Below, one piece after another: positions 1 through 64,000 of a DNA stretch of 64,000 bases. Both the position numbers and the translations under genes were made by a program. The notes below the pieces were generated by a model that saw nothing but the letters and a program-made list of their open reading frames with translations, was not told where the DNA came from and ran no database searches. This stretch comes from Cyclobacteriaceae bacterium (GTDB lineage Bacteria; Bacteroidota; Bacteroidia; Cytophagales; Cyclobacteriaceae). The first letter of the stretch is position 1; every line of letters begins with the position of its first letter. The stretch lies in NCBI GenBank assembly GCA_025455015.1, contig JALONI010000004.1, positions 1-64,000 of the forward strand. The letters run 5' to 3'.

Positions 1-116
1 GTTCGTTAGGCAACGTAGCCCTAAAAGCAAGATGTGAGAAATCCAACCAAAATACAAAAAAGGGTGTCAAAGAAAGCATGTGGCAAGATGTTTGCCCCGA
101 TTATCAATATGGACGG

Positions 117-147
117 CTTGTTTTCTCCGTTGCACATTTTATCTTTG
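117..147 (+). promoter_or_regulatory. Bacteroidota-type promoter before the glycosyltransferase gene
   Basis: TATCTTTG at 140-147 matches the -7 consensus TAnnTTTG exactly. CTTG at 117-120 sits 19 bases upstream as a -33 element. Transcription would begin about 30 bases before the ATG at 185. Confidence 0.6.
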
Positions 148-184
148 ATATAGCGTTAAAAGAAAAAAGGCATGGTTTAGGTGT

Positions 185-1723
185 ATGATGAAGATCAGCG
201 CAGTCATTATTACGTACAACGAAGCGGCCAATATTTGTCGTTGCATCGACTCGATGAAAGACGTGGTGGACGAGATTATCGTGGTGGATTCTTTTTCGAA
301 AGATGCCACGCCTGAGTTGGCTAAAGCTAAAGGTGTGCGTTTTTTCCAGCATCCGTTTACGAGCCATCGCGAGCAGAAGAACATAGCGCTGGCCCATGCA
401 ACCTATGAATACATCCTTTCATTGGATGCAGACGAGCATCTATCGGCCCACTTGCGGGAATCAATCCGCCAGGCCAAGGCAGAGGGCAAGCACCGGGCAT
501 ACAGCATGAACCGACTTTCGTCATGGGGCGGCAAGTGGGTGAAGCACGGCAATTGGTACCCCGACCGAAAAATCCGCCTGTGGGATAGGCGGCTGGGGCA
601 ATGGGGTGGGGACAACCCTCATGAAAAGGTGATACTGGATGCCTCCGTGAAAGACGTTTGCCTGCTGAAGGGTGACCTCTTCCACAACGGCTACAAAAAC
701 GCGCAGGATGCGCTGCAAAAGATTCAGAAGTATTCCGATATATTTGCCCAAGAAAACCGCTACAAGCGGAAAAGTTCCATGTGGCAGATGATGCTCCATC
801 CTACCTTCGCCTTTTTTAAAAGCTTCGTCATAAAACGGGGTTTTTTGGATGGATACGAAGGCCTCATGGTCGCGGCTGCCTCAAGCAGCCATGCTTTTTA
901 TAAGTATGCAAAGCTTTACGAGGCCAATCGCAGAAACGAACCGGAACACCTGGATGCGAACGTGCTGGCATCGCCCTCCACGTCCTTGGTAATCACTACA
1001 TACAATCGGAAAGACGCGCTGGAACTGGTAATCCTTAGCGCATTGAATCAGTCGGTGCTACCCTCGGAGATAGTCATTGCAGACGATGGCTCCCGTTCCG
1101 ATACGGCCGACCTGATCGCTTCGTACAACGAAAAATCGCCAATCCCGATTGTACACTGCTGGCAGGAAGACAATGGCTTTCGGCTTTCGGCTGTACGAAA
1201 TCTGGCCATCTCCCAAGCCAAAGGCGACTACATCATCATGGTGGATGGCGATATCGTCCTGCACAAACATTTTGTCAGATCCCACCTACGCTATGCCGCA
1301 CCCAACCGCTTTTTGCAGGGCTCTCGGGTTTTGTTGCAAGAACCCCTCACCTACGAGGCGATGGCCACCAAGCGCTTTTTGCCTCTGTTTTCCCCGCTTT
1401 TTTCCTATCGCCTGACCGACCTTGCCCGCACCCGCGGATGCAATCAGAGCTTCTGGAAAGCCGATGTGTACGAGGTAAACGGCTTTAACGAGGATTTTTT
1501 GGGTTGGGGCAGAGAAGATACTGAGTTTATGGTGCGTATGCTCAACGCAGGCAAACACTGTTTCAAGGTGAAGCTGGAGGGATTTGGGTATCACTTATAC
1601 CACCCTGAAAGTTCAAAAAAGATGCTGGCGGCCAATCAGCAAATACTTGACGATGCCATTTCCAAAAAAAGCAAGCGCTGTACTAATGGCATCGACAAGT
1701 ACAGCGAAGTGTTGGTCTCGTGA
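185..1723 (+). CDS. two-domain family 2 glycosyltransferase
   Basis: Probable cytoplasmic enzyme that adds sugars to a surface polysaccharide or LPS core. Residues 1 to about 250 form a WaaE-like GT2 domain (VIITYNEA, then LDADEH as the metal-binding acidic motif). Residues about 265-500 form a second GT2 domain (LVITTYNRKDA, VDGDI) with a galactosyltransferase C-terminal motif (NQSFWK, GWGREDTEF). Two catalytic domains in one chain suggest two successive transfers or a disaccharide-repeat polymerase. The donor and acceptor sugars cannot be read from sequence. The start is ATG 185, with a second ATG at 188. The next gene overlaps its stop by 4 bases. Confidence 0.88.
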   Translation: MMKISAVIITYNEAANICRCIDSMKDVVDEIIVVDSFSKDATPELAKAKGVRFFQHPFTSHREQKNIALAHATYEYILSLDADEHLSAHLRESIRQAKAEGKHRAYSMNRLSSWGGKWVKHGNWYPDRKIRLWDRRLGQWGGDNPHEKVILDASVKDVCLLKGDLFHNGYKNAQDALQKIQKYSDIFAQENRYKRKSSMWQMMLHPTFAFFKSFVIKRGFLDGYEGLMVAAASSSHAFYKYAKLYEANRRNEPEHLDANVLASPSTSLVITTYNRKDALELVILSALNQSVLPSEIVIADDGSRSDTADLIASYNEKSPIPIVHCWQEDNGFRLSAVRNLAISQAKGDYIIMVDGDIVLHKHFVRSHLRYAAPNRFLQGSRVLLQEPLTYEAMATKRFLPLFSPLFSYRLTDLARTRGCNQSFWKADVYEVNGFNEDFLGWGREDTEFMVRMLNAGKHCFKVKLEGFGYHLYHPESSKKMLAANQQILDDAISKKSKRCTNGIDKYSEVLVS

Positions 1724-2502
1724 GTTCATGCCGCGATGTGGTGATTATGCCGTTTGGGCGGAAATCGCGTCTCAGCGATTGGCTTCTCAACACACATGCG
1801 CAACCCTTTGATATCATTCTCCTCTGCTATCATCGCACGGAAGAATGCAAGTTACCCTCGGGAAAAAACATTGCGGTCTTTGAATACCTCAGCTTCAAAT
1901 GGTGGATGATTCACGACTTCTTTCAAGACCATCCGGAGGCGCTTAGCCGGTACGATTCCTTTTTTTTTATCGATGATGATATTGAAATAACCGAGCCGGA
2001 TTTAAGGCGCTTGTTTTTGGTTTTCCGGGCATTGCCGCTGCAAATGGCCCAACCTTCACTCACTCGCGATTCGTTTATGAGTTGGCGGGCGTTGCGGCAT
2101 AAGCCGTTGTCCGGTTATCGACTGGTGACTACCGTAGAGTTGATGTGCCCGCTGATGAAACGCGAAGCCCTGCAATGCCTGCTGCCTACGTTCAAACTGA
2201 CGCAGTCTGGATGGGGAATTGACTTACTGTGGGGCAAACAACTACGGGAACGGTTTGGCCCGCGCCAGATAGCTGTCATCGATCGGCTGCAAGTGCGGCA
2301 CGGAAAACCCGTTGGGCTGGGCGAACTGTACGAAAAAATACAGCAGCCGGCCAAAGCAGAGGAGGACAAACTGAGGGATCAATTTGGCATCCGGCACTGG
2401 CGCATACGTGAAACAGAAAGATTTCCGCTAAACAAGATCGCGTCCTTTATTCGGTACTTTCAACTCCGGAAGTTTTTTTCTGGAGCTGATGAGCCGCGAT
2501 GA
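1720..2502 (+). CDS. DUF707-like protein, probably glycan-related
   Basis: 260 residues resembling the DUF707 family, which has nucleotide-sugar-transferase-like features. Visible are FFFIDDDIEI, an acidic DxD-type cluster, and QSGWGIDLLWGK near the C-terminus. There is no signal peptide or membrane segment. The start is a GTG whose bases overlap the upstream stop (GTGA), so it is translationally coupled to the two-domain glycosyltransferase and probably modifies the same glycan. Its 3' end overlaps the convergent glycosyltransferase gene by 56 bp. Family assignment is by motif pattern and the biochemical role is inferred. Confidence 0.72.
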   Translation: MSSCRDVVIMPFGRKSRLSDWLLNTHAQPFDIILLCYHRTEECKLPSGKNIAVFEYLSFKWWMIHDFFQDHPEALSRYDSFFFIDDDIEITEPDLRRLFLVFRALPLQMAQPSLTRDSFMSWRALRHKPLSGYRLVTTVELMCPLMKREALQCLLPTFKLTQSGWGIDLLWGKQLRERFGPRQIAVIDRLQVRHGKPVGLGELYEKIQQPAKAEEDKLRDQFGIRHWRIRETERFPLNKIASFIRYFQLRKFFSGADEPR

Positions 2503-3508
2503 GCGCTGCCCAAGCCGTCATCACGCTTTCTTCTTCTGCTCGGTGCGAGTAGGTTTCCCGAATGAAGGTTCGGGCCCGCTCCCTCATGCTTGAAAATGCG
2601 AGTGAATTTTCAGAGAGTTCCGCCACCACCCGCTCCACGGTCTCAACAAACGACACGATGTTGCCGTTTTCGATGGGGAAACAAGTGGTCGGATTCATGA
2701 ATTCTCTTCCCGCCTCCCCGTGATAGCCGACCACCACACAGCCACTGAGCATTGCCTCGGCCGGTGGCAGCCCAAAACCCTCGATGTTCCCAAAATTTAG
2801 CATGACGGAGGCCTCGCCAAAGGCCTTGGCAACTACCTCCTCGGGGCCCTCCACGCAGGTAAGCTCAAAGCCCCTCAACTTGTTTCGGCTGCCGAGCAGG
2901 CTGATCACCTGTGTCACGTCCTGCCGATTCTTGAACGAGAGATACGCGATCATTTGTTTTTTGGGCGACTGCGGCTGAAAACGTGTTGCATCGATGGCGT
3001 AAAAAATCCGGTAGACGGCCCGCTCGGGGAAGGCAAATTTTAGGTACCGGAAGTTTTCCTCCGACACGCAGATGGTGCCAAGGCAAGAGGTGAGATCGTA
3101 CGGGTTTGAGAGGCGATGAGGGGTGACGGGATACCCCATGAACGTATAATAGGGATTCTGGTTATAGATCACTTTGGCCCATGGTCCGTGAAATAGATCA
3201 TAGGCCAGATAGCGATAGCGATTTTTGGAGAACCTTTTTTTCAATCTTCCCCAAAGGCCTGCGGTGGAACGGTTGTGGTTGACCCACACGCCCAAATATT
3301 CGGGCATCACCACAATGTCATCGGACTGAATCAGCGATGTGTTCCAATAGACCACCGGTACCTGGTGTGCGAAATGCGTGAGCCGGAATCCTTTACGGGT
3401 ATGCAAGGCAAAAGCACGGTAGCCGTGGCGATTCAACAACTCAATGTGGCGATACATCATCTTCACGCCACCAGAAAAATAGTCCGGCAAATAGTAGAAT
3501 ATTCGCAC
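2447..3508 (-). CDS. glycosyltransferase, GT4-like
   Basis: 353 residues with a GT-B layout. The N-terminal part begins MRIFYYLPDYFSGGVKM, like the glycine-rich acceptor-domain loop of GT4 enzymes. The C-terminal half carries NFGNIEGFGLPPAEAMLSGC, which corresponds to the E-x7-E donor-binding motif of this fold. It probably transfers a sugar in surface glycan synthesis with its two neighbours, although it is encoded convergently. The start is GTG at 3508, the first start that gives the full Rossmann-like N-terminus. The last 56 bp overlap the end of the DUF707 gene on the other strand. Confidence 0.82.
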   Translation of the reverse strand: MRIFYYLPDYFSGGVKMMYRHIELLNRHGYRAFALHTRKGFRLTHFAHQVPVVYWNTSLIQSDDIVVMPEYLGVWVNHNRSTAGLWGRLKKRFSKNRYRYLAYDLFHGPWAKVIYNQNPYYTFMGYPVTPHRLSNPYDLTSCLGTICVSEENFRYLKFAFPERAVYRIFYAIDATRFQPQSPKKQMIAYLSFKNRQDVTQVISLLGSRNKLRGFELTCVEGPEEVVAKAFGEASVMLNFGNIEGFGLPPAEAMLSGCVVVGYHGEAGREFMNPTTCFPIENGNIVSFVETVERVVAELSENSLAFSSMRERARTFIRETYSHRAEEESVMTAWAALIAAHQLQKKTSGVESTE

Positions 3509-3556
3509 GAGGGCAGGTTTTAGGTTAAGGGTGCAAGGTAGAATTTAATTCTTTAC

Positions 3557-3564
3557 TACCTTTG
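3557..3564 (+). promoter_or_regulatory. -7 element of the sigma-factor operon
   Basis: TACCTTTG is an exact TAnnTTTG match 7 bases before the ATG at 3572. The transcript would therefore have almost no leader. No clear -33 TTTG was found at the expected spacing. Confidence 0.5.
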
Positions 3565-3571
3565 GTGTCGT

Positions 3572-4159
3572 ATGGAGGAAATACTTGAGCGCCCGCACTA
3601 TTCCCAATCGGAAAAAGAGGCCATCTTCAACCATGAGTTCCTCCCCCACATCAACGCCATGTATAACTTTGGCTACCGCCTCACCCTGGACCGTGACGAT
3701 GCCAAGGACTTAGTACAAGACACCTACCTGAAGGCGTACCGGTTTATCGATTCTTTTCAGCAGGGAACTAACGCCAAGGCTTGGCTGTTCCGCATTTTAA
3801 AAAACAGTTTTATCAATGATTATCGAAAGAAGAGCAAGGAGCCTTCGAAAGTCGATTATCAGGAAGTAGAGACGTACTACAATTCGGAGGAGGTAGACCG
3901 GCAAATCACCCCGGATTTGAGGGTGGAGTCGCTCAGCAACATGATTGGCGATGAGGTGTCCAACGCGCTCAACTCGCTGGACGTAGACTTTCGCACCGTC
4001 ATCATTCTTTGTGACCTGGAAGGGTTTAAATATGAGGAAATGGCCAAAATACTGGATATACCCATCGGCACGGTGCGCAGCCGCCTGCACCGCGCCCGCG
4101 CATTGCTAAAGGAAAAACTAAGTCACTATGCCAAGGAAATGGGTTACACTAAATCATAG
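3572..4159 (+). CDS. ECF RNA polymerase sigma factor
   Basis: 195-residue sigma-70 family regulator of the extracytoplasmic-function type. Region 2 is visible in the first half (DAKDLVQDTYLKAYRFIDSF, then NAKAWLFRILKNSFINDYRK). Region 4 lies at about 125-185 (LDVDFRTVIILCDLEGFKYEEMA, IPIGTVRSRLHRAR). Three bases separate it from the anti-sigma gene, which supports a sigma/anti-sigma pair. It would redirect RNA polymerase to an envelope or stress regulon. The stimulus cannot be deduced here. Transcription of gmk and nadD may be linked because they follow closely. Confidence 0.9.
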   Translation: MEEILERPHYSQSEKEAIFNHEFLPHINAMYNFGYRLTLDRDDAKDLVQDTYLKAYRFIDSFQQGTNAKAWLFRILKNSFINDYRKKSKEPSKVDYQEVETYYNSEEVDRQITPDLRVESLSNMIGDEVSNALNSLDVDFRTVIILCDLEGFKYEEMAKILDIPIGTVRSRLHRARALLKEKLSHYAKEMGYTKS

Positions 4160-4162
4160 CCT

Positions 4163-4438
4163 ATGAACACCCCTCAGGAACCCCACAAGAAAAAGGAAGA
4201 CTGTAGTAACCAGAACGAATGCCTGAAGTTGTTGCAGGCCGTATTGGATGGCGATGCCACCCCCGAGCAGCGCGAGCATTTCCTGAAAGAACACCTGGAG
4301 GGATGCATGCCGTGCTACAAGAACTACAACCTGGAAGTAATGCTGCGGGAAAAGATAAAAACCAAGTGCTGCAGCGAGGCCCCCGGAGACCTGATGGAGG
4401 CCATCAAACAAAAGGTCAGTCAACTCGCCTCGCGTTAG
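4163..4438 (+). CDS. zinc-binding anti-sigma factor
   Basis: 91 residues. HLEGCMPC matches the H-x3-C-x2-C core of zinc anti-sigma (ZAS) domains, preceded by an acidic helix and several further Cys residues ([12 protein letters not shown]). It lacks a membrane helix, so it is a soluble ZAS protein that would hold the adjacent sigma factor in the cytoplasm and could release it on thiol oxidation or zinc loss. It lies 3 bases after the sigma gene and 7 bases before gmk. Redox control is an inference from the family and the Cys content. Confidence 0.78.
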
Positions 4439-4445
4439 TACCATC

Positions 4446-5021
4446 ATGGCAGGCAAAGCACTTATTTTTTCTGCCCCCAGCGGCTCGGGCAAAACCACCA
4501 TTGTCAAGCACCTGGTGGCCACCAACCCCGACCTGGGTTTTTCCATCTCTGCCTCCACCCGCGACAGGCGAGGCCGCACGGAGGAAAACGGCAAAGACTA
4601 TTACTTCCTCACCCCTCAGGAGTTCAAAAAAAAAATTGATACCGATGAATTCATCGAGTGGGAAGAAGTGTACGCAGGCAATTTTTACGGGACACTGAAA
4701 TCTGAAATCGAGCGTATTTGGGCGGCCGGTAAAAACGTCATTTTTGACGTGGACGTAAAAGGCGGCATCAACCTGAAAAAATACTTTGGCGAACGGGCCC
4801 TGTCCGTGTTTGTAAAAGTGCCCTCGCTGCACGTGTTGCGCGCGCGCCTGAACGAACGCGGCACCGAAACACCGGAAAGCCTGTCGCGCAGGTTGTTCAA
4901 GGCCGAGTTCGAAATGACCTTCCAGGACAAGTTTGACGTGGTTCTGGTAAACGATGAACTGGCGCATGCCAAAGCGGAGGCCCAGCGGCTCTATGATGCG
5001 TTCAGAAAAAAAGCCACATGA
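4446..5021 (+). CDS. gmk: guanylate kinase
   Basis: Catalyses ATP-dependent phosphorylation of GMP to GDP in the cytoplasm. The P-loop is [10 protein letters not shown] at residues 9-18. The GMP-binding segment [19 protein letters not shown] and the lid region [17 protein letters not shown] are both present. At 191 residues it has the usual length. It lies 7 bases after the anti-sigma gene and overlaps nadD by 4 bases, so the four genes look like one operon. Confidence 0.97.
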
Positions 5022-5593
5022 AAATAGGGCTTTTTTTTGGCTCGTTTAACCCCATTCATGTGGGGCACCTCATCATCGCCAATGTCATGGCCGAAAACAC
5101 CGATCTGACCAAAGTGTGGTTGGTAGTCTCGCCCCAAAATCCCTTCAAACCCAGCCGCGGGTTGTTGCATGAGTTTGATCGCTACGACATGGCCAAGGCG
5201 GCCGTAGCCGACCATTACAAAGTAGAGGTATCGGACGTGGAATTTCACCTGCCACGCCCCAGCTACACCATTGATACGCTTACCCACCTGGCAGAGAAAT
5301 TTCCGGGCAAACAATTCAAGGTGATTCTGGGGGATGATAACCTGGTTCAGTTTTCGCGGTGGAAGAACCACCAGCAGATTCTGGATCAGTATGGACTGTA
5401 CGTGTACCCGCGCCCGGGCACGCAAGCCCATGAGTGGAGCACCCACCCCGCCATCAACTACGTACAGGCACCCTTGCTGGATATTTCCGCCACATACATA
5501 CGTCAATGCATACGCGAGGGCAAAAGCATACGTTATCTGGTGCCGGAGGCAGTGGAGCGAATGATTGAGCAAAAGCATTTTTATCGCAATTAA
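5018..5593 (+). CDS. nadD: nicotinate-nucleotide adenylyltransferase
   Basis: Transfers AMP from ATP to nicotinate mononucleotide, the penultimate step of NAD synthesis. The nucleotidyltransferase motif [10 protein letters not shown] lies near residue 8 and the second motif ISATYIRQ near residue 155. 191 residues is normal. Its ATG overlaps the gmk stop (ATGA), indicating coupled translation. Confidence 0.96.
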
Positions 5594-5652
5594 ATGCCGG
5601 TAACAGAACCAAAGGCGTCTTTATCCGTTGTGTTGATTTGTGCGCGCGCTAC

Positions 5653-8334
5653 ATGAAAATGAGTAAGAAGCATTTCTGGCTGGTGATAGCCTTGCTGGCC
5701 ATGGCCCCCGGTGTACGCGCGGGTGGCATCCGCGGTCAGGTGAAAGCCGAGGATGGCTCGGCACTGGCCTACGCCTCCATTTTTGTAAAGCAGGCGGGCA
5801 CCGGTGCGGCCTCCGACCTGGATGGCAACTATGAGCTGGCGCTGGCCCCCGGCACCTACGAGGTGTTATTCCAATACTTGGGTTATGAAACCATCAGCCG
5901 GCAAGTGACCGTAGGCGAAGGCGTTGAGACGATCAACGTCATCCTCAAAACCCAAGTGGTGGTTCTGAAAGACGTGGTGGTGCGCGCGGGCAACGAAGAC
6001 CCTGCCTACACCATCATGCGCAAGGCTATTTCCAAAGCCAAATATCACATTCAGCAGGTAGATGCCTATTCTGCCAAAGTGTATGTGAAAGGCAAAGGCC
6101 AGTTGAAGGACTACCCATGGTACGCGAAAAAAATGATCGAGAAGGAGGGCATCACTAAAGACCGGCTGTTTGTGTCCGAGTCCGTCAGCGAAATAAAGTA
6201 CACGCGGCCCAACAAGTTCGAAGAGAAAGTGATAGCCGTGTATAGCAATGGCGATGCCAATGATACTTCGCCCAATGCCTATGTATTTGGTAGCTTCTAT
6301 CAGCCCGAAATAGCCGAAACGGTTTCTCCATTGTCGCCCAAATCGTTTTCCTACTACCGGTTTGAATACCTGGGCACCACGCGTGACGGAACCCACGAGA
6401 TCAGTAAGATACGGGTGATACCGCGATCAAAAGGCGACAACGTTTTTGACGGGATCATTTTTATAGTGGAAGATGCCTGGAGCATCCACAGTTTGGATTT
6501 GCATGCGATCAAATTGGGGATACACTTTTATGTGAAGCAGATATACAATCCGATACAGGCCACCCCCGCCCGCGAAAATGGCACCGCCTGGATGCCTGTA
6601 TCACAGCAGTTTCGGGTGGAGGGCAAGGTTTTTGGCTTTGACTTTGAATATACCTACCTGGCCACCGTGCGCGACTACCAGATTACCCTAAACCCCGAGC
6701 TGCCCGCGGAGTTGGTGGTCATTGACGAGAAAGTGCAGAAAGAGGAGGCCAAGCGGGTAGAGCAGAAGTTTTCGTCAAAAGGAAAGGACATTCAAAAGCG
6801 GCTGGCGGAGGGCAAGGAAGTGACGCGGAAGGAGCTAAACCAAGTAATCAAAGAATACGAAAAGCAGGAGATACGCGAACAGAAAGAACCCGATGTAGTG
6901 TCGGCCAGTGTGTTTGACATTGATTCGTTGGCATACAAAAAAGACTCAGCCTTTTGGGCGAACATCCGCCCGATGCCGTTGACCAAACAAGAAGAGATCG
7001 GCTACAAGATCAGTGACAGCCTGGCGCAGGTTGAAAAAAAACGCGAAGCCGGAGATTCGCTCAAGCCCTCCAAGAACAAAGGATTTCAGGTGTGGGATGT
7101 TTTACGGGGCGACCGGTACAAACTGAACGAAACATCCGATTTTCAGATTCATACACCCTTTGGCGGCTTTAACACCGTGGAAGGATGGAACCTCATTTAC
7201 AAGATGACCTACTACAAGCGGTGGGCAAAAAAAGTAGGTGTCGATACGCTTCAGTCTGACCGCGTCAAACGTCCGGTGATTTACCGGAGGCTGGCGATCA
7301 GCCCGATTGCCCGCTATGCATTTGCGCGCGAAACGCTGTCAGGCATTTTGCGCATCGACTACCGCAGCCCCACGCAGCGCTATACGCTGGAAGCGGGCCG
7401 CTATGTGCAACAGTTTAACGAGAGCGATCCGATTCATCCGGTGGTGAACACCATCACCACATTATTCTGGGCCGACAACCTGATGAAGCTGTATGAGCGC
7501 GACTTTGTGGAGTTGAATGTGAGGCAGAACCTCAGCGACAAATATACCCTACGGGCAGGCACCACCTGGGCGCGCAGGCGCGAGTTGGTCAATAACACTA
7601 ACTTCACGCTCTTCCGCGCCAACCGCGAGGAGTACACGCCCAATGCACCGGTGAATGTAGAACTGCCCGACACACGGTTCCCCACCCACGAAGCCTTCGT
7701 GGCGCATGTGGGGTTGGAGGCGCGCCCCTGGCAAAAGTACCGTATGCGCAACGGCATCAAACAGCGCATTAATTTTTCATCGCCCACGTTTTTGCTTGAC
7801 TATCGAAAGGGATTCTCAGGCATGCTGGGGAGTGATGTGGACTTTGACTACCTGGAGGCGGGGGTAAAGCACCAACTGCGTTTTGGCATTCGAGGTACGC
7901 TTGATCTATCGCTCAAGGCAGGCAAATTCCTGACCGATGACCGCCTGTATTTCATGGACTATCAGCATTTCATGGGAAATCGCACCCCGTTTATCACCAC
8001 CGACCCGGTAGGCAGCTTTCGCTTGATGGACTACTACCAGTTTAGCACACGCGATCAATTTTTTCTGGCCAACGTGCACTACCACTGGCGGAAGTTTTTA
8101 ATCACGCGCATCCCCAAAGTACGGTTGATGGGCATGACCGAAAACCTGTTTGTCAATTATCTGACCACACCCGCGGCTGGCCGCTACACCGAACTCGGCT
8201 ATGGGCTCGAGGGTATTTTGCGCGTGTTCCGCCTGGAGGCGGCCATCGGCTTCCGCGATGACCAAATACAAAACTTCAACTATGGCTTCCGCATTGGCAT
8301 AGCCACCTCCATCAGCGTCAATTTCAGCGACTAA
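5653..8334 (+). CDS. DUF5686 / carboxypeptidase-regulatory-like outer-membrane protein
   Basis: About 893 residues. A signal peptide (KHFWLVIALLAMAPGVRA) is followed by a carboxypeptidase-regulatory-like beta sandwich at about 25-115 (IRGQVKAEDGSALAYASIFV). A long DUF5686 region follows, with a charged segment at about 370-430 and a beta-barrel-like C-terminus rich in aromatic residues. Proteins of this kind sit in the outer membrane of Bacteroidota and their function is unknown. The ORF-track start is a TTG at 5638. The ATG at 5653 (or 5659) is better because it puts the signal peptide at the N-terminus. It lies about 60 bases after nadD. Confidence 0.83.
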   Translation: MKMSKKHFWLVIALLAMAPGVRAGGIRGQVKAEDGSALAYASIFVKQAGTGAASDLDGNYELALAPGTYEVLFQYLGYETISRQVTVGEGVETINVILKTQVVVLKDVVVRAGNEDPAYTIMRKAISKAKYHIQQVDAYSAKVYVKGKGQLKDYPWYAKKMIEKEGITKDRLFVSESVSEIKYTRPNKFEEKVIAVYSNGDANDTSPNAYVFGSFYQPEIAETVSPLSPKSFSYYRFEYLGTTRDGTHEISKIRVIPRSKGDNVFDGIIFIVEDAWSIHSLDLHAIKLGIHFYVKQIYNPIQATPARENGTAWMPVSQQFRVEGKVFGFDFEYTYLATVRDYQITLNPELPAELVVIDEKVQKEEAKRVEQKFSSKGKDIQKRLAEGKEVTRKELNQVIKEYEKQEIREQKEPDVVSASVFDIDSLAYKKDSAFWANIRPMPLTKQEEIGYKISDSLAQVEKKREAGDSLKPSKNKGFQVWDVLRGDRYKLNETSDFQIHTPFGGFNTVEGWNLIYKMTYYKRWAKKVGVDTLQSDRVKRPVIYRRLAISPIARYAFARETLSGILRIDYRSPTQRYTLEAGRYVQQFNESDPIHPVVNTITTLFWADNLMKLYERDFVELNVRQNLSDKYTLRAGTTWARRRELVNNTNFTLFRANREEYTPNAPVNVELPDTRFPTHEAFVAHVGLEARPWQKYRMRNGIKQRINFSSPTFLLDYRKGFSGMLGSDVDFDYLEAGVKHQLRFGIRGTLDLSLKAGKFLTDDRLYFMDYQHFMGNRTPFITTDPVGSFRLMDYYQFSTRDQFFLANVHYHWRKFLITRIPKVRLMGMTENLFVNYLTTPAAGRYTELGYGLEGILRVFRLEAAIGFRDDQIQNFNYGFRIGIATSISVNFSD

Positions 8335-8353
8335 CCCGCGGGGGTGGTTAACT

Positions 8354-10972
8354 TTACTCCACCACTTCAGCCGCGATCACGTTTTCGAACACGAAATCTG
8401 TTTCGTTTTGCAAGTCTACATAGATGACCGCGTCTTTGGTTACCCGGCCCGCCAGTATCTGTTTGGAAAGCTCATTTAATATTTCGCGCTGAAGCACGCG
8501 CTTCAGCGGGCGCGCGCCATACTGCGGGTCGAAACCCAACCTGGCCAGCCGCTCGCGGGCTGCATCGCTCACATCCAGTTTCACCCCACCTTCGGCCAAG
8601 CGCTGGCGCACTAAGTTCACCTGGATGTCCACAATCTTGCGGATGTCGGCCTGACTCAGTGGGCGGAACATGATGATTTCATCGATGCGATTGATGAACT
8701 CCGGGCGCACGGATTTTTTCAGCAAATCCAGCACCTGATCTTTGGTGTCTTCCAGCACTTCGAAATAATTGGTGTCGGTCATTTTCTCGAAGTTTTCCTG
8801 AATGATGCCCGACCCGATGTTGGTGGTCATGATGATGATGGTATTTTTGAAATTGGCCACGCGCCCTTTGTTGTCCGTCAGGCGTCCATCATCCAGCACT
8901 TGCAGGAGTATGTTAAACACATCGGGGTGCGCCTTCTCGATTTCGTCCAGCAGAATCACACTGTACGGCTTTCTGCGGATGGCCTCCGTCAGTTGGCCGC
9001 CCTCCTCGTACCCCACATAGCCGGGAGGTGCCCCGATCAGTCGGCTCACGGAGTGACGCTCCTGGTACTCGCTCATATCAATACGCACCATGGCGTGTTC
9101 GTCATTGAAGAGATACTCGGCCAAGGCTTTTGACAGTTCGGTTTTGCCCACGCCCGTGGTGCCCATGAAGATAAACGAACCAATCGGCCGCTTGGGGTCT
9201 TGTAGCCCCGCCCGGCTCCTGCGCACGGCATCGCTCAGTGCCTTGATGGCTTCTTCCTGACCGGCCACACGTTTGCTCAGTTCTTTTTCTAAGGTGAGCA
9301 GTTTTTCGCGTTCGCTTTGCAGCATTTTGGATACCGGTATGCCGGTCCACTTGGCCACCACCTCGGCAATGTCTTCACTGTCTACCTCTTCCTTCAAAAG
9401 CTGCTGACCGTTTTGCAGTTCTTTCATTTGCTGCTGTGCTTCTTTCAAACGTTTTTCTGCTTCGGTCATCTTGCCATAGCGGATTTCAGCCACGCGTCCA
9501 TAGTCACCTGCTTTTTCGGCCTGCTCGGCCTCAAACTTAAGTTTGTCCAGGTTTTCTTTTTCTTTTTGGATGCCGGCCACAATGGCTTTTTCACTTTCCC
9601 ACTTGGCCTTGAGCGAATGCCGTTGCTCACTCAGTTCGGCTATTTCTTTGGTGAGCGAGGCTTCTTTGTCTTTGTTTTTTTCCCTGCGGATGGCCTCGCG
9701 CTCAATCTCCAGTTGCATGATTTTGCGGTTCAATTCGTCTAACTCTTCGGGCAGCGAATCCATTTCCAACCGCAACTTGGAGGCGGCCTCATCCATCAGG
9801 TCAATAGCCTTGTCGGGCAGAAAGCGATCGGAAATGTAGCGGCTGGATAACTCCACCGAGGCAATGACCGCATCGTCTTTGATGCGCACCCCATGGTGCA
9901 GCTCGTATTTGTCTTTGATTCCCCGCAAGATCGAAATCGAATCGTCTACCGAGGGCTCATCCACTAACACGGTTTGGAAACGCCTTTCCAGTGCCTTGTC
10001 CTTTTCGATGTATTTTTGGTATTCTTTGAGCGTGGTGGCACCAATGGCGTGCAGTTCTCCGCGGGCCAACGCAGGTTTCAACAGATTGGCCGCATCCATG
10101 GCGCCTTCGCCACCGCCCCCCGCGCCAATCAGCGTGTGTATTTCATCAATAAATAAAATGATTTCGCCATTGGAGTCAGTAACCTCTTTGATCACGGCTT
10201 TCAAGCGCTCTTCAAACTCGCCTTTGTATTTGGCCCCGGCTACCAGCAAGCCCATGTCCAACGACACAAGCGTTTTGCTCTTGAGATTTTCAGGCACGTC
10301 ACCATTCACGATGCGTTGCGCCATGCCCTCTACGATGGCGGTCTTGCCAACACCGGGTTCGCCCAGCAGGATGGGGTTATTTTTGGTTCTGCGCGAGAGT
10401 ATCTGCAACACGCGTCTGATTTCCTCATCGCGCCCAATGACCGGATCAATTTTCCCTTTCTTGGCCAGCTCGTTCAGGTTTTTGGAGTAGCGCTCCAGCG
10501 ATTTGTATTTCGCTTCCGCATTCGGATCGGTTACCTGACTGCCACCGCGCAGGTCGTGTATGGCCTTGGTCAGTGCTGGACGCTCCGCCCCGGCATCTTT
10601 CAACAACGCGCCCGCCTTTTCTTTACTCTGAAGCAACGCCAGCAGCAGGTGCTCAATGGAAATGTAGTCGTCTTTGAACGTGCGCAATTCCTTTTCGGCT
10701 GTCTGCAATACCGCGTTGGAGGCAGCCGACAAATACGGTTGCTGACCGCTGACGCGCGGATAGCTTTGCACTAACTCCTCCAACTTGCGCGACAACAGCG
10801 TTGCGTTGACACCTGCCTTTTTAAACAGGTAGCCAGACACATTTTCATCCGTTTCCAGAATGGCCTTGAGCAGATGGCCCGGCTCAATGGCCTGTTGCTG
10901 CAGGCTGGTGACAAGCTCGGCCGACTTCTGCAAGGCTTCTTGCGATTTTATCGTGAATTTCTCAAAGTTCAT
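8354..10972 (-). CDS. clpB: ATP-dependent disaggregase ClpB
   Basis: Cytoplasmic AAA+ chaperone that works with DnaK to rescue aggregated proteins. Visible in order are the Clp N-terminal repeat domain (residues 1 to about 145), AAA-1 with Walker [11 protein letters not shown] and Walker [12 protein letters not shown], the coiled-coil M domain at about 400-530 ([20 protein letters not shown]-like heptads), AAA-2 with [14 protein letters not shown] and [12 protein letters not shown], and the small D2 domain. At 872 residues it is close to family length. The track start at 11014 adds a non-homologous leader. [14 protein letters not shown] at 10972 is the conserved beginning. Confidence 0.97.
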
Positions 10973-11227
10973 GGCAATAGCAATTGGGTACGGTGGACAG
11001 GTATCAAAAGGCAATCCATGAGCGATTTGGAAAAATTTGCGGAAATAGTGACAGGAAAAAGTTCATGTTTTTAACAAAGAAAGCCAAGTTGACGTGTGGC
11101 GTGCCAAGATGGTTGTCGGCACAGGTTGGCCGTTCACCCTTTTCTGTTGCAACTCACCGCCTGTTTGCGCACAAGCACTCGGGTTTGACATTGTTTTTGC
11201 CTTGCACGAGTGTAAAAGTGGATAGAC

Positions 11228-11737
11228 ATGCGCATACCCAAGATTCTTTTTTTCGGTGCCGTGCTCACGGGCTGTTGGTTGGCAACGCCCGCGGTGGCGC
11301 AATACACGACTAGTGTGGGGGCCCGTGTTGGGGGCACCTCGGGCGTCACGCTAAAGCATTTCTACAAACCCTCGTTGGCTTTTGAAGGGATTGTTGGTGG
11401 CTTTGCTAACGGTATGAGCCTGACCGGCTTGGTGCAAAAGACGCTGCCGGCTTTTGATACGCCCGGGTTGAGTTGGTACTATGGGGGCGGTGCCCACTTG
11501 GCATTTTACAACGATGAGCGCCTTTATTACAACCGGTTTGGCCGCGAGTTGGGCGATCGAAGAAACACGGCTGCAGGCGTGGGCATCAATGGCATTCTGG
11601 GACTGGAGTACCGCTTGTCCGATAACCTGCCCCTTTCCTTTTCGATGGATGTGAAACCCTTTGTGGAGTTTGGCCCGGAGGGCTACGCAGGTTTTGCGCT
11701 GGATCCCTCGCTGGCCATTCGGTTCATTCTGCGGTAA
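11228..11737 (+). CDS. small secreted or outer-membrane barrel protein
   Basis: 169 residues with a clear signal peptide (ILFFGAVLTGCWLATPAVAQ, residues 5-24). The mature part is rich in Gly, Tyr and Phe with alternating hydrophobics (SVGARVGGTSGVTLKHFY; LSWYYGGGAHLAFYN) and ends in aromatic/basic FILR. This pattern suggests a small eight-strand outer-membrane barrel. No specific function is recognised. It lies between clpB (divergent) and the symporter gene (convergent). Confidence 0.68.
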   Translation: MRIPKILFFGAVLTGCWLATPAVAQYTTSVGARVGGTSGVTLKHFYKPSLAFEGIVGGFANGMSLTGLVQKTLPAFDTPGLSWYYGGGAHLAFYNDERLYYNRFGRELGDRRNTAAGVGINGILGLEYRLSDNLPLSFSMDVKPFVEFGPEGYAGFALDPSLAIRFILR

Positions 11738-11743
11738 GGTAGG

Positions 11744-12613
11744 TTAGCCCGGTTGCGTTTCTTTTTTCAGGTTCACCAAAAAGCCGAAGATAGCGGCCGT
11801 AAAAAACATCAGCAGGCTGTAGATGGCAGGCGGCACACTCATGGCCGAGTTGCCAAGGGCATTAAGCGCAATGTACACCGCCAGCGTGCCGTTATGGATG
11901 CCGATCTCCATGCCAATGGCAATGGCTTGCTTGCGCCCGACCTGGAAGAGCCGCGGCAAAAAATAGCCCACGGCCATGCTCAGCACATTGAATAGCAGCA
12001 AGGGCCATCCCAATTGCCCGATGTTGTCAATCAGCACTTGTTTTTCGCGCAGCGTCACGGACACGATAATGACCACCAGCAGCAAAGCCGATACGATCTT
12101 TACCGGTTTGTCCATCTTGGCGGCAAAGCCAGGGGCCCGGCTTTTGATGAGCATGCCAATAGAAACGGGGACCAGCACGATGGCAAACACTTCAATCACT
12201 TTGCTAAATGGCATGGGGATAAATTGCCCGGCCCCCATAAAAAACTCCATCGAGTAATTGACGATGATGGGTAACGTAAACAGCGTAAGCAAGCTGTTGA
12301 CGGCTGTGAGCGTGATGTTCAGCGCCACATCGCCATGGGAGAGGTGGCTGTACAAATTGGCCGTGGCCCCACCGGGCGAGGCGGCCAGGAGCATCAGGCC
12401 CACACACAACTCCGGGCTGAGACCGCTGACCCGGGCTAAGACCAAACAAAGCAAAGGCAACAAAACCATCTGACTGATCAATGCGATGGTCATGGCTTTG
12501 GGGTATTGCGTTACACGCTTGAAGTCGTTGAGCGTGAGGGACAGGCCCAGGCCGAGCATGATGATGCCCAGGGCCACAGGCAGAAATAATGTGGTGGCGG
12601 CAGACTGTTGCAT
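11744..12613 (-). CDS. bile acid:sodium symporter family transporter
   Basis: 289 residues, almost entirely hydrophobic with about nine or ten membrane segments. It carries the BASS-family signature LLAASPGGATANLYSHLSHGD, which lies in the sodium/substrate crossing region. It would import an organic anion with sodium across the inner membrane. The family name does not imply bile acids, since many bacterial members carry keto acids or other carboxylates. It starts at ATG 12613, divergent from the thioesterase gene 26 bp away. Confidence 0.86.
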   Translation of the reverse strand: MQQSAATTLFLPVALGIIMLGLGLSLTLNDFKRVTQYPKAMTIALISQMVLLPLLCLVLARVSGLSPELCVGLMLLAASPGGATANLYSHLSHGDVALNITLTAVNSLLTLFTLPIIVNYSMEFFMGAGQFIPMPFSKVIEVFAIVLVPVSIGMLIKSRAPGFAAKMDKPVKIVSALLLVVIIVSVTLREKQVLIDNIGQLGWPLLLFNVLSMAVGYFLPRLFQVGRKQAIAIGMEIGIHNGTLAVYIALNALGNSAMSVPPAIYSLLMFFTAAIFGFLVNLKKETQPG

Positions 12614-12639
12614 GCGGGAAGGTACTATATCTTTAAGGC

Positions 12640-13089
12640 ATGGAAAAATTTTCGTTGCCCATACAAGTGCGCTGGTCCGACATCGACCAGAACCGGCATT
12701 TGCGTCATTCGGCCTACTATGACTATGGTGCCACCGTGCGCATTGCCTGTTTTTCGGCCCATGGGCTTACCAATTTAAAATTCGAAGAGCTGCACCTGGG
12801 CCCCATCCTCTTTCGCGAAGAAGCCATTTTCAGGCGCGAGATAAAATTCGAAGACCGGATAACGGTAAACATGGTTGTCACGCAGGCCACCCGCGATTTT
12901 GCCCGGTGGAGCATACGCCATCATTTCCACAAAGACGATGGCACCCTGAGCGCGATCATCAACCTGGACGGGGCATGGATTGACATAGTAAAACGCAAAC
13001 TCACCGTGCCCGATGATTATGTCCGCACGATTTTTGAGGATTTTCCACGGGACAAGGATTTTGCCTGGTCAGAACCAGCGAGCAAATAG
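12640..13089 (+). CDS. acyl-CoA thioesterase, 4HBT hotdog family
   Basis: 149 residues with the hotdog-fold opening VRWSDIDQNRHLRHSAYYDY, in which the Asp of WSDID is the expected catalytic residue. It would hydrolyse acyl-CoA thioesters in the cytoplasm, chain length unknown. A -7-like TATCTTTA lies at 12628-12635, five bases before the ATG, so the mRNA probably lacks a leader. It is convergent with purN, with only 5 bases between. Confidence 0.82.
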   Translation: MEKFSLPIQVRWSDIDQNRHLRHSAYYDYGATVRIACFSAHGLTNLKFEELHLGPILFREEAIFRREIKFEDRITVNMVVTQATRDFARWSIRHHFHKDDGTLSAIINLDGAWIDIVKRKLTVPDDYVRTIFEDFPRDKDFAWSEPASK

Positions 13090-13094
13090 CCGCG

Positions 13095-13667
13095 TTAGAG
13101 TTCCCCCAGCACCCACCGCTCCACCACGCTCGGGTAATGGGCATGTTCCAGTTGATGGATGCGGCCGGCCATCTCTTCGGCCGTGTCAGTAGCCTGTACG
13201 GGGCAGGTGGCTTGAAACAGAATGCGGCCTTCGTCATACTGTTCATCCACCAGGTGGATGGTGATGCCCGTGGTGTCGTCACCTGATTTTTTGACCGCCT
13301 CGTGCACGTACTTGCCGTACATGCCTTTGCCGCCAAACTTGGGCAATAGGGCGGGGTGGATGTTGACAATGCGATGGGGGTAGGCCCGTATCAGCCGGGG
13401 CGGCACCAGCCACAGAAACCCGGCCAGCACCAAGTGGGTAATGCCTCGCTCGCGCAGCCACATGACCACGTCATCGCTTTCGCGGAATTGTTTTTTGTCA
13501 AAGACAAACGTTTCTATGCCATGGTTTCGCGCGCGCTGCAAGGCAAACGCATCGGGGTTGTTGCTCAACAGGGCCGCCACGCGCACGCGCGCGTGGTTTT
13601 TGAAGTGGTTGAAAAGCGCTTCGGCATTGGTGCCGTTGCCCGAAGCAAGAACAGCGAGCTGGTACAT
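13095..13667 (-). CDS. purN: phosphoribosylglycinamide formyltransferase
   Basis: Transfers a formyl group from 10-formyl-THF to GAR in purine synthesis. The start MYQLAVLASGNGTNAEAL corresponds to the phosphate-binding loop. NIHPALLPKFGGKGMYGKYVH contains the catalytic Asn and His, and DEGRILFQ supplies the catalytic Asp. 190 residues is typical. It is isolated from other pur genes. About 220 bp upstream hold no convincing gene. Confidence 0.94.
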   Translation of the reverse strand: MYQLAVLASGNGTNAEALFNHFKNHARVRVAALLSNNPDAFALQRARNHGIETFVFDKKQFRESDDVVMWLRERGITHLVLAGFLWLVPPRLIRAYPHRIVNIHPALLPKFGGKGMYGKYVHEAVKKSGDDTTGITIHLVDEQYDEGRILFQATCPVQATDTAEEMAGRIHQLEHAHYPSVVERWVLGEL

Positions 13668-13889
13668 TATTGACGATGAAACGTGTTTTTTAGCCTAAAA
13701 ATCAATTTTATTGGAGAACATCCTCAACGGAGCTGCAAATTAGCCCTATTTTATGCCATGCTTGCGCTTTCTATTACTGACCTTTTGCTGGCATGAGGGT
13801 GGAGTAACCACCGAGAATGTGGGCAAAGGCCGGCCGGTAAGTTGGAAAAACATGGCAGAGGCGCTCTCATAATGACTAACAACAACGCG

Positions 13890-14738
13890 CTACGCCACAA
13901 ACGCCATGCTCAAAACACCCAACAGCATAATGGCCTTGCACCACTGGCTCACGTGGTAGTAATCTTTTTTGGTGTCAGCCCGATACAAACGCCACGTAAG
14001 CCATGCCAACGGAATGAATAACGTAGGTAGAAAAAACAGCATGGGCAACGCTGCGTACGCCACGTTGAGCCCGATTACGAGCCAAACAAACACCGCCAAG
14101 ACACCATAGGTAAACTGCTTTGTTTTTCGGATGCCCCACACAATCGGCAGGGTTTTGCAGCCAAACGTATTGTCGCCCTTCAGGTCTTCCATGTCCTTGG
14201 CAATCTCGCGCACCACCGTGATAAAAAAAGCGAACAACGCGTAGATGTATATCAGAACCGAGTGACTTTGGTACAATGCCTCCACCATCAGAACGGCCGC
14301 GCCCGTCAGCAGCCCAATCGACAAATTGCCAATCAGCGGAAGGCGCTTGAGTTGGTTGGAATACGCCCACAGAAGAAACGCTGACAAGAAATTGGCGGTC
14401 CCGATCAACCAACTCAAGCCCGAGCCAAGCGCCACGCCCAGCAACGACAAAACGGTGTGGAGCAACAACGCAAACCGCCTTGGCAGCCACTTACCCACCA
14501 CCACACGCTCCGGTTTGTTGATCAAATCGATCTTGACATCGTAATAGTCGTTGATGACATAGCCCGCAGCGGCAATCAGAATCGTAGACGATGCCAGCGC
14601 CAGCAGGCGCCAATCCAGCAGGGTTTCCGGAGAAACCAGAAACCCTGCCGTGCAATATTGGGTCAACCCGATGATCAGCAGGTTGCCAAACCGCGTGAGC
14701 CGGATCAACACCGACAAAAGAGGGGGACGCGTGGGCAT
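13890..14738 (-). CDS. UbiA-family prenyltransferase
   Basis: 282 residues with about eight or nine membrane helices. Both prenyl-diphosphate-binding motifs are present: NDYYDVKIDLINKPER (residues ~63-78) and DMEDLKGDNTFGCKT (~178-192). The family attaches isoprenoid chains to an aromatic ring or glycerol phosphate in the inner membrane. In Bacteroidota such genes are usually labelled geranylgeranylglycerol-phosphate geranylgeranyltransferase, but the acceptor cannot be decided here. It lies 20 bp after the TonB-dependent receptor gene on the same strand, so it may be cotranscribed from the riboswitch promoter. Confidence 0.85.
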   Translation of the reverse strand: MPTRPPLLSVLIRLTRFGNLLIIGLTQYCTAGFLVSPETLLDWRLLALASSTILIAAAGYVINDYYDVKIDLINKPERVVVGKWLPRRFALLLHTVLSLLGVALGSGLSWLIGTANFLSAFLLWAYSNQLKRLPLIGNLSIGLLTGAAVLMVEALYQSHSVLIYIYALFAFFITVVREIAKDMEDLKGDNTFGCKTLPIVWGIRKTKQFTYGVLAVFVWLVIGLNVAYAALPMLFFLPTLFIPLAWLTWRLYRADTKKDYYHVSQWCKAIMLLGVLSMAFVA

Positions 14739-14758
14739 CCGGCAAAGGTACCCCTAAA

Positions 14759-17206
14759 TCAAAACCGCAAGGCCACCATCAACAAATAATTGCGCCCTGC
14801 CTGTGGGAAAAAGAAATTTTGCCGTATGGGATTGGTGGGCCCTGCGAGATAGCCATAGGTGAACCCGTTGGATTCATATTCGTGATTCAAAAAATTGTTA
14901 ACCAATAAACTCACTGCTACCTCGCGCATGCCCCGCGGCCGTAGCGTGTACGAAAGCCGCAAGTCATTGACGAAGTAGGCATCAAGCTGGCGAGCCGGGT
15001 TGGCGGTGTTATCCAAAAACTGGCGGCCTACATATTTCTGCAACAAGGCGATCTCGAAGGCTTGCACGGGTGCGAACCGGAAGGACGAGGCGGCTATCAA
15101 ATTGGGCGAGAACGAGATGTCGGTATTGCGGTAGGTGTTGCGGATTTCCGTGAACTCGTCAAAGTTGGGCCCGTAGTCATAGAGCACTTCGGTGAACTCG
15201 GCAATACGATTGCGGCTGACGGTGGCATTGCCCGACCAGGTGAAACGATCCGTGAGGCGAAACGTCCCATCCACTTCCAAACCGAGGCGGTAGCTCCGGG
15301 GCACATTCGTGCGGATGTTTGCCCCCACATCGTTGATGGCTCCGGTCAGCACCAGTTGATTGCGGTAGTTCATTGAATAGAAGTTGACATGCAGTCGATG
15401 GCGGTCGGTTTGGTTACGCCAGCCCACTTCCAGGTTTCCAAGCTCCTCAGCGCGGGGTGCCCGGGTGGTGGAGCCGTCCACAAAGTCATCGCGTACCGGC
15501 TCGCGATTGGCCACTGCGTAAGAAGCGTACAGGTGCTGTGTGGGATTCAGGCGGTAGGTAAGCCCGGCTTTAGGATTGAAAAAGTTGAACTGGGCTGCGA
15601 TGTCAAAATCAAATTGGCGGTTTTCGCGGCCGCGGGTGTCGTAGCCAATGCGCCTGTATTGCAAATCGGCAAAAAGCTCCAACCCGCCCGTGAGCAGCCA
15701 GGTCATTTTGCCAAAGATGTTAAAGTCGGTTTTCGTGCCCGTGTTGAAATAGTAGCGATGATCATTGGCTACCCCCATGGGCAAGGCCGACCAGATGATT
15801 TCGCCAAAGTGATCGCCCTCGTAACGATTCCACCCGCCACCCAGTACTGCGGAGGTCTTGGCCGTTCGGTATTCGGCCGACCACGTTATGCCGTAAAAGT
15901 GGTTGTCCAGCCAACGCCTGCGCACCAGATCGGTTGACCCAAAGGCCTCGGTGCCAACCCGAACGGTATCCAGCCCATAGTTGGCGTGTTCATCGTTGTA
16001 CCGAAACTCCTCGTAGAAACCCCGGCCGCGCGTATAATGCAACGCACCATTGAGCGTGAGTGCAGCGGAGGCGCGGTGCGAAGTGTGCAGTTGCGCGTGG
16101 TCTTGTTGGTAGTTGTCCACCTGATCCGGATAGGTGTAAATGTTGAATGTGCGGTTGCCGGAGTTGAGCAAGTGCGCGGTTTGTTCGGCATTCCAACCTT
16201 CCGCGGCTGCGGTGATCAACATGGCATCTCGGTCTCCGCGCAAGCGCGACTCGGGCACGCCATACCAACTTTGGTAGGTGATCTCGCGCCCGCCAAACAA
16301 GATCGCCTTCACCATCGTTTTCTTGCCGTAGTAGCCGCCCGAAGCATAGTAGGATTTCAAGTCGGACGAGGCACGGTCAATAAACCCATCGGAGGCAATG
16401 CGCGACAGCCGGCCATCGAAGGCAAAGCGCTGCCCGATCAAGCCGGTGCCAAAAGCCACCGTGTTGCGCCAGGTGTTGAATGAACCGTAGGAGTTCACCA
16501 CATCGGCATACGCGGAGTCGTTGCGCACGTTGGTTTGCAAATTCACGGAAGCACCAAAGGCCGCGGCCCCGTTGGTAGAAGTGCCCACGCCCCGTTGTAT
16601 TTGTATGCTGTGCACGGAAGAGGCCAAATCGGGCGTATTCACCCAAAATACATTTTGGCTTTCGCTGTCGTTGAGCGGAATGCCGTTGATGGTCACATTG
16701 ATGCGGGTAGCATCGCTGCCGCGGATGCGCAACCCGGTATAGCCAACCCCGGCCCCTGCATCGGAGGTGGTTACTACGCTGGGCGACCAATTCAGCACAA
16801 AAGGAAGATCCTGGCCAAAATTCTGTTTTTGGATTTCCGCTTTTTGAATCGTGCTGAATGTGGTGGGGTTGCTGTCACTGGCCCGCGTGGCGCGTATCAG
16901 CACTTCATCTGTCATGGTCACCGCCTCGGCCAACACAATCACGCCCTCCTCGCCCGGCCGAAGCACCACGCGTTGGGGTTGATATCCCACAAAGCGAACG
17001 TCCGCCTGTTGGGCCGTGGTTTGCGTGGTGAATGCAAAGGCGCCATCAGCCCGCGTCACCACGGTAAGGCCCGATCCCAGAAGCGTTACCGTAGCCCCCG
17101 GCAACGGTTTGTTTTGGTTGTCTTTCACAACCCCGCGTAAGCCCGTTTGGGCGTGCGCAGGCAGCCATAGTGCCATCGCCAAAGCTACCGTTACTGCTTT
17201 TACCAT
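14759..17206 (-). CDS. TonB-dependent receptor, TPP-riboswitch controlled
   Basis: 815 residues. Signal peptide VKAVTVALAMALWLPAHAQ, then a carboxypeptidase-like domain (TGLRGVVKDNQNKPLPGATV), a plug domain at about 115-230 (GLRIRGSDATRINVTINGIPL) and a 22-strand-type barrel ending in LLMVALRF with the C-terminal Phe. A TPP riboswitch lies in its leader. Known Bacteroidota TPP regulons include a TonB receptor for thiamin-type compounds (omr1), so thiamin or a precursor is the likely ligand. The track start at 17257 lies before the signal peptide; ATG at 17206 is preferred. No SusD partner is present. Confidence 0.9.
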   Translation of the reverse strand: MVKAVTVALAMALWLPAHAQTGLRGVVKDNQNKPLPGATVTLLGSGLTVVTRADGAFAFTTQTTAQQADVRFVGYQPQRVVLRPGEEGVIVLAEAVTMTDEVLIRATRASDSNPTTFSTIQKAEIQKQNFGQDLPFVLNWSPSVVTTSDAGAGVGYTGLRIRGSDATRINVTINGIPLNDSESQNVFWVNTPDLASSVHSIQIQRGVGTSTNGAAAFGASVNLQTNVRNDSAYADVVNSYGSFNTWRNTVAFGTGLIGQRFAFDGRLSRIASDGFIDRASSDLKSYYASGGYYGKKTMVKAILFGGREITYQSWYGVPESRLRGDRDAMLITAAAEGWNAEQTAHLLNSGNRTFNIYTYPDQVDNYQQDHAQLHTSHRASAALTLNGALHYTRGRGFYEEFRYNDEHANYGLDTVRVGTEAFGSTDLVRRRWLDNHFYGITWSAEYRTAKTSAVLGGGWNRYEGDHFGEIIWSALPMGVANDHRYYFNTGTKTDFNIFGKMTWLLTGGLELFADLQYRRIGYDTRGRENRQFDFDIAAQFNFFNPKAGLTYRLNPTQHLYASYAVANREPVRDDFVDGSTTRAPRAEELGNLEVGWRNQTDRHRLHVNFYSMNYRNQLVLTGAINDVGANIRTNVPRSYRLGLEVDGTFRLTDRFTWSGNATVSRNRIAEFTEVLYDYGPNFDEFTEIRNTYRNTDISFSPNLIAASSFRFAPVQAFEIALLQKYVGRQFLDNTANPARQLDAYFVNDLRLSYTLRPRGMREVAVSLLVNNFLNHEYESNGFTYGYLAGPTNPIRQNFFFPQAGRNYLLMVALRF

Positions 17207-17283
17207 TAGTATTTGATGTTTAAGCCTTGCAGCGCACACAAGGGGAGTGTGATGCAAACTTGTTTCCGACCCGCGGTCGGATT

Positions 17284-17360
17284 GCCTGTCCCTTCGGCCG
17301 CATTACCGGCATCAGGTTCTATGGGTATGATCTCAGCCCGTTCTGTTTAGGCACCCCTTG
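17284..17360 (-). promoter_or_regulatory. TPP (THI-box) riboswitch
   Basis: Read on the minus strand, the conserved blocks occur in the correct order: GGGGTGCC, GGCTGAGA, TACCC, GAACCTGAT, GGTAATGC and GAAGGGA. These match the thiamin pyrophosphate aptamer core. It lies about 80 bases upstream of the TonB-receptor start. The transcript 5' of it carries a small hairpin (CGCGAA, AGG loop, TTCGCG at 17362-17376). Binding of TPP would be expected to switch the receptor off. Confidence 0.93.
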
Positions 17361-17382
17361 CCGCGAACCTTTCGCGACAGCA

Positions 17383-17415
17383 CAAAGGTATACCAGACTT
17401 TTGTTACTTTGCAAA
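17383..17415 (-). promoter_or_regulatory. promoter of the riboswitch-receptor transcript
   Basis: On the minus strand TTTG (17412-17415), a 21-base spacer and TACCTTTG (17383-17390) match the Bacteroidota -33/-7 consensus exactly. It fires into the TPP riboswitch. The divergent biotin-carrier gene begins at 17438, so the two promoters share this short region. Confidence 0.75.
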
Positions 17416-17437
17416 TCCGCTCCACAAGGCACCGGCT

Positions 17438-17932
17438 ATGTACAAAGCAACCATCGATCAGCACGTTTTTAAAATGGAGAAATCCGACCACCAGTGGTTG
17501 GCAAACGGGGTGCCGATTGCGTGGGAGTTGGTGGAGGTGACAAGCGGGTACTTCCACATCATACACAATCAAAAAAGCTACACCGCAGAAATTGTCAAAG
17601 TCGACCCCGCCACCAAGACCTATACCATCAAGCTGAACGGGCGTCTCTATTCGGTTGGGCTCAAGGACAAGGTCGATTTGCTGTTGGAAAAGATGGGCAT
17701 GGCAAATGCCGCGGGCAACAAGGTAAACCACCTCAAAGCACCCATGCCGGGGCTCATCATTGACCTAAAGGTGAAGGCTGGCGATACCGTAAAGCCAGGC
17801 GATGCCTTGCTGATACTGGAAGCGATGAAAATGGAAAACGTGCTCAAATCGCCAGGCGAAGGCACAGTGAAATCCGTCAAAATCAAAAAAGGCGACAGCG
17901 TGGAGAAGGGGCAAGTGCTGCTGGAGTTTTGA
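17438..17932 (+). CDS. biotin carboxyl carrier protein (acyl-CoA carboxylase subunit)
   Basis: 164 residues. The C-terminal biotinyl/lipoyl domain (~90-164) contains ILEAMKMENVL, in which the Lys of AMKM is the biotinylated residue, and the mirrored half GLIIDLKVKAGDTVKPGDAL. The N-terminal 90 residues form the extra domain seen in Bacteroidota carriers linked to propionyl- or acetyl-CoA-type carboxylases. No carboxylase subunit is adjacent, so the partner enzyme must be encoded elsewhere. Its stop codon lies inside a perfect 16-bp palindrome. Confidence 0.88.
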   Translation: MYKATIDQHVFKMEKSDHQWLANGVPIAWELVEVTSGYFHIIHNQKSYTAEIVKVDPATKTYTIKLNGRLYSVGLKDKVDLLLEKMGMANAAGNKVNHLKAPMPGLIIDLKVKAGDTVKPGDALLILEAMKMENVLKSPGEGTVKSVKIKKGDSVEKGQVLLEF

Positions 17933-17945
17933 CCGGGCCCGGTCA
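17930..17945. repeat. 16-bp perfect palindrome at a stop codon
   Basis: TGACCGGGCCCGGTCA reads the same on both strands and starts with the TGA stop of the biotin carrier gene. There is no U-tract, so a standard terminator is unlikely. It could stabilise the mRNA end or be a protein-binding site. Confidence 0.6.
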
Positions 17946-18020
17946 CCCATCAACCGCCTTCCTACCGCTCCATGAGCGCGTGCTGAAATAGGTGTTGGCT
18001 GCGGGTTGCGGCCGTTAGCC

Positions 18021-18761
18021 TCACGCCTTTTTCACCAGAAACTGCTCCAGGTCTTTCAACTTTAAGATCCCTTCGTAATACGCTTTGCCAAAGATCACGG
18101 CAAAGATTCCCATGTCGTTAAGGCGCTTGATGTCGTCTACTCCGCGCACGCCCCCACTGGCCAAAATGGACAGTTCGGGAAATTGCTGGCGCAACTCCTC
18201 GTAAAAAGAAAAAGCAGGCCCTTCCAATACGCCATCGCGCGAGATGTCAGTGGATTTGACATACTTCAGCCCACGGTCGTAAAAGTAGGCTAGGTGTTCA
18301 AACAGGGTGAGCTCGGCTTTCTTTTGCCAGCCGCGGAAGGCGATGGTTTTTGACTGGATATCGGTCACATCCGCGCCCAGCGTCATCTTCTCGCGCCCGT
18401 AGGTAATGATCCACGAGGCGAACAGTTCGGGGTGGGACACGGCTATGCTGGAAGCGGTGATGTAATCGGCCCCCGACTCATACGCTTTGCTGATGTCCCC
18501 ATCGGTGCTGATGCCCCCGGTAAAGTCGATTTTCAAATCGGTGTAACCGGCAATGGCCTGCACCACATGGTAGTTCTGCGGGCTTCCTTTTTCGGCCCCA
18601 TCCAGATCCACTACGTGTACCACTTCAATGCCGTGGTCTTCAAACCTGCGGGCCAGGTCAAGGGGATTTTCGTCATAGGCTTTTTCGCTGAGCGGATCGC
18701 CCTTGCGCATTTTTACCACACGGCCTTTGCGAATCGCAATGGAAGGAATTACTTGGATCAT
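18021..18761 (-). CDS. HisA-like TIM-barrel protein lacking the first catalytic Asp
   Basis: 246 residues, colinear with ProFAR isomerase HisA over its whole length (VVHVVDLDGAEKG, IDFTGGIST, KSTDISRDGVLEGP, ILASGGVRGVDDI, VIFGKAYYEGIL). HisA normally begins with PAID, whose Asp acts in catalysis (Asp8 in the Thermotoga enzyme). Here the segment is IPSIAI, with Ala in that place. The second catalytic Asp (GADVTD) and the Thr (STDIS) remain. No other his gene is near. It is either a paralogue with a different reaction or an inactive relative, so the symbol hisA is not assigned. Confidence 0.8.
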   Translation of the reverse strand: MIQVIPSIAIRKGRVVKMRKGDPLSEKAYDENPLDLARRFEDHGIEVVHVVDLDGAEKGSPQNYHVVQAIAGYTDLKIDFTGGISTDGDISKAYESGADYITASSIAVSHPELFASWIITYGREKMTLGADVTDIQSKTIAFRGWQKKAELTLFEHLAYFYDRGLKYVKSTDISRDGVLEGPAFSFYEELRQQFPELSILASGGVRGVDDIKRLNDMGIFAVIFGKAYYEGILKLKDLEQFLVKKA

Positions 18762-18789
18762 CTTACGTCTTGTTCAAACCTACAAATAC

Positions 18790-19338
18790 TCATTTTGCCT
18801 CAACGGGCAGCGCCACCAGTGTTTTGTCCCACATCAGCACCAACAGCAGCTCTTCTTCGTCCTTTTCGATGGCGATGGTAAACTGCTCAAATTCCTTTTC
18901 CTGTTGTACGGAGGGCACCTCTGCCGTAAGCACGTCTTTGGCCGGATCGCGGTTGGCCTGGCCATTGAAATCTACGCCCCACTGCCCGTATTCTGAGTTG
19001 AAAATAAACTGCCAGGACTGCTCGTCCGGCTGGGTGAAAAAACTGTATTTCCCGGCTTTCAATGTCTTGCCCTGAATGAGCAGGTCGCGATTGGTTTCAA
19101 ACACCGTGGCCTCGTTGGCTCCGGTGCGCCACACCTGGCCGTAGGGCACCAGGCCCCCGAAAATCACACGCCCTTTTTTGAACGGGCGATTGTAAAACAC
19201 GCTGATTTTTGTGCCATCGGCCTCGTATCTCACTTCCTGCTCCGGGCTGAAGGATTTGGTGTAGTAGAAGCGTATGAACAGGTAAGCCCCCAGCAAAAGC
19301 GCCAATAGGATGCCCAGAACGATGGTGAGTTTTTTCAT
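18790..19338 (-). CDS. DUF2911 domain protein, membrane-anchored
   Basis: 182 residues. One N-terminal hydrophobic segment (LTIVLGILLALLLGAYLFIRF, residues 4-24) acts as signal or anchor. The rest matches DUF2911 (ISVFYNRPFKKGRVIFGGLVPYGQVWRTGANEAT; LKAGKYSFFTQPD), a periplasmic Bacteroidota family of unknown function. Its stop is about 30 bp from the HisA-like gene start, so the two may share a transcript. Confidence 0.84.
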   Translation of the reverse strand: MKKLTIVLGILLALLLGAYLFIRFYYTKSFSPEQEVRYEADGTKISVFYNRPFKKGRVIFGGLVPYGQVWRTGANEATVFETNRDLLIQGKTLKAGKYSFFTQPDEQSWQFIFNSEYGQWGVDFNGQANRDPAKDVLTAEVPSVQQEKEFEQFTIAIEKDEEELLLVLMWDKTLVALPVEAK

Positions 19339-19420
19339 GGCGAATAGCGCGTTTGGCTCAATTAAGTTTCGAGTTTAACATTTTTAGCCCGGATTATGCA
19401 AATATTCACAATTCAGGCCA

Positions 19421-19428
19421 TACTTTTG
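19421..19428 (+). promoter_or_regulatory. -7 element before a small membrane-protein gene
   Basis: TACTTTTG matches TAnnTTTG exactly. It lies inside the first codons of the long ORF drawn from 19353, which argues that translation starts at the ATG 19449 instead. Confidence 0.5.
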
Positions 19429-19448
19429 TTCAAAACATCCTAAGCGTT

Positions 19449-19556
19449 ATGTCAGTTTTTGGAGTGGTTATCGCCTTGTTTATTCTCGCCATCGCGTGCG
19501 TGTGGATTCTTCCCAACAAAAAAGTGAGCGACAACGAGCACGACATCAAGCACTGA
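19449..19556 (+). CDS. 35-residue single-helix membrane protein
   Basis: One hydrophobic helix (VFGVVIALFILAIACVWIL) followed by a short charged tail (PNKKVSDNEHDIKH). The track draws 67 residues from 19353, but a -7 promoter element falls inside that extension and the upstream residues look non-coding. It precedes the LOG gene by 13 bases on the same strand. No family is recognised. Small inner-membrane proteins of this shape often accompany larger complexes, but nothing here shows which. Confidence 0.55.
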   Translation: MSVFGVVIALFILAIACVWILPNKKVSDNEHDIKH

Positions 19557-19569
19557 TGCGGCTTATCCC

Positions 19570-20100
19570 ATGCGGATTTGTGTTTTTTGCGGGTCGGCTT
19601 TGGGCCGCGAGGCCGTTTATGCCGCAGCCGCGGCCGAGTTGGGCCGGTTGATGGCCGAGCAAAAAATCGCTTTGGTGTACGGTGGGGGCAATATCGGGCT
19701 CATGGGTACCGTGGCTGATAGCGTGCTGGCCTACGGAGGCCAAGCCATCGGTGTGATCCCGCATTTTTTGGCCGCCCGCGAGGTAGCCCACCAGCACCTG
19801 ACCGAGTTGATCATGACCGACAGCATGCATGAGCGCAAAAGGCGTATGGCTGACTTGGCCGATGCTTTTATTGCCATGCCCGGTGGGTGGGGAACGCTGG
19901 AGGAACTGGCGGAGATACTCACCTGGAAGCAACTGGGGCTGATTGATGCGCCCGTGGGGGTGTTGAACACACAGGGTTTTTTTGATCCGCTGCTGGCACA
20001 AATGCGCCACATGGTAGGCAGTGGTTTCCTGGCCGATGCTAACCTGCACGGGTTGGCGGTAGAAGCGCACCCGGCTGCGCTGCTGGCACGCATGCGATAG
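19570..20100 (+). CDS. LOG family protein, cytokinin-type nucleoside 5'-monophosphate phosphoribohydrolase
   Basis: 176 residues with the Rossmann-like LOG fold. Visible are ICVFCGSALG at the start, VYGGGNIGLMG, MHERKRRM, and the family motif PGGWGTLEE (PGGxGTxxE) with the catalytic Arg and Glu. Known members release a free base from nucleoside 5'-monophosphates. The cellular role in non-plant-associated bacteria is mostly unclear. It is probably cotranscribed with the small membrane protein just upstream. Confidence 0.88.
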   Translation: MRICVFCGSALGREAVYAAAAAELGRLMAEQKIALVYGGGNIGLMGTVADSVLAYGGQAIGVIPHFLAAREVAHQHLTELIMTDSMHERKRRMADLADAFIAMPGGWGTLEELAEILTWKQLGLIDAPVGVLNTQGFFDPLLAQMRHMVGSGFLADANLHGLAVEAHPAALLARMR

Positions 20101-20203
20101 TGCCTTTTGCATCGCCCGCAGGGCTACGCTCACCCCCGCGCTACCCAGACTGCGGCCGGTGGGGGGTCAACATTCCGCGGCCATTTGAAATGCCTTTATC
20201 CGT

Positions 20204-20236
20204 TTTGCGCTCTGGCAGAAAGTTTCCGTACATTTC
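20204..20236 (+). promoter_or_regulatory. promoter of the aspartyl-protease/PDZ gene
   Basis: TTTG (20204-20207), a 21-base spacer and TACATTTC (20229-20236, 7 of 8 to TAnnTTTG). Transcription would start close to the GTG codons at 20241 and 20247, so the long ORF extension from 20100 is not translated. Confidence 0.6.
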
Positions 20237-20240
20237 AGTT

Positions 20241-21491
20241 GTGGAAGTGTTTGCCGTACGTAGTTTGATTGGCTGTGCGCTGGTTTTTGTTCTCTCCCTG
20301 CCTACCCGCGCGCAAACGCTGGGCTTTGCGCTGGCGAACGGTAAGTCGCGCGTGGAGTTTCCTATTGAAGTGATCAACAACCTGGTGGTTTTGCCCGTCA
20401 TCATCAATGGCCAGCTTCCCCTCAAGTTTATTTTGGACACCGGTGTGCGCACGGCCATCCTGACGGAAAAGGCGTACACCGATATTTTGAATCTCTCGTA
20501 CTCGCGGCACTACATGATATCGGGTCCGGGAGGCGAAAAACTCATTGACGCCTACATCACCAACAACGTCACGTTGGACATCCCCCCCGGGGTACACGGG
20601 GAAGGCCACGCGATGTTGGTGTTGGAAAAGGACTACCTGGAACTGCGCAATTTTTTGGGCATTGATGTGCACGGGGTGCTGGGCTATGAATTGTTTAGCC
20701 GCTTTATGGTGGAAGTAGACTATGAACGCAAAACGCTGACGCTGTCACGGCCACACCGTTTTCGCAAAGCGCGCAAGTACGAAGTGCTGCCCATCACCAT
20801 CGAAGACACCAAGCCGTACGTGCGCGCCCGCGTCCACCTGAATGATTCCACCTTTTTTACCGGTAAGTTCCTGGTGGATAGCGGGGCCAGCCACGGCCTG
20901 TACGTAGACAAAGACAGCAATGACACCATTCAACTGCCGCCCAAACGCATCCACAGCATCATTGGCCGCGGCCTGGGCGGGGTAATCACGGGCGAAATTG
21001 GCCGCATCAAGTCCATCACCCTGGGCAATTTCAACATCGGTGATTTGATCGCCAACTTTCCGGACGCCAACAGCTATTATGACACCTTGAAGGCCGCCCG
21101 CGATGTGTTTCGAAACGGCTCCATCGGAGGCGAACTGCTCAGCCGCTTCAATGTGGTCTTTGATTTTCCGGGCGAGCGCCTGTACCTCAGACGAAACGCG
21201 CAGTACAAAAGGGAGTTTTACTACAACATGAGTGGGCTTACCGTGCGGGCCAAGGGCTCGCAATTGAAGCGTTTTGAGGTGGACGAGGTGCGCGAAAATT
21301 CCACCGCGGCCCGGGCGGACATCCAACGGGGCGACATTGTCCTGTCGGTGCAGGGCTTCAAAGCAGCCGATCTCACGCTTGCGGAAATCAACAGCTTGTT
21401 CAGCTCTAAGCCAGGCAAAAAAATCAAACTTGAGATCTATCGTGCGGGGGCCACGCTGAGGCGGGAATTTTTGTTGGAGAGCCCCATTTAA
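20241..21491 (+). CDS. exported aspartyl-protease-like protein with PDZ domain
   Basis: About 416 residues. A signal peptide (VRSLIGCALVFVLSLPTRAQ) leads into two retropepsin-like halves, each with a catalytic-type motif: ILDTGVRTAI and LVDSGASHGL. Each half also has a hydrophobic-hydrophobic-Gly strand (VLGYELFSRF; GGELLSRF). A C-terminal PDZ domain (about 330-415: ENSTAARADIQRGDIVLSVQGF) would bind peptide ends. It is probably periplasmic. A promoter at 20204-20236 sets the start at GTG 20241 or 20247 rather than the ORF-track start at 20100. Proteolytic activity is inferred from the two Asp motifs. Confidence 0.82.
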   Translation: MEVFAVRSLIGCALVFVLSLPTRAQTLGFALANGKSRVEFPIEVINNLVVLPVIINGQLPLKFILDTGVRTAILTEKAYTDILNLSYSRHYMISGPGGEKLIDAYITNNVTLDIPPGVHGEGHAMLVLEKDYLELRNFLGIDVHGVLGYELFSRFMVEVDYERKTLTLSRPHRFRKARKYEVLPITIEDTKPYVRARVHLNDSTFFTGKFLVDSGASHGLYVDKDSNDTIQLPPKRIHSIIGRGLGGVITGEIGRIKSITLGNFNIGDLIANFPDANSYYDTLKAARDVFRNGSIGGELLSRFNVVFDFPGERLYLRRNAQYKREFYYNMSGLTVRAKGSQLKRFEVDEVRENSTAARADIQRGDIVLSVQGFKAADLTLAEINSLFSSKPGKKIKLEIYRAGATLRREFLLESPI

Positions 21492-21496
21492 GGTCG

Positions 21497-21964
21497 CTAC
21501 CGGGCATTGTCGCGCCACAACGCCACCAGTTGCCCCTTGCGTTTTCGATAGGCCTGCTGCAAGTAGGCATGAGTGCGCTGAAACTTAAGCGAGTTCTTCA
21601 GCACCCGATAGAGCGACTCGGCATTCAAATCTTTTTTCAAGATGAAGTTCAGCACGCCTACGGTGGCGGCCTCGTGATAGTTGGAAGACTTCATGACCGT
21701 GATGGGGATGCCCTTGGTTTGCCGTCTCCGCGAAAGCGCCCGGATGGACGTCTTCAACTCCTCGCGACCCAGGTTATCGTCAAGAACGATGTATTGCGGC
21801 TGGAAATGGGCCAGCCGCTCAAAAGCACTGGTCAGGTCAAAGGCAAATTCCGCCACCATTCTTCGCCCCGGCACTTGTTTCAGGCTTTGAAAAATGCGCG
21901 ACAGCTCAATCGGATTGTTGCCCAACACCAAAATCGTCATCTCCTCCTGCTGCGTCTCCGTCAT
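21497..21964 (-). CDS. atypical response-regulator receiver protein
   Basis: 155 residues with a single receiver domain. The fold is readable (MTILVLGNNPIEL, YIVLDDNLG, ITVMKSS, FILKKDL). The phospho-acceptor-like Asp62 and the conserved Lys near 110 are present. However, the N-terminal acidic pair that binds Mg is replaced by Gly-Asn (LGNNP instead of VDDNP). The C-terminal 30 residues are basic (QAYRKRKGQLVALWR). It may be an unphosphorylated or constitutive receiver. The ORF-track extension to 22177 is rejected because the receiver homology begins after MTETQQEEM. No kinase is adjacent. Confidence 0.72.
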   Translation of the reverse strand: MTETQQEEMTILVLGNNPIELSRIFQSLKQVPGRRMVAEFAFDLTSAFERLAHFQPQYIVLDDNLGREELKTSIRALSRRRQTKGIPITVMKSSNYHEAATVGVLNFILKKDLNAESLYRVLKNSLKFQRTHAYLQQAYRKRKGQLVALWRDNAR

Positions 21965-22106
21965 GTTTGTATATACGGCAGTTTCCCCTCGCGCGGATGT
22001 ACGGCAGCGCGTCTTGTTGAAGGCCGCCCCGCGAAACCCCAATAGCCCTTTAAACAAGTGTTGGTAGGCTGTTGAGGTTATTCGTTGTAGATTCCCCGCA
22101 AATTTT

Positions 22107-24641
22107 ATGGGCATGACACGATCGTTTTTCCTCATCCTTTTGCTTGGTGCTGGCCTGGAGCTCGCCTCCCAACCCATGCAAACCCCTGAGTCGTTTTTGG
22201 GCTACCCGCTGGGCGACCGCTTTACGCGGCACCACCGCATGGTGGAGTATTTTCAGTATGTGGCTTCGGTGAGCCCGCAAGTGCGGTTGACGGAGTACGG
22301 AAAAACGTATGAGCACCGCCCGCTGCTGTATGCGGTGGTCAGCACAGCGGAGAACCTGAAAAACCTGGAGCAGATACGCGAGGATAACCTGAGGCGTGCC
22401 GGGCTGCTGGCCGGAAAGCCCACCACCCAAGTAGCCATTGTTTGGTTGAGCTACAACGTGCACGGCAACGAAGCCAGCAGCATGGAAAGTGCCATGAAGG
22501 TGTTGTTTGATCTGGCGAATGCCCAGAACACACAAACACAGCCTTGGTTGAAAAATACGGTGGTCGTCCTTGATCCGTGCCTGAACCCCGATGGGCGCGA
22601 CCGGTTTGTTAATTTCTTCTACGAAAACGGAGGCCTGCCGGCTAATGCCGATCCGCAAGCGCGCGAACATCGTGAAACCTGGCCCCCCGGCCGCAGCAAT
22701 CACTACCTGTTTGACCTCAATCGCGATTGGGCCTGGCTGTCGCAAACTGAATCGCAAGCACGGTTGAAAATCTATAACCAATGGATGCCGCACGTGCATG
22801 TAGACTACCACGAGCAGGGCTACAACAGCCCCTACTATTTTGCGCCCGCGGCTGAACCGTACCACGAGGTCATCACTCCGTGGCAGCGCGCGTTTCAGAA
22901 CACCATCGGCCGCAATAACGCCAAGTACTTTGACCAGCAGGGCTGGTTTTATTTCACGAAGGAGCGGTTTGACCTGTACTATCCCAGCTATGGCGATACC
23001 TACCCCACGTACAGCGGGGCCATCGGCATGACCTACGAGAAGGGGGGCATTGGCTCCGGATTGTTGGTAACCACCCGCGAGGGCGACCCGTTGACGCTCA
23101 AAGATCGCGTGGCGCATCACTACACCACAGCCCTCTCCACCATTGAAGTCGCATCGGCCAACGCCAGCCAACTGATCAACGAGTTTGAAACATTTTTTCG
23201 TGACACCAATGCGGGCACGGGCGCAGCCTACAAAACCTATGTGATCAAAGCCGGCAACGCACCTGACAAAATCCGGCAACTGACCGCCTGGATGGACGCT
23301 CATCAGATTCGCTATGGTCACGCTTCGGCCGCCAAAACGGCCCGCGGCTTTGACTACCAAACCCAACAGGTGGGCAATGTGAGTATTTCAACCGATGACC
23401 TCATCGTGCCCGTGGGCCAACCCAAAGGGCGATTTATCACCACGGTTTTCGAGCCGCAGTCAAAATTGGCCGACTCGCTCACGTACGACATCACAGCCTG
23501 GAATTTGCTGTATGGCTACGATGTTAAGGCGCTGGCCCTGGCAGAAAAGATCAATGCCGACAAGGCCTACCAACCCAAGCCCACAGAGTCCGCGGTAGCC
23601 ACCCCAGGCGCGTATGCCTATTTGCTGCGCTACCAGTCCGTAGCCGATGCCCAATACATTGGTGCGCTGTTGCAAAACGGCATCAAAGTGAGGGTGTCAC
23701 GGAAACCTTCCACCTGGCAAGGAAAAAAATTTGAGCAGGGCACCGTTGCCATCACGCGCAGAAACAATGAGGGCGTGGCCAACTTTGATCAGGTGGTTAC
23801 CGAATTGGCCCGGAAGCACGGGCGCGGGCTAACAGCCCTGGCCACGGGTTGGGCGGATCAAGGATATGACATTGGCTCGGGTGAATGGGTCTTTGTGGAA
23901 TCGCCCAAGGTGGCCATTGTAGGGGGCGATCAAACTTCGTCTTTGTCGTTTGGGGAGGTGTGGCATTTTTTTGAGCAGGTGGTTCATTACCCCGCCACCG
24001 TACTGGGCACAGACTATTTCCGCAGCGTGGATTTATGGAAGTACACCGTATTGGTATGCCCCGAGGGCCAGTACCGCATCTTTGACGATGCCACATTGGA
24101 CATGATCCAGCGGTGGGTAAGCGATGGCGGCCGGCTGATTTTGATTGGCAGCGCTGTTACTACCGTGGCCGGAAAAACGGGATTTGACTTGAAGGTGTAC
24201 CGAAACGAAGACAAAAAGAAAGAAGCAGAGAAGAACGAGAAGGAGGCCAACGAAAAGGAAGGCCTGGTGCGCTATGAGGATGCCGAGCGAAGGGACCTGT
24301 CAAACTCTATTTTTGGGGCTATTTACAAAGTGACCATCGATCGCTCACACCCGCTGACGGCCGGCTTGGGCGATCATTATTTCTCGCTCAAAACCAACGA
24401 TCGGCATTTCGACTTTTTGGAGAATGGATGGAATGCGGGCGTGATCAACGGTAAGGCCAAACCGCTGCAGGGGTTTGCGGGCTATCAAATCAACCGCAAA
24501 CTGGACAACACGCTCGTATTTGGTGTTGAAGATAAAGGGAAAGGGAAGATCGTGTATTTTGTGGACAACCCCTTGTTCCGCTCGTTTTGGGAAAACGGCA
24601 AACTGCTGTTTGCCAATTCGGTTTTTTTGGTGGGGGAGTAA
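22107..24641 (+). CDS. secreted M14-family zinc carboxypeptidase
   Basis: 844 residues. Signal peptide (FFLILLLGAGLELASQ), then an M14 catalytic domain at about 30-370: HGNEASS at 119-125 supplies the HxxE zinc ligands, VDYHEQGYNSPYYF the third His, and MTYEKGG the likely catalytic Glu. The C-terminal 300 residues include a glutamine-amidotransferase-like Rossmann segment (VAIVGGDQTSSLSFGEVWHF; GGRLILIGSAV) and a Lys/Glu-rich insertion (about 705-720). It would trim peptides in the periplasm or outside. It is divergent from the receiver gene. Confidence 0.88.
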   Translation: MGMTRSFFLILLLGAGLELASQPMQTPESFLGYPLGDRFTRHHRMVEYFQYVASVSPQVRLTEYGKTYEHRPLLYAVVSTAENLKNLEQIREDNLRRAGLLAGKPTTQVAIVWLSYNVHGNEASSMESAMKVLFDLANAQNTQTQPWLKNTVVVLDPCLNPDGRDRFVNFFYENGGLPANADPQAREHRETWPPGRSNHYLFDLNRDWAWLSQTESQARLKIYNQWMPHVHVDYHEQGYNSPYYFAPAAEPYHEVITPWQRAFQNTIGRNNAKYFDQQGWFYFTKERFDLYYPSYGDTYPTYSGAIGMTYEKGGIGSGLLVTTREGDPLTLKDRVAHHYTTALSTIEVASANASQLINEFETFFRDTNAGTGAAYKTYVIKAGNAPDKIRQLTAWMDAHQIRYGHASAAKTARGFDYQTQQVGNVSISTDDLIVPVGQPKGRFITTVFEPQSKLADSLTYDITAWNLLYGYDVKALALAEKINADKAYQPKPTESAVATPGAYAYLLRYQSVADAQYIGALLQNGIKVRVSRKPSTWQGKKFEQGTVAITRRNNEGVANFDQVVTELARKHGRGLTALATGWADQGYDIGSGEWVFVESPKVAIVGGDQTSSLSFGEVWHFFEQVVHYPATVLGTDYFRSVDLWKYTVLVCPEGQYRIFDDATLDMIQRWVSDGGRLILIGSAVTTVAGKTGFDLKVYRNEDKKKEAEKNEKEANEKEGLVRYEDAERRDLSNSIFGAIYKVTIDRSHPLTAGLGDHYFSLKTNDRHFDFLENGWNAGVINGKAKPLQGFAGYQINRKLDNTLVFGVEDKGKGKIVYFVDNPLFRSFWENGKLLFANSVFLVGE

Positions 24642-24703
24642 CGGCAAAACTTCACGAACAACTTTTTTGGTGCTTTTTGCTAATTTCGTCCATTATCAAG
24701 TTT

Positions 24704-25282
24704 ATGAGAAAAAGAGTCTTTGTGGCCACACTCTGTTTAGTGGCGCTGGTAAGTTGTAGTCCGCAACTTGTACTGAATAAGTCCGCTCAGTTTTCGGTAC
24801 TAAACGTGCAATTGCAGATATCGGATGAGGTTCCACAAGCGGTGGCGAGTACGTTGCAGACCCATTTCAATGACTTCGTTGACGAGTTTAATGGCGGCCA
24901 ACACAAGTTTAAGATAGCAGTTGCCGAGTCCGATTCAGCCGCGTTGACGATTCGTTTTCTGGCCACGCGATTGGTAACACAAAATCAACAAGCAGCAGGG
25001 GTTTTGGTGTCCGCGCTAGGGTTTGCGTTACCTCTTTTGATGATCGGCTCTGGCGCTGATTTTTTCTTGACCTTTTGGTATTTTCCAACCGTCCAATCAC
25101 CCATTGAGTTGTATTTGTCTCCTGAAATCAACGACTCAGCAACCAATCCACTACCTCAGATTTTTTCAAGCCCCGGTTTTCTCAGAAGTGAAGAACGCCA
25201 GATTCAAAAACATGGAGTACACTTTCAGCGCTTTTTGAAGTATACATTCAACGTGCTGGAAAACAGCTATGGAAGGCGATAA
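24704..25282 (+). CDS. predicted lipoprotein, unknown family
   Basis: 192 residues. MRKRVFVATLCLVALVSC ends in a lipobox with Cys18, so it is probably lipidated. The mature part has a helix (VPQAVASTLQTHFNDFVDEF) and a hydrophobic stretch around 95-125 (VLVSALGFALPLLMIGSG). No known domain is recognised. The ORF-track start at 24587 lies within the upstream gene and is rejected. It stands between the M14 peptidase and polA on the same strand. Confidence 0.66.
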   Translation: MRKRVFVATLCLVALVSCSPQLVLNKSAQFSVLNVQLQISDEVPQAVASTLQTHFNDFVDEFNGGQHKFKIAVAESDSAALTIRFLATRLVTQNQQAAGVLVSALGFALPLLMIGSGADFFLTFWYFPTVQSPIELYLSPEINDSATNPLPQIFSSPGFLRSEERQIQKHGVHFQRFLKYTFNVLENSYGRR

Positions 25283-25398
25283 AATACCTACCGGCTAGGT
25301 ATTAGAGAGATTCCCTTTATTGAATTCGCGCGAGGCACCAGCACCCCAAACTTCAAAGGGCTATCATTTAAACTGCCTACTTTTTACGACCTTCGCGC

Positions 25399-28101
25399 AT
25401 GGCCGAAAAGAAACTTTTTTTGCTCGATGCATACGCGCTGATCTACCGCGCCCACTTTGCCTTTACCAAAAACCCGCGCATCAACTCCAAGGGGCTCAAC
25501 ACCTCCGTGCCTTTCGGGTTTACCAACACCTTGCTGGAGGTGATCACCAAACAGCAGCCTACACACCTCGGGGTGGCCTTTGATACAGCCGCCAAAACGT
25601 TTCGCGATGAGCTGTTTGCCGACTACAAGGCCACCCGGCAAGAAACCCCCGAAGACATCCGGTCGAGTATACCCATCGTCAAGGAAATCATCCGGGGGTT
25701 TGGAATACCCATCATTGAACGGGACGGCTATGAGGCCGATGACGTCATCGGCACACTGGCCACCCAGGCCGCCACGCAGGGCTTCACCGTATACATGATG
25801 ACGCCCGACAAAGACTATGGGCAAATTGTAAAAGACAACGTATTGCTGTACAAACCCGCCTACATGGGCAATAGCGTAGACATCCTGGGGCCAAAGGAAG
25901 TATGCGAGAAGTGGGACATCCAGCAGGTGTCGCAGGTCATTGACATACTGGGCTTGCAGGGCGATGCTTCGGATAACATCCCCGGCATCCCGGGCGTGGG
26001 CCCCAAAACCGCTGCGGACTTGATCAAGCAGTTTGGCACGGTGGAAGACGTGATTGCCAATGCCTCGCAACTGAAGGGCAAACTGAAAGAGCGCGTAGAG
26101 CAGTTTGGAGAACAAGCCATTCTTTCAAAAAAGCTGGCCACCATTGTAACGGATGTGCCCATTGCTTTTGACGAGGAAGGCTTGCGATACACCGGGCCAC
26201 AGGAGTCGCTCAAGCCTATTTTGGAGGAGCTTGAATTCAAGACCATGTTGCCGCGTATTTTTTCCACGGGCAATTCAACTACGGCCTCTGCGGCCGTGGC
26301 CTCTTCGCCCCCGGCCGCCCAACTGTCGATGTTTGCAAATGCGGGGGCTGCCGAGACCCCGCCCTCGAGGGAATTGAATATGGCAAACGTGGCCTACACG
26401 CGCGTGGAAACGGCCGAAGCCCGTGCCTCGCTGGTACAGCGATTGAAGCAGAGCGCCACCGTTGCCGTGGTGATGGTACCGGATAGCGAGTTGCATTTTG
26501 ATTTCCAAGTGGCCGCGCTGGCTTTTGCCGTGCAGCCGGGAGAGGTCTTTTATGTAGCCGATGCCCAACAGTATCTATCGGAATTTGCTACCGTGATGAC
26601 GGATGCAAAGGTTGGCAAAACGGGATATCATCTCAAAGAGGTGCTGATTGCCTTTGGCAAAGTGGGCATCGAGACAAAAGGCGTTTTATTTGACGCCATG
26701 CTGGCTCATTACCTGATTGAGCCGGAGGCTTCGCATGATTTGGGCATCCTGTGCAAACAGTATAATCAGTATGCGTTGTCGGAGGCATCCGGTTTTCAGG
26801 CGGTGTGCGAGCAGGCCGATCAATTACTCCAACTTCGCCCGCGCCTGTGGGCCGACCTGGAGAGCCGCAGGCACACGTTGCTGCTGCGCGATGTGGAAAT
26901 GCCGCTGATGAAGGTGCTGGCAGCCATGGAGCGCGAAGGCGTGACCATTGACGAAGAGGCCCTCAAGTGGATGTCGGAAGGGTTGCGAAAAGATACCGAT
27001 CACATCCAAACAGAAATTTACCAACTGGCGGGCATGGAGTTTAACATCGGCTCGCCCAAGCAACTGGGGGAAGTGCTTTTTGAAAAACTCAGATTGGCAG
27101 ACAAAGCCAAGAAAACAAAAACGGGTCAGTACGCCACGGGCGAGGAAGTATTGATCAAACTGGCGGAAGAACATCCTATCGCCAAAAAGATATTGGAATA
27201 CCGCGAATATGAGAAGCTGCGGAGCACCTATGTGGACGCGTTGCCCAAAATGGTGAGCCCCACGGACAAGCGCATCCACACGGATTACCGGCAGGCCGTG
27301 GCGGCTACGGGGCGGTTGAGTTCCAACAATCCAAATCTGCAAAACATACCCATCCGCACGGAGCGCGGCCGCCAGATACGCAGTGCCTTTGTGCCGCGCG
27401 GCAAGGAATATCGGTTTATGTCGGCCGACTATAGCCAAATTGAATTGCGTATTGCGGCCTCGTTTGCCAACGATGCTACCATGATTGAAGCCTTTCGCAC
27501 CAAGCGCGACATTCACTCGACCACCGCGGCCAAAGTGTTTGGCGTGCCGCTGGATAAAGTTACGGCCGACATGAGGCGCAAGGCCAAAGAAGTGAACTTT
27601 GGCATCTTGTACGGAAGCACGGCTTTTGGGCTCTCTCAAAATTTGGGCATCAGCAAAACCGAAGCCAACGAAATCATCGAATCCTATTTCAAAGAGTTTT
27701 CGGGCATCAAACGGTACATGGACGACTCGATCAACTTTGCGCGCGAGAAAGAATACGTGGAAACAATTTTGGGCCGCAGGCGCTACCTGCGCGACATCAA
27801 CAGCCGCAACATTACCACCCGCGGTTTTGCCGAGCGCAACGCCATCAACGCGCCCATTCAAGGCAGCGCGGCCGACATCATCAAAATTGCGATGGTGAAC
27901 ATTCACCGCTGGCTGCAAAAGGAAAAACTAAAGACGCGAATGATTTTGCAGGTGCATGACGAACTGATTTTTGACTTGCACCAAGACGAGGTGGATGTGG
28001 TAAAGCCCAAGGTGGTGGAGTTGATGATGCATGCCGTGGTGCTGGACGTACCCATGGAGGTGGAAGTGGGCATTGGCAACCATTGGCTGGAGGCGCATTA
28101 A
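25399..28101 (+). CDS. polA: DNA polymerase I with degenerate 3'-5' exonuclease domain
   Basis: 900 residues. The 5' nuclease domain (1 to ~290) keeps its acidic residues (LLDAYALIYRAH, DGYEADDVIGTLA, TPDKDYGQ). The polymerase domain keeps motif A DYSQIELRI (Asp677), motif B RRKAKEVNFGILYG and motif C VHDELIFD (Asp854). The middle domain has lost proofreading residues: the DTE triplet of E. coli Pol I aligns with VPDSEL-type sequence, KYD aligns with HLKEV, and YAAED aligns with AVCEQ. It should fill gaps and remove RNA primers without proofreading. Confidence 0.97.
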   Translation: MAEKKLFLLDAYALIYRAHFAFTKNPRINSKGLNTSVPFGFTNTLLEVITKQQPTHLGVAFDTAAKTFRDELFADYKATRQETPEDIRSSIPIVKEIIRGFGIPIIERDGYEADDVIGTLATQAATQGFTVYMMTPDKDYGQIVKDNVLLYKPAYMGNSVDILGPKEVCEKWDIQQVSQVIDILGLQGDASDNIPGIPGVGPKTAADLIKQFGTVEDVIANASQLKGKLKERVEQFGEQAILSKKLATIVTDVPIAFDEEGLRYTGPQESLKPILEELEFKTMLPRIFSTGNSTTASAAVASSPPAAQLSMFANAGAAETPPSRELNMANVAYTRVETAEARASLVQRLKQSATVAVVMVPDSELHFDFQVAALAFAVQPGEVFYVADAQQYLSEFATVMTDAKVGKTGYHLKEVLIAFGKVGIETKGVLFDAMLAHYLIEPEASHDLGILCKQYNQYALSEASGFQAVCEQADQLLQLRPRLWADLESRRHTLLLRDVEMPLMKVLAAMEREGVTIDEEALKWMSEGLRKDTDHIQTEIYQLAGMEFNIGSPKQLGEVLFEKLRLADKAKKTKTGQYATGEEVLIKLAEEHPIAKKILEYREYEKLRSTYVDALPKMVSPTDKRIHTDYRQAVAATGRLSSNNPNLQNIPIRTERGRQIRSAFVPRGKEYRFMSADYSQIELRIAASFANDATMIEAFRTKRDIHSTTAAKVFGVPLDKVTADMRRKAKEVNFGILYGSTAFGLSQNLGISKTEANEIIESYFKEFSGIKRYMDDSINFAREKEYVETILGRRRYLRDINSRNITTRGFAERNAINAPIQGSAADIIKIAMVNIHRWLQKEKLKTRMILQVHDELIFDLHQDEVDVVKPKVVELMMHAVVLDVPMEVEVGIGNHWLEAH

Positions 28102-28150
28102 TTGCCCAAGCTGAAGTTTGATGACGTATGAGACATAACTGCATGGAATC

Positions 28151-29866
28151 ATGAAAAGGTGGCCCGGTATCTGGTTGGTGGCGTTGATCGCTTGTACAAC
28201 GCCCACGCCCGAGCGCGATACGCCAACCACGGAAAAATGGTGGAAGGAAGCCATCGTGTATCAGATATACCCCCGCAGTTTCAAGGACAGCGATGGCGAT
28301 GGTGTGGGTGATTTGAAAGGAATCATATCGCGGCTGGACTACCTCAAAAGCCTGGGAGTTGACGTGGTTTGGATAAACCCGATCTATCAGTCGCCCAACT
28401 TTGACAATGGGTATGACATCAGTGATTACCGGACCATCCAGCCTGAGTTTGGCACCATGGATGACTTCGATCAACTATTGCGGGGATTGCACCAACGCGG
28501 CATAAAGCTCGTGATGGACTTGGTGGTGAATCATTCCAGCCATGAGCATGCGTGGTTTCGGCAATCACGCGCCAGCCGTACCAATCCCTACCGGAAATAT
28601 TACCACTGGTGGCCGGCCGAGAAGGGAAAGCCAAATCCCCGCTTCAGTTTTTTTGATGTGGCGGGCGATGCGTGGCAATATGACTCCGCCTCTGATGCCT
28701 ACTACCTTCATTATTTTGCTGACCAACAGCCGGATTTAAACTGGGAAAATCCCCAGGTGCGAAAGGAAATACATGACATCATGCGCTTTTGGGCCGACAA
28801 GGGCATTGATGGGTTTCGTTTGGATGCCTTTCAATATGCTGCCAAAGACACAGCCTTTCCCGTGTTGCCCGCAGGCTACGAAAAGAATATTGCCCAGCAC
28901 TACGGCATGAAGCCCGCATTACATGTCTATCTTCAAGAGATGAACAACGAAATCTTTAGCGCCTACGATGTGATGACTGTGGCCGAGGGTGCCGGCAGTT
29001 CGTTTGCCGATGCCCACGCGTTGGTCGATGAAGATCGGAAGGAATTGAACATCGCCTACCATTTCGATGCCATCGACATTGGCAAAGACAAAGGCCGCTA
29101 TGACTTGGTTGAATTCAAGCGCGTGTTCTCCCGATGGGACAGTGCCTTTGCGCGCGATGGCTGGCTGGCTGTGTACCTGGCCAATCATGACAATGCGCGC
29201 ATGGTGAGCCGTTTTGGAAACGATTCGGATGCCTTTCGGACAGTATCCTCCAAGATGCTCACCGCTTTTTTGATGACCATGCGGGGCACGCCCTTTTATT
29301 ATTTCGGTGACGAACTGGGCATGACCAACATTCGGTTTGACCACATCGAAGACTATCGCGATATCGAAACCCGGAACAAGTACCTGAAAGCCAAACAGGA
29401 AGGAGCCGATTTAGACCAGTTCATGGAAACGCAGAAGCGCATCGCTCGCGATAACGGACGTACCCCCTTTCCATGGGACAGCACCGCACAAGGTGGGTTT
29501 ACCACGGGCACGCCATGGCTGGCGGTGAATCGCAATTACCGCCAGATAAACGCGGCTGCCCAAGAATCAGACCCGCAATCGGAACTCAACTTCTTTCGTG
29601 CGGCTGTAACGTTGCGAAAACAAAACCGCGCCCTCGTTTATGGATCGTATGCACAACTGGCCCCCAAGCATCCATCAATCTATGCGTACACACGCACGTA
29701 CCAAAACGACAGGTGGGTGGTGGTGCTCAACTTCTCAGACCAGCTCGTGCGCTGGCAAAGCCCTGTTGATTTGGCGCATGCCCGGGTGCAGCTCAACAAC
29801 TATGACCAACACGAAATCGGCAGCTACCGGCCGTACCAGGCCGTGGTTTATCAATTACGCCCATGA
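28151..29866 (+). CDS. GH13 alpha-glucosidase-type glycoside hydrolase, lipoprotein
   Basis: 571 residues. [15 protein letters not shown] has a lipobox with Cys15, placing the enzyme on a membrane outside the cytoplasm. The GH13 regions are complete: [15 protein letters not shown] with nucleophile Asp225, TVAEGAG with acid/base Glu279, and [10 protein letters not shown] with the third Asp347. The architecture ([26 protein letters not shown]) is of the oligo-1,6-glucosidase/alpha-glucosidase/trehalose-hydrolase group. It would split short alpha-glucans. It lies 49 bp after polA, and its 3' end overlaps the convergent isomerase-like gene by 12 bp. Confidence 0.9.
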
Positions 29867-30841
29867 CCCTACCTTTTCCAACAAACGCTTGGTGGCCCTG
29901 ATGCCCTCCGGTTCCGACAACTCGCTTCCTTCGTATTCAATGCCAATGTAGCCGGTATACCCCGCGGCCTTTACAATGGGTAACATTTTGGCATAGTCCG
30001 TTTCAATACAGTTGCCCGTAGCGTCAAAGTTATTGGACTTGGCGCTGACGCCCTTGGCAAAAGGCATCAGCTCTTCTACCCCAAGGTATCGGTCATACAT
30101 TTCCGCACAAGGCGATTCCCACATGTCTCCTTTTTCCCTGCGCACGCAAAAGTTTCCAAAGTCGGGCAGCGTGCCGCAGTTCGGCAACCCTACTGCGCGC
30201 ATGACACCGCTCAGCCATTTTCCATCGGAAGAGTAGCCCCCGTGGTTCTCCACAATCACGTTGATGCCCAGCGGCTGTGCGAACTCGCTGAGTTTGCGCA
30301 AACCATCCGTGCCTGCCTTTGCCACTTCCTCGGCCGTGCCGATGCCAAAGCAGTTCACGCGTATGCTGTGGCATCCGAGAAATTTGGCTGCCTCCACCCA
30401 CTTGAAATGATTTTCCACGGCCTCTTGTCGTTTCTTGGCATCCAGGTTGGCCATCTCGCCTTCGCCATCGCACATGATCAGCACGCTGGTCACACCCAGG
30501 TCGTCACAGCGCTTTTTTAGTTCGGTCAGGTAAGCGGTGTCTTTTGCTTTGTCTTTGAAAAACGAGTTGACATACTCTACGGCCGAAATGCCAAAGTCGT
30601 TTTTGGCTTTGGCGGGAAAATCCAGATTAGTAAATTCATTGGCGTAAAGAGCTTTGTGTAAACTCCATTCAGCCAACGAGATTTTAAAGAAGGGTTGACG
30701 ATCGGGCGGGGCAACCGAGGTAGAATCGGTCGTTGTCTCGCGGGCCGACTTGGGTGAGCAGGCCTGCCAGAGCGGGTGTGCGAATGTAACACCGGCCGCA
30801 GCCCAGCCAAGTGTTTTGAGGAATTGTCTGCGGTTGTTCAT
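29855..30841 (-). CDS. exported sugar phosphate isomerase/epimerase-like TIM barrel
   Basis: 328 residues of the xylose-isomerase-like TIM-barrel family ([45 protein letters not shown], with Glu, Asp and His ligands for a metal). The N-terminus is a Tat signal ([16 protein letters not shown]) followed by a lipobox (LWQAC, Cys28). It is therefore folded in the cytoplasm, exported and probably lipidated. A periplasmic sugar epimerase or endoisomerase role is inferred. Its substrate may come from the neighbouring GH13 enzyme, but that is speculative. Confidence 0.82.
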
Positions 30842-31059
30842 GGGGTGGGTTTTTCAGGAGAGAAATGTAGGTTTTTTTTGAGGCAATCAATAGGGTTTGA
30901 GGGCCCAACGTAGACTGCCTTTATTTAAACGGTTGCCTGCGCCCGTAGGCCGAGAGCGTTGTACGTACCGGAAAAAGTATTCGGTGAGATGGTTCCAAAC
31001 AGACAATCGAAGTTTTTCTACGGGGTAATGGAGGTTTGTGGCGTGCGTAAATATGACTG

Positions 31060-32172
31060 TCAAAACGCCTGCCCGTGTGTTTTTTTCATCAGAAAATGGG
31101 CCACCGGTTTGACGTGTCTCGCCAATTGCACAGCCATGTTGCTCGTCCACTCGCGGCCAAACAAGTTTTGAATCTGTCGGCCCGCCCACAGCCGCTTTTT
31201 GAACAGGGCGTTCCACCGGGCGGCATAGTCGGCCTCCAATTGGGCGCGCCCGTAGCCAGGATTGACGCAGAAACGATGCACATACTCGCTCACTACGTTG
31301 GCCGAATGAATGGCCATGGCCATGCCGTTGCCACACAGCGGGGTGATCATGCCGGCCGCATCGCCTGTCATCAACACATGGTTGTACACAGGCTCCTTTG
31401 TTTCAAAAGTAATCTCGTTGATCACCTCGGGTTTGTCAAACAGAAACTCAGACTCCGCAAAAATGCGCTTTAGAAAGGGATTGCGATGAAGTACGGCTTT
31501 TTCCATTTCCGGAATGTGTCCGTATCGTTTCACATTGTCGCGATGGGTGAGATAGCAGAGGTTTGTCTTGCCTTCTTCAATGCGGCTGATGCCGCAGTAC
31601 CCATCGTTGAAATTGTGCAGCGCAATCACATCGGCTGGATGGTCTGTGCGGATGTGGTACTTGACACCCACATACGGTGAGCGCTTCTTGATGAAGGAAC
31701 GCCCCAGCGACACATCCAGGCGCGAGCGTTTACCAAAACTGCCCAACACCACATCGGCCCGAACGGTTTTGCCCGCGGTCTGTATGTCAAATCCATCGCC
31801 TTCGAACGAAAGCGCGGTTACCTCGGTATTGTCTGACACGGTGGCACCCTGCGCGCGTGCCTTTTCCACCAGAAATGAATCAAGCGAATAACGACTGATG
31901 CCAAAGCCCCCCAGGTCCAGCGGTATTTCGGCCAACGCCCCGTTTACCGAGGTAAGCTGAAAGCGCGTAAACCGGGGCGGTGAAAATTTTTCGGGGAAAG
32001 CATCCAACGATTGGAGGTAAGGGATGACCTCGTTGGAAATGTACTCGCCACAGACGCGGTGAAACGGGTAGTGCTTGCGTTCAAATACGGTGCATGGCAC
32101 CCCGCGTTTAGCCAGGTCAATGGCCGCCACCAAGCCGGCCAAGCCTCCCCCCACAATGGCAACGTGTTTCAT
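31060..32172 (-). CDS. FAD-dependent oxidoreductase, geranylgeranyl-reductase-like
   Basis: 370 residues. MKHVAIVGGGLAGLVAAIDLAKRG is the GxGxxG dinucleotide-binding motif, followed by FERKHYPFHRVCGEYIS. GDAAGMITPLCGNGMAMAIHSA is the second FAD motif. Relatives reduce double bonds or hydroxylate isoprenoid or polyketide products, often in pigment pathways of this phylum. No polyketide or terpene gene is next to it. The start at 32172 is chosen because the FAD motif begins there. The 218 bp downstream of it hold no supported gene. Confidence 0.83.
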   Translation of the reverse strand: MKHVAIVGGGLAGLVAAIDLAKRGVPCTVFERKHYPFHRVCGEYISNEVIPYLQSLDAFPEKFSPPRFTRFQLTSVNGALAEIPLDLGGFGISRYSLDSFLVEKARAQGATVSDNTEVTALSFEGDGFDIQTAGKTVRADVVLGSFGKRSRLDVSLGRSFIKKRSPYVGVKYHIRTDHPADVIALHNFNDGYCGISRIEEGKTNLCYLTHRDNVKRYGHIPEMEKAVLHRNPFLKRIFAESEFLFDKPEVINEITFETKEPVYNHVLMTGDAAGMITPLCGNGMAMAIHSANVVSEYVHRFCVNPGYGRAQLEADYAARWNALFKKRLWAGRQIQNLFGREWTSNMAVQLARHVKPVAHFLMKKTHGQAF

Positions 32173-32222
32173 CTCTGCGAGAACAAGCAATAGACCGCGA
32201 AGTTACACGGAAACAGAAAAAA

Positions 32223-32747
32223 CTACGTGACCAACCGGTCAATTTGCGGTTGGTGATGACGCACATGTTCGCCAAAAAAAGTCACCGTTTGCAAAATGTT
32301 GAGGCGACCGGCAAAGGGATGTTTAAAGATTTTTTTGCGCACGTCTTGTTCGGAAAACTCGTCCAGGAGCTTTTTGAGCTCGCCCCGCTGGTGCGCCCAT
32401 GCTTCGCGGGCTTGCTCCAGCGAGGCGAACGCTGGAGTGGAGGCCACCACGGCTTTGGGGGCGCGGTAACGGAAGCCGATGCGTTGCGAAACCTTTAGCA
32501 GGAAGAATTTGAATTCCTCCCAGGGGCCTGTGTTGCCCAAGGTGGCGATGCCCTGTTTTTTCTTGCGGATGTATTGGATGGACAACCGTTCAGCCGTGAC
32601 CAGGTGCGCAACCACCTCCAGGGCCGACCAGCTTTGGGGCGTGGGTTTGGCCGTCAGCTTGGTTGGCTCAACGGCAGCTAGGTGTGCCATGAGCTGTACC
32701 CGCGCGTTTTCTAAATTATTCAAAAGATTCGATGCTTTTTCAACCAT
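32223..32747 (-). CDS. DinB-family four-helix protein
   Basis: 174 residues with the DinB/YfiT four-helix pattern: PQSWSALEVVAHLVTAERLSI with the first His ligand and TFFGEHVRHHQPQIDRL with the last His pair. Members bind a divalent metal and several act as thiol-dependent transferases (bacillithiol or mycothiol type). The substrate is unknown. It is separated by about 50 bp from the flavoprotein gene downstream and divergent from the CD225 gene. Confidence 0.84.
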   Translation of the reverse strand: MVEKASNLLNNLENARVQLMAHLAAVEPTKLTAKPTPQSWSALEVVAHLVTAERLSIQYIRKKKQGIATLGNTGPWEEFKFFLLKVSQRIGFRYRAPKAVVASTPAFASLEQAREAWAHQRGELKKLLDEFSEQDVRKKIFKHPFAGRLNILQTVTFFGEHVRHHQPQIDRLVT

Positions 32748-32856
32748 TTGTCAAAGGACAGAAATTTTTGGGGCAACCAAAAAAGGGATGGGGTATTGGT
32801 GCGACAAATTGATTTTTCTACATTTATACCCTAACCTCACCTAACATTTATCAAAT

Positions 32857-33144
32857 ATGCAAAACACTGTTGGACAGCAACCCCCCAAAACTTGGTTGGT
32901 TGAGTCAATTTTAGTCACCATCTTCTGTTGCCTGCCATTGGGCATCGTGGGAATTGTCAATGCCTCGGGCGTGGAGTCAAAATTTCGTGCAGGTGATGTT
33001 GATGGAGCTAAGCGGGCTTCCGAACAAGCGGGCAAATGGACAAAAATCGGGTTCTTTGTTGGGATAGGCGCCTATGCTCTCTACATACTTTTCTTTGTGG
33101 TGCTGGGCGTTGGTGCCGGCATGATGGGTGGTGGCTTCGAGTAA
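32857..33144 (+). CDS. CD225/dispanin-family membrane protein
   Basis: 95 residues with two membrane helices (residues ~18-37 and ~68-90) and a short loop between them (KFRAGDVDGAKRASEQAGKWTKIG), the layout of CD225/dispanin proteins. The first helix contains the CCLPLG-type motif of the family (TIFCCLPLGIVGIV). It lies at the inner membrane. Function in bacteria is unknown. It overlaps the start of the DUF2752 gene. A -7-like TACATTTA lies about 35 bases upstream. Confidence 0.85.
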   Translation: MQNTVGQQPPKTWLVESILVTIFCCLPLGIVGIVNASGVESKFRAGDVDGAKRASEQAGKWTKIGFFVGIGAYALYILFFVVLGVGAGMMGGGFE

Positions 33145-33517
33145 CCGCAACGTAGCAGTTTTATTGGTGGCTTTTTGTGTGTTGGCAGGATTGGGTTTTG
33201 TTTTTAGAAGACTTGATCCTGCGCAACACCCATTTCCAGCCTGTCCTTTTTTAAAAGTAACAGGCTATAAATGCCCCGGTTGCGGCTCACAAAGAGCAAT
33301 TCACCAGTTACTCAATGGCAACTTGAAGCAAGCATTTTTGCTCAATCCACTTCTTGTCATGGCCATCCCGTACATACTTGTCGGATGGATATTTGACTAC
33401 TCCAAATTGAACCAGCAGTGGTTGCGTGTCAGAAGTGCGCTTTATGGACTTCCAGCCATTCGATTGATTTTTGTGGCAATCATAGGCTTTTGGATAGGCA
33501 GAAATATTATGCTATAA
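33128..33517 (+). CDS. DUF2752 membrane protein
   Basis: 129 residues with about three hydrophobic segments and the DUF2752 signature CPFLKVTGYKCPGCGSQRAIHQLLNG, whose Cys residues look like a metal or disulfide site. It starts at GTG 33128 or 33131 within the end of the CD225 gene, so translation is coupled. The CD225-DUF2752 pairing recurs in this phylum. The function is unknown. Its 3' end overlaps the convergent lipid-kinase gene by 11 bp. Confidence 0.83.
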   Translation: MVASSNRNVAVLLVAFCVLAGLGFVFRRLDPAQHPFPACPFLKVTGYKCPGCGSQRAIHQLLNGNLKQAFLLNPLLVMAIPYILVGWIFDYSKLNQQWLRVRSALYGLPAIRLIFVAIIGFWIGRNIML

Positions 33518-34400
33518 ACTTCAACCTTCCGGTAGCCACCGCCACCTTTGCAGGCAAGAAGCCAATCCACTCCCCGTCTGCCTCCACGCCTGCCTCGGTG
33601 GGGCTGGTCAGCACAATCTCGCGGCACGCGGCATAGCGCACCTGTGGATGCCGCAGCATCTTCCCGGCCTTCAGTTGCCCTTGCAGCCGCACAAAATCCC
33701 AAGCGGTGGCCTCCCCCACTAAAAAAATTTCCAGTTGCCCGTCATCAAGTTTTGCCCCGGGGGCAATCGTGAGTTGGTTGCCAAACGATTTGCCGTTGGC
33801 CAGTGCCAGCACGCGGGCATTTCCGGCAAACTGAAACGCATCTGCCCGGGCATACAGCGGCAGCGGGGCAAACGAAAAGAAACTTTCCAGGATGGACACA
33901 AAATAGTTTATGCGCGCCCCGAGCCACCGCGGTTTTCGCGCGATGCGCCTGAGTACGTCCGGCCCCATGCCCACGCTGCATACGTTGATGAAAAACCGCT
34001 TCCGCGTTTCGCCCGTGCCATCGCGGTATTCGATCACCCCCACGTCTACCGGGCGCGTAGATTGCCGCTGGAGAAGATCGGCATACCGGGGCCCGTTCAG
34101 CGTGGCTCCCAGCGTGCGCGCAAAGTCATTGCCCGACCCCAGCGGAATGACGCCCAGCGTGGGCCGCGGCCCCGCAGCCGCCAGGGTGCCGTTCACGACC
34201 TCGTTCAGTGTGCCATCGCCACCGGCCGCCAGCAAGAACTGGCAGGCAGGAGCATGCTGCCGGGCCAAGGCGTGGGCATGGCCGGCATGGGTTGTTTCCA
34301 GCGTGGTGACGTGGTGGGCCCCTAGTGCCGGAAGTATCTCCTGGTAATACCGGGTTTTGGTGCGACTGGCACCGTTCACAATGACGGTGATTTTTGCCAA
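33507..34400 (-). CDS. diacylglycerol/lipid kinase family protein
   Basis: 297 residues with the DAGK catalytic motif AAGGDGTLNEVVNG and LGVIPLGSGNDFART in the N-terminal domain, then the beta-rich C-terminal domain ending ADGEWIG. It phosphorylates a lipid such as diacylglycerol or undecaprenol-like alcohol at the membrane face, substrate not determinable. The start is TTG at 34400 (TTGGCAAAAATC), since no ATG or GTG gives the full N-terminal strand. It lies 4 bases after the TPR gene. Confidence 0.88.
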   Translation of the reverse strand: MAKITVIVNGASRTKTRYYQEILPALGAHHVTTLETTHAGHAHALARQHAPACQFLLAAGGDGTLNEVVNGTLAAAGPRPTLGVIPLGSGNDFARTLGATLNGPRYADLLQRQSTRPVDVGVIEYRDGTGETRKRFFINVCSVGMGPDVLRRIARKPRWLGARINYFVSILESFFSFAPLPLYARADAFQFAGNARVLALANGKSFGNQLTIAPGAKLDDGQLEIFLVGEATAWDFVRLQGQLKAGKMLRHPQVRYAACREIVLTSPTEAGVEADGEWIGFLPAKVAVATGRLKFIA

Positions 34401-34404
34401 TGCG

Positions 34405-35514
34405 CTACTGGCAACTTTTTTTAATCACCGACCGTGCTTCCTGGGAGCCCAACTCCTCGGCATGCTTTAAATCCAAACAGCCGTCATAGTTGTTGTTCAT
34501 GGCCAATTTAACCATGCCGCGCAGGTAGTACGTTTCCGGATCGCCCGGGTAGAGCTCTATGGAGGTGGTGTAGTCCTCAAGAGCACCTTTGTAGTCTTCT
34601 TTTTCTGTTTTACTCAAGGCGCGGTTGTCATAGTAGGCCGAGTTGTCGGCATCGAGTTCCATGGCTTTGGTATAGTCGGCAATGGCTCCGTCATAATCTT
34701 GCAGCGTATGTTTTAGAATGCCGCGCAGGTTATAGGTTTCGGCTTGTTGTCCGTCCAGTTCGATGGCTTTGTTGTAGTCGGCCAGCGCGCCTTTGAAGTC
34801 TTCTTTGGCGCTTTTGGCCAGTGCCCGGTTTTCATATTTCACCGGGTCTTTGGCATCGAGCTTGATGGCCTGGTCATAGTCGGCAATGGCGGCCTCGAAG
34901 TTGCTGGTGTTGTAGCGGGCCACGCCCCGGTAGTTATACAGGTTCGCATCGTCCTTATCCAGTTCAATGGCTTTGGTGTAATCGTCAATGGCGCTCACGT
35001 ACTCACCCAACTCGGCTTTGACCGAGCCTCGATTAAAGTATTTGTCCGCATCCACCGGGCCCAGCTCCAGGGCTTTGGAAAAGTCGAAATAAGCCCCTTC
35101 CAAATCTTCCACATTGTATTTGGCCAGGCCCCGGTTGGTGTAGGCATCGGTAAACTTAGGATGGAAGCGAATGGCCTTGTCCAGGTCTTGAATGGCGCCA
35201 TCGTCATCGCCCAGGCTCAGCTTGGCTTCTGCCCGATCATTGTAGGCTTCCGCCTGGGTGGAGTCGATCTCCAACGCAAAGTTGTAATCACCAATGGCCC
35301 CGTAAAAATCGTTGAGGGCGGCACACGTGCGCCCGCGCCAAAGGAAAGCCTGCTTATTTTTTGGATTGGCCTCCAGTAATTTGGTCAAGTCGCGTTTGGC
35401 CCCGGCAAAGTCCCGGCCTTCAACCTTTTTTTTGGCTGCGTCCAAGGCAGCGTCTGATTGACCGGAGGCGGCAAACCCGGCTATCACCCACAGAAAACAA
35501 AATACTGATCGCAT
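34405..35514 (-). CDS. secreted TPR-array protein
   Basis: 369 residues. Signal peptide (SVFCFLWVIAGFAASGQ), then about nine consecutive 34-residue TPR units, each close to the form YxNRGxAKxxxxDYxGAIxDYxKAIELD. The run ends in a Cys-containing cap (GCLDLKHAEEL; KKSC). TPR arrays bind other proteins, so this is probably a periplasmic scaffold. The units are very similar, suggesting expansion by internal duplication. It lies 4 bases upstream of the lipid kinase gene, so the two form one transcript. Confidence 0.85.
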   Translation of the reverse strand: MRSVFCFLWVIAGFAASGQSDAALDAAKKKVEGRDFAGAKRDLTKLLEANPKNKQAFLWRGRTCAALNDFYGAIGDYNFALEIDSTQAEAYNDRAEAKLSLGDDDGAIQDLDKAIRFHPKFTDAYTNRGLAKYNVEDLEGAYFDFSKALELGPVDADKYFNRGSVKAELGEYVSAIDDYTKAIELDKDDANLYNYRGVARYNTSNFEAAIADYDQAIKLDAKDPVKYENRALAKSAKEDFKGALADYNKAIELDGQQAETYNLRGILKHTLQDYDGAIADYTKAMELDADNSAYYDNRALSKTEKEDYKGALEDYTTSIELYPGDPETYYLRGMVKLAMNNNYDGCLDLKHAEELGSQEARSVIKKSCQ

Positions 35515-35721
35515 GCGGGAAAGTTACAAAAAACCTATCGTTACCGGCACACCCGCCACCGCTCACGGCCCGGCACGCAGCGCGGGTCATGCGGTTTCTT
35601 GTTGGCAGCAGCCCTCCGTGGCCGCCCCGCAGGTACTGTGCACCTTGCGGGTGGCCCGCGGGTCTCTGTTTTCTGTGGGGGTGCCACCAGAAATCGCCAT
35701 CTTTGTACTCAAATTTTTCAC

Positions 35722-36807
35722 ATGCAAAAGTGGTTTTGGGCAGTACTGTGGTTAGGGGGTGAAGTAACCTGGGCGCAAGAAAAGGCGCTCGACATGAAAA
35801 TGGATTTTGAGGCATACGATCCGCCCTCTTCGCTGGTGGTGCCCGAGCACCGGATAAAGAAAGCCAAGTTTCCGTTTATTGACATTCACAACCACCAGTT
35901 CGACATGAGCCAGTCGCGCCTCAAAGAGGTGGTGGCGCGCATGGATGAGCTGAACATGGCCGTGATGATTAACCTGAGCGGTCGCGGCCGGGGCAGTGCC
36001 GACCATCTGCAAAAGGGCTATGAAAATATTCAGGCTACGTATCCTACGCGCTTTATCAATTTCACCAATGTGGATTTCAATGACATCGACCATCCCGAAT
36101 GGGCAAACCGGACGGTGCGCCAACTGGAAGAAGATGTGAAGACGCGAGGGGCCAAAGGATTAAAAATATACAAGAGCCTGGGCCTGCACAATAAAGACAG
36201 TCAGGGCAGGCGCATTTCCATCAACGACCCGCGCATTGATGCCGTGTGGGCCAAGTGTGGCGAACTCGGTATCCCGGTGCTGATCCACTCGGCAGACCCG
36301 AAACAGTTTTGGCAGCCGATTGACGACCAGAACGAACGCTGGCTGGAGCTCAAACTTCACCCGGGCAGGCGGTATGATGAGCGGTTCGCCTCGTGGGAAA
36401 CGATCATTGCCGAGCAGCACGATGTGTTTCGCAAGCACCCGAAAACCAAATTTATCAATGCACACTTGGGTTGGTTGGGCAGCGATTTGCAAAAGCTTTC
36501 GCAACGGATGGACGCCTACCCTAACATGTACACCGAAATTGGCGCGGTGATAGCCGAGCTGGGGCGGCAGCCGCGGGCGGCCAAGGCATTCTTGACAAAA
36601 TACCAGGATCGCGTGCTGTTTGGCAAAGACAGTTGGGTGCCCGAAGAGTACGAGACCTACTTCCGCGTGTTGGAAACGGAAGACGAATATTTCCCCTACC
36701 ACAAGCGATACCACGCCTTTTGGCGAATGTACGGCCTGGGGTTACCGGATTCGATCTTGAAGAAGATTTACGCGGACAACGCCAAGCGCCTGCTCAACCT
36801 GCGGTAG
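35722..36807 (+). CDS. exported amidohydrolase-2 family protein
   Basis: 361 residues. A signal-peptide-like start (QKWFWAVLWLGGEVTWAQ) precedes an amidohydrolase_2 TIM barrel: FIDIHNHQFD gives the HxH metal ligands, IPVLIHSADP and INAHLGWLG further His, and LFGKDSW the Asp. It would hydrolyse or decarboxylate a small substrate outside the cytoplasm. The ORF-track start at 35599 runs through non-coding sequence. ATG 35722 follows a -7-like CATCTTTG by about 22 bases and opens the signal peptide. Confidence 0.83.
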   Translation: MQKWFWAVLWLGGEVTWAQEKALDMKMDFEAYDPPSSLVVPEHRIKKAKFPFIDIHNHQFDMSQSRLKEVVARMDELNMAVMINLSGRGRGSADHLQKGYENIQATYPTRFINFTNVDFNDIDHPEWANRTVRQLEEDVKTRGAKGLKIYKSLGLHNKDSQGRRISINDPRIDAVWAKCGELGIPVLIHSADPKQFWQPIDDQNERWLELKLHPGRRYDERFASWETIIAEQHDVFRKHPKTKFINAHLGWLGSDLQKLSQRMDAYPNMYTEIGAVIAELGRQPRAAKAFLTKYQDRVLFGKDSWVPEEYETYFRVLETEDEYFPYHKRYHAFWRMYGLGLPDSILKKIYADNAKRLLNLR

Positions 36808-37437
36808 TTAACTGAACAAACTATTCAGTTCCAGCTCGATCTTGTTCACGATGGTCGAAAAGTCCTCCACGCGCTCCACAAAATCCATATTGTTCACATC
36901 CACCACCAGCAAGCGGCCATGGCGGTAGCTGGCAATCCATTTTTCGTAGTGTTCGTTTAGGTTTTTCAGGTACTCCAGTTTGATGTTGTATTCGAAATCG
37001 CGGTTGCGCCTGGCAATTTGGTGCACCAGTTTAGGAATGTCGGCCTTCAGGTAGATCAGCAGATCGGGCGGTTCCACAAATTGGATCATGCTGTTGAAGA
37101 TGTCCAGGTAGCTCTGGTAGTCGCGGTGGGAGATATGGCCGCTGGCGTGCAAATTGGCGGCAAAGATGTGGGCGTCCTCGTAAATGGTGCGGTCCTGTAC
37201 GATGGTTTTTGGGCTTTGGCGGATTTGGTTGACCTGGTTGAAGCGACTGTTGAGAAAGTAAATCTGCAAGTGAAAAGCCCATCGCGTCATGTCGCTGTAG
37301 AAGTCGCGCAAGTAGGGGTTGTGGTCTACCGATTCAAGCAGCGGTGTCCAGTGGTAATGCCTGGCCAGCTTTTCGGCCAAGGTGGTTTTGCCGGAGCCGA
37401 TGTTGCCCGAGATGGCAATGTGCTTGATGTTTTTCAC
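36808..37437 (-). CDS. deoxynucleoside kinase
   Basis: 209 residues of the dCK/dGK family. P-loop ISGNIGSGKTTLAEKLA at 9-25, the substrate motif QDRTIYEDAHIFA (DR[ST]), and the lid region RRNRDFEYNI. It phosphorylates deoxyadenosine, deoxyguanosine or a related deoxynucleoside in salvage. The exact base preference cannot be read. It starts at GTG 37437. It abuts the amidohydrolase stop on the opposite strand with no gap. Confidence 0.88.
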   Translation of the reverse strand: MKNIKHIAISGNIGSGKTTLAEKLARHYHWTPLLESVDHNPYLRDFYSDMTRWAFHLQIYFLNSRFNQVNQIRQSPKTIVQDRTIYEDAHIFAANLHASGHISHRDYQSYLDIFNSMIQFVEPPDLLIYLKADIPKLVHQIARRNRDFEYNIKLEYLKNLNEHYEKWIASYRHGRLLVVDVNNMDFVERVEDFSTIVNKIELELNSLFS

Positions 37438-37454
37438 GCATCAAAATTCACAAA

Positions 37455-37482
37455 AAATAAGCACGCGAGGCGGTCTCGCGCC
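37455..37482 (-). terminator. probable bidirectional terminator after the secA-SPOR operon
   Basis: CGCGAG and CTCGCG form a six-pair stem around GCGGT. On the minus strand it is followed by TGCTTATTTTTT, a U-rich tail. On the plus strand it is followed by CCTTTTATTT. It lies just after the SPOR gene stop. Confidence 0.6.
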
Positions 37483-37484
37483 TT

Positions 37485-37961
37485 TTATTTCATGGGCATT
37501 TTTTCAGGGATCAGAATGGCGTTAGGAAACGCCCGTTTCAAGCGCTGAAAATCTTTTTGTGCATCCAGGGAAGTATAGTAGGCTCCTACCGTCACGCGAA
37601 ATTTAGGTTGCTGATACATCAGGTTGCTACCGAGGTCGGGCGCATACTCCGTCAGTTTTTTTCGGGCGTTCAACGCTTCTTCACGTTTGGCACCGGAGTA
37701 TATTTGAATGGTCACCCCATCCACGTACCTGCGGGTAAGGTTGAAGCGATTGATGCTGTCCAACACGCTGTTTACCTTGCCGGTGACGTGGTGTGTGGGC
37801 TTCACGGCCGTGGGTTCTGCTTTCACGGTTTGGTGAAGGGTCTCATCCACGGGCGACACGCGCGGCCGCAGCGGGGCCAGGTCTTCGTAATGGTTACGCT
37901 GCGCCAAGGCACTTCCGCCCCAGCTCATCAAAAACACAAGACCGAACCCCAGCTTTTTCAT
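37485..37961 (-). CDS. SPOR-domain protein, exported
   Basis: 158 residues. Signal peptide MKKLGFGLVFLMSWGGSALAQ, a linker, and a C-terminal SPOR domain (about 85-150: GVTIQIYSGAKREEALNARKKL; FRVTVGAYYTSLDAQKDFQRLK). SPOR domains bind peptidoglycan lacking stem peptides, so it may act at the septum or wall. Start ATG 37961 opens the signal peptide and lies 4 bases after the secA stop, so it is cotranscribed with secA. Confidence 0.85.
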   Translation of the reverse strand: MKKLGFGLVFLMSWGGSALAQRNHYEDLAPLRPRVSPVDETLHQTVKAEPTAVKPTHHVTGKVNSVLDSINRFNLTRRYVDGVTIQIYSGAKREEALNARKKLTEYAPDLGSNLMYQQPKFRVTVGAYYTSLDAQKDFQRLKRAFPNAILIPEKMPMK

Positions 37962-37965
37962 GCGG

Positions 37966-40900
37966 TTATTCAATGACAATGCAACGGCCTTCGCGGATAT
38001 CGTCTTCTACCTTTTTGTATTTCACGTCTTTGAGTACGCGGCCATCCGTATATTGTACGGATACCTTGTCGTTTCGGTTGGCAATCTTTTCCGATTTGGT
38101 GGGCATCACGCGCTCTTGCGGAGGGCGCTGTGGTGCCTGGGGCTGCCCGCCTCCGCCCGACAACAACGAGCGCGACTCTTCCTTTTGTTCGTTTAGTTTC
38201 ACACGCGCCCGTTGCGTACGTGCCTCCTGTACTTGCCCGGGATTTTCGGCCAATATTTCAGCCTTCATCAAAAAGGAAACCGATTCTTCGTTCACCCGCG
38301 CAATAAATCGTTTGAAAGCCTCAAATCCCTCGAACTTGTAAATCAACAGCGGATCTTTCTGTTCATACACCGCATTTTGAACCGACTGCTTCAAGTCATC
38401 CATGTCGCGCAGGTGTTCCTTCCACTGCTGGTCAATGATCGCCAGGGTGATGATTTTCTCCATCGACCGGATCAGCTCTTGGTTGTGGGTTTGTACACAA
38501 CGTTTCAAGTCTGCCGCAATGCCTATTTGGCGGGTGCCATCCGTAAACGGAACCAAAATATTTTCCACCGTGGCTCCCCGTGTTTTGAATATCTCCTGGA
38601 TGACGGGAAACGCCTTATCGGCAATGGCTTTGTTTTTCCGGTCGTAGTGGGCCAATGCCTGCTCGTATAGTTTGTCGGTCAGTTTTTCTGCATTGAGTTT
38701 GGCGAAGTCGTCTTCGCTGATGTCAAAGTCAAAGCCGAGGGTGCTTAGCGCACTGAGTTTGATCGATTCGTACGATTCGCCCGCCTTGGCGCTCGCCATC
38801 AAATCGGCACACGTGTCTTGCAACATCGTGAGGATGTCCAACTGCAACCGCTCGCCAAAGAGCGCATTTCGCCTGCGCTTGTAGATCACCTCGCGCTGCG
38901 AGTTCATCACGTTGTCATACTCCAGCAGACGTTTGCGTATGCCAAAGTTGTTTTCTTCCACTTTTTTCTGGGCGCGTTCGATGGAACTGGTCACCATGGA
39001 ATGCGAAATCACCTCGCCCTCTTTGAGGCCCAACCGATCCATGATGCGCGCAATGCGTTCCGGCATAAACAGGCGCATCAGGTTGTCTTCGAGCGACACG
39101 TAAAACTGGGAAGAGCCCGGATCGCCCTGGCGGCCGGCCCGGCCGCGCAACTGACGGTCCACCCTGCGCGACTCATGGCGTTCCGTGCCGATGATGGCCA
39201 AGCCACCGGCCGTGCGCGATTCGGGTGTGAGCTTGATGTCCGTGCCACGGCCGGCCATGTTGGTGGCAATGGTCACCGTGCCGGGCTTGCCTGCCTCGGC
39301 TACAATTTCGGCTTCGCGCTGGTGCTGTTTGGCGTTGAGCACGTTGTGTTTGATCTTTTTCAACTGCAACATGCGGCTCAGCAATTCGGAGATCTCCACC
39401 GAAGTGGTACCCACCAGCACGGGGCGACCCGCGGCCGTCAGTTTTACGATTTCGTCCACTACGGCATTGAACTTTTCGCGCATGGTTTTGAACACCAGGT
39501 CGTCTTGGTCTTTGCGCGTGGTGGGCTTGTTGGTGGGGATGACCACCACATCCAGTTTGTAGATGTCCCAAAATTCGCCTGCTTCCGTCTCCGCGGTACC
39601 TGTCATGCCCGCCAGCTTGTGGTACATGCGGAAGTAGTTTTGAAGCGTGATGGTGGCGTAGGTTTGCGTGGCATCTTCCACCTTCACGTTTTCTTTCGCT
39701 TCAATGGCCTGATGCAAGCCATCGGAGTATCTGCGGCCGTCCAGCACACGTCCTGTCTGTTCATCTACGATCTTTACTTTTCCATCCACAATGATGTACT
39801 CGGTGTCGCGTTCAAATAGCGCATACGCCTTGAGGAGTTGGTTGACGGAGTGGATGCGTTGCGCTTTGACGGTGTAGTCGCGGATGAGGGCCTCTTTTTT
39901 GTGCAGGCGTTCGTCATCGGCAATGGCCCGGTCATTCTCGATCTTGTTCAACTCCACGCTCATCTCCGGCAAAATGAAAAAGCGCGGGTCTTCGCCATCA
40001 CCGGTAATCAGGTCGATGCCTTTTTCGGTCAGTTCTACGCTGTTGTCTTTTTCGTCAATGACAAAATACAGCGGTTCATCGGCTTTGGGCAGTTCTTTTT
40101 TGTTGTCGGCCAGGTGATAGTTCTCGGTCTTTTGCAGTATCTGTTTCATGCCCGCTTCGCTGAGCAGTTTGATCAGCGGCTTGTATTTGGGCATGCCGCG
40201 GTGGGCGCGGAAGAGTGATAGGCCTCCTTCTTTTTCGCTGCCTTCGGCAATCAGTTTTTTGGCTTCGTTCAGGTATTGGTTGATGAGTTTTTTTTGTGCT
40301 TCTACCACCTTGCTGATGCGGGGCTTCAGGTCGTAAAATTCGTGTTGGTCGCCCCGGGGCACCGGGCCGGAGATGATCAGCGGTGTGCGGGCCTCATCAA
40401 TGAGTACGCTGTCCACTTCGTCCACCATGGCGAAGTGGTGGCCACGTTGCACCAGTTCGATGGGATCGCTGGCCATGTTGTCGCGCAGGTAGTCAAAGCC
40501 AAACTCATTGTTGGTGCCGTAGGTGATGTCTGCCCGATAGGCATTTCTGCGCGCTTGCGAGTTGGGTTCGTGTTTGTCAATGCAATCTACGGTGATGCCG
40601 TGGAATTGGAACAACGGCCCCATCCATTCGCTGTCGCGCCTGGCCAGGTAGTCGTTTACCGTTACCAGGTGCACGCCCCGCTTGGCCAGGGCATTGAGGA
40701 ATGAGGGGAACGTGGCCACGAGTGTCTTGCCCTCACCGGTGGCCATTTCAGCGATTTTGCCTTCGTGCAGGGCAATGCCCCCGATGATTTGCACCTCGTA
40801 GTGCACCATGTCCCACTTGATCTTGTTGCCGGCCGCCATCCATTCGTTTTTCCAGAGGGCCTTATCGCCCTGGATGACAATGTTTTCGTAGCGCGAGGCC

Positions 40901-41316
40901 AGTTCGCGGTCCAGGTCGGTGGCGGTCACCTCCAGGGTGTCGTTTTCTTTGAACCTGCGCGCGGTTTCGCGCACGATGGCAAAGGCCGCGGGCAGCACTT
41001 CGATCAGTACTTTTTCAAGGTCTTTGTTGCGTTGGGCTTCGAGTTTGTCGATTTGGCCAAATACTTCCTCTTTTTCGTGAATATCGAGGTTTTCTTCGGT
41101 TTGGATGCGCTGGCGCAGGGCGGCTATTTGATCATCGATGGGTTTGAGGTGGTCATCAATGATTTGCTGGACTTCCCGGGTTTTGGCGCGCAGTTGGTCG
41201 TGGGAGAGCGAGGTCAGTTTTTCGCCTTCGCGTTTGGTTTGCTCCACCAGCGGCATCATGCGCTTGATGTCTTTTTCGGATTTCGTGCCAAAAATCTTGG
41301 CGATTAGTTTTAGCAT
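37966..41316 (-). CDS. secA: preprotein translocase ATPase SecA
   Basis: 1116 residues, the longer form usual in Bacteroidota. It drives secretory proteins through SecYEG. Walker A is ATGEGKTLVA near residue 195 and Walker B MVDEVDSVLIDEART. The prelinker and preprotein-crosslinking regions, motif TNMAGRGTDIKL and the helical scaffold follow. An insertion of about 70 residues near 70-110 (LRQRIQTEENLDIHEKEEV) lengthens the N-terminal part. The C-terminal zinc-binding CxCxSG tail is absent and the protein ends in EGRCIVIE. Confidence 0.97.
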   Translation of the reverse strand: MLKLIAKIFGTKSEKDIKRMMPLVEQTKREGEKLTSLSHDQLRAKTREVQQIIDDHLKPIDDQIAALRQRIQTEENLDIHEKEEVFGQIDKLEAQRNKDLEKVLIEVLPAAFAIVRETARRFKENDTLEVTATDLDRELASRYENIVIQGDKALWKNEWMAAGNKIKWDMVHYEVQIIGGIALHEGKIAEMATGEGKTLVATFPSFLNALAKRGVHLVTVNDYLARRDSEWMGPLFQFHGITVDCIDKHEPNSQARRNAYRADITYGTNNEFGFDYLRDNMASDPIELVQRGHHFAMVDEVDSVLIDEARTPLIISGPVPRGDQHEFYDLKPRISKVVEAQKKLINQYLNEAKKLIAEGSEKEGGLSLFRAHRGMPKYKPLIKLLSEAGMKQILQKTENYHLADNKKELPKADEPLYFVIDEKDNSVELTEKGIDLITGDGEDPRFFILPEMSVELNKIENDRAIADDERLHKKEALIRDYTVKAQRIHSVNQLLKAYALFERDTEYIIVDGKVKIVDEQTGRVLDGRRYSDGLHQAIEAKENVKVEDATQTYATITLQNYFRMYHKLAGMTGTAETEAGEFWDIYKLDVVVIPTNKPTTRKDQDDLVFKTMREKFNAVVDEIVKLTAAGRPVLVGTTSVEISELLSRMLQLKKIKHNVLNAKQHQREAEIVAEAGKPGTVTIATNMAGRGTDIKLTPESRTAGGLAIIGTERHESRRVDRQLRGRAGRQGDPGSSQFYVSLEDNLMRLFMPERIARIMDRLGLKEGEVISHSMVTSSIERAQKKVEENNFGIRKRLLEYDNVMNSQREVIYKRRRNALFGERLQLDILTMLQDTCADLMASAKAGESYESIKLSALSTLGFDFDISEDDFAKLNAEKLTDKLYEQALAHYDRKNKAIADKAFPVIQEIFKTRGATVENILVPFTDGTRQIGIAADLKRCVQTHNQELIRSMEKIITLAIIDQQWKEHLRDMDDLKQSVQNAVYEQKDPLLIYKFEGFEAFKRFIARVNEESVSFLMKAEILAENPGQVQEARTQRARVKLNEQKEESRSLLSGGGGQPQAPQRPPQERVMPTKSEKIANRNDKVSVQYTDGRVLKDVKYKKVEDDIREGRCIVIE

Positions 41317-41511
41317 ACGCTACGTGTCTGTCAAAAATGGAGCTGGATTGGCCCAGCCTGAATAAAAAGGGCTTAAAGATAAGCAGTTTGGGGGTGCAAT
41401 AATAGTTCCAAAAGGAGAGAAGAAGCCGTTTTGGCAGGGGAGGAAACGGTTTTCACCGAGTACGGATTTCCCAGGGTATTTGACGTCTCAAAGTTTGTGG
41501 ATCGGAGTCAA

Positions 41512-41649
41512 CTACGCGCGTACCCGTTCAGATAACTTCAGCGGGTGGACAGACTTATTCGTTACCCTGATCAGTTTTAGTGTTTCCAATTCCCGCAGCA
41601 GGCTAGCCGCCCGCTCATCGTGTGTTCGGATTTGCACTTCAAGGTACAA
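41512..41649 (-). CDS. 45-residue ORF after dapF, antitoxin-like
   Basis: Too short for the ORF track. Reading from TTG 41649 gives MYLEVQIRTHDERAASLLRE and continues LETLKLIRVTNKSVHPLKLS before a TAG at 41512. The beta-alpha-beta pattern (VQIRT, helix, LIRVT) resembles small antitoxin-like or ACT-half proteins of this phylum. It starts 16 bases after the dapF stop on the same strand. The rest of the 349-bp gap between secA and dapF holds nothing else that I can support. Confidence 0.45.
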   Translation of the reverse strand: MYLEVQIRTHDERAASLLRELETLKLIRVTNKSVHPLKLSERVRA

Positions 41650-41665
41650 ATAATTTGCCTGCCCG

Positions 41666-42445
41666 TTAACGAGATGGCAGGGTTATCGCGCCCTCAAACA
41701 CTTTCTCCGCAGGGCCGATCAAATAGATCTCGTCAAAGCCGCCCTTATCGTTGGCTTCGAAAGCCACCGAGAGTTCACCGCCCCGTGTTTTGATCGTGAC
41801 CGGAGAGGTATATCCACGAAAGTGGGCCGCCAACGCTGCGGCCGTTACGCCTGTGCCGCATGACAGCGTTTCATCTTCCACCCCGCGTTCATACGTGCGC
41901 ACGGCAATGGTGCCATCGCGTGGCTCAATAAAGTTTACATTGGTGCCTTGCGGTTGGTAGGTTGTACTGTAGCGGATGTCCCTGCCTTCGCGGTAAACGT
42001 CAACCGCCTCGGCATCGGCCACCCATTGCAAATGATGGGGCGAGCCGGTATGGATAAAAAGAGTATCACCTCCTTGCTTTACCCCGGCCACCGGGTTCAT
42101 CTTCAATTTGACCTGGCCGTGCGGCAAGAGCTCGGCTTCGTGTTCGCCATCATAGGCCAGAAAGCGCGCCCGTTCCTTTACCATGCCCAAGGCAGCGGCC
42201 ATAGCCACGGCCGCGCGACTGCCGTTGCCGCACAGGCTTTGAGAGCCATCGCTGTTGTAGTATACCAGAGAGAAATCGAGGGTGGGGTGCGTTTCAATCA
42301 GCATGAGGCCATCGGCCCCGATGCCAAACTTGCGGTGGCACAGCTTGCGTATATCCTCCACGGAAAGAACCACGTGCCCTAACCGGTTGTCGATAAGCAC
42401 AAAATCATTGCCCGTGGCCTGGTATTTATGAAAGAGGATTTTCAC
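41666..42445 (-). CDS. dapF: diaminopimelate epimerase
   Basis: Interconverts LL- and meso-diaminopimelate for lysine and peptidoglycan synthesis. Both catalytic cysteines are visible in their motifs: SLCGNGSRAA and LSCGTGVTAAA. The start HKYQATGNDFVLID is characteristic. 259 residues is normal. It starts at GTG 42445, 3 bases after the DUF4834 gene stop. Confidence 0.96.
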   Translation of the reverse strand: MKILFHKYQATGNDFVLIDNRLGHVVLSVEDIRKLCHRKFGIGADGLMLIETHPTLDFSLVYYNSDGSQSLCGNGSRAAVAMAAALGMVKERARFLAYDGEHEAELLPHGQVKLKMNPVAGVKQGGDTLFIHTGSPHHLQWVADAEAVDVYREGRDIRYSTTYQPQGTNVNFIEPRDGTIAVRTYERGVEDETLSCGTGVTAAALAAHFRGYTSPVTIKTRGGELSVAFEANDKGGFDEIYLIGPAEKVFEGAITLPSR

Positions 42446-42448
42446 GCG

Positions 42449-42637
42449 TTATTTTACTTCCTCGTAGTCCACATACTCCCCCCCTTTGATGCTGCCCGGC
42501 CGGGGCTTGGCGGTGGGGGGCGGGTTGATCGGTGGCTGTTGACGCATCTGCGAGGCGGCACCGGCCCGGAAGAACAGTTTCCCGATTTTGTAAATGCCGT
42601 ATACTACCAGCGTAACAATCAGCAAAAAGCGGAACAT
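42449..42637 (-). CDS. DUF4834 small membrane protein
   Basis: 62 residues. One N-terminal helix (FRFLLIVTLVVYGIYKIGKLFF) followed by a Pro-rich tail (PPINPPPTAKPRPG) and an acidic end (YVDYEEVK), matching the DUF4834 family seen in Bacteroidota. The ORF-track start at 42790 lies beyond its promoter. ATG 42637 is preferred. It precedes dapF by 3 bases. The function is unknown. Confidence 0.75.
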   Translation of the reverse strand: MFRFLLIVTLVVYGIYKIGKLFFRAGAASQMRQQPPINPPPTAKPRPGSIKGGEYVDYEEVK

Positions 42638-42657
42638 GGAATTGTTTTTTGGGACAA

Positions 42658-42665
42658 CAAAAGTA
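42658..42665 (-). promoter_or_regulatory. -7 element of the DUF4834-dapF operon
   Basis: On the minus strand TACTTTTG matches TAnnTTTG exactly, about 20 bases before the ATG at 42637. No good -33 was seen. Confidence 0.5.
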
Positions 42666-42756
42666 CGCAAATAATGGTTTGCCGTGCCCCCGAACGGTGA
42701 ACGAACCGATGTAAGGAAAACTTGCAAAATGATGCGGGCAGCCGCGGGGAGCCGAA

Positions 42757-42764
42757 TATATTTG
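42757..42764 (+). promoter_or_regulatory. -7 element of the MASE1 kinase gene
   Basis: TATATTTG matches TAnnTTTG exactly and lies 5 bases before the GTG at 42770. The mRNA would be leaderless or nearly so. Confidence 0.5.
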
Positions 42765-42769
42765 TCCCT

Positions 42770-44398
42770 GTGAAGTTGGCCTCCCTTCAAAAAACCGGCC
42801 CACCGTGGTGGACATGGGTCTTGCCGTTGCTCCTTTTTCAGTTGGCAACATGGATCTCGTCCAGTTTCAAAACACCTTCGGGCTCCTCGGTCATGTACCT
42901 GACCATGGCTTTTGGCATTTTGATGGTAAACTGGTGGGGCCCCCGGGTGGCGCTAATGCTGGCGGTGAGCACGTGGCTGAACATGCTCCAGTTCAACATG
43001 GCTTTTACCGCGTGGAATTTGTTTACCTCGTTGCGCGGGCCCATCAGCCTGGCGATTTCCTGGGGCGTATTCCGGTGGTTGCTGCGGGGCGATACGCGCC
43101 TGCCCTCCATTAACCAATTGATTGCGTTTGTGGCGTTTGGCATTTTTTTGCCCTTGACGTTTAATGCGTCCTTTAAGTTTGTGCAAGTGATAGACGACCC
43201 CCAGCGCTGGATCATTTTTTTGTCGTTCTGGCTGCCGGATGTGCTCACCAACCTGGCCTTTACCGTGCCGGTCATGATCTTGGTGAGCCCGTGGCTGCTG
43301 GCGCGCGATTGGGTGCTAAAGCCGCCCGCGCGGGAGTTGACACCCATCCCTGCGTACCCCGGGCGCTGGTATGAGTTGGTGTTGTTATGCGCCATCTCGT
43401 TGGTGCTGCATGTGTTCCTTTCGTTTGAGCGCTTTTGGTTTTTGTTTGGAGTGTTTTCCATCTATGCCTCCATCCGGTTTGGGTTGCGCATCGTAAGCTT
43501 TTTCAACTTTTACATTTTTGCGATATCCTACATCCTGCCGGTTTTCTTGAAAGAGCAAGAGCCGTATCAGATGGCGAAATTCTATGACATCCATTTGGGC
43601 ATGTGCTTGTTGTTTATCTTTTCGCTGGTTACGGCCCGCATTATGAAAGACGTGCGCGCTGCACGGGAGCAACTGGCCCGCCAAAACCACCAGCTAGAGG
43701 AAGCCATCCAAAACTTACAGCAGACCAATACCGAATTGGACCGGTTTGTCTACAGTGTATCGCACGACTTAAGTGCACCGCTCAAGTCCGTAAAGGGATT
43801 GGTGCACTTGAGCAAAATGGAGGGCGACCCATCCGCCTTGCCGCTTTATTTGGAAAAAATAGATGTGAGCGTAAACAAACTGGAGGAGTTTATCCGCGAG
43901 GTGTTGGATTATGCACGTAGCAAGCGAAAGGATGTGGTGACCGAACAAGTGTCGCTAAGCCAACTGACCCACGAAATTCTGGATCACATCAAGTACCTTG
44001 ATAACTTTAAGTCGATTGAAATTACCACGCGCTGGGAGGTGGAAACGGTGGTCACGGACCGCACGCGGTTGAAGATCATCCTCAATAACCTGATTGCCAA
44101 CGCGGTCAAGTACCATCCCGTGCGCGAACGTGAGAAACCCGTCATTCACATCAGCAGTCGCCAAACGGCCGAGGGACTATGCATTGAGGTGGCCGACAAT
44201 GGAGCTGGCATCGCACCCGAAATACGCGACCGGATATTTGATATGTTTTTTCGCGGAGCAGCCGATGTTTCCGGATCGGGATTGGGCCTTTACATTGCCC
44301 GTGAAGCGGCCGACAAGATACGCGCCAAAATTACCGTGGCTTCGCATGTGGGCGAGGGCTCTACATTCTCGATTCACGTATCCTCGCTGCGAGCCTGA
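42770..44398 (+). CDS. MASE1-type membrane sensor histidine kinase
   Basis: About 542 residues. Eight or so membrane helices form a MASE1-like sensor (residues ~10-295), a short coiled coil follows (REQLARQNHQLEEAIQNLQQ), then the DHp domain with YSVSHDLSAPLKSV (His332) and an HATPase_c domain with N box IILNNLIANAVKYH, DNGAGI and SGSGLGLYI. It autophosphorylates on His in response to an unknown signal. The start is GTG 42770, directed by the promoter element just before it; the ORF-track TTG 42722 lies upstream of that element. Its end overlaps the convergent CheY-like gene, a possible partner, by 25 bp. Confidence 0.88.
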   Translation: MKLASLQKTGPPWWTWVLPLLLFQLATWISSSFKTPSGSSVMYLTMAFGILMVNWWGPRVALMLAVSTWLNMLQFNMAFTAWNLFTSLRGPISLAISWGVFRWLLRGDTRLPSINQLIAFVAFGIFLPLTFNASFKFVQVIDDPQRWIIFLSFWLPDVLTNLAFTVPVMILVSPWLLARDWVLKPPARELTPIPAYPGRWYELVLLCAISLVLHVFLSFERFWFLFGVFSIYASIRFGLRIVSFFNFYIFAISYILPVFLKEQEPYQMAKFYDIHLGMCLLFIFSLVTARIMKDVRAAREQLARQNHQLEEAIQNLQQTNTELDRFVYSVSHDLSAPLKSVKGLVHLSKMEGDPSALPLYLEKIDVSVNKLEEFIREVLDYARSKRKDVVTEQVSLSQLTHEILDHIKYLDNFKSIEITTRWEVETVVTDRTRLKIILNNLIANAVKYHPVREREKPVIHISSRQTAEGLCIEVADNGAGIAPEIRDRIFDMFFRGAADVSGSGLGLYIAREAADKIRAKITVASHVGEGSTFSIHVSSLRA

Positions 44399-44754
44399 CT
44401 ATGCGCCCCATCGCCCACTACACGTTGAAACTCCTGTTTCTTGATGGGTTTTGTCAGGAATTCATTGGCTCCGGCAAGCAGTGCTTCGTTGCGTTCGTTG
44501 AGCATGGTGGAGGCGGACAAGGCAATGATGGGCGTGGAGACGCCATTTTTTCGCAACGATCGAATAGCATCGAGCCCGCTAAAGTGAGGCATGTGTATAT
44601 CCATCAAAATCATGTCAAAAGACTGTTGCCCCGCCAGTCGCAAGGCCTCCAAGCCATCAGTGGCTACGGCTGTGGTCAGCCCCATGTCTGTGGCGAGTTC
44701 TTGCAAAATGGCCGCGCTTAACAAATCATCTTCCGCAATCAACAGTTTTTTCAC
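44374..44754 (-). CDS. CheY-like single-domain response regulator
   Basis: 126 residues with a full receiver domain: acidic pair AEDD at 8-10, phospho-acceptor Asp52 (MDIHMP), Ser/Thr switch ALSAS and Lys102 (FLTKPI). There is no output domain, so it would pass or store a phosphate or bind a partner protein. It starts at GTG 44754. It lies between two sensor proteins, convergent with the MASE1 kinase and divergent from the PAS protein, which suggests a three-part phosphorelay. Confidence 0.88.
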   Translation of the reverse strand: MKKLLIAEDDLLSAAILQELATDMGLTTAVATDGLEALRLAGQQSFDMILMDIHMPHFSGLDAIRSLRKNGVSTPIIALSASTMLNERNEALLAGANEFLTKPIKKQEFQRVVGDGAHSQARSEDT

Positions 44755-44759
44755 GTATT

Positions 44760-44767
44760 TACTTTTG
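44760..44767 (+). promoter_or_regulatory. -7 element of the PAS/DHp gene
   Basis: TACTTTTG, an exact TAnnTTTG match, 26 bases before the ATG at 44794 and only 6 bases from the divergent CheY-like start codon. Confidence 0.5.
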
Positions 44768-44793
44768 CCGACATTAAACTAAGAAGCGTTTGC

Positions 44794-46104
44794 ATGGAAA
44801 CCAAATCCACCAGCCACGAAGTAAGCTCGAACGGAAGCACAAGAGTGATTCAGCGACTGGGTTGGTACATGATGGCCGTTTCGGTGGTGCTGGTGGCAGG
44901 GCTGTATTTTTTAAAGGTCGATCACTGGTATTACATTCTTCCGGCCTTTCCCGTGTTTGGCCTGGTACTTTGGATCAACAGCAGCCGCCATTATTTGCTG
45001 GCAAGGAATATTTTGATCATTGGCTCTTTTTTACTGTTTGTTTTTTGGGCTTTCACCCATAGACGAACCGGGGCCGAGTACGGCCTGATTGCGGTGTTTT
45101 GCTCCATACCGATGGTTTGCAAAGAAACGCGCCTGCTCATCATCGGTCTGGTGGTGGTCATGGTTACCTTGGTTGTCTACTTCTTGGTAGACCGCCTAAC
45201 CCCGTTTGTCCCGAACCCCACCATCAATTACCCATTGCTTTCCACGGCCGTGTTGGTAATGGCAGGCGGAAACGTATTTGTGCAGATTTTGCTTTACCGC
45301 AATACGCTGGTCAGATACATGAGCGCTATCAAGGAAAAAAACAGGGAGTTGGATCAAGTGTTGGAAGAAAAACGCCATACCCAAGTTGAGTTGGAGACGA
45401 GCAATGAGCAACTGCGTGCACTGACCACCCAATTGAATTGGATTGTCAAGCAAAAAACGCGTGAGCTGCAAACGTATATTGACGCCATCAATGTAAACAT
45501 TTACTCGAGTATTGTTGATCTGGACGGCAAGATCATGAAGGCCAACGCCCCGCTGCTGGAGGCTACCGGGTATGATTCGGACGAACTAATGGGACAAAGC
45601 TATCGGCTGTTCCATAGCCAAGAGCTGTCCGAACGTCAATATGCCCGTTTTGAGAGCAGCATCCGTCAGGGCACTGTGTGGCGGGGAGAAGTCAAGTACC
45701 GGACCAAGAGCAACGGATTTTTCTGGGGCGATCAAGTGGTCATCCCGATGCGAAATGCCGCCAATGAAATTTCGTATTTTCTCACGCTCGGATTGCCCAT
45801 TACCGAGCGCAAGGTGAACGAAGAAATGCGGAACAAGACCCTGTCCCTCCTACAGAAGCTCGCTTTCGAGACCTCGCACAACGTGCGCGGGCCAATTGCC
45901 CGCCTGCTGGGCTTGGTGAGTTTGATACAAAACAAAATGGTGGACGCGCAGGAAATCCAATACGTAATGAAGCAACTGGCCAATACGACCCATGAATTGA
46001 ACTTGGTGACAAGCGGGTTTGTCGAATTCTTGAATACACACCGCGACCTGCTCAATCAGCAGGGCGAAACGGGCTCAACACCCGAGCAAAAATTATCGAG
46101 ATGA
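44794..46104 (+). CDS. membrane PAS protein with DHp domain but no kinase domain
   Basis: 436 residues. About six membrane helices (residues ~20-185), a coiled coil (KEKNRELDQVLEEKRHTQVE), a PAS domain at about 230-345 (VDLDGKIMKANAPLLEATGYDSDEL), then a DHp-like helical hairpin with FETSHNVRGPIARLLGL (His362). The protein stops after the second helix; the N, G1 and G2 boxes of an HATPase_c domain are missing and no ATPase ORF follows. It could receive phosphate from the neighbouring kinase or act as a phosphotransfer protein. Its end overlaps the esterase gene by 12 bp. Confidence 0.82.
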   Translation: METKSTSHEVSSNGSTRVIQRLGWYMMAVSVVLVAGLYFLKVDHWYYILPAFPVFGLVLWINSSRHYLLARNILIIGSFLLFVFWAFTHRRTGAEYGLIAVFCSIPMVCKETRLLIIGLVVVMVTLVVYFLVDRLTPFVPNPTINYPLLSTAVLVMAGGNVFVQILLYRNTLVRYMSAIKEKNRELDQVLEEKRHTQVELETSNEQLRALTTQLNWIVKQKTRELQTYIDAINVNIYSSIVDLDGKIMKANAPLLEATGYDSDELMGQSYRLFHSQELSERQYARFESSIRQGTVWRGEVKYRTKSNGFFWGDQVVIPMRNAANEISYFLTLGLPITERKVNEEMRNKTLSLLQKLAFETSHNVRGPIARLLGLVSLIQNKMVDAQEIQYVMKQLANTTHELNLVTSGFVEFLNTHRDLLNQQGETGSTPEQKLSR

Positions 46105-46716
46105 AATCCGTTGCGCAACCTTCTGCAATTCTTCTTGCAAAATAGTATGCGGCCGTCCCGGGTAAATCTGGAGGTCAACTTTTGCCCCCATCGCCTCCAA
46201 TTGATTCTTTGATTGTTCGCTGCGTAGCAGCGGCACATGTGGATCATTCGGGCTGTTGGTCATCAACACGCGGGTGCCCGCAAAGTCGCCCGCATAGTTT
46301 TCGGTGTAGAGTTTATCGCCAATCAATCCCCCCGTCAACGCCATCACGCCTCCCCACGCGCGGGCGTGCCGTGTGGCAAACTCCAACGTGAGGCAGGCGC
46401 CTTGCGAAAAGCCGAGCAGATAGATGTGGGAAGAAGCGATGCCCGTTTTTTCGATGTCGGTTACAATGCCGGCTACCAACTGCAATGCACTGCTGAGCCA
46501 CGGTTCGTTTTGGGCGGGCGGGGCCAGAAAGCTGTAAGGATACCACGTACAGTTGGTGGCTTGTGGCGCCACGACATAAAAATCTTCTACCGGCAAATAG
46601 CTGCGCAGCGAAAGGATGTCTTCGGCAGATGCCCCGCGACCGTGCAGCATGATCAGGGCCTTCTTTGCCTGCGCCAGCGGCTTGCCCGCTTCCACGAGTT
46701 GTTTTGTGTGTTCCAT
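46093..46716 (-). CDS. MhqD-like alpha/beta hydrolase (carboxylesterase/phospholipase family)
   Basis: 207 residues. ALIMLHGRGA forms the oxyanion-hole strand, GFSQGA contains the nucleophile Ser, NSPNDPHVP the Asp and GRPHTI the His. In Bacillus, relatives (MhqD) are induced together with ring-cleaving dioxygenases (MhqE/MhqO) by quinones. Here the gene follows an MhqO-like dioxygenase, the same pairing. It is probably cytoplasmic. A tandem hairpin repeat separates it from the dioxygenase gene. Confidence 0.85.
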   Translation of the reverse strand: MEHTKQLVEAGKPLAQAKKALIMLHGRGASAEDILSLRSYLPVEDFYVVAPQATNCTWYPYSFLAPPAQNEPWLSSALQLVAGIVTDIEKTGIASSHIYLLGFSQGACLTLEFATRHARAWGGVMALTGGLIGDKLYTENYAGDFAGTRVLMTNSPNDPHVPLLRSEQSKNQLEAMGAKVDLQIYPGRPHTILQEELQKVAQRISSR

Positions 46717-46727
46717 CTTTTTTGGTG

Positions 46728-46795
46728 AGCCCCTCTCGCCCGGAGAAAGGCTTGGTTTTTTTAAGCCCCTCTCCTGTGGAGAGGGGTCGGGGTGA
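46728..46795. repeat. tandem hairpin repeat between mhqD-like and mhqO-like genes
   Basis: Two modules beginning GCCCCTCTC. The second contains a perfect nine-pair stem, CCCCTCTCC TGT GGAGAGGGG (46766-46786). Repeats of this form are common intergenic elements in Bacteroidota genomes. It may modulate read-through or mRNA stability between the two genes. Confidence 0.6.
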
Positions 46796-46797
46796 AG

Positions 46798-47757
46798 TCA
46801 ATCATTAAACTTATCCGTCTGCAACACAATCGGCTGTAGTCCTTTTTCAATCTGATCGCGCGAAGGTTCATACCACTCGGGCAACTTCAGGCTCTCGCCC
46901 AGTTTCGATGGATGCTCATCGACAGCAAAGCCCGGAGGGTTGGTGGCCACTTCAAACAGAATACCGCCCGGTTCGCGGAAGTAAATGCTGTGAAAATACT
47001 GGCGGTCAAGCACGGGCGTCACGTTGTATCCTTTGCTCAACAATTTTTCGCGCACCTCCAACTGGGTGGCGTCATCGGGTGTGGCAAACGCCAGGTGGTG
47101 AATGGTGCCGCTGCCGCCCAGGCCGCGCATGGCATCGGGTGAGCAGACCACATCCACAAAATCTCCTGGCTGTTGGCTGGCCGAGTAACGGAAACGATTT
47201 CCTTTTTCCGCAACCAGCTTGTGGTCCATCCCCTCCAGCAGCAATGCGGCTGTGCGTTCATAACCCTCTTCCGAAAGCTCTACGCCATAAAATCCTTTCA
47301 CGGCATGCTCCAGCGGAATCTGTCCGTATGAAAAGCCCGGGCGCGAGTCGTTGCTGTTGAACACCAATTCCAACCCCAGGCCGTGCGCATCCTCAAAGTA
47401 GATGAACAACTCGCTGTCGAAGCGTTGCTGGGGCTCGGTGTGTTTGATGTTGAATTTCTTGAGTCGTGCGAGCCAGTAGTCGAGACTATTGGCGGGTACG
47501 GAGAATGACGTAACAGTCATCTGGCCTTTGCCGTGGCGGCCGCGCACCAATCCCGCGTAGGGGAAGAACGTCATGATGGTGCCGGGTGCTCCTGTTTCGT
47601 TGCCATAATATAGATGGTACACATCGGGCGCATCGAAGTTGATAGTTTTCTTTACCATGCGCAGGCCGAGGATGCCGGCATAGAAGTCGAGATTTTTTTG
47701 GGCATCGTCTGCCAGTGCCGTGACGTGGTGGATGCCGGTGATCAGGGATTTGCTCAT
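46798..47757 (-). CDS. MhqO-like ring-cleaving dioxygenase (VOC family)
   Basis: 319 residues with two glyoxalase/VOC modules. GIHHVTALADD gives a first His, TIHHLAFATPDD a second, and GILFEVATNPPGF the Glu; together they form a 2-His-1-carboxylate iron site. Relatives open hydroquinone or catechol rings in detoxification. The ABM gene upstream overlaps it by 4 bases, so expression is coupled. Confidence 0.87.
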   Translation of the reverse strand: MSKSLITGIHHVTALADDAQKNLDFYAGILGLRMVKKTINFDAPDVYHLYYGNETGAPGTIMTFFPYAGLVRGRHGKGQMTVTSFSVPANSLDYWLARLKKFNIKHTEPQQRFDSELFIYFEDAHGLGLELVFNSNDSRPGFSYGQIPLEHAVKGFYGVELSEEGYERTAALLLEGMDHKLVAEKGNRFRYSASQQPGDFVDVVCSPDAMRGLGGSGTIHHLAFATPDDATQLEVREKLLSKGYNVTPVLDRQYFHSIYFREPGGILFEVATNPPGFAVDEHPSKLGESLKLPEWYEPSRDQIEKGLQPIVLQTDKFND

Positions 47758-48053
47758 AATTCAGTTACGTTTTCAATCGTGTAGATTTTTATTTTCGCTT
47801 GGGCGGATAGCATCGGTTTTACTTTTTCCATGAACTCGTTGAAGTACCACTGGCTTACGTGAAAGTCGATGGCCGCCTGATCAGTCCATTCTTCAAAGAA
47901 CAAAAACCGGTTGGGCTCCATATGGCTTTCGTTGAACGTGTAGCTGATGTAGCCCGTTTCTTTTTGCGAGTGGGGCGCGATCCACAAGCACAGATCGATG
48001 AAATCCTTGCGGAATTCGGATTTGATGTACCAGTGGCCTGCAATTACTTTCAT
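47754..48053 (-). CDS. ABM-family monooxygenase, YgiN-like
   Basis: 99 residues with the dimeric alpha/beta-barrel pattern of antibiotic-biosynthesis/quinol monooxygenases (MKVIAGHWYIKSEFRKDFID; FLFFEEWTDQAAIDFHVSQWY). YgiN-type relatives oxidise quinols without a cofactor. Its stop overlaps the dioxygenase start by 4 bases (ATGA). The 129-bp region upstream carries the 33-bp shared element, so it probably has its own promoter. Confidence 0.82.
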   Translation of the reverse strand: MKVIAGHWYIKSEFRKDFIDLCLWIAPHSQKETGYISYTFNESHMEPNRFLFFEEWTDQAAIDFHVSQWYFNEFMEKVKPMLSAQAKIKIYTIENVTEL

Positions 48054-48127
48054 GGGTTTCGTATTGGTTGCTTTCCGTTTTTCGATTTTCGCTACTGTTT
48101 CAACCGGTTACCCAACCGCTTCGTTGT

Positions 48128-48160
48128 CCAGTTTGTTCGTCAGTTTTTGTAAAAAGTTCG
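48128..48160 (-). promoter_or_regulatory. 33-bp regulon element, copy 1
   Basis: On the plus strand it contains two GTTCG half-sites at 48135 and 48156, exactly 21 bp apart, and the core CAGTTTTTGTAAAAAGTTCG. It lies 75-107 bp upstream of the ABM gene. A second copy at 54541-54573 has 28 of 33 identical bases. It is probably an operator for a regulator that binds direct repeats. Confidence 0.6.
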
Positions 48161-48182
48161 CCTACTGAGGGTTTCGGGATTT

Positions 48183-48530
48183 TCATAGCTTAATAAACAA
48201 CGACTGCCGTTTCTGCGCGATCACATTTCGTGTTCGATGGCCCTTGCCGGTGGTGTCTTCCACCAGCAAAACATCGCCCCCTTTAAACTGTCTTTTTTCG
48301 CCCAAACTTGTTTCAATTTCGATTTCGCCATCCAGCAGCACGATAAACTGCCGGGCCGGAGCGGTGTGAAAGTCCCAATCATAGCCGGGTTCGTTTTCGC
48401 GGAAGATCATTTCTTGCACCGCCACCGCCTGCGACAAGCGGCCCACCATGCCCTGATCGGTAAGTCCTACCTCCACTTCTTCAAAGTGACTGTCTCCGTT
48501 GCCATCTGCAAAAATGCGTGTGTATTTCAT
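48183..48530 (-). CDS. cupin-domain protein
   Basis: 115 residues forming one cupin barrel (DWDFHTAPARQFIVLLDGEIEIET and GGDVLLVEDTTGKGHRT). Two His and one acidic residue could bind metal. The substrate is unknown. Its start overlaps the upstream small gene by 4 bases, placing it in the same operon as the SDR and Dps genes. It is also a known fold for quercetin-type or thiol dioxygenases, but no specific family is clear. Confidence 0.78.
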   Translation of the reverse strand: MKYTRIFADGNGDSHFEEVEVGLTDQGMVGRLSQAVAVQEMIFRENEPGYDWDFHTAPARQFIVLLDGEIEIETSLGEKRQFKGGDVLLVEDTTGKGHRTRNVIAQKRQSLFIKL

Positions 48531-48832
48531 CTTCGGATCGCCAATTTCCGGGCCAGTTCCTCTGAGAGAGGTTCGCTGTAGGCACCATAGGCATTGACGA
48601 GCACGCCCTTCAGCTTGTGTTTGGCAGACGAGATGGCATACAAAATCATTTCGTCATCTGGGTCGGTGCTACCCTCAAAACGATATACTTTATCGATGTA
48701 CAGTTCCTCCGGTTCGATGCGGGTATTTGCTCCCCGGCATTCAAGACACGTTTCGGCAAGATTGAAATCTTCCGTATAACCTTCTTTGCGCAGGGCGTCA
48801 ATCGCTTCGGTAAGGGTGTCAAAAGTTTGCAT
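48527..48832 (-). CDS. small conserved Bacteroidota protein often misnamed PRPP synthetase
   Basis: 101 residues (MQTFDTLTEAIDALRKEGYTEDF; VYRFEGSTDPDDEMILYAISS; GVLVNAYGAYSEPLSEELARKL). This family is frequently labelled phosphoribosylpyrophosphate synthetase in databases, but it is far too short and has no PRPP-binding motif, so no such function is claimed. ATG 48832 replaces the ORF-track start at 48961, which lies inside the SDR gene. It overlaps the cupin by 4 bases. Confidence 0.75.
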   Translation of the reverse strand: MQTFDTLTEAIDALRKEGYTEDFNLAETCLECRGANTRIEPEELYIDKVYRFEGSTDPDDEMILYAISSAKHKLKGVLVNAYGAYSEPLSEELARKLAIRR

Positions 48833-48845
48833 GGCGGTTGTTTGG

Positions 48846-49547
48846 TTAGGTTTTTTTGGAAAGGAGATAGTGTACCACTTTTTCCTGACGCAAGCCCACT
48901 TGATTTGCGATGTGCTCACCAATTTCCTCCGGAGTGTACCAGTCGGGTTGCCCATGCCCATGTTTGAGCCGATCGCGCGTTTTCATGGGTCCTAAAATCA
49001 GCTCGAATACCTGCATACCCGTTTTATCCACTTCCTTGGCCAATGTTTGGATGAGTGACTTCTGTGCTGCGGCCGCCATGGCAACCGGGCCGGCCATGGG
49101 GTAGGGTTCATCGGCACTAAAGCCGTTGATGTGGAAGTAATACCCTTCCGTTGGATTCAACAATGGCACCAACGTTTTGATGGCAAAGAAATGGGATGTG
49201 AGGTTGTCGTTGAGAATCCGTTGCCATTGTTCGGTAGGATAACTATACACAGGCGCCCCCTGATGCCATCCACCCAACGAGGCCACCGCGATGTCTATCT
49301 GCTTCCACTCCTTTTGAAGAAATGCCGCCAGTTGCTGACCGGCCGCTTCGGTGTCGACCGAGCCGAGGTGCGTCACCAGCTTGCCGGTGTGTACATCGCT
49401 TACGTACTCGCGAAGGCGGTCGATTTTATGCGCACTGCGGGTAGGCACCACTACGGTGGCTCCCTCGCGCAGCAGCGTTTTTACAATTCCTTCGCCTACG
49501 CCACCTGCTCCGCCCAGCACCACGGCTGTTTTCCCTTGTAGTTTCAT
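48846..49547 (-). CDS. SDR-family protein with altered catalytic motif
   Basis: 233 residues. KTAVVLGGAGGVGEGIVKTL is the Rossmann glycine motif for NAD(P). ASLGG and NDNLTSHFF follow at the expected places. The usual Ser-Tyr-x3-Lys triad is not found: the segment reads GPVAMAAAAQKSL, where Tyr is replaced by Ala. It may be a non-catalytic or unusual SDR. It follows Dps by 4 bases. A relic of a second copy lies at 63.2 kb, also after a Dps gene. Confidence 0.8.
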   Translation of the reverse strand: MKLQGKTAVVLGGAGGVGEGIVKTLLREGATVVVPTRSAHKIDRLREYVSDVHTGKLVTHLGSVDTEAAGQQLAAFLQKEWKQIDIAVASLGGWHQGAPVYSYPTEQWQRILNDNLTSHFFAIKTLVPLLNPTEGYYFHINGFSADEPYPMAGPVAMAAAAQKSLIQTLAKEVDKTGMQVFELILGPMKTRDRLKHGHGQPDWYTPEEIGEHIANQVGLRQEKVVHYLLSKKT

Positions 49548-49551
49548 CAGA

Positions 49552-50028
49552 CTAGTGGGTTAAATGCGCCCGCAGCATCCACGCCATCTTCTCGTGTGCT
49601 TCCATCAGCCCGGTAATGAAGTCGCTCGTACCTGCATCCTGGTAGTCGGTGGCAAACCGGTTTATGTTTTCGCGCAGGTACATGATCACCTGCTCGTGGT
49701 CGGTGAGCAACTCTTTGATCAGTCCGGCACTGTTGTTTTTCTCGCGGGTTGCTTCCGTCAGGTGCGTGAGCGACAGATAACTTTTCAGCGTAGCCGGGGC
49801 AAAATGACCGATTGCGCGGATGCGCTCCGCCACATCGTCCATCATCTCGTCCAACTGTTCGTATTGGCTTTCAAAAAATTTGTGCATGGCATGAAAGTCG
49901 GGGCCTTCCACGTTCCAATGCGCATGTCGCGTTTTGGTGTAGAGCACGAACTCATCGGCCAGCAGTTTGGCCAGCGCCTCGGCTACCTTTTGCCGGTTGC
50001 TTTCCGAAATCCCAATTTGTGTTTGCAT
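49552..50028 (-). CDS. Dps-family ferritin-like DNA-protection protein, copy 1
   Basis: 158 residues. The ferroxidase-site pattern is complete: HAHWNVEGPDFHAMHKFFESQYEQL and DDVAERI. Dps forms a 12-subunit shell that oxidises and stores iron with peroxide and protects DNA. It lies in the electrophile-stress block, 5 bases after the porin-like gene and 4 before the SDR gene. It is roughly 80 percent identical by eye to the Dps at 63.3 kb. Confidence 0.93.
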   Translation of the reverse strand: MQTQIGISESNRQKVAEALAKLLADEFVLYTKTRHAHWNVEGPDFHAMHKFFESQYEQLDEMMDDVAERIRAIGHFAPATLKSYLSLTHLTEATREKNNSAGLIKELLTDHEQVIMYLRENINRFATDYQDAGTSDFITGLMEAHEKMAWMLRAHLTH

Positions 50029-50033
50029 GGTGA

Positions 50034-51389
50034 TTAGTATTTGAATTGTAATGTGAGTGCAGAGAAGAAAACGTCTCGTCCGGTACTAACTTCCTTCAGG
50101 TACGGCCCCGCGTGGAACCAAGTAAACTCCGGCACAATGCTCAGGTGTTTGCTGGGTGTGATCTCGGCATTGATGCCCAGTTGCTCGCCAATCAACCGCG
50201 CACGGCTATTTTCGCCCGAATAGATCAACGCTACATTCGGGCCATAGATACCATCGCTGAGGCTGTGCCGCCAGAACAAATCCAGATCGGCCGACAAGGT
50301 AACGTTTTGCTGGACTTGCCATTTAACACCCGGGTGTACATCCACCAGGTTGGCCGGGCCGATGAGTGCCGCCAATCCAAAGTACGCACCCCGCGGATAC
50401 AGCGGGTTGAACGTGTTCAGTTGATCGTCATTGCGGTTGTTGTCGCCACTGATGACTTCGGTTTTCAGTCCGACCCAGAAAGGCTTTTTGCCATTAGTGA
50501 GTTGGTAGTTGGCATGCAGCGAAGCCGTCCAGGCCTGGATACGACCGGCTGAAAATTCCCCAAACTGATACACCGCCTCGAAATCGTAATCCCATCGTGC
50601 AGCTTTGCTCCACCAGCGCGTGCCGATGGAATGGCGCAGCTCGCGGCCGATACCGGCATCGAACGTGGCCCGATCCCGGTTCAATCCCAAATAGTAGAGA
50701 TCGATGTTTTTCAAGATCGGGACGGCTTTTTGAATGATGTAAATACCCCAAAGCGCTTCTTCGCGGTTGATCTCATCATCCACCACACCTAGCCGCTGCT
50801 GCACAGGCGTACTGTAAAATAAGTCTACAGACGTGTTGTGTTGTTGCATGATCAGTTTGGCCGCATCAAAATTGAGACGGTTGTTTGGCCCCTCGCGCAC
50901 CGCTACTAAACGTTGTGACCCGTATAATAATTCCTGCCGACCGGCACGCAATGTGATGGCGTTGGAAATCCGGATATCCGCAAAAAGCTGGTGAACCGAA
51001 AACCGGTTCTCGTCTATCCTTCGAATGGGCGTTACCCGGCCGTTGGCAAACGTGCTGTTGAATTGCGCAAAGAAGCGAAGCGACTTGTTAACCCGAACAT
51101 CGCCATGGAACAGAAAGCGCGAGTAAAACGCGGTGTATTCGCGCACGGGCCCATCGCCCCAGTCTTCGTTCACAAAGTTTTGCGGCAGGTAGCGCACCTC
51201 GCCCCCAAACGAGGCATAGCCGGTATCACCCATGCGGGTCATCTTAAATTTTTCATAGGCTTTTTTTGGCGAGTCGTGCGGCAGCGAAGACAGGTCATCG
51301 TTGTACCGAAGCAGTTTAAATGCTTGTCCGTAACCTACCTGTACGAGCGATGTCATCGCGAACAGCCAAAGCCACCGGCACGCAACCAC
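50034..51389 (-). CDS. alginate-export-type outer-membrane barrel
   Basis: About 451 residues. Signal peptide (VACRWLWLFAMTSLVQVGYGQ), then an 18-strand-type barrel of the Alginate_exp family with repeated aromatic-girdle strands, GRQELLYGSQRLVAVREGPN and a C-terminal Tyr (ALTLQFKY). It would be a selective outer-membrane channel. Start: the ORF-track TTG at 51434 lies inside the upstream transporter gene. GTG 51389, 10 bases after that gene's stop, gives a proper signal peptide. Confidence 0.82.
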   Translation of the reverse strand: MVACRWLWLFAMTSLVQVGYGQAFKLLRYNDDLSSLPHDSPKKAYEKFKMTRMGDTGYASFGGEVRYLPQNFVNEDWGDGPVREYTAFYSRFLFHGDVRVNKSLRFFAQFNSTFANGRVTPIRRIDENRFSVHQLFADIRISNAITLRAGRQELLYGSQRLVAVREGPNNRLNFDAAKLIMQQHNTSVDLFYSTPVQQRLGVVDDEINREEALWGIYIIQKAVPILKNIDLYYLGLNRDRATFDAGIGRELRHSIGTRWWSKAARWDYDFEAVYQFGEFSAGRIQAWTASLHANYQLTNGKKPFWVGLKTEVISGDNNRNDDQLNTFNPLYPRGAYFGLAALIGPANLVDVHPGVKWQVQQNVTLSADLDLFWRHSLSDGIYGPNVALIYSGENSRARLIGEQLGINAEITPSKHLSIVPEFTWFHAGPYLKEVSTGRDVFFSALTLQFKY

Positions 51390-51399
51390 ACCGGCACGC

Positions 51400-51843
51400 T
51401 TAAAATTTTCGGATGATGACCACCCCAACCACAATCAACGCAATGCCGAGCACCCGCCACGCGTTGATACTGTGTTGCGCGTGCACGAGGACGTTGAAGT
51501 GATCCAGGGCCACGGAAATAATCAACTGCCCGGCCACAATCAATCCGAACGTGAGCGCGGGACCGAGTTTTGGAAAGGCCAGCACCACGGTGGTCACGTA
51601 AATGGCACCGAGCGCACCGGCCACCCACGTCACGGTGGGCACGTCTTTCAGGCTTTGCGTGTGCAGCGGCTGCCGCGTAACGGCCACGTACACAAGCAAG
51701 GCCACCAGGCCCACGGCAAACGAGATCAGCGAAGCCCACACCGGACTATGAATGGCTTGCCCCATTCTGGTATTGAGGCCCGCTTGTATCGGCAGGAGCG
51801 AACCTGCGATAAACACGGCTATGATCCAGGGTAGTTTTTCCAT
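51400..51843 (-). CDS. YdcZ/DUF606-type DMT transporter
   Basis: 147 residues with about five membrane helices (IIAVFIAGSLLPIQAGLNTRMG; VWASLISFAVGLVALLVYV; GLIVAGQLIISVALDHF). It matches the short DMT family often called YdcZ, which probably works as a dimer in the inner membrane. The substrate is unknown. The porin-like gene starts just after its stop, so inner- and outer-membrane transport may be linked. Confidence 0.8.
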   Translation of the reverse strand: MEKLPWIIAVFIAGSLLPIQAGLNTRMGQAIHSPVWASLISFAVGLVALLVYVAVTRQPLHTQSLKDVPTVTWVAGALGAIYVTTVVLAFPKLGPALTFGLIVAGQLIISVALDHFNVLVHAQHSINAWRVLGIALIVVGVVIIRKF

Positions 51844-51886
51844 ATAATAACTAATGTTGAAGCGCAGCCCCAGGAGTCTGATGATC

Positions 51887-51923
51887 AGCCTACTGCTGCT
51901 GGTTACTGGTTGCTGGTTTCTGG
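51887..51923. repeat. degenerate CTGGTT tandem repeat
   Basis: Imperfect tandem copies (GGTTACTGGTTGCTGGTTTC) lie between the amidohydrolase stop and the transporter gene. It is probably a neutral intergenic repeat. Confidence 0.4.
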
Positions 51924-53714
51924 CTACTGCTTTTGATAGCCTCCATAAAAATTCGCAGGCGACCAGGCGGGCATAGCTTTCGGAACGGCAGGAGCGAAGT
52001 TTACGAACTCACCCTGACCAAAAACCACTTTACCATTCACTACTGTAAGCAACGATTCCAGATTCAGAATGTCTTCGTCTTTTACCGTAAGGAAATTTTC
52101 TGTGAGCATGGCAAAGTCAGCGAGGTAGCCCGCCTTCAGTTGGCCGCGGTTGTGTTGCAGATTCACCAGGGCTGCACTGCCTTCGGTGAACAGGCGCAAG
52201 GCCGTTTCGCGATCCACGATGTTTTCTTTTGCCGCCAACTGGGTACCGCCAATAGTTTTGCCGGTTGTCAACCAATACAAACCAATCCACGGGTTGTATG
52301 AACTCACACGCGTACCGTCCGAGCCCATGCCCACGCGAATGCCCATGTCGAGCATTTTCTTTACGGGAGGCGTAAACTCGGCTGCCTTCCTGCCATAGCG
52401 CTGAATAAAGCTTTCACCTTGAAAGGCCATGCGATGCTGAATGGCGATGCCTCCGCTCAGGGCATTGATGCGTTTAAGATTTTCATCCGATACGGTTTCG
52501 GCATGATCGAAAAACCAAAGCAGGCCATTGAGTGGCGTTTCCTTATTCACCTCTTCGATGACGTTCAGAAAGCGCGTGATGCTTTCGTTGTAGGTGGCAT
52601 GCAGGCGGAAGGGCCACCGGTTTTTCACCAGCAGCGAAATCACTTCTTTCAGTTGTGCTTCCATGCGCGGGTTTAATTCCGGCCGCGGCTGGTCGAAGTT
52701 TTCAAAGTCGGCCGCACTGGCCACTAGGTTTTCACCACCCCCCTGTACGTAGTACTCCAACTTTTTAGCTCCAAACTTTTTTGCCGGCTGCTCGTGCCCA
52801 TCGTGTGGGCCAATGGCCACTTCGCTGATCCACTTCGTATAGTCGGCCGGTTCGCTGCCTGCTTTTTGCGCAAACAAATAGTACGGTAGGCGCAACGTCA
52901 GCTCACCTTTTTGGTCGAGCAGGGTGGTGATGCCGTAGTCGCCCGGGTAATTCTGAAAACCACCGCCCGCATCCATCACCGAAGTGATGCCGAGCCGGTT
53001 CAACTCCAGCATAAACAGCTTGGTTGAGTTGATCTTCTCTTCGTCATTCAACTCGGGAAGCTTTGCCAGCGTGGAGTACAACAAAAAGGCATTGGGTTCG
53101 GCCACCAGCAAGCCTGTAGGTTTTCCATCGCTGTCTTTTTGAATCAACCCACCGGGTGGGTTGGGGGTGTTCTCATCTATCCGCAACGCTTTCAGTCCTG
53201 CCTGGTTGAGATAGGCATGTCCATACAAATAGAGGATAAACGTGGGCACATTCCCCGTAGCCTCGTTGATCTCGGTCAGTGTTGGCAACCGTTTTTCTTC
53301 AAATTGATAGGCATTCCATCCGCCCACCACGCGCACCCACTGCCCCTCGGGTGTTCGCTGCGCCTGTTCTTTCAGCATCTGCAGTGCGCGCGCCAACGAG
53401 CGTACACCGTCCCACCGTAATTCGGTGTTGTAAAATCGCCCACCTCGGATCACGTGCAGGTGCGAGTCAAACAAGCCCGGTATGATCGTTTTCCCTTTGG
53501 CATCAATCACTACCGTATTTTTCTTTTTTAACTTCACTATCTCGGTGGATGACCCCACCCGTAAGATCGTACCCTCCGCCACCGCGATGGCCTCGGCTTT
53601 GGGTCGGGCGGGATCCAACGTCACGATGTTGGCGTTGTACACGATGAGCGATGGCGTTTGTGCGTCCGCCCGCCAAGTTGCAAGCAGCGCAAGTAATACG
53701 AGTATGGATCGCAT
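51924..53714 (-). CDS. exported YtcJ-like amidohydrolase
   Basis: 596 residues. Signal peptide MRSILVLLALLATWRADAQ, then an amidohydrolase_3 fold: TIIPGLFDSHLHVIRGG has the HxH metal ligands, FRLHATYNES and WFFDHAETV further His, and MGSDGTRVSSYNPW the last Asp. ATG 53714 opens the signal peptide; the ORF-track start at 53771 falls within an inverted repeat. It would hydrolyse an amide or cyclic substrate in the periplasm. It follows the isochorismatase-like gene. Confidence 0.85.
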   Translation of the reverse strand: MRSILVLLALLATWRADAQTPSLIVYNANIVTLDPARPKAEAIAVAEGTILRVGSSTEIVKLKKKNTVVIDAKGKTIIPGLFDSHLHVIRGGRFYNTELRWDGVRSLARALQMLKEQAQRTPEGQWVRVVGGWNAYQFEEKRLPTLTEINEATGNVPTFILYLYGHAYLNQAGLKALRIDENTPNPPGGLIQKDSDGKPTGLLVAEPNAFLLYSTLAKLPELNDEEKINSTKLFMLELNRLGITSVMDAGGGFQNYPGDYGITTLLDQKGELTLRLPYYLFAQKAGSEPADYTKWISEVAIGPHDGHEQPAKKFGAKKLEYYVQGGGENLVASAADFENFDQPRPELNPRMEAQLKEVISLLVKNRWPFRLHATYNESITRFLNVIEEVNKETPLNGLLWFFDHAETVSDENLKRINALSGGIAIQHRMAFQGESFIQRYGRKAAEFTPPVKKMLDMGIRVGMGSDGTRVSSYNPWIGLYWLTTGKTIGGTQLAAKENIVDRETALRLFTEGSAALVNLQHNRGQLKAGYLADFAMLTENFLTVKDEDILNLESLLTVVNGKVVFGQGEFVNFAPAVPKAMPAWSPANFYGGYQKQ

Positions 53715-53726
53715 AAAAAGTTGACT

Positions 53727-53786
53727 AATGACAATTGGCAGTTGACAATTGACAATAGTAAAGGTTGTCAACTGCCAATTGTCATT
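53727..53786. repeat. 22-bp inverted repeat with 16-nt loop
   Basis: TGACAATTGGCAGTTGACAA (53729-53748) is the perfect reverse complement of 53765-53784, and two further bases pair on the outside. The hairpin lies in the 75-bp gap between the isochorismatase-like and amidohydrolase genes. It is probably a palindromic intergenic element that could block or protect the downstream message. Confidence 0.75.
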
Positions 53787-53789
53787 TTG

Positions 53790-54485
53790 TTATTTCTTTC
53801 CTTCCTGCGCGTTAAACATTTCCTTCGCATACTTGATGCCCAGGCCGTAACCACCACCGTGTTCTTTGGCAATGTTGTTGGTGGCATCGTAGGTGGCCGG
53901 GCGTGCCCAGTCGCGTTGCAGCTCCAACAGATATTGTAAACTCGTCATCGGTTGTGCACCGGCCTGTACCATGCGCATCACGGCCATGTCGTGCGCTTCT
54001 TTGCTCACGCCCCCGCAGGCATCGGTAATCACATATACTTCATATCCTTCTGAAAGGGCACTGAGGGCCGGGCCCACGATGCACACTTCTGTCCACAGGC
54101 CGGCCAATACAATTTTCTTTTTGCCTTTTCCGGTGATGGCCTTGTACGCATTTACATCTTCCCAGGTATTCATCGTGGTGCGGTCGATTATTTTTTCATT
54201 AGGAAATACTTCCGTGATCTCTGAAAAGATCGGGCCGCTGAATGATTTGGCCGCTACGGAGGTAATCACAATAGCGGTGTTGAATGTTTTCGATGCTTTG
54301 GTGATCATGGCGGCATTGTTGCGGATGGCATCAATGCTATGCGATTGTGTAGCAAACGCCATTTGAGGCTGATGATCGATGAGTACCAGCACGTGGTTGT
54401 TGGGGTCGATCAGCTTAGGCGAGGGTTTCTGGGCGAAGGCTACGAAAGACAAAGCCACCAGGGAAACGACAAGTAATTTTTTCAT
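53790..54485 (-). CDS. exported isochorismatase-like cysteine hydrolase
   Basis: 231 residues. Signal peptide MKKLLVVSLVALSFVAFAQ, then the isochorismatase fold: VLVLIDHQPQM carries the catalytic Asp and GLWTEVCIVGPAL the Cys. RTTMNTWED resembles the YcaC subgroup. A secreted member is unusual since most are cytoplasmic. The substrate is unknown. It is the first gene of the electrophile-stress block and has copy 2 of the 33-bp element about 56 bp upstream. Confidence 0.83.
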   Translation of the reverse strand: MKKLLVVSLVALSFVAFAQKPSPKLIDPNNHVLVLIDHQPQMAFATQSHSIDAIRNNAAMITKASKTFNTAIVITSVAAKSFSGPIFSEITEVFPNEKIIDRTTMNTWEDVNAYKAITGKGKKKIVLAGLWTEVCIVGPALSALSEGYEVYVITDACGGVSKEAHDMAVMRMVQAGAQPMTSLQYLLELQRDWARPATYDATNNIAKEHGGGYGLGIKYAKEMFNAQEGKK

Positions 54486-54540
54486 GACAATAGATGGTTG
54501 GTTTTACGATACTTAACCGCACCCCGGCTGCATACGTTTG

Positions 54541-54573
54541 CCAAATAGTTCGGCAGTATTTGTAAAAAGTTCG
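54541..54573 (-). promoter_or_regulatory. 33-bp regulon element, copy 2
   Basis: GTTCG half-sites at 54548 and 54569, 21 bp apart, with the core CAGTATTTGTAAAAAGTTCG. It is 28 of 33 identical to copy 1 at 48128-48160 and in the same orientation relative to the genes. It lies 56-88 bp upstream of the isochorismatase-like start codon. Confidence 0.6.
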
Positions 54574-54744
54574 GTTTTGTGCAGTAACTGACACCCTACA
54601 TCAACCGCGCGAATACACAAAACAAATCAAGCAGGTAACGGTAAATCAGGCAGTTGTGCAAGCGCTTTGGGGATGGTCGTAAGTCGCAAACTTTTTTTAC
54701 ATTGAACCGTCAATCGGTGGGGTATACCCTAGTTGCAATAAAGC

Positions 54745-55899
54745 ATGCCTTACAAGTTAGTTTCAGCGGACGCTCAAAAAGTAGTGTTTCATCGGTCGAG
54801 TGTCGTTGGCGGAATGATTCTCGCCTTGGTAGTGGGCAGCATCTTTGTGGGCGTGGGCGTGTGGGTTCATTTCGGGCTACCAGAGCAGCATCCTTCATTT
54901 ATACTGTTAAAAATCGTCTTTCCTTTTTTGGGTATCATGGCTATCCTCGCAGGTTTGCGGGCGCCCCAGCATGCCCGCGTGAGCATACCGGAAGCCATCA
55001 CCTTTGATAACCAAAAAGGAGCGGTTGTCATTGAGATGGCGGTTGGCACGCGCGAAATGGCCTATATCCCCTATGCGGATATCGCGAAATTCGACATACA
55101 TGTTCAACGGAGCAGATCATCATCCAATAAACAGGTAGAGTACACGTACCACACGTTACTTCGAAAAAGAGATGGGGGCGAGTGGCTTCTTACACAGCCC
55201 TCGTCCCACAGTAAGGCAGCAGAGACCATCGAGAAATTAAATCAGTACGTTGATTTCACGCGGCCCTTTACCGTCACGACCCCACCGTTTGTCACAGATA
55301 AAATTTCGCGACTGGAGGGGGCGGACAAGACCATCATACATTGGCAAAATAAGGTGTCGTTTATGAGCGTGGCATTTGTGGCGGTGGTTGCGGTGGTGTT
55401 TATTGCGGTAATAGGCTTTTCAGTGGCTTCAGGCACGGACGGACCGTTGGCCTACCTTGGCGGCATTTCCATTGGAATTACGGTTCTGATTTTTATGGTG
55501 GTCATGGCGTTTGCGATACGATACTTGATTAAGCAGGCTACCACCCGATATGCCGTTGCCATCGGTACCCGCGAGGTGGAATATTACGAATTCTCAAAAT
55601 CGAACGGAGTAATGCGCAACAGCAAAAGCATCCCGCTCACCCAGGTGAAGGGGGTGGTCTATAATTTTTCACCCACAAAAGGGAATTTGAGTCCGGGGCT
55701 AAAAATAATGACAGAGAAAGACATGGCTGCCCATGAGGCAGCGGCCCACGATCCGGTACTGGCACTTAAGAATTTGTTTTCGGGCAAAAACAAGCCGATG
55801 ACGCTGGCTATTCATTCGCTCACGCCCGTTGAATGTCTGCAACTGGAAAATTGGCTTCAAGAGCTGATTAAAAAGAAGGGACATGAAAGCGTACAGTAG
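54745..55899 (+). CDS. membrane protein of unknown function
   Basis: 384 residues. Four hydrophobic helices in two pairs (residues ~20-70 and ~205-265) flank a soluble domain that repeats a pleckstrin-like pattern twice: EAITFDNQKGAVVIEMAVG and TREVEYYEFSKSNGVMRN. The two halves look like an internal duplication of a helix pair plus beta domain. No family is recognised. It lies just before the Crp/Fnr gene on the same strand. Confidence 0.65.
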   Translation: MPYKLVSADAQKVVFHRSSVVGGMILALVVGSIFVGVGVWVHFGLPEQHPSFILLKIVFPFLGIMAILAGLRAPQHARVSIPEAITFDNQKGAVVIEMAVGTREMAYIPYADIAKFDIHVQRSRSSSNKQVEYTYHTLLRKRDGGEWLLTQPSSHSKAAETIEKLNQYVDFTRPFTVTTPPFVTDKISRLEGADKTIIHWQNKVSFMSVAFVAVVAVVFIAVIGFSVASGTDGPLAYLGGISIGITVLIFMVVMAFAIRYLIKQATTRYAVAIGTREVEYYEFSKSNGVMRNSKSIPLTQVKGVVYNFSPTKGNLSPGLKIMTEKDMAAHEAAAHDPVLALKNLFSGKNKPMTLAIHSLTPVECLQLENWLQELIKKKGHESVQ

Positions 55900-55959
55900 T
55901 CGGGTGGGGCAAGTTTGGCTTTTTTGTGATTTCGCAAAAGCACCAGGCAGCGGCTACCT

Positions 55960-55967
55960 TATATTTG
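55960..55967 (+). promoter_or_regulatory. -7 element of the Crp/Fnr gene
   Basis: TATATTTG matches TAnnTTTG exactly, 3 bases before GTG 55971. This supports the later start and a leaderless mRNA. Confidence 0.5.
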
Positions 55968-55970
55968 GGG

Positions 55971-56582
55971 GTGAAAACGGTTGAACAACGTTTACGTGCC
56001 TACCTCGAATCTGTGGGCGGACTGCCTGCTGATACGTGGCAGATATTGACAGGATATCTTGAGGTTGACGTGTACAAACGCGGAGAGCCGCTTTGGAAGG
56101 CGGGTGAGCGATCTGACAAAATCTATTTCATTGGCAGCGGACTGGTGCGTTTGTTCTTTTTTGACGAGAAAGGACAGGAGGTGACTGTTCATTTTCTTAC
56201 CCATGATAAATTTTTGGCGGATGTCGACAGCCTTCATTCGGGCACCCCTTCTTCCGTATCGGCCGTGGCTGAAGAGGTAACCGAAGTGGCGGTGTTTAAA
56301 CCTTCTGTGTTGAAGAAACTGGAAGCAGAAATTTACGAGTGGCCGAGTCTTTTACGCAAGGTGAGCGAAAAGTCATTGTTCGAAAAAGTAAAGATGCGCA
56401 ACGAGTTGTTTCAATGTGAGGCAAAAGAGCGCTACCTGTTGTTTCTGAATTATTTTCCCAACGTCACCAACCAGGTGAAGGCGGCACACGTGGCCTCCTT
56501 TCTCAGCATGTCGCAGTACACACTCAGCCACATCAAAAAAGAGCTGGTACAAACCGATTTTTTGCGAAACCGCAAAAACTAG
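55971..56582 (+). CDS. Crp/Fnr-family transcription regulator
   Basis: 203 residues. The N-terminal cyclic-nucleotide-type beta barrel is clear (GEPLWKAGERSDKIYFIGSGLVRLFFFDEKGQEVTVHFL). The C-terminal helix-turn-helix is short but present (HVASFLSMSQYTLSHIKKEL). There is no Cys cluster for an iron-sulfur centre, so it is not an Fnr-type oxygen sensor. The effector is unknown. GTG 55971 is chosen over the ORF-track start at 55926 because a -7 element sits between them. It could regulate the epimerase gene or the stress block next door. Confidence 0.84.
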   Translation: MKTVEQRLRAYLESVGGLPADTWQILTGYLEVDVYKRGEPLWKAGERSDKIYFIGSGLVRLFFFDEKGQEVTVHFLTHDKFLADVDSLHSGTPSSVSAVAEEVTEVAVFKPSVLKKLEAEIYEWPSLLRKVSEKSLFEKVKMRNELFQCEAKERYLLFLNYFPNVTNQVKAAHVASFLSMSQYTLSHIKKELVQTDFLRNRKN

Positions 56583-56597
56583 TTTTTGTAAAGCACC

Positions 56598-56620
56598 CTC
56601 CTTTGTATCAAACAAAGGAG
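56598..56620. promoter_or_regulatory. inverted repeat overlapping the epimerase ribosome-binding site
   Basis: CTCCTTTG and CAAAGGAG are perfect 8-bp arms around a 7-base loop. The second arm includes AAGGAG, an unusually strong Shine-Dalgarno for this phylum, just before ATG 56622. It could be an operator or an RNA hairpin hiding the ribosome-binding site. Confidence 0.5.
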
Positions 56621-56621
56621 C

Positions 56622-57593
56622 ATGAAAAAAATATTTGTTACGGGAGGTTCAGGTTTTGTGGGCCGCAAACTTATCCAACGGCTCGTATACGAGGGTTGCC
56701 ATGTCATCGCGCTCAGCCGCACGGAGTCATCAGATAAAGTGATCAAAGGGCTCGGGGCATTCCCCTTGCGGGGTGACTTACACAGCGCGGAAGCCCTCGC
56801 AAAAGGTGTGGCCGATGCCGACACCGTGTTTCACCTGGCCGCTTCGGTGGATTTTTGGAAATCACGCGAAGAATTGCATGATGATCATGTTGCCGCTACC
56901 AAAAAATTGCTCGCATTGGCAGCTGCCAAAACATCCAAGGTAAACCGATTTGTCTATCTCAGTGCCGCCTCTGTGGTTATGAACGGCCAGCCTATTCTAC
57001 ATGCTGATGAATCTTTTCGCTCCGATCGGTTGATCGATGGCTATTCACAGACCAAACTCGAGGCTGAGACGCTGGTGCTAAAGGCAGCCACCTCTGATTT
57101 TGGCACGGTGGCGATCCGGCCACCCCTTATTTGGGGCAGAGGGGATACATCTGCGCTGCCGCAGATTAAGGCGGCCGCACTCAATGGGCAGTTGGCGTTT
57201 ATTGGTGGGGGCAGGCACAAATTTGTCACATGCCATGTTCAAAATGTCTGCCACGCACTGCTTCTTGCTGCCCAGTCAGAGGTAAGTGGTGAAACATTCT
57301 TTGTGACCGATGGCGAAAAGCTTGAGTTCAAACAGTTCATTACCGACATGCTTAAGACGCAACATGTTGTGGCACCAAACCGCTCCGTGCCACTGCGTGT
57401 GGCAAAGGCGATGGCTCGTTTCTTTTCGTTTACCTGGCGTACGCTGGGGCTGAAAGGTCACCCGCCACTCTACCCGGGGATGGTGAATGCATTGGGGCTT
57501 CCCTTCATCGTGTCCGATCAAAAAGCCCGCGACATGCTGGGCTACCAGCCGATTGTGTCGGTGCGTGATGGACTTCAACAAATGTATTCTTAA
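56622..57593 (+). CDS. NAD(P)-dependent epimerase/3-beta-HSD-like dehydrogenase
   Basis: 323 residues of the extended SDR family. KIFVTGGSGFVGRKLIQRL is the nucleotide-binding motif, FHLAASVDF follows, YLSAAS the Ser, and YSQTKLEAE the Tyr-x3-Lys. AIRPPLIWGRGD is typical of 3-beta-hydroxysteroid dehydrogenase-like and nucleotide-sugar-epimerase-like members. It would oxidise or reduce a hydroxyl group on a small lipid or sugar substrate, not determinable. It follows the Crp/Fnr gene by about 40 bp. Confidence 0.85.
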   Translation: MKKIFVTGGSGFVGRKLIQRLVYEGCHVIALSRTESSDKVIKGLGAFPLRGDLHSAEALAKGVADADTVFHLAASVDFWKSREELHDDHVAATKKLLALAAAKTSKVNRFVYLSAASVVMNGQPILHADESFRSDRLIDGYSQTKLEAETLVLKAATSDFGTVAIRPPLIWGRGDTSALPQIKAAALNGQLAFIGGGRHKFVTCHVQNVCHALLLAAQSEVSGETFFVTDGEKLEFKQFITDMLKTQHVVAPNRSVPLRVAKAMARFFSFTWRTLGLKGHPPLYPGMVNALGLPFIVSDQKARDMLGYQPIVSVRDGLQQMYS

Positions 57594-57721
57594 CCACTTT
57601 TTACTTCTATGAAATGGCCTTGTGAATTCTTCACATAAACCAACCAGATTATCCTGGCATTCTGCCGAAATGCCGCACTACGGCATTCAGCCATTTGACT
57701 TTAAACAAAACATACAGACAT

Positions 57722-58174
57722 ATGAAAACGCACTTAATTCTATTGACAGCCTTTTTGCTGGCTGGCGCGGTGGCGGCTCAGTCGGTTGACAAAAGCAATC
57801 AAGTTGTAGGCACGTGGCTTAACCAGGAAAAGGAGGCACGAATTGAAATCTATCGCGACAAAAACACATATTCCGGCAAGATTGTTTGGCTGAAAGAACC
57901 AAACAACGAGCGCGGACTGCCAAAAGTAGATGATAAAAACCCTGATCCCGCCAGGCGCAGCGATCCGATTGTGGGGCTGGTGCTTTTGCGCGGATTTGTG
58001 TATGACCAAGCCGAGGATGAATGGGTAGACGGCAAAATCTACGATGCCCGCGAAGGCAAAACGTACAAATGTTATTTAAAGGTAGCTGAAAACGGAACGC
58101 TGAAGGTGCGTGGATATATGGGTGCGGCCTGGATGGGATTGGGAAAAACGAATGTCTGGACACGAGTGAATTAG
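57722..58174 (+). CDS. DUF2147 exported protein
   Basis: 150 residues. Signal peptide MKTHLILLTAFLLAGAVAAQ, then the DUF2147 pattern VVGTWLNQEKEARIEIYRDKN, YSGKIVWLKEP and LRGFVYDQAEDEWVDGKIYD. It is a small periplasmic beta-barrel of unknown function. The start is ATG 57722 rather than 57695, which adds residues before the signal peptide. A 7-bp inverted repeat (AATGCCG, CGGCATT at 57669-57687) lies in the upstream gap. Confidence 0.84.
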   Translation: MKTHLILLTAFLLAGAVAAQSVDKSNQVVGTWLNQEKEARIEIYRDKNTYSGKIVWLKEPNNERGLPKVDDKNPDPARRSDPIVGLVLLRGFVYDQAEDEWVDGKIYDAREGKTYKCYLKVAENGTLKVRGYMGAAWMGLGKTNVWTRVN

Positions 58175-58218
58175 ACGTCCGGTCGGTACCGCAAACACAC
58201 AGCTCACCGCCCGGCAAC

Positions 58219-59004
58219 CTACTTCTCCTTATTTCGCAAATCCACGTTAAAAAAAGCAAATACCGTCAGCGCATGATTGTCTTCAATATCGCGTCCATTG
58301 GCTTTTTGAATAAACTGGTTCATGTAGCCGATTTGCGCATTGAAGCTGCGGGTAAACTGGTAGCCGAGGGTGACCCCCAACCGGTTTTGGTCAAACAGGT
58401 TAAATCCGATGTTGTCGCCAAAATTGATGAAGATTTCATCGTACACCGTGGCAAACAGCTTTTGAGCTCCCTTTTCATCGCGCGTCAGCGGAATGGTCAG
58501 CAAAAAGCGGTACCGCATGCGGTTCTGTAGCTCGAAGCCATCGGTGATGGTGCGCAGCCCCGTAGAGGCATCGGGTGCAGACCAGTTTTGCAGAAACCGT
58601 TGCTCCAGCCGAAACCGGTGTTGGAAGTTCACTTTGCCAGAAGCATGGAGCAGGGTTACTTGTTGCCACGGCCGGTGCTCATAGCGCTCCTCGCCTTCGG
58701 GCAAGGGGATCGGCTGCTCGCCATACGGATACGTCCACAAGTAGGCGTACCCGGCTGTCAGGATCACGTTGTCGTTCAGGTGATAGTTGAGGCCTACGCG
58801 CGGCAGCACCTGCTGCCACTCGTTTACAAAGTCGGCACGCCTGAGTTGCAATTCTGTCCATACCGACCATTTGTCGGTTAGCCGGTAGGTGCCAAAATAG
58901 CACCACCAACTCAGGGCTTGGTCTTCTACGTTTTTCTCTTGGGCCAGGGCTGGTTGTGCGGCCATCAACAGGGCTGCCAGTAAAATGGGTAATGTATGCT
59001 TCAT
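58219..59004 (-). CDS. DUF2490 outer-membrane protein
   Basis: 261 residues. Signal peptide MKHTLPILLAALLMAAQPALAQ, then a DUF2490 barrel (WWCYFGTYRLTDKWSVWTELQLRRADF; LPRVGLNYHLNDNVILTAGYAYLW; FQHRFRLEQRFLQNW). Function unknown. ATG 59004 is chosen because a terminator for the upstream gene occupies 59017-59053, inside the ORF-track extension. Confidence 0.82.
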   Translation of the reverse strand: MKHTLPILLAALLMAAQPALAQEKNVEDQALSWWCYFGTYRLTDKWSVWTELQLRRADFVNEWQQVLPRVGLNYHLNDNVILTAGYAYLWTYPYGEQPIPLPEGEERYEHRPWQQVTLLHASGKVNFQHRFRLEQRFLQNWSAPDASTGLRTITDGFELQNRMRYRFLLTIPLTRDEKGAQKLFATVYDEIFINFGDNIGFNLFDQNRLGVTLGYQFTRSFNAQIGYMNQFIQKANGRDIEDNHALTVFAFFNVDLRNKEK

Positions 59005-59016
59005 GGTTGCTGGTTT

Positions 59017-59053
59017 TAAAAAAAAGTAGCGGGGCATTGCAGCCCCGGCTACT
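59017..59053 (-). terminator. intrinsic terminator of the carbonic anhydrase gene
   Basis: On the minus strand GTAGCCGGGGC, a six-base loop and GCCCCGCTAC form a strong stem (one bulge), followed by TTTTTTTT. It lies about 30 bases after the carbonic anhydrase stop. Confidence 0.88.
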
Positions 59054-59081
59054 AACACCCCTACCTAAACCTTGTTTTTTG

Positions 59082-59732
59082 CTACAGCGTATCTTTTAAC
59101 CATTCCACGGTACCGGTTTCCAGGTTGTAAACACCGCCCACAATTTTGATGGAGCCCTCACGCACGCGCTTGGCCAGCACGGGTTCCAGGTCGCGCAGTT
59201 GCTGCACTTGCATGCGCACATTTTCCTTGATGGCATTTTCCACAATGTTAGCTCCGCCCATGGCTTTGGCTTTGGCGGCAGCGGGTTTGATGGCGTTGAT
59301 GAGCGTGACGATGTGACCGGGCACTTCGGGCACGTTCACCGCGGCAGCCACGGCCCCGCATTTGGTGTGCCCCAGCACCACAATCAACTTGGCTCCGAGT
59401 ACCTCTTCGGCAAACTCAATGCTGCCATACGAGGCGGCTGCCGAAACCTGGCCGGCCGTGCGCACAATAAACAAATCGCCCAGGCCTTGGTCAAAAATGA
59501 TTTCGTTGGGCACGCGCGAGTCGGAACAGCCCACGATGATGGCAAACGGCTTTTGCCCCTCGGCCACTTCTTTGATGCGGTTTATATCCTGACGTGGCCG
59601 GATGGACTTGCCTTGCACAAACCGCTGGTTGCCTTCTTCCAGGCGTTTGAAGGCATCGGCCGGGGTCACTTGTGCCACGGCCGTGGCAGCCAGCATAACC
59701 AATACCAGTTGGGAGATGATGATTTTTTTCAT
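59082..59732 (-). CDS. periplasmic beta-carbonic anhydrase
   Basis: 216 residues. Signal peptide MKKIIISQLVLVMLAATAVAQ, then the beta-class enzyme. Zinc ligands and the Asp-Arg pair are present: GCSDSRV and GHTKCGAV. It interconverts CO2 and bicarbonate, here outside the cytoplasm. ATG 59732 opens the signal peptide, so the ORF-track start at 59774 is rejected. A strong terminator follows. Confidence 0.92.
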   Translation of the reverse strand: MKKIIISQLVLVMLAATAVAQVTPADAFKRLEEGNQRFVQGKSIRPRQDINRIKEVAEGQKPFAIIVGCSDSRVPNEIIFDQGLGDLFIVRTAGQVSAAASYGSIEFAEEVLGAKLIVVLGHTKCGAVAAAVNVPEVPGHIVTLINAIKPAAAKAKAMGGANIVENAIKENVRMQVQQLRDLEPVLAKRVREGSIKIVGGVYNLETGTVEWLKDTL

Positions 59733-59809
59733 GTTTTGTTTGTTTGGGAGATGATGGTTTTTTTGAGTCAACAATGTTAGCGTTGACCACTCCGAAAAAT
59801 GCGGAGTGC

Positions 59810-60148
59810 TCAGTTTTTTGTTTTCCGCCTGAATTCCGCCTCCGCGAGCTTGGGTGCCGTGCGCACCCGCACTTTCTCGGGCCCCTCGGCTTGCCTCGAT
59901 TTGCTTTTGGACAAACCAAATCCGAAATTCAAATAACCTACGCTTTCGTAGAAATAGGACTTGGTTGTTTTGTCGTACTTGATCGGAGCATTGAGAATGC
60001 GCTTCATCAGTGCAAGATACTGATAGAGCGTACTCTCCGAGATGTCCAAGCGCCTGGCCAGGTCGCGGGGTGTTCCGGTGGCGCGCATACGTATCAATTG
60101 GTCAAGTCGGATTAACTTATCGATGACCTTTTCAAACTGCCTGCTCAT
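59810..60148 (-). CDS. small HTH DNA-binding protein
   Basis: 112 residues. An N-terminal helix-turn-helix of the HTH_11/DeoR type (LDQLIRMRATGTPRDLARRLDISESTLYQYLALMKR) is followed by an about 60-residue tail with a basic, Lys/Arg-rich end. No ligand domain is present. It is probably a local regulator. The target is unknown. It lies upstream of the carbonic anhydrase gene on the same strand, 78 bp apart. Confidence 0.72.
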   Translation of the reverse strand: MSRQFEKVIDKLIRLDQLIRMRATGTPRDLARRLDISESTLYQYLALMKRILNAPIKYDKTTKSYFYESVGYLNFGFGLSKSKSRQAEGPEKVRVRTAPKLAEAEFRRKTKN

Positions 60149-60305
60149 AAAGGCTCATTCCTTTCAATTTAACGATGTTGGATTTTTTTTTGCGAGGCCC
60201 TGCGCAACACGCGCTGCTGCCGGCATGCGGCAACTATTTTTTGCGGGGCCTGCCGAAGCCGAGCCACGGGGGCCGGCCAGCATTTAGGCAAACGAAAGGG
60301 AGGAG

Positions 60306-60572
60306 TCAGATGCGCAGCACGCGTATCCGCAAAAAGAGAGACGCTACTACCGCGGTTGTGCGCGTTTGGAACGCGACCCGGGAGGCAACAGAAATGAACG
60401 AGAGCGGAGACGGGGCGGCCGATATGCGCTGCGAGGCCGTAACCCTTTTTTCGGATTCATGCGCGCGGCTCTGGGCAACTAACTCCACTTTTTCTTCTTT
60501 GCCCTCGGCCACGGGGGCCTGAAGCAAATTGAGGGGGAGGAAAAACAACCAGAAAATGGCTACCCATTTCAT
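60306..60572 (-). CDS. possible 88-residue exported protein
   Basis: MKWVAIFWLFFLPLNLLQAP looks like a signal peptide. The rest is charged and low in complexity (EGKEEKVELVAQSRAHESEKR) and ends in a short hydrophobic-basic run. The ORF-track extension to 60866 runs into the AraC gene and is rejected. No family is recognised and the reading could be accidental. The neighbouring 60149-60305 and 60573-60747 segments hold no gene I can support. Confidence 0.38.
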   Translation of the reverse strand: MKWVAIFWLFFLPLNLLQAPVAEGKEEKVELVAQSRAHESEKRVTASQRISAAPSPLSFISVASRVAFQTRTTAVVASLFLRIRVLRI

Positions 60573-60747
60573 CGCGTCACGTGCGTTTGTCCTTCTTAAC
60601 GATAAGCGTTTGCAAAATGTTTTGGGGGCGTACTCAAAAAATGGCTGGCTCCGGCACGGTTTAAGGGCCGCAAAAATCCCCGGAAGGGCACCGGATAAAC
60701 CGCCCCCGGGGGGCAGATTTCGCCCCGCCCCGCGGGCCGCGTAAATT

Positions 60748-61668
60748 TTACATGGACCGGAACCGGCTGTTGCGTACCTCCAAGGGTGTAAACGAGGTGT
60801 TTTGTTTGACAAAATTGGCCAGGTGTGCCTGGTCGGTGAAGTGGTAGGCGCGCGCAATGTCGGCAATGGGTTGGTCGGTGTAGCGCAGCATGGTTTTCAC
60901 TTCTGACAGCAGCCGCTCGTTAATGATGGCTTTGGGCGATTTACCCGTTACTTCCGAGACACTTTCGATCAGGTACTTGGGGCTGATGTGAAGCGTATCG
61001 GCAAAGTCGCTCACCTTCTTAAACGTGCGCAGCTCGGTGTTTACGAGTTTTTTAAAGAGGTAAGCAATTTCTGCTTTGCGCGAATGAACAGGAGGGGGAT
61101 CCAAGGTTTCGGCCGCGTGTTTGTCAAATACCTCTTGTGTTTTGTGAAACAGTATCTGTGTGTAGAGCGACAGTACGGGCAGCGAAGTGACAATGGGCTT
61201 GGTGTACTCTTCCAGCATGCGCTCGTATGTCTCCGCCAATTCGGCATACTCGCTGTCCGACACAATGTAAAACGACTCCTTCGTGGGGTCGAGAAATGAA
61301 AAGTCTTTACGGGTGTTGGAGTTGTTTTGGCAGATGTTCAGAAAATCTTCTTTGAAAAGCACCACGTAGCCATCCCAATCGGGGTCGCTTTGCCATTGAA
61401 TAAGCTGGCCGGGTTTGAATACGATCAGGGCGTTGAGTTGGTGGGTGGCATATTCTTTTTCGTAAAACGAAATGGTAAAGTTGGCCTTGCGCATCAAGCC
61501 GATCTGGTAAAATGACAGGCGGAACAGCGGCATATTTCCACGCACCTCTTTCCCGATGTCACGGAAACGAAATACGTGCACATCGCTGTGCTGGGTGCGC
61601 ACCTGCCCGCCCGCAGCATGGTGCAGGTCGTCAAACTCATGAAATTTATGGATGGATTGAAAAGGCAT
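60748..61668 (-). CDS. AraC-family transcription regulator
   Basis: 306 residues. The N-terminal cupin-like sensing domain spans about 20-170 (ATHQLNALIVFKPGQLIQWQSD). The C-terminal double helix-turn-helix is clear (FKKVSDFADTLHISPKYLIESVSEVTGKSP and QPIADIARAYHFTDQAHLANFVKQNTSFTPLE). AraC proteins usually bind direct repeats about 21 bp apart, the spacing of the half-sites in the 33-bp elements at 48.1 and 54.5 kb. ATG 61668 is chosen. No co-transcribed gene fixes the effector. Confidence 0.85.
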   Translation of the reverse strand: MPFQSIHKFHEFDDLHHAAGGQVRTQHSDVHVFRFRDIGKEVRGNMPLFRLSFYQIGLMRKANFTISFYEKEYATHQLNALIVFKPGQLIQWQSDPDWDGYVVLFKEDFLNICQNNSNTRKDFSFLDPTKESFYIVSDSEYAELAETYERMLEEYTKPIVTSLPVLSLYTQILFHKTQEVFDKHAAETLDPPPVHSRKAEIAYLFKKLVNTELRTFKKVSDFADTLHISPKYLIESVSEVTGKSPKAIINERLLSEVKTMLRYTDQPIADIARAYHFTDQAHLANFVKQNTSFTPLEVRNSRFRSM

Positions 61669-61745
61669 CTTTGCTTCGAAAATAGAGAAAAGCACCCATG
61701 GGCGAAAGGGCGGCCGGGCGCCAACGAGCGGGACCACGCCCACGG

Positions 61746-63188
61746 TTACTCAGTGCGCGCTGGCGAGGCTGCTGGATTTCGCGTTGACCGGATCAATTCT
61801 TGTGCCTTCTCTAGGTCTTTATCGCGAAAGCTTACGCGATCGGTGATCGTATAGGAGACGGGGTGGTGGGGCATTACGCCCCGGCCGGTGTCTTTGAGGC
61901 GGAGTTGATGAATGGTCTGATACACGTTGAACTCCACGTGTAAACGTGAGGCTGGCAGCACGATGATGCCGCTGGCTGACGAGCGAGAGGCATATTCGCT
62001 GCCTCCCGTTTCTTCACCAATGATTACCGCTTGGCGCTTGTGTTTCAGATAACTCGCCACCAGGCTGGCCATGGAGAACGTTCCTCCGTTGGTCAGCACG
62101 TACACCGAACCATGAAAATGATTGCGCGTGCGCTTTTTGAACAGGAATGCGTGATTCCACCCGTGCCTGCTCGGAAACTGAATAGGGTTGGCAGTAAACA
62201 ATACCGGGGTGATTCTTTCCCAAAAAGAGGCTTTAAACCGAGGGTTAATGATGTGTAGGTTGGGTTTGCGCGTAATGACAAACGGGACGATGGCCTGCGG
62301 AAGCAAGTGCGTGAGGAAGTAATTGCCTTTGAAAATGCTGCCGCCTCCATTATCGCGCAGGTCCAGCACGAGGTGGTGTACTTGTTCGTGGCGCAGGTGC
62401 CGGAATGCCTGGCGAAACGCCCTTCGCTGTTTTTTACCATCAAAGTTGTCAATGTCCAGGATGCGGGTCAGCGAGTCAAAGGCAGGCTCGTAAAGCTGAA
62501 GTCCATCGAACTGTTTCACCAGGCGCACCTGACGATAGCCCGCGATGGGCAATTTGGGCAGGTCTTTGGTCAAGGTAGGTCGCAAGGTCAGCGTATCCCG
62601 CTCGCCTGCCATCGTTTGAACGGCCACCCGAAAATGGTCGGCCGCGCCAAACAGCCGGTAGTAGTTGATGTCGATGTCCTTTTCCAGCGTGCTGTACTTG
62701 TGTGTTTCGTTGCGCCCATCGGAGAAGACGATCTCGCGCACTGCGCTGGCCACCGAGTCAATGGGATGGCCGTTGATGCTTATGATTTCGCTGCCGATGT
62801 AGCGGGCAGTATCAGGCGCTTTATAGGAGCGCACGTAGAACTTCCCGGAATCTGCCCACAGCGTGAGCGGAAGTAAGCGAAGTGAGTCGTTTCTTGTTTT
62901 AGCATACACGTACATGTGGCCACAGCCCACGTGGGCCACTACGCGCCTCACCACGTTGGTAAACTCACGCGGCAGCAAAGGAGTTTCGGTATCCTTTTTG
63001 GCGGCCCCAAAAATCGAGTCCCATGCGGCCCGGGGTGTGTAGTCATCGTATGCCGGGTGCCATTTGCGCAGGTATTTTTTCAAGTGGTCTAAGTCGCGCT
63101 GCATGTCGCTGGGTTGCAACCGCACCTGACCGTAGCCGAGGCCTGCCGAGGCCATCCAGAGAAAAAGGGCAAATAACGTTTTCCGCAT
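61746..63188 (-). CDS. exported S41-family peptidase
   Basis: 480 residues. Signal peptide MRKTLFALFLWMASAGLGYGQ, a helical N-terminal domain, a PDZ-like middle (GSEIISINGHPIDSVASAV) and the tail-specific protease core: HLVLDLRDNGGG, TNGGTFSMAS with the likely nucleophile Ser, and GEETGGSEYA. The Lys partner is not certain. It would process periplasmic proteins. It follows the SDR relic and Dps copy 2 on the same strand. Confidence 0.84.
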   Translation of the reverse strand: MRKTLFALFLWMASAGLGYGQVRLQPSDMQRDLDHLKKYLRKWHPAYDDYTPRAAWDSIFGAAKKDTETPLLPREFTNVVRRVVAHVGCGHMYVYAKTRNDSLRLLPLTLWADSGKFYVRSYKAPDTARYIGSEIISINGHPIDSVASAVREIVFSDGRNETHKYSTLEKDIDINYYRLFGAADHFRVAVQTMAGERDTLTLRPTLTKDLPKLPIAGYRQVRLVKQFDGLQLYEPAFDSLTRILDIDNFDGKKQRRAFRQAFRHLRHEQVHHLVLDLRDNGGGSIFKGNYFLTHLLPQAIVPFVITRKPNLHIINPRFKASFWERITPVLFTANPIQFPSRHGWNHAFLFKKRTRNHFHGSVYVLTNGGTFSMASLVASYLKHKRQAVIIGEETGGSEYASRSSASGIIVLPASRLHVEFNVYQTIHQLRLKDTGRGVMPHHPVSYTITDRVSFRDKDLEKAQELIRSTRNPAASPARTE

Positions 63189-63198
63189 TTGCCGTAAT

Positions 63199-63309
63199 TC
63201 AACGCACGGGCCGCGCGTTTGTTTCGCGTTGAATGACGTACCCGCTTAGGGCACTGGCCACACCACCCGGCCCTGCCCACACCACCGCTGTTTTCGGCTG
63301 AAGGTTCAG
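63199..63309 (-). pseudogene. relic of an SDR gene after the second Dps
   Basis: Reading from CTG 63309 gives LNLQPKTAVVWAGPGGVA, colinear with the functional SDR start MKLQGKTAVVLGGAGGVG at 49.5 kb. About 11 of the first 18 residues are identical, and the AAA ACA GC GTG GTG codons match. The start codon has become CTG and the frame ends after about 36 codons, so the gene is decayed and deleted. Its place, 6 bases after a Dps stop, equals that of the intact copy. Confidence 0.68.
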
Positions 63310-63315
63310 CGGCCG

Positions 63316-63789
63316 TCAGTGAAGGTGCGCACGCAGCATCCACGCCATCTTTTCGTGCGTCTCCATCAGGCCGGTGATAAAGTCGCTGGTGCCCGCATCG
63401 TGGTAGTCGGCAGCAAAGCGGTTGATGTTTTCGCGCAGGTGCATGATGATTTGTTCGTGATCGGTGAGCAGCTCGCTGACAAAGCCGCGACTGTCGTTTT
63501 TTTCGCGGCTGGCCTCCGTCAGGTGGGTGAGGGCCAAGTAGCTTTTGAGGGTGGCAGGGGCGTAATGACCCAGGGCGCGGATACGCTCGGCCACATCGTC
63601 CATGATTTCGTCCAGTTGCTCGTATTGGTTTTCAAAAAATACGTGCATGGCATGAAAGTCCGGGCCTTCTACATTCCAGTGGGCATTGCGCGTTTTGGTG
63701 TAAAGCAAGAATTCATCGGCCAGCAGCTTGCTTAACTCCGCGGCTACCGCTTGGCGGTTTTGGTCGCTGATTCCAGTTTGAATAGTCAT
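63316..63789 (-). CDS. Dps-family protein, copy 2
   Basis: 157 residues, same layout as copy 1 with the ferroxidase residues kept (NAHWNVEGPDFHAMHVFFENQYEQL, DDVAERI). The two copies differ at about 29 positions by my count and at many third codon positions, so the duplication is not recent. It lies upstream of the SDR relic. Confidence 0.93.
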   Translation of the reverse strand: MTIQTGISDQNRQAVAAELSKLLADEFLLYTKTRNAHWNVEGPDFHAMHVFFENQYEQLDEIMDDVAERIRALGHYAPATLKSYLALTHLTEASREKNDSRGFVSELLTDHEQIIMHLRENINRFAADYHDAGTSDFITGLMETHEKMAWMLRAHLH

Positions 63790-63850
63790 GTGTACGAAGG
63801 GTTATAGCTATCAAACAAATTCGCTCCGAAGAGGTTCCCGGCAGCCGGAT

Positions 63851-64000
63851 TCAAGCGGAGGCGATATCCCACGCCAACCGGCCGATCAACAACAGCAGCA
63901 CCGCCAGAAACACGTAGCGCACAAAGACATTACCACGCCACATCGCTGCCTTGCTGCCCGCGTAGCTGCCCGCCATGTTGCACACCATCATCGGCAGCGC
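63851..64000 (-). CDS. partial TSUP-family (TauE/SafE-like) permease, C-terminal end
   Basis: The last 49 codons of a gene that runs off the window, ending at TGA 63851. The readable sequence (MMVCNMAGSYAGSKAAMWRG, then FVRYVFLAVLLLLIGRLAWD) matches the final helix-loop-helix of TSUP anion exporters. Its direction is the same as the Dps gene downstream. Confidence 0.6.
   Translation of the reverse strand, partial: ALPMMVCNMAGSYAGSKAAMWRGNVFVRYVFLAVLLLLIGRLAWDIASA

Follow-up and report, generated by a model that had tools for sequence, protein, structure and literature searches.

A HisA-fold paralogue of the Cytophagales without the catalytic aspartate of HisA and with an invariant lysine on strand β6

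HisA2: a conserved departure from HisA

The 64,000-nucleotide stretch of Cyclobacteriaceae DNA analysed here (the window) encodes a HisA-fold protein of 246 residues that has an alanine at the site of the catalytic aspartate of HisA and a lysine, Lys169, that is invariant in its clade, to which the name HisA2 is given here. The reading towards which we lean is that HisA2 is an old HisA paralogue, born of a duplication close to the base of the host's order, that functions outside histidine biosynthesis, probably as an enzyme that acts on a phosphorylated substrate and is built around Lys169 and Asp131. The initial annotation of this DNA had remarked on the missing aspartate; what is added is the invariant lysine, which is more telling than the loss of the aspartate, the order-wide extent of the clade, and its retention in genomes without his and trp genes. 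How duplicated genes acquire new functions has been studied with HisA as a model enzyme, and its position 169 is known to act as a switch when the enzyme is evolved in the laboratory. Nature seems to have run a comparable experiment at that position in HisA2, which is old and strongly conserved and appears to work outside the synthesis of histidine and of tryptophan.

The gene and the codons on which the argument turns are these:

18021-18761, minus strand: hisA2, HisA-fold paralogue of 246 amino acids (stop codon within the coordinates)
18735-18737, minus strand: codon of Ala9 (GCG), the HisA catalytic Asp site (Asp7 in Salmonella HisA, Asp8 in that of T. maritima); never Asp or Glu in 140 clade members
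18369-18371, minus strand: codon of Asp131 (GAT), equivalent to Salmonella HisA Asp129; invariant in HisA and HisA2
18327-18329, minus strand: codon of Trp145, the ProFAR-stacking residue of HisA (role from PMC9088769); kept in 46 of 51 HisA2
18255-18257, minus strand: codon of Lys169 (AAA), the clade-specific invariant lysine of strand β6, Leu169 in Salmonella HisA (placed by alignment and by strand 167-172 of the model)
18234-18236, minus strand: codon of Asp176, the loop-6 catalytic Asp of HisA (role from PMC9088769); kept in 44 of 51 HisA2

Relation to HisA

The hisA2 reading frame starts with ATG and is intact. Its product matches Pfam His_biosynth over its full length (199 bits), and its residues 4-238 align to Salmonella HisA structures with one two-residue indel, so that the initial assignment of the whole length to HisA stands as a statement of homology. 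Scored against NCBIfam TIGR00007 (HisA), the window protein reaches 196 bits, under the curated cut-off of 228.95 bits, and other HisA2 proteins reach 184-198 bits, all seven tested falling under that cut-off; the HisA of the same genome's his operon scores 260 bits. Residues 4-10 of the window protein are VIPSIAI, and Ala9 falls on Salmonella Asp7, which bears out the original reading of IPSIAI as a motif with Ala for the catalytic Asp.

Active-site residues

Residues were compared between 51 non-redundant HisA2 and 13 HisA sequences, with the Asp7 site, Asp131 and Lys169 followed over all 140 HisA2. The β1 aspartate is present in 13 of 13 HisA and in none of the 140 HisA2, in which glutamate is equally absent. 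The site is held by S, A, T, W, Y, I, P, F or L in the set of 51, with V added among all 140 (ten residues), and by conservation within HisA2 it comes only 187th among 246 positions. Lys169 is present in 140 of 140 HisA2, the corresponding residue of HisA being I, L or T; Asp131 is likewise present in every one of the 140. The glycines of the phosphate site (82, 83, 203 and 204) are invariant in the 51 HisA2 compared, Arg206, which follows the β7 SGGV motif, is found in 42 of the 51, and Ser7 in 43 of the 51, at a position that is Ala in HisA (A5, which becomes Ser7 in the window protein).

The initial claim that the other active-site residues remain is therefore right in part. Asp131, Trp145, Thr171, Asp172, Asp176 and the Gly203-Gly204 phosphate site are retained in the window protein; site 169, which is now Lys, Ser7 and the distal-phosphate region are changed, the last by G79 to Thr81, R/Q/K83 to Ser85 and G102 to Ser104. 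In HisA, the distal phosphate of ProFAR is gripped by R83 and S103 (PMC9088769); in HisA2 position 83 varies and position 103 is S or T in nearly all members. Since true HisA proteins of the order have Q or K at position 83, a change there is not diagnostic by itself. Some HisA2 members have Ala at the G102 site. In one family (f4: L042, L189, L190, L191) the Trp145 site is occupied by Arg, the same change as the W145R that arose in Salmonella HisA evolution.

Structure and proposed mechanism

The AlphaFold2 model of the window protein (pLDDT 92.6) has the HisA barrel fold, its best Foldseek match being Salmonella HisA (TM 0.93), with Lys169 on strand 167-172. In Salmonella HisA the L169R substitution abolishes HisA activity and confers TrpF activity (PMC7591586), and in simulations of that variant Arg169 contacts Asp129 and the substrate carboxylate (PMC9088769); site 169 thus faces the active site beside Asp129. 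By analogy, Lys169 of HisA2 very likely lies in the active site and pairs there with Asp131.

A mechanism can be sketched on this basis. The phosphate of the HisA2 substrate would be held at the C-terminal site (Gly203-Gly204 and Gly225-Lys226), and a substrate carbonyl or carboxylate would be positioned near Lys169, which, tuned by Asp131, may be the reactive group that replaces Asp7. Lys169 could either form a Schiff base, as the β6 lysine does in DERA-type aldolases, or supply a fixed positive charge, as Arg169 does in HisA L169R, with Asp176 a candidate acid or base. Such a site would not be expected to carry out the Amadori rearrangement of ProFAR in the way that HisA does. The β6 lysine of DERA forms the imine, and a profile alignment places Lys169 over it ('YVKSTD' over 'FVKTST'), as a weak match with an hhalign probability of 42% and a small template profile. 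The more ambitious proposition, that loss of the β1 aspartate and gain of the β6 lysine converted an acid-base Amadori isomerase into a Schiff-base (imine-forming) enzyme serving a conserved pathway in Cytophagales, is speculative and rather unlikely.

Distribution, history and selection

Within the genus, hisA2 is found in 34 of the 36 other genomes, with 74-86% identity; the two that lack it are 77% and 87% complete. A profile search of Cytophagales gives a strong match in 101 of 292 genomes; at the weak end, a few of these (L195, L199, L200) are true HisA with PAID. Among the organisms behind the best 80 matches in named genomes are Chryseolinea serpens, Ohtaekwangia koreensis, Dawidia, Chryseosolibacter, Parachryseolinea and Fulvivirga, all of which we take, going by the record names, to be Cytophagales. 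In class-wide and phylum-wide samples strong matches that have the variant come from the host's own family only, and every match inspected outside Cytophagales is a true HisA with the Asp. One further His_biosynth match (G040:C1:4897316-4897956) runs across two frames and is perhaps a broken extra paralogue; three His_biosynth genes from genomes of the order (L275 383-1132, L276 317-1105 and L277 335-1093) are WbuZ/AglZ-HisF2-like and not HisA-like, two of the three falling under the curated cut-offs.

In a tree of 86 rows all HisA2 form one clade (SH-aLRT 100, stem 0.39) nested within the HisA diversity of Bacteroidota and mostly grouped by host family, its deeper branches being weakly supported. 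As far as sequences can tell, this pattern fits a single duplication, after which the gene was inherited vertically and lost in places. We found no second HisA described for these bacteria in the open literature; the passages on his genes that a keyword search brings up in a study of 91 strains of the superphylum mention extra hisF and hisH copies and no second hisA (PMC8305728).

HisA2 is not a decaying gene: purifying selection acts on it more strongly than on the HisA of the same cell. Among 21 genomes of the genus mean pairwise identity is 81% for HisA2 and 67% for the operon HisA, HisA2 having the higher value in 210 of 210 genome pairs (which are not independent of one another). Its dN/dS is ~0.03 in five unsaturated pairs, synonymous sites being mostly saturated elsewhere. 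Order-wide conservation and purifying selection rule out a sequencing error or a degraded copy as the source of the variant. Conservation of this strength suggests that these bacteria have an important reaction or regulator that has so far escaped recognition.

Gene neighbourhood and the possibility of a non-catalytic role

The nearest upstream gene of hisA2 in the window lies on the same strand, 28 bp away:

18790-19338, minus strand: DUF2911 protein gene

The two are possibly co-transcribed in the window. Their adjacency is not conserved beyond near relatives; in most of the genus the DUF2911 gene is near and not adjacent. No order-wide partner of hisA2 was found, DUF2911, lysA, purM, purK, trpA and a response regulator each occurring beside it in some lineages (most neighbours in relatives were named by reading their sequences, not by family search). 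The gene is followed by purM in the Ohtaekwangia group and by purK in f8. A lysA (diaminopimelate-decarboxylase-like) gene is divergent to it in families f5, f9 and f15 (L041, L047, L184, L185, L198). In f16 (L193, L194, L196) hisA2 follows trpA directly and closes the trp operon, which also contains trpF. In f8 and some of f1 (L053, L203, L165, L166, L205, L206) a response regulator is directly upstream of hisA2, preceded by a histidine kinase.

These surroundings bear on the strongest alternative to an enzyme, a non-catalytic HisA2 that binds a phosphorylated metabolite through the HisA phosphate sites and, as a sensor or regulator, signals to another protein. A catalytic Asp site that is free to vary next to phosphate-binding glycines that are kept is what such a pseudoenzyme might show; hisA2 usually stands outside any conserved pathway operon, and two-component genes adjoin it in f8 and in some of the host's family. 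The kinase neighbour is, however, confined to a few lineages, no extra domain is seen in HisA2, and a pair of invariant charged residues in the pocket, Lys169 and Asp131, is more typical of catalysis, although it could still bind a ligand. We regard the pseudoenzyme as somewhat unlikely, yet as a contender to be taken seriously.

Histidine and tryptophan genes in HisA2 genomes

The initial annotation saw no his operon near the gene. There is one elsewhere in the genome: eight open reading frames on a separate contig (C149), seven of them assigned by Pfam (HisG, HisD, a HisC-type aminotransferase, HisB, HisA, HisF and HisI) and the eighth, in the place of hisH, giving no Pfam match at the strict threshold used. 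The HisA of this operon has the motif PAIDI, so that the other, PAID-bearing hisA that was thought worth looking for does exist, and the notion that HisA2 substitutes for a missing HisA is ruled out. The same genome has trpF and trpC on C65, and no case in which HisA2 might replace a missing TrpF was met among the genomes tested.

HisA2 is not bound to the rest of the his pathway. Eight of the 33 HisA2 genomes searched (G041, G043, G045, G078, G173, G193, G210, G236) have no HisD, HisA or canonical HisF, the extra His_biosynth gene of G041 being WbuZ/HisF2-like; G152, which has HisA and HisF and no HisD, is left out of this count. Four of the eight (G043, G045, G173, G236) are without trpC as well, three of these without trpF and G236 with a marginal trpF match only. 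The cleanest case is G045, a single 3.3-Mb contig estimated to be 98% complete; G173 is only 63% complete. Both trpC and trpF are present in G000, G041, G078, G193 and G139, and G210 has trpC.

The presence of canonical HisA and of trpF and trpC, the higher conservation of HisA2 and its retention without his genes indicate that HisA2 is not a redundant ProFAR isomerase, nor a copy in decay. Judged from its sequences, the job of HisA2 almost certainly differs from that of HisA. The original suggestion of a paralogue with a new role gains support from the separate clade, from conservation above that of HisA and from retention without his genes; that the novelty is a new substrate, as against a non-enzymatic role, is what we infer. 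A practical caution follows: not every His_biosynth match is a HisA, and where his genes have been lost HisA2 could be miscounted as evidence of the pathway.

The same inventory weighs on the proposal that HisA2 catalyses the TrpF reaction (phosphoribosylanthranilate isomerization), in the manner of laboratory-evolved HisA L169R or of PriA. Lys169 does occupy the site at which L169R creates TrpF activity; some HisA2 have Ala at the G102 site (compare the G102A variants in the PDB) or Arg at the Trp145 site, and W145R also conferred TrpF activity on Salmonella HisA (PMC7591586); in f16 the gene ends the trp operon. Yet a clear trpF is present in 30 of the 34 HisA2 genomes tested and a marginal one in another, and the three without any (G043, G045, G173) are without trpC too. 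The β1 catalytic residue, Asp in PriA and Cys in TrpF, is lost (Ala9 in the window protein), whereas SubTrpF2, a TrpF-specialised paralogue, is described with Asp11, Asp130 and Asp175 conserved (PMC13055916). A TrpF function is improbable.

That HisA2 might be a second working HisA with another residue as its base is more improbable still. In its favour, Trp145, Asp131 and Asp176 are mostly kept, but canonical HisA is present, HisA2 persists where HisD and canonical HisF are missing, all seven HisA2 tested fall under the TIGR00007 cut-off, and L169R abolishes Salmonella HisA activity (PMC7591586). Sugar amidation of the HisF/WbuZ type is ruled out by scores far under the cut-offs.

Comparison with known systems

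HisA itself (TIGR00007; Salmonella structures 5a5w, 5abt and 5ahe) shares with HisA2 its fold, a near gap-free full-length alignment and equivalents of Asp129, Trp145, Asp176 and the phosphate-site glycines; HisA2 differs in lacking Asp7 in all members, in its invariant Lys169, in its changed distal-phosphate gripper positions and in its independence of the histidine pathway. Laboratory-evolved Salmonella HisA L169R (PDB 5g2h; PMC7591586, PMC9088769) resembles HisA2 in placing a basic residue at 169 beside Asp129; it has TrpF activity and an unchanged Asp7, whereas HisA2 is without Asp7 and most of its hosts have trpF. The PriA-derived SubTrpF2 and AdeK of Actinomycetota are, like HisA2, HisA-family paralogues whose function changed after duplication, but they belong to a different phylum, and the changes described in them lie mainly at substrate-binding residues, with TrpF or HisA activity kept (PMC13055916). 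WbuZ and AglZ-HisF2 (TIGR03572, NF038364), found in some of the same genomes, are another instance of a HisA/HisF fold recruited outside histidine synthesis; they are HisF-like and act in sugar amidation, and the window protein scores 61-68 bits against their cut-offs of ~300. The DERA-type class I aldolases (DeoC) share with HisA2 a TIM barrel with a lysine on β6 ('FVKTSTG') and 'ASGG' on β7, at similar spacings (31 and 33 residues). Their similarity to HisA2 is remote, as the hhalign value given above indicates, and the Schiff base, which DERA forms, is in HisA2 a proposal only.

Follow-up and report, generated by a model that had tools for sequence, protein, structure and literature searches.

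The araI1-I2 operator of araBAD consists of two direct half-sites placed two helical turns apart. AraC binds I1 and I2 as half-sites (PMC10547716), and araI1-I2 shares with other tandem operators of the AraC/XylS family an arrangement of ~17-bp direct half-sites, 21 bp apart and upstream of a promoter. Direct repeats with a 21-bp period were also predicted as motifs of AraC-type hybrid two-component sensors (HTCS) in Bacteroides thetaiotaomicron, among them 16-bp sites with a 5-bp spacer and 12-bp sites with a 9-bp spacer (PMC3878776). A second group of described systems concerns detoxification genes. In Firmicutes, MhqO- and MhqD-type genes belong to quinone-stress regulons controlled by the MarR-type regulator MhqR; those of Bacillus subtilis and Staphylococcus aureus place a MhqO/MhqE-type dioxygenase and a MhqD-type carboxylesterase under one MarR-type repressor (PMC6798810).

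The locus described here combines features of both groups. It lies in a window of 64 kb (the window being the whole stretch of DNA that was analysed, from a member of the Cyclobacteriaceae) and consists of an eleven-gene block with two copies of a direct-repeat element and an AraC-type gene nearby. As in the MhqR regulons, a MhqO-type dioxygenase and a MhqD-like carboxylesterase would answer to one regulator, but in five genomes the element is linked to a regulator of the AraC type, and the block adds Dps, an isochorismatase-like hydrolase, an amidohydrolase, YdcZ, and an outer-membrane barrel. No MarR protein was found among the window genes scanned. We infer, with a probability of about 0.8, that both elements are bound by the AraC protein encoded at 60748-61668, which probably acts as an activator of the two transcription units. 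The regulon is undescribed, but of a well-known, conventional kind; literature on AraC with mhqO, isochorismatase, or Dps contained no description of the element, most subscription papers lying outside that search. The features are as follows.

60748..61668, minus strand: AraC/XylS-family regulator, proposed binder of both elements (Pfam HTH_18 and HTH_AraC)
54535..54573, minus strand: element 2, candidate operator in front of the isochorismatase operon, scoring 31.1 bits against a matrix built solely on sites of other genomes; its direct half-sites, 54573-54557 and 54552-54536, are spaced by 21 bp
53790..54485, minus strand: isochorismatase-like (YcaC-type) hydrolase with a signal-like N-terminal sequence, opening unit A (Pfam, NCBIfam, and PDB comparisons)
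51924..53771, minus strand: amidohydrolase (Pfam Amidohydro_3), unit A
51400..51843, minus strand: YdcZ/DMT membrane protein (Pfam), unit A
50034..51434, minus strand: outer-membrane barrel (Pfam Alginate_exp), unit A
49552..50028, minus strand: Dps/ferritin-like protein (Pfam), unit A
48846..49547, minus strand: short-chain dehydrogenase (SDR; Pfam), unit A
48527..48961, minus strand: small protein, no Pfam family, unit A; conserved at 60% in the block of Thermoflexibacter ruber and at 52% near that of the Saprospiraceae
48183..48530, minus strand: 115-aa protein without a Pfam match, closing unit A and called cupin-like by our own reading
48122..48160, minus strand: element 1, candidate operator in the 129-bp gap between the cupin-like and ABM genes, scoring 23.8 bits against the matrix built solely on sites of other genomes; its direct half-sites are 48160-48144 and 48139-48123
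47754..48053, minus strand: ABM (LsrG-like) monooxygenase, first gene of unit B (Pfam and PDB comparison)
46798..47757, minus strand: MhqO-like ring-cleaving dioxygenase, unit B (Glyoxalase; B. subtilis MhqO 3oaj, E=5e-90)
46093..46716, minus strand: phospholipase/carboxylesterase (Abhydrolase_2), unit B; like MhqD in family and position

The block was annotated by Pfam, NCBIfam, and PDB comparisons. Its dioxygenase also matches 2,6-dichloro-p-hydroquinone 1,2-dioxygenase (4huz, E=2e-53), and the match of its esterase to the NCBIfam MhqD model is far below the model cutoff. The small protein of unit A probably starts at an internal site, MQTFDTL, and the cupin-like protein is conserved alongside MhqO in several genomes. 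All intergenic gaps in the block are short, except for the one that holds element 1. A terminator scan of the block's strand between units A and B found none; read-through from A to B is thus possible, and unit B may also be read from unit A. No Rfam RNA element was found in the 44-64 kb part of the window. The Dps gene of unit A has a closely similar counterpart 13 kb away (63316-63789), which lies upstream of an S41 peptidase gene and araC and is not preceded by a full copy of the element.

Both elements are noncoding, one located before the isochorismatase gene and the other before the ABM gene. Read directly on the minus strand, the core of element 1 (48160-48128) is CGAACTTTTTACAAAAACTGACGAACAAACTGG and that of element 2 (54573-54541) is CGAACTTTTTACAAATACTGCCGAACTATTTGG; 28 of the 33 bases are identical. 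Each contains CGAAC (GTTCG on the plus strand) twice, 21 bp apart. The next start codon is 107 bp from the first base and 75 bp from the last base of element 1, and 88 bp and 56 bp, respectively, in the case of element 2. The initial annotation had described these as 33-bp elements on the minus strand, sharing 28 bases, lying 56-107 bp upstream of start codons, carrying GTTCG twice at a distance of 21 bp, and opening the two parts of an eleven-gene block. Direct reading bears out all of this except the length. The conservation and the internal repeat span ~39 bp (48160-48122 and 54573-54535), and the unit is taken as ~39 bp because the second half-site runs past the 33 bp.

The longer unit has a regular anatomy. 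Two ~17-bp half-sites, with a consensus of about YGAAYTWTYTAC..AA, are in direct orientation exactly 21 bp apart. Seven sites, from the window and other genomes, align without gaps over 39 bp, and their summed self-similarity peaks at a lag of 21, where 66 of 112 positions match. Shuffled controls gave 30.2 +/- 4.5 matches at that lag (maximum 46 in 2000 shuffles), and none of the other lags tried (8-31) exceeded 50. The likeness between the two half-sites extends over ~15 bp. Compared with araI1-I2, the half-site sequence and the regulated genes differ, and no looping site was found.

The elements are rare in the genome. The source assembly (3,419,346 bases in 154 contigs, 96% complete) was scanned by pattern searches: allowing up to 3 mismatches yielded no copies besides elements 1 and 2, and neither did a looser 18-base core with 1 mismatch allowed. 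Furthermore, no comparable pair of matches appeared in 100 dinucleotide shuffles of the window. With two copies only, both before the block, the elements are not a dispersed repeat, and random occurrence in genes, the other outcome by which the initial annotation would have been undone, is likewise excluded for this genome.

The candidate regulator has the build of its family. The protein is 306 aa long from a conserved start, MPFQS; the listed ORF begins at 61743 with GTG. Its C-terminal part carries a double helix-turn-helix (HTH; Pfam HTH_18, 1.8e-15; HTH_AraC, 4.9e-11), with sequence and fold matches to the DNA-binding domains of AraC, MarA, Rob, and AraT. A predicted model of moderate confidence (pLDDT 69.6) combines an N-terminal beta-barrel sensor domain with the double HTH, as in other AraC/XylS-family regulators. 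Its fold matches include ToxT, Rns, RhaR, AraC, and MarA, and in the same moderate-confidence model the N-terminal domain was matched by Foldseek to the regulatory domains of AraC and RhaR (2arc, 5u93, 5u9e). In contrast to the HTCS, which are membrane hybrid two-component glycan sensors of the same phylum with the same direct-repeat period, this is a stand-alone protein, and no sus-like genes are present. The araC gene lies ~6.3 kb upstream of the isochorismatase gene in the same orientation, with six other genes between them. A tblastn search of the protein against plasmids gave no match.

What links this protein to the elements? The evidence comes from other genomes. Two genomes with the long block, T. 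ruber (L047) and a Saprospiraceae MAG (L049), were found in a set of 80 loci around MhqO relatives, and an AraC profile search of 391 genomes of the order added two further orthologues, G710 (L153) and G597 (L154). The orthologues in these four Bacteroidota genomes are 46-57% identical to the window protein, and the five proteins form one group in a 14-row tree (support 85/97). In T. ruber (57%) and the Saprospiraceae MAG (52%), araC is directly upstream of the isochorismatase gene and the element sits in the gap between them. In G710, too, the element lies at the 3' end of araC ahead of the isochorismatase gene, here overlapping the final araC codons; a second copy immediately follows the outer-membrane barrel gene, 0.25 kb before the contig ends, with no target gene in view for that copy. 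In G597, whose AraC is 46% identical and whose site is the most divergent, araC is divergent from mhqO with the element in the gap between them; the locus is otherwise a ribosomal-protein region. The element-bearing araC loci share only araC and the isochorismatase or mhqO targets.

In other words, all five genomes with the AraC orthologue have the element, and it is absent from block-gene loci that lack the orthologue. The orthologue occurs in five genomes only, so this linkage rests on five loci. Two loci illustrate the absence. G001 has a 79%-identical isochorismatase together with the amidohydrolase, a best AraC of just 32-33%, and no element; another locus (L046) has the ABM-MhqO-esterase unit in common with the window, and the element is missing there too. 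These findings support the earlier proposal of one regulator for both parts of the block and make the AraC protein, one of two candidates named at that stage, the best by far.

Counts and scores agree with this distribution. Searched with up to 2 mismatches, the core gave seven matches in the five orthologue genomes, all at the block or in the araC-mhqO gap, and four in five control genomes, all inside ORFs. The matrix that scores the two window sites as listed above was built from the five non-window sites, and its next best match in the 64 kb scores -1.2 bits. A matrix of all seven sites gives 44.9-58.2 bits in the orthologue loci, the scored sites themselves being part of it; leave-one-out scores of 26.8-54.3 bits are for that reason the fairer figures. 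Loci that lack the orthologue (around MhqO, isochorismatase, AraC paralogues, and chance matches, 1.36 Mb in all) reach at most 15.6 bits with the seven-site matrix. Several candidate copies were rejected. Pattern matches in G001 (L003) and G124 (L004) fall inside coding sequence. High scores beside AraC paralogues (L119, L121) lie at the start of the paralogue coding sequences and drop with the seven-site matrix. A T. ruber match (C42:32943, L130) falls within a different AraC-type gene's coding sequence, and its score over the full 39 bp is low.

How would the protein act at these sites? In the proposed model, one face of the DNA would present both half-sites to the protein, at a distance of 21 bp or two helical turns, and the second of them would adjoin the upstream box of the promoter. 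An effector would meet the N-terminal beta-barrel domain, upon which the protein would probably activate transcription. Site 2 would then drive the isochorismatase, amidohydrolase, YdcZ, outer-membrane barrel, Dps, SDR, small protein, and cupin-like genes, and site 1 the ABM, MhqO, and esterase genes. A -7-like match, TAnnTTTG, occurs ~60 bp from the element start (p=0.006), a weak signal that is poor at window site 1; it would place the -33 region at the second half-site, tentatively as for class II activators. We infer that the protein binds these sites, that it activates and does not repress, and that its effector is an aromatic compound, a quinone, or some other electrophile. The block thereby gains a testable candidate operator and a named candidate regulator for a hitherto uncharacterised Bacteroidota combination of MhqO-type ring cleavage, Dps, and envelope transport. 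With a candidate operator defined, a simple reporter could serve to find the effector. The protein also adds a stand-alone AraC example to a phylum in which 21-bp direct-repeat motifs were predicted for hybrid two-component sensors.

The block of eleven genes is likely involved in the breakdown of toxic aromatic or quinone-like compounds. The label of electrophile stress appears plausible by analogy, since the dioxygenase resembles B. subtilis MhqO. Judged by family, the block enzymes would fit quinone or hydroquinone handling, with aromatic catabolism equally open. A strong contender, at slightly less than even odds, is that the elements are indeed bound by the AraC protein, while the purpose of the regulon is to break down an aromatic compound such as a lignin fragment and not to counter electrophile stress. 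This reading is compatible with the AraC operator model and differs in effector and purpose alone. One unit holds the transport-type YdcZ and outer-membrane barrel genes together with the amidohydrolase and the isochorismatase-like hydrolase, and these genes speak for catabolism or export. Among NCBIfam models matched over the full length of the AraC protein, the best, though far below its cutoff, is HpaA, a 4-hydroxyphenylacetate regulator. In Paenibacillus, the mhqPOD operon is induced by DDVA and was linked to lignin-fragment catabolism (PMC12673573). Against this stand the Dps gene of unit A, which suggests a stress component, and the role of MhqO/MhqD-type genes as quinone-stress genes in Firmicutes (PMC6798810). 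It is possible, if on balance rather doubtful, that a stand-alone AraC-type activator of Bacteroidota senses quinones or related electrophiles, replaces the MarR-type MhqR in the control of MhqO/MhqD-type detoxification, and co-controls Dps and the envelope transport pair.

The repeats might belong to another kind of regulator. LytTR proteins likewise recognise direct repeats, whose period of 21 bp (9 bp + 12 bp) fits that of the elements, and GTTCG presumably fits the loose LytTR core. Published LytTR operators resemble the elements as direct repeats of this period upstream of the promoter, with 9-bp repeats separated by 11-13 bp and positioned upstream of the -35 (PMC6193735). However, the half-site likeness of ~15 bp exceeds the 9-bp LytTR box, and predicted motifs of Bacteroides AraC-domain regulators share a 20-21 bp period (PMC3878776). 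Outside the window, the element invariably has the AraC orthologue as its neighbouring regulator, and the loci have no further gene in common apart from the targets; no LytTR gene was found linked to the element, and the scan of window genes between 46 and 64 kb gave no LytTR domain. Binding by a LytTR-family response regulator is thus very unlikely.

Just two copies in a genome, most alike in their first 26 bp, could also stem from a duplication by chance or from a mobile repeat, or could be a promoter motif that no dedicated regulator reads. This is highly improbable, as orthologous copies sit beside araC in four other genomes, of families other than the window's, where the surrounding DNA has diverged, and the source genome has no third copy. 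Least probable of all is control by the Crp/Fnr protein (55926-56582), the other regulator initially named, which is encoded near site 2 in the window, but as the second gene of a unit transcribed away from the block, with no such gene found in the other element-bearing loci, and whose family binds palindromes, unlike the direct repeat of the element. That unit begins at 54745-55899 with a gene, divergent from the block, for a 384-aa protein with hydrophobic stretches and no Pfam family, followed by the Crp/Fnr and epimerase genes.

The common layout across the loci is araC, the element, and one long operon. The window departs from it, with araC ~6.3 kb off and the mhqO unit under its own copy of the element. 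Another Cyclobacteriaceae MAG (L035, 7989-9638) encodes MhqO (94%) and the esterase (83%) in an unrelated context. Its DNA similarity to the window is confined to a stretch that starts at about the mhqO start codon (window 47766 to 46126), and no element is present there. An mhqO-esterase pair that already existed may thus have come under the control of the element in the lineage of the window.

In Aquiflexum lacus and G001 (L050; L155, 5954-9918), a distant AraC (31-33%) is encoded upstream of an mhqO-esterase pair without the element, which suggests that related AraC-mhqO pairs with another DNA specificity exist. Finally, the gaps around the window araC (60140-60760 and 61640-61760) are, by eye, unusually G+C-rich compared with the A/T-rich elements.
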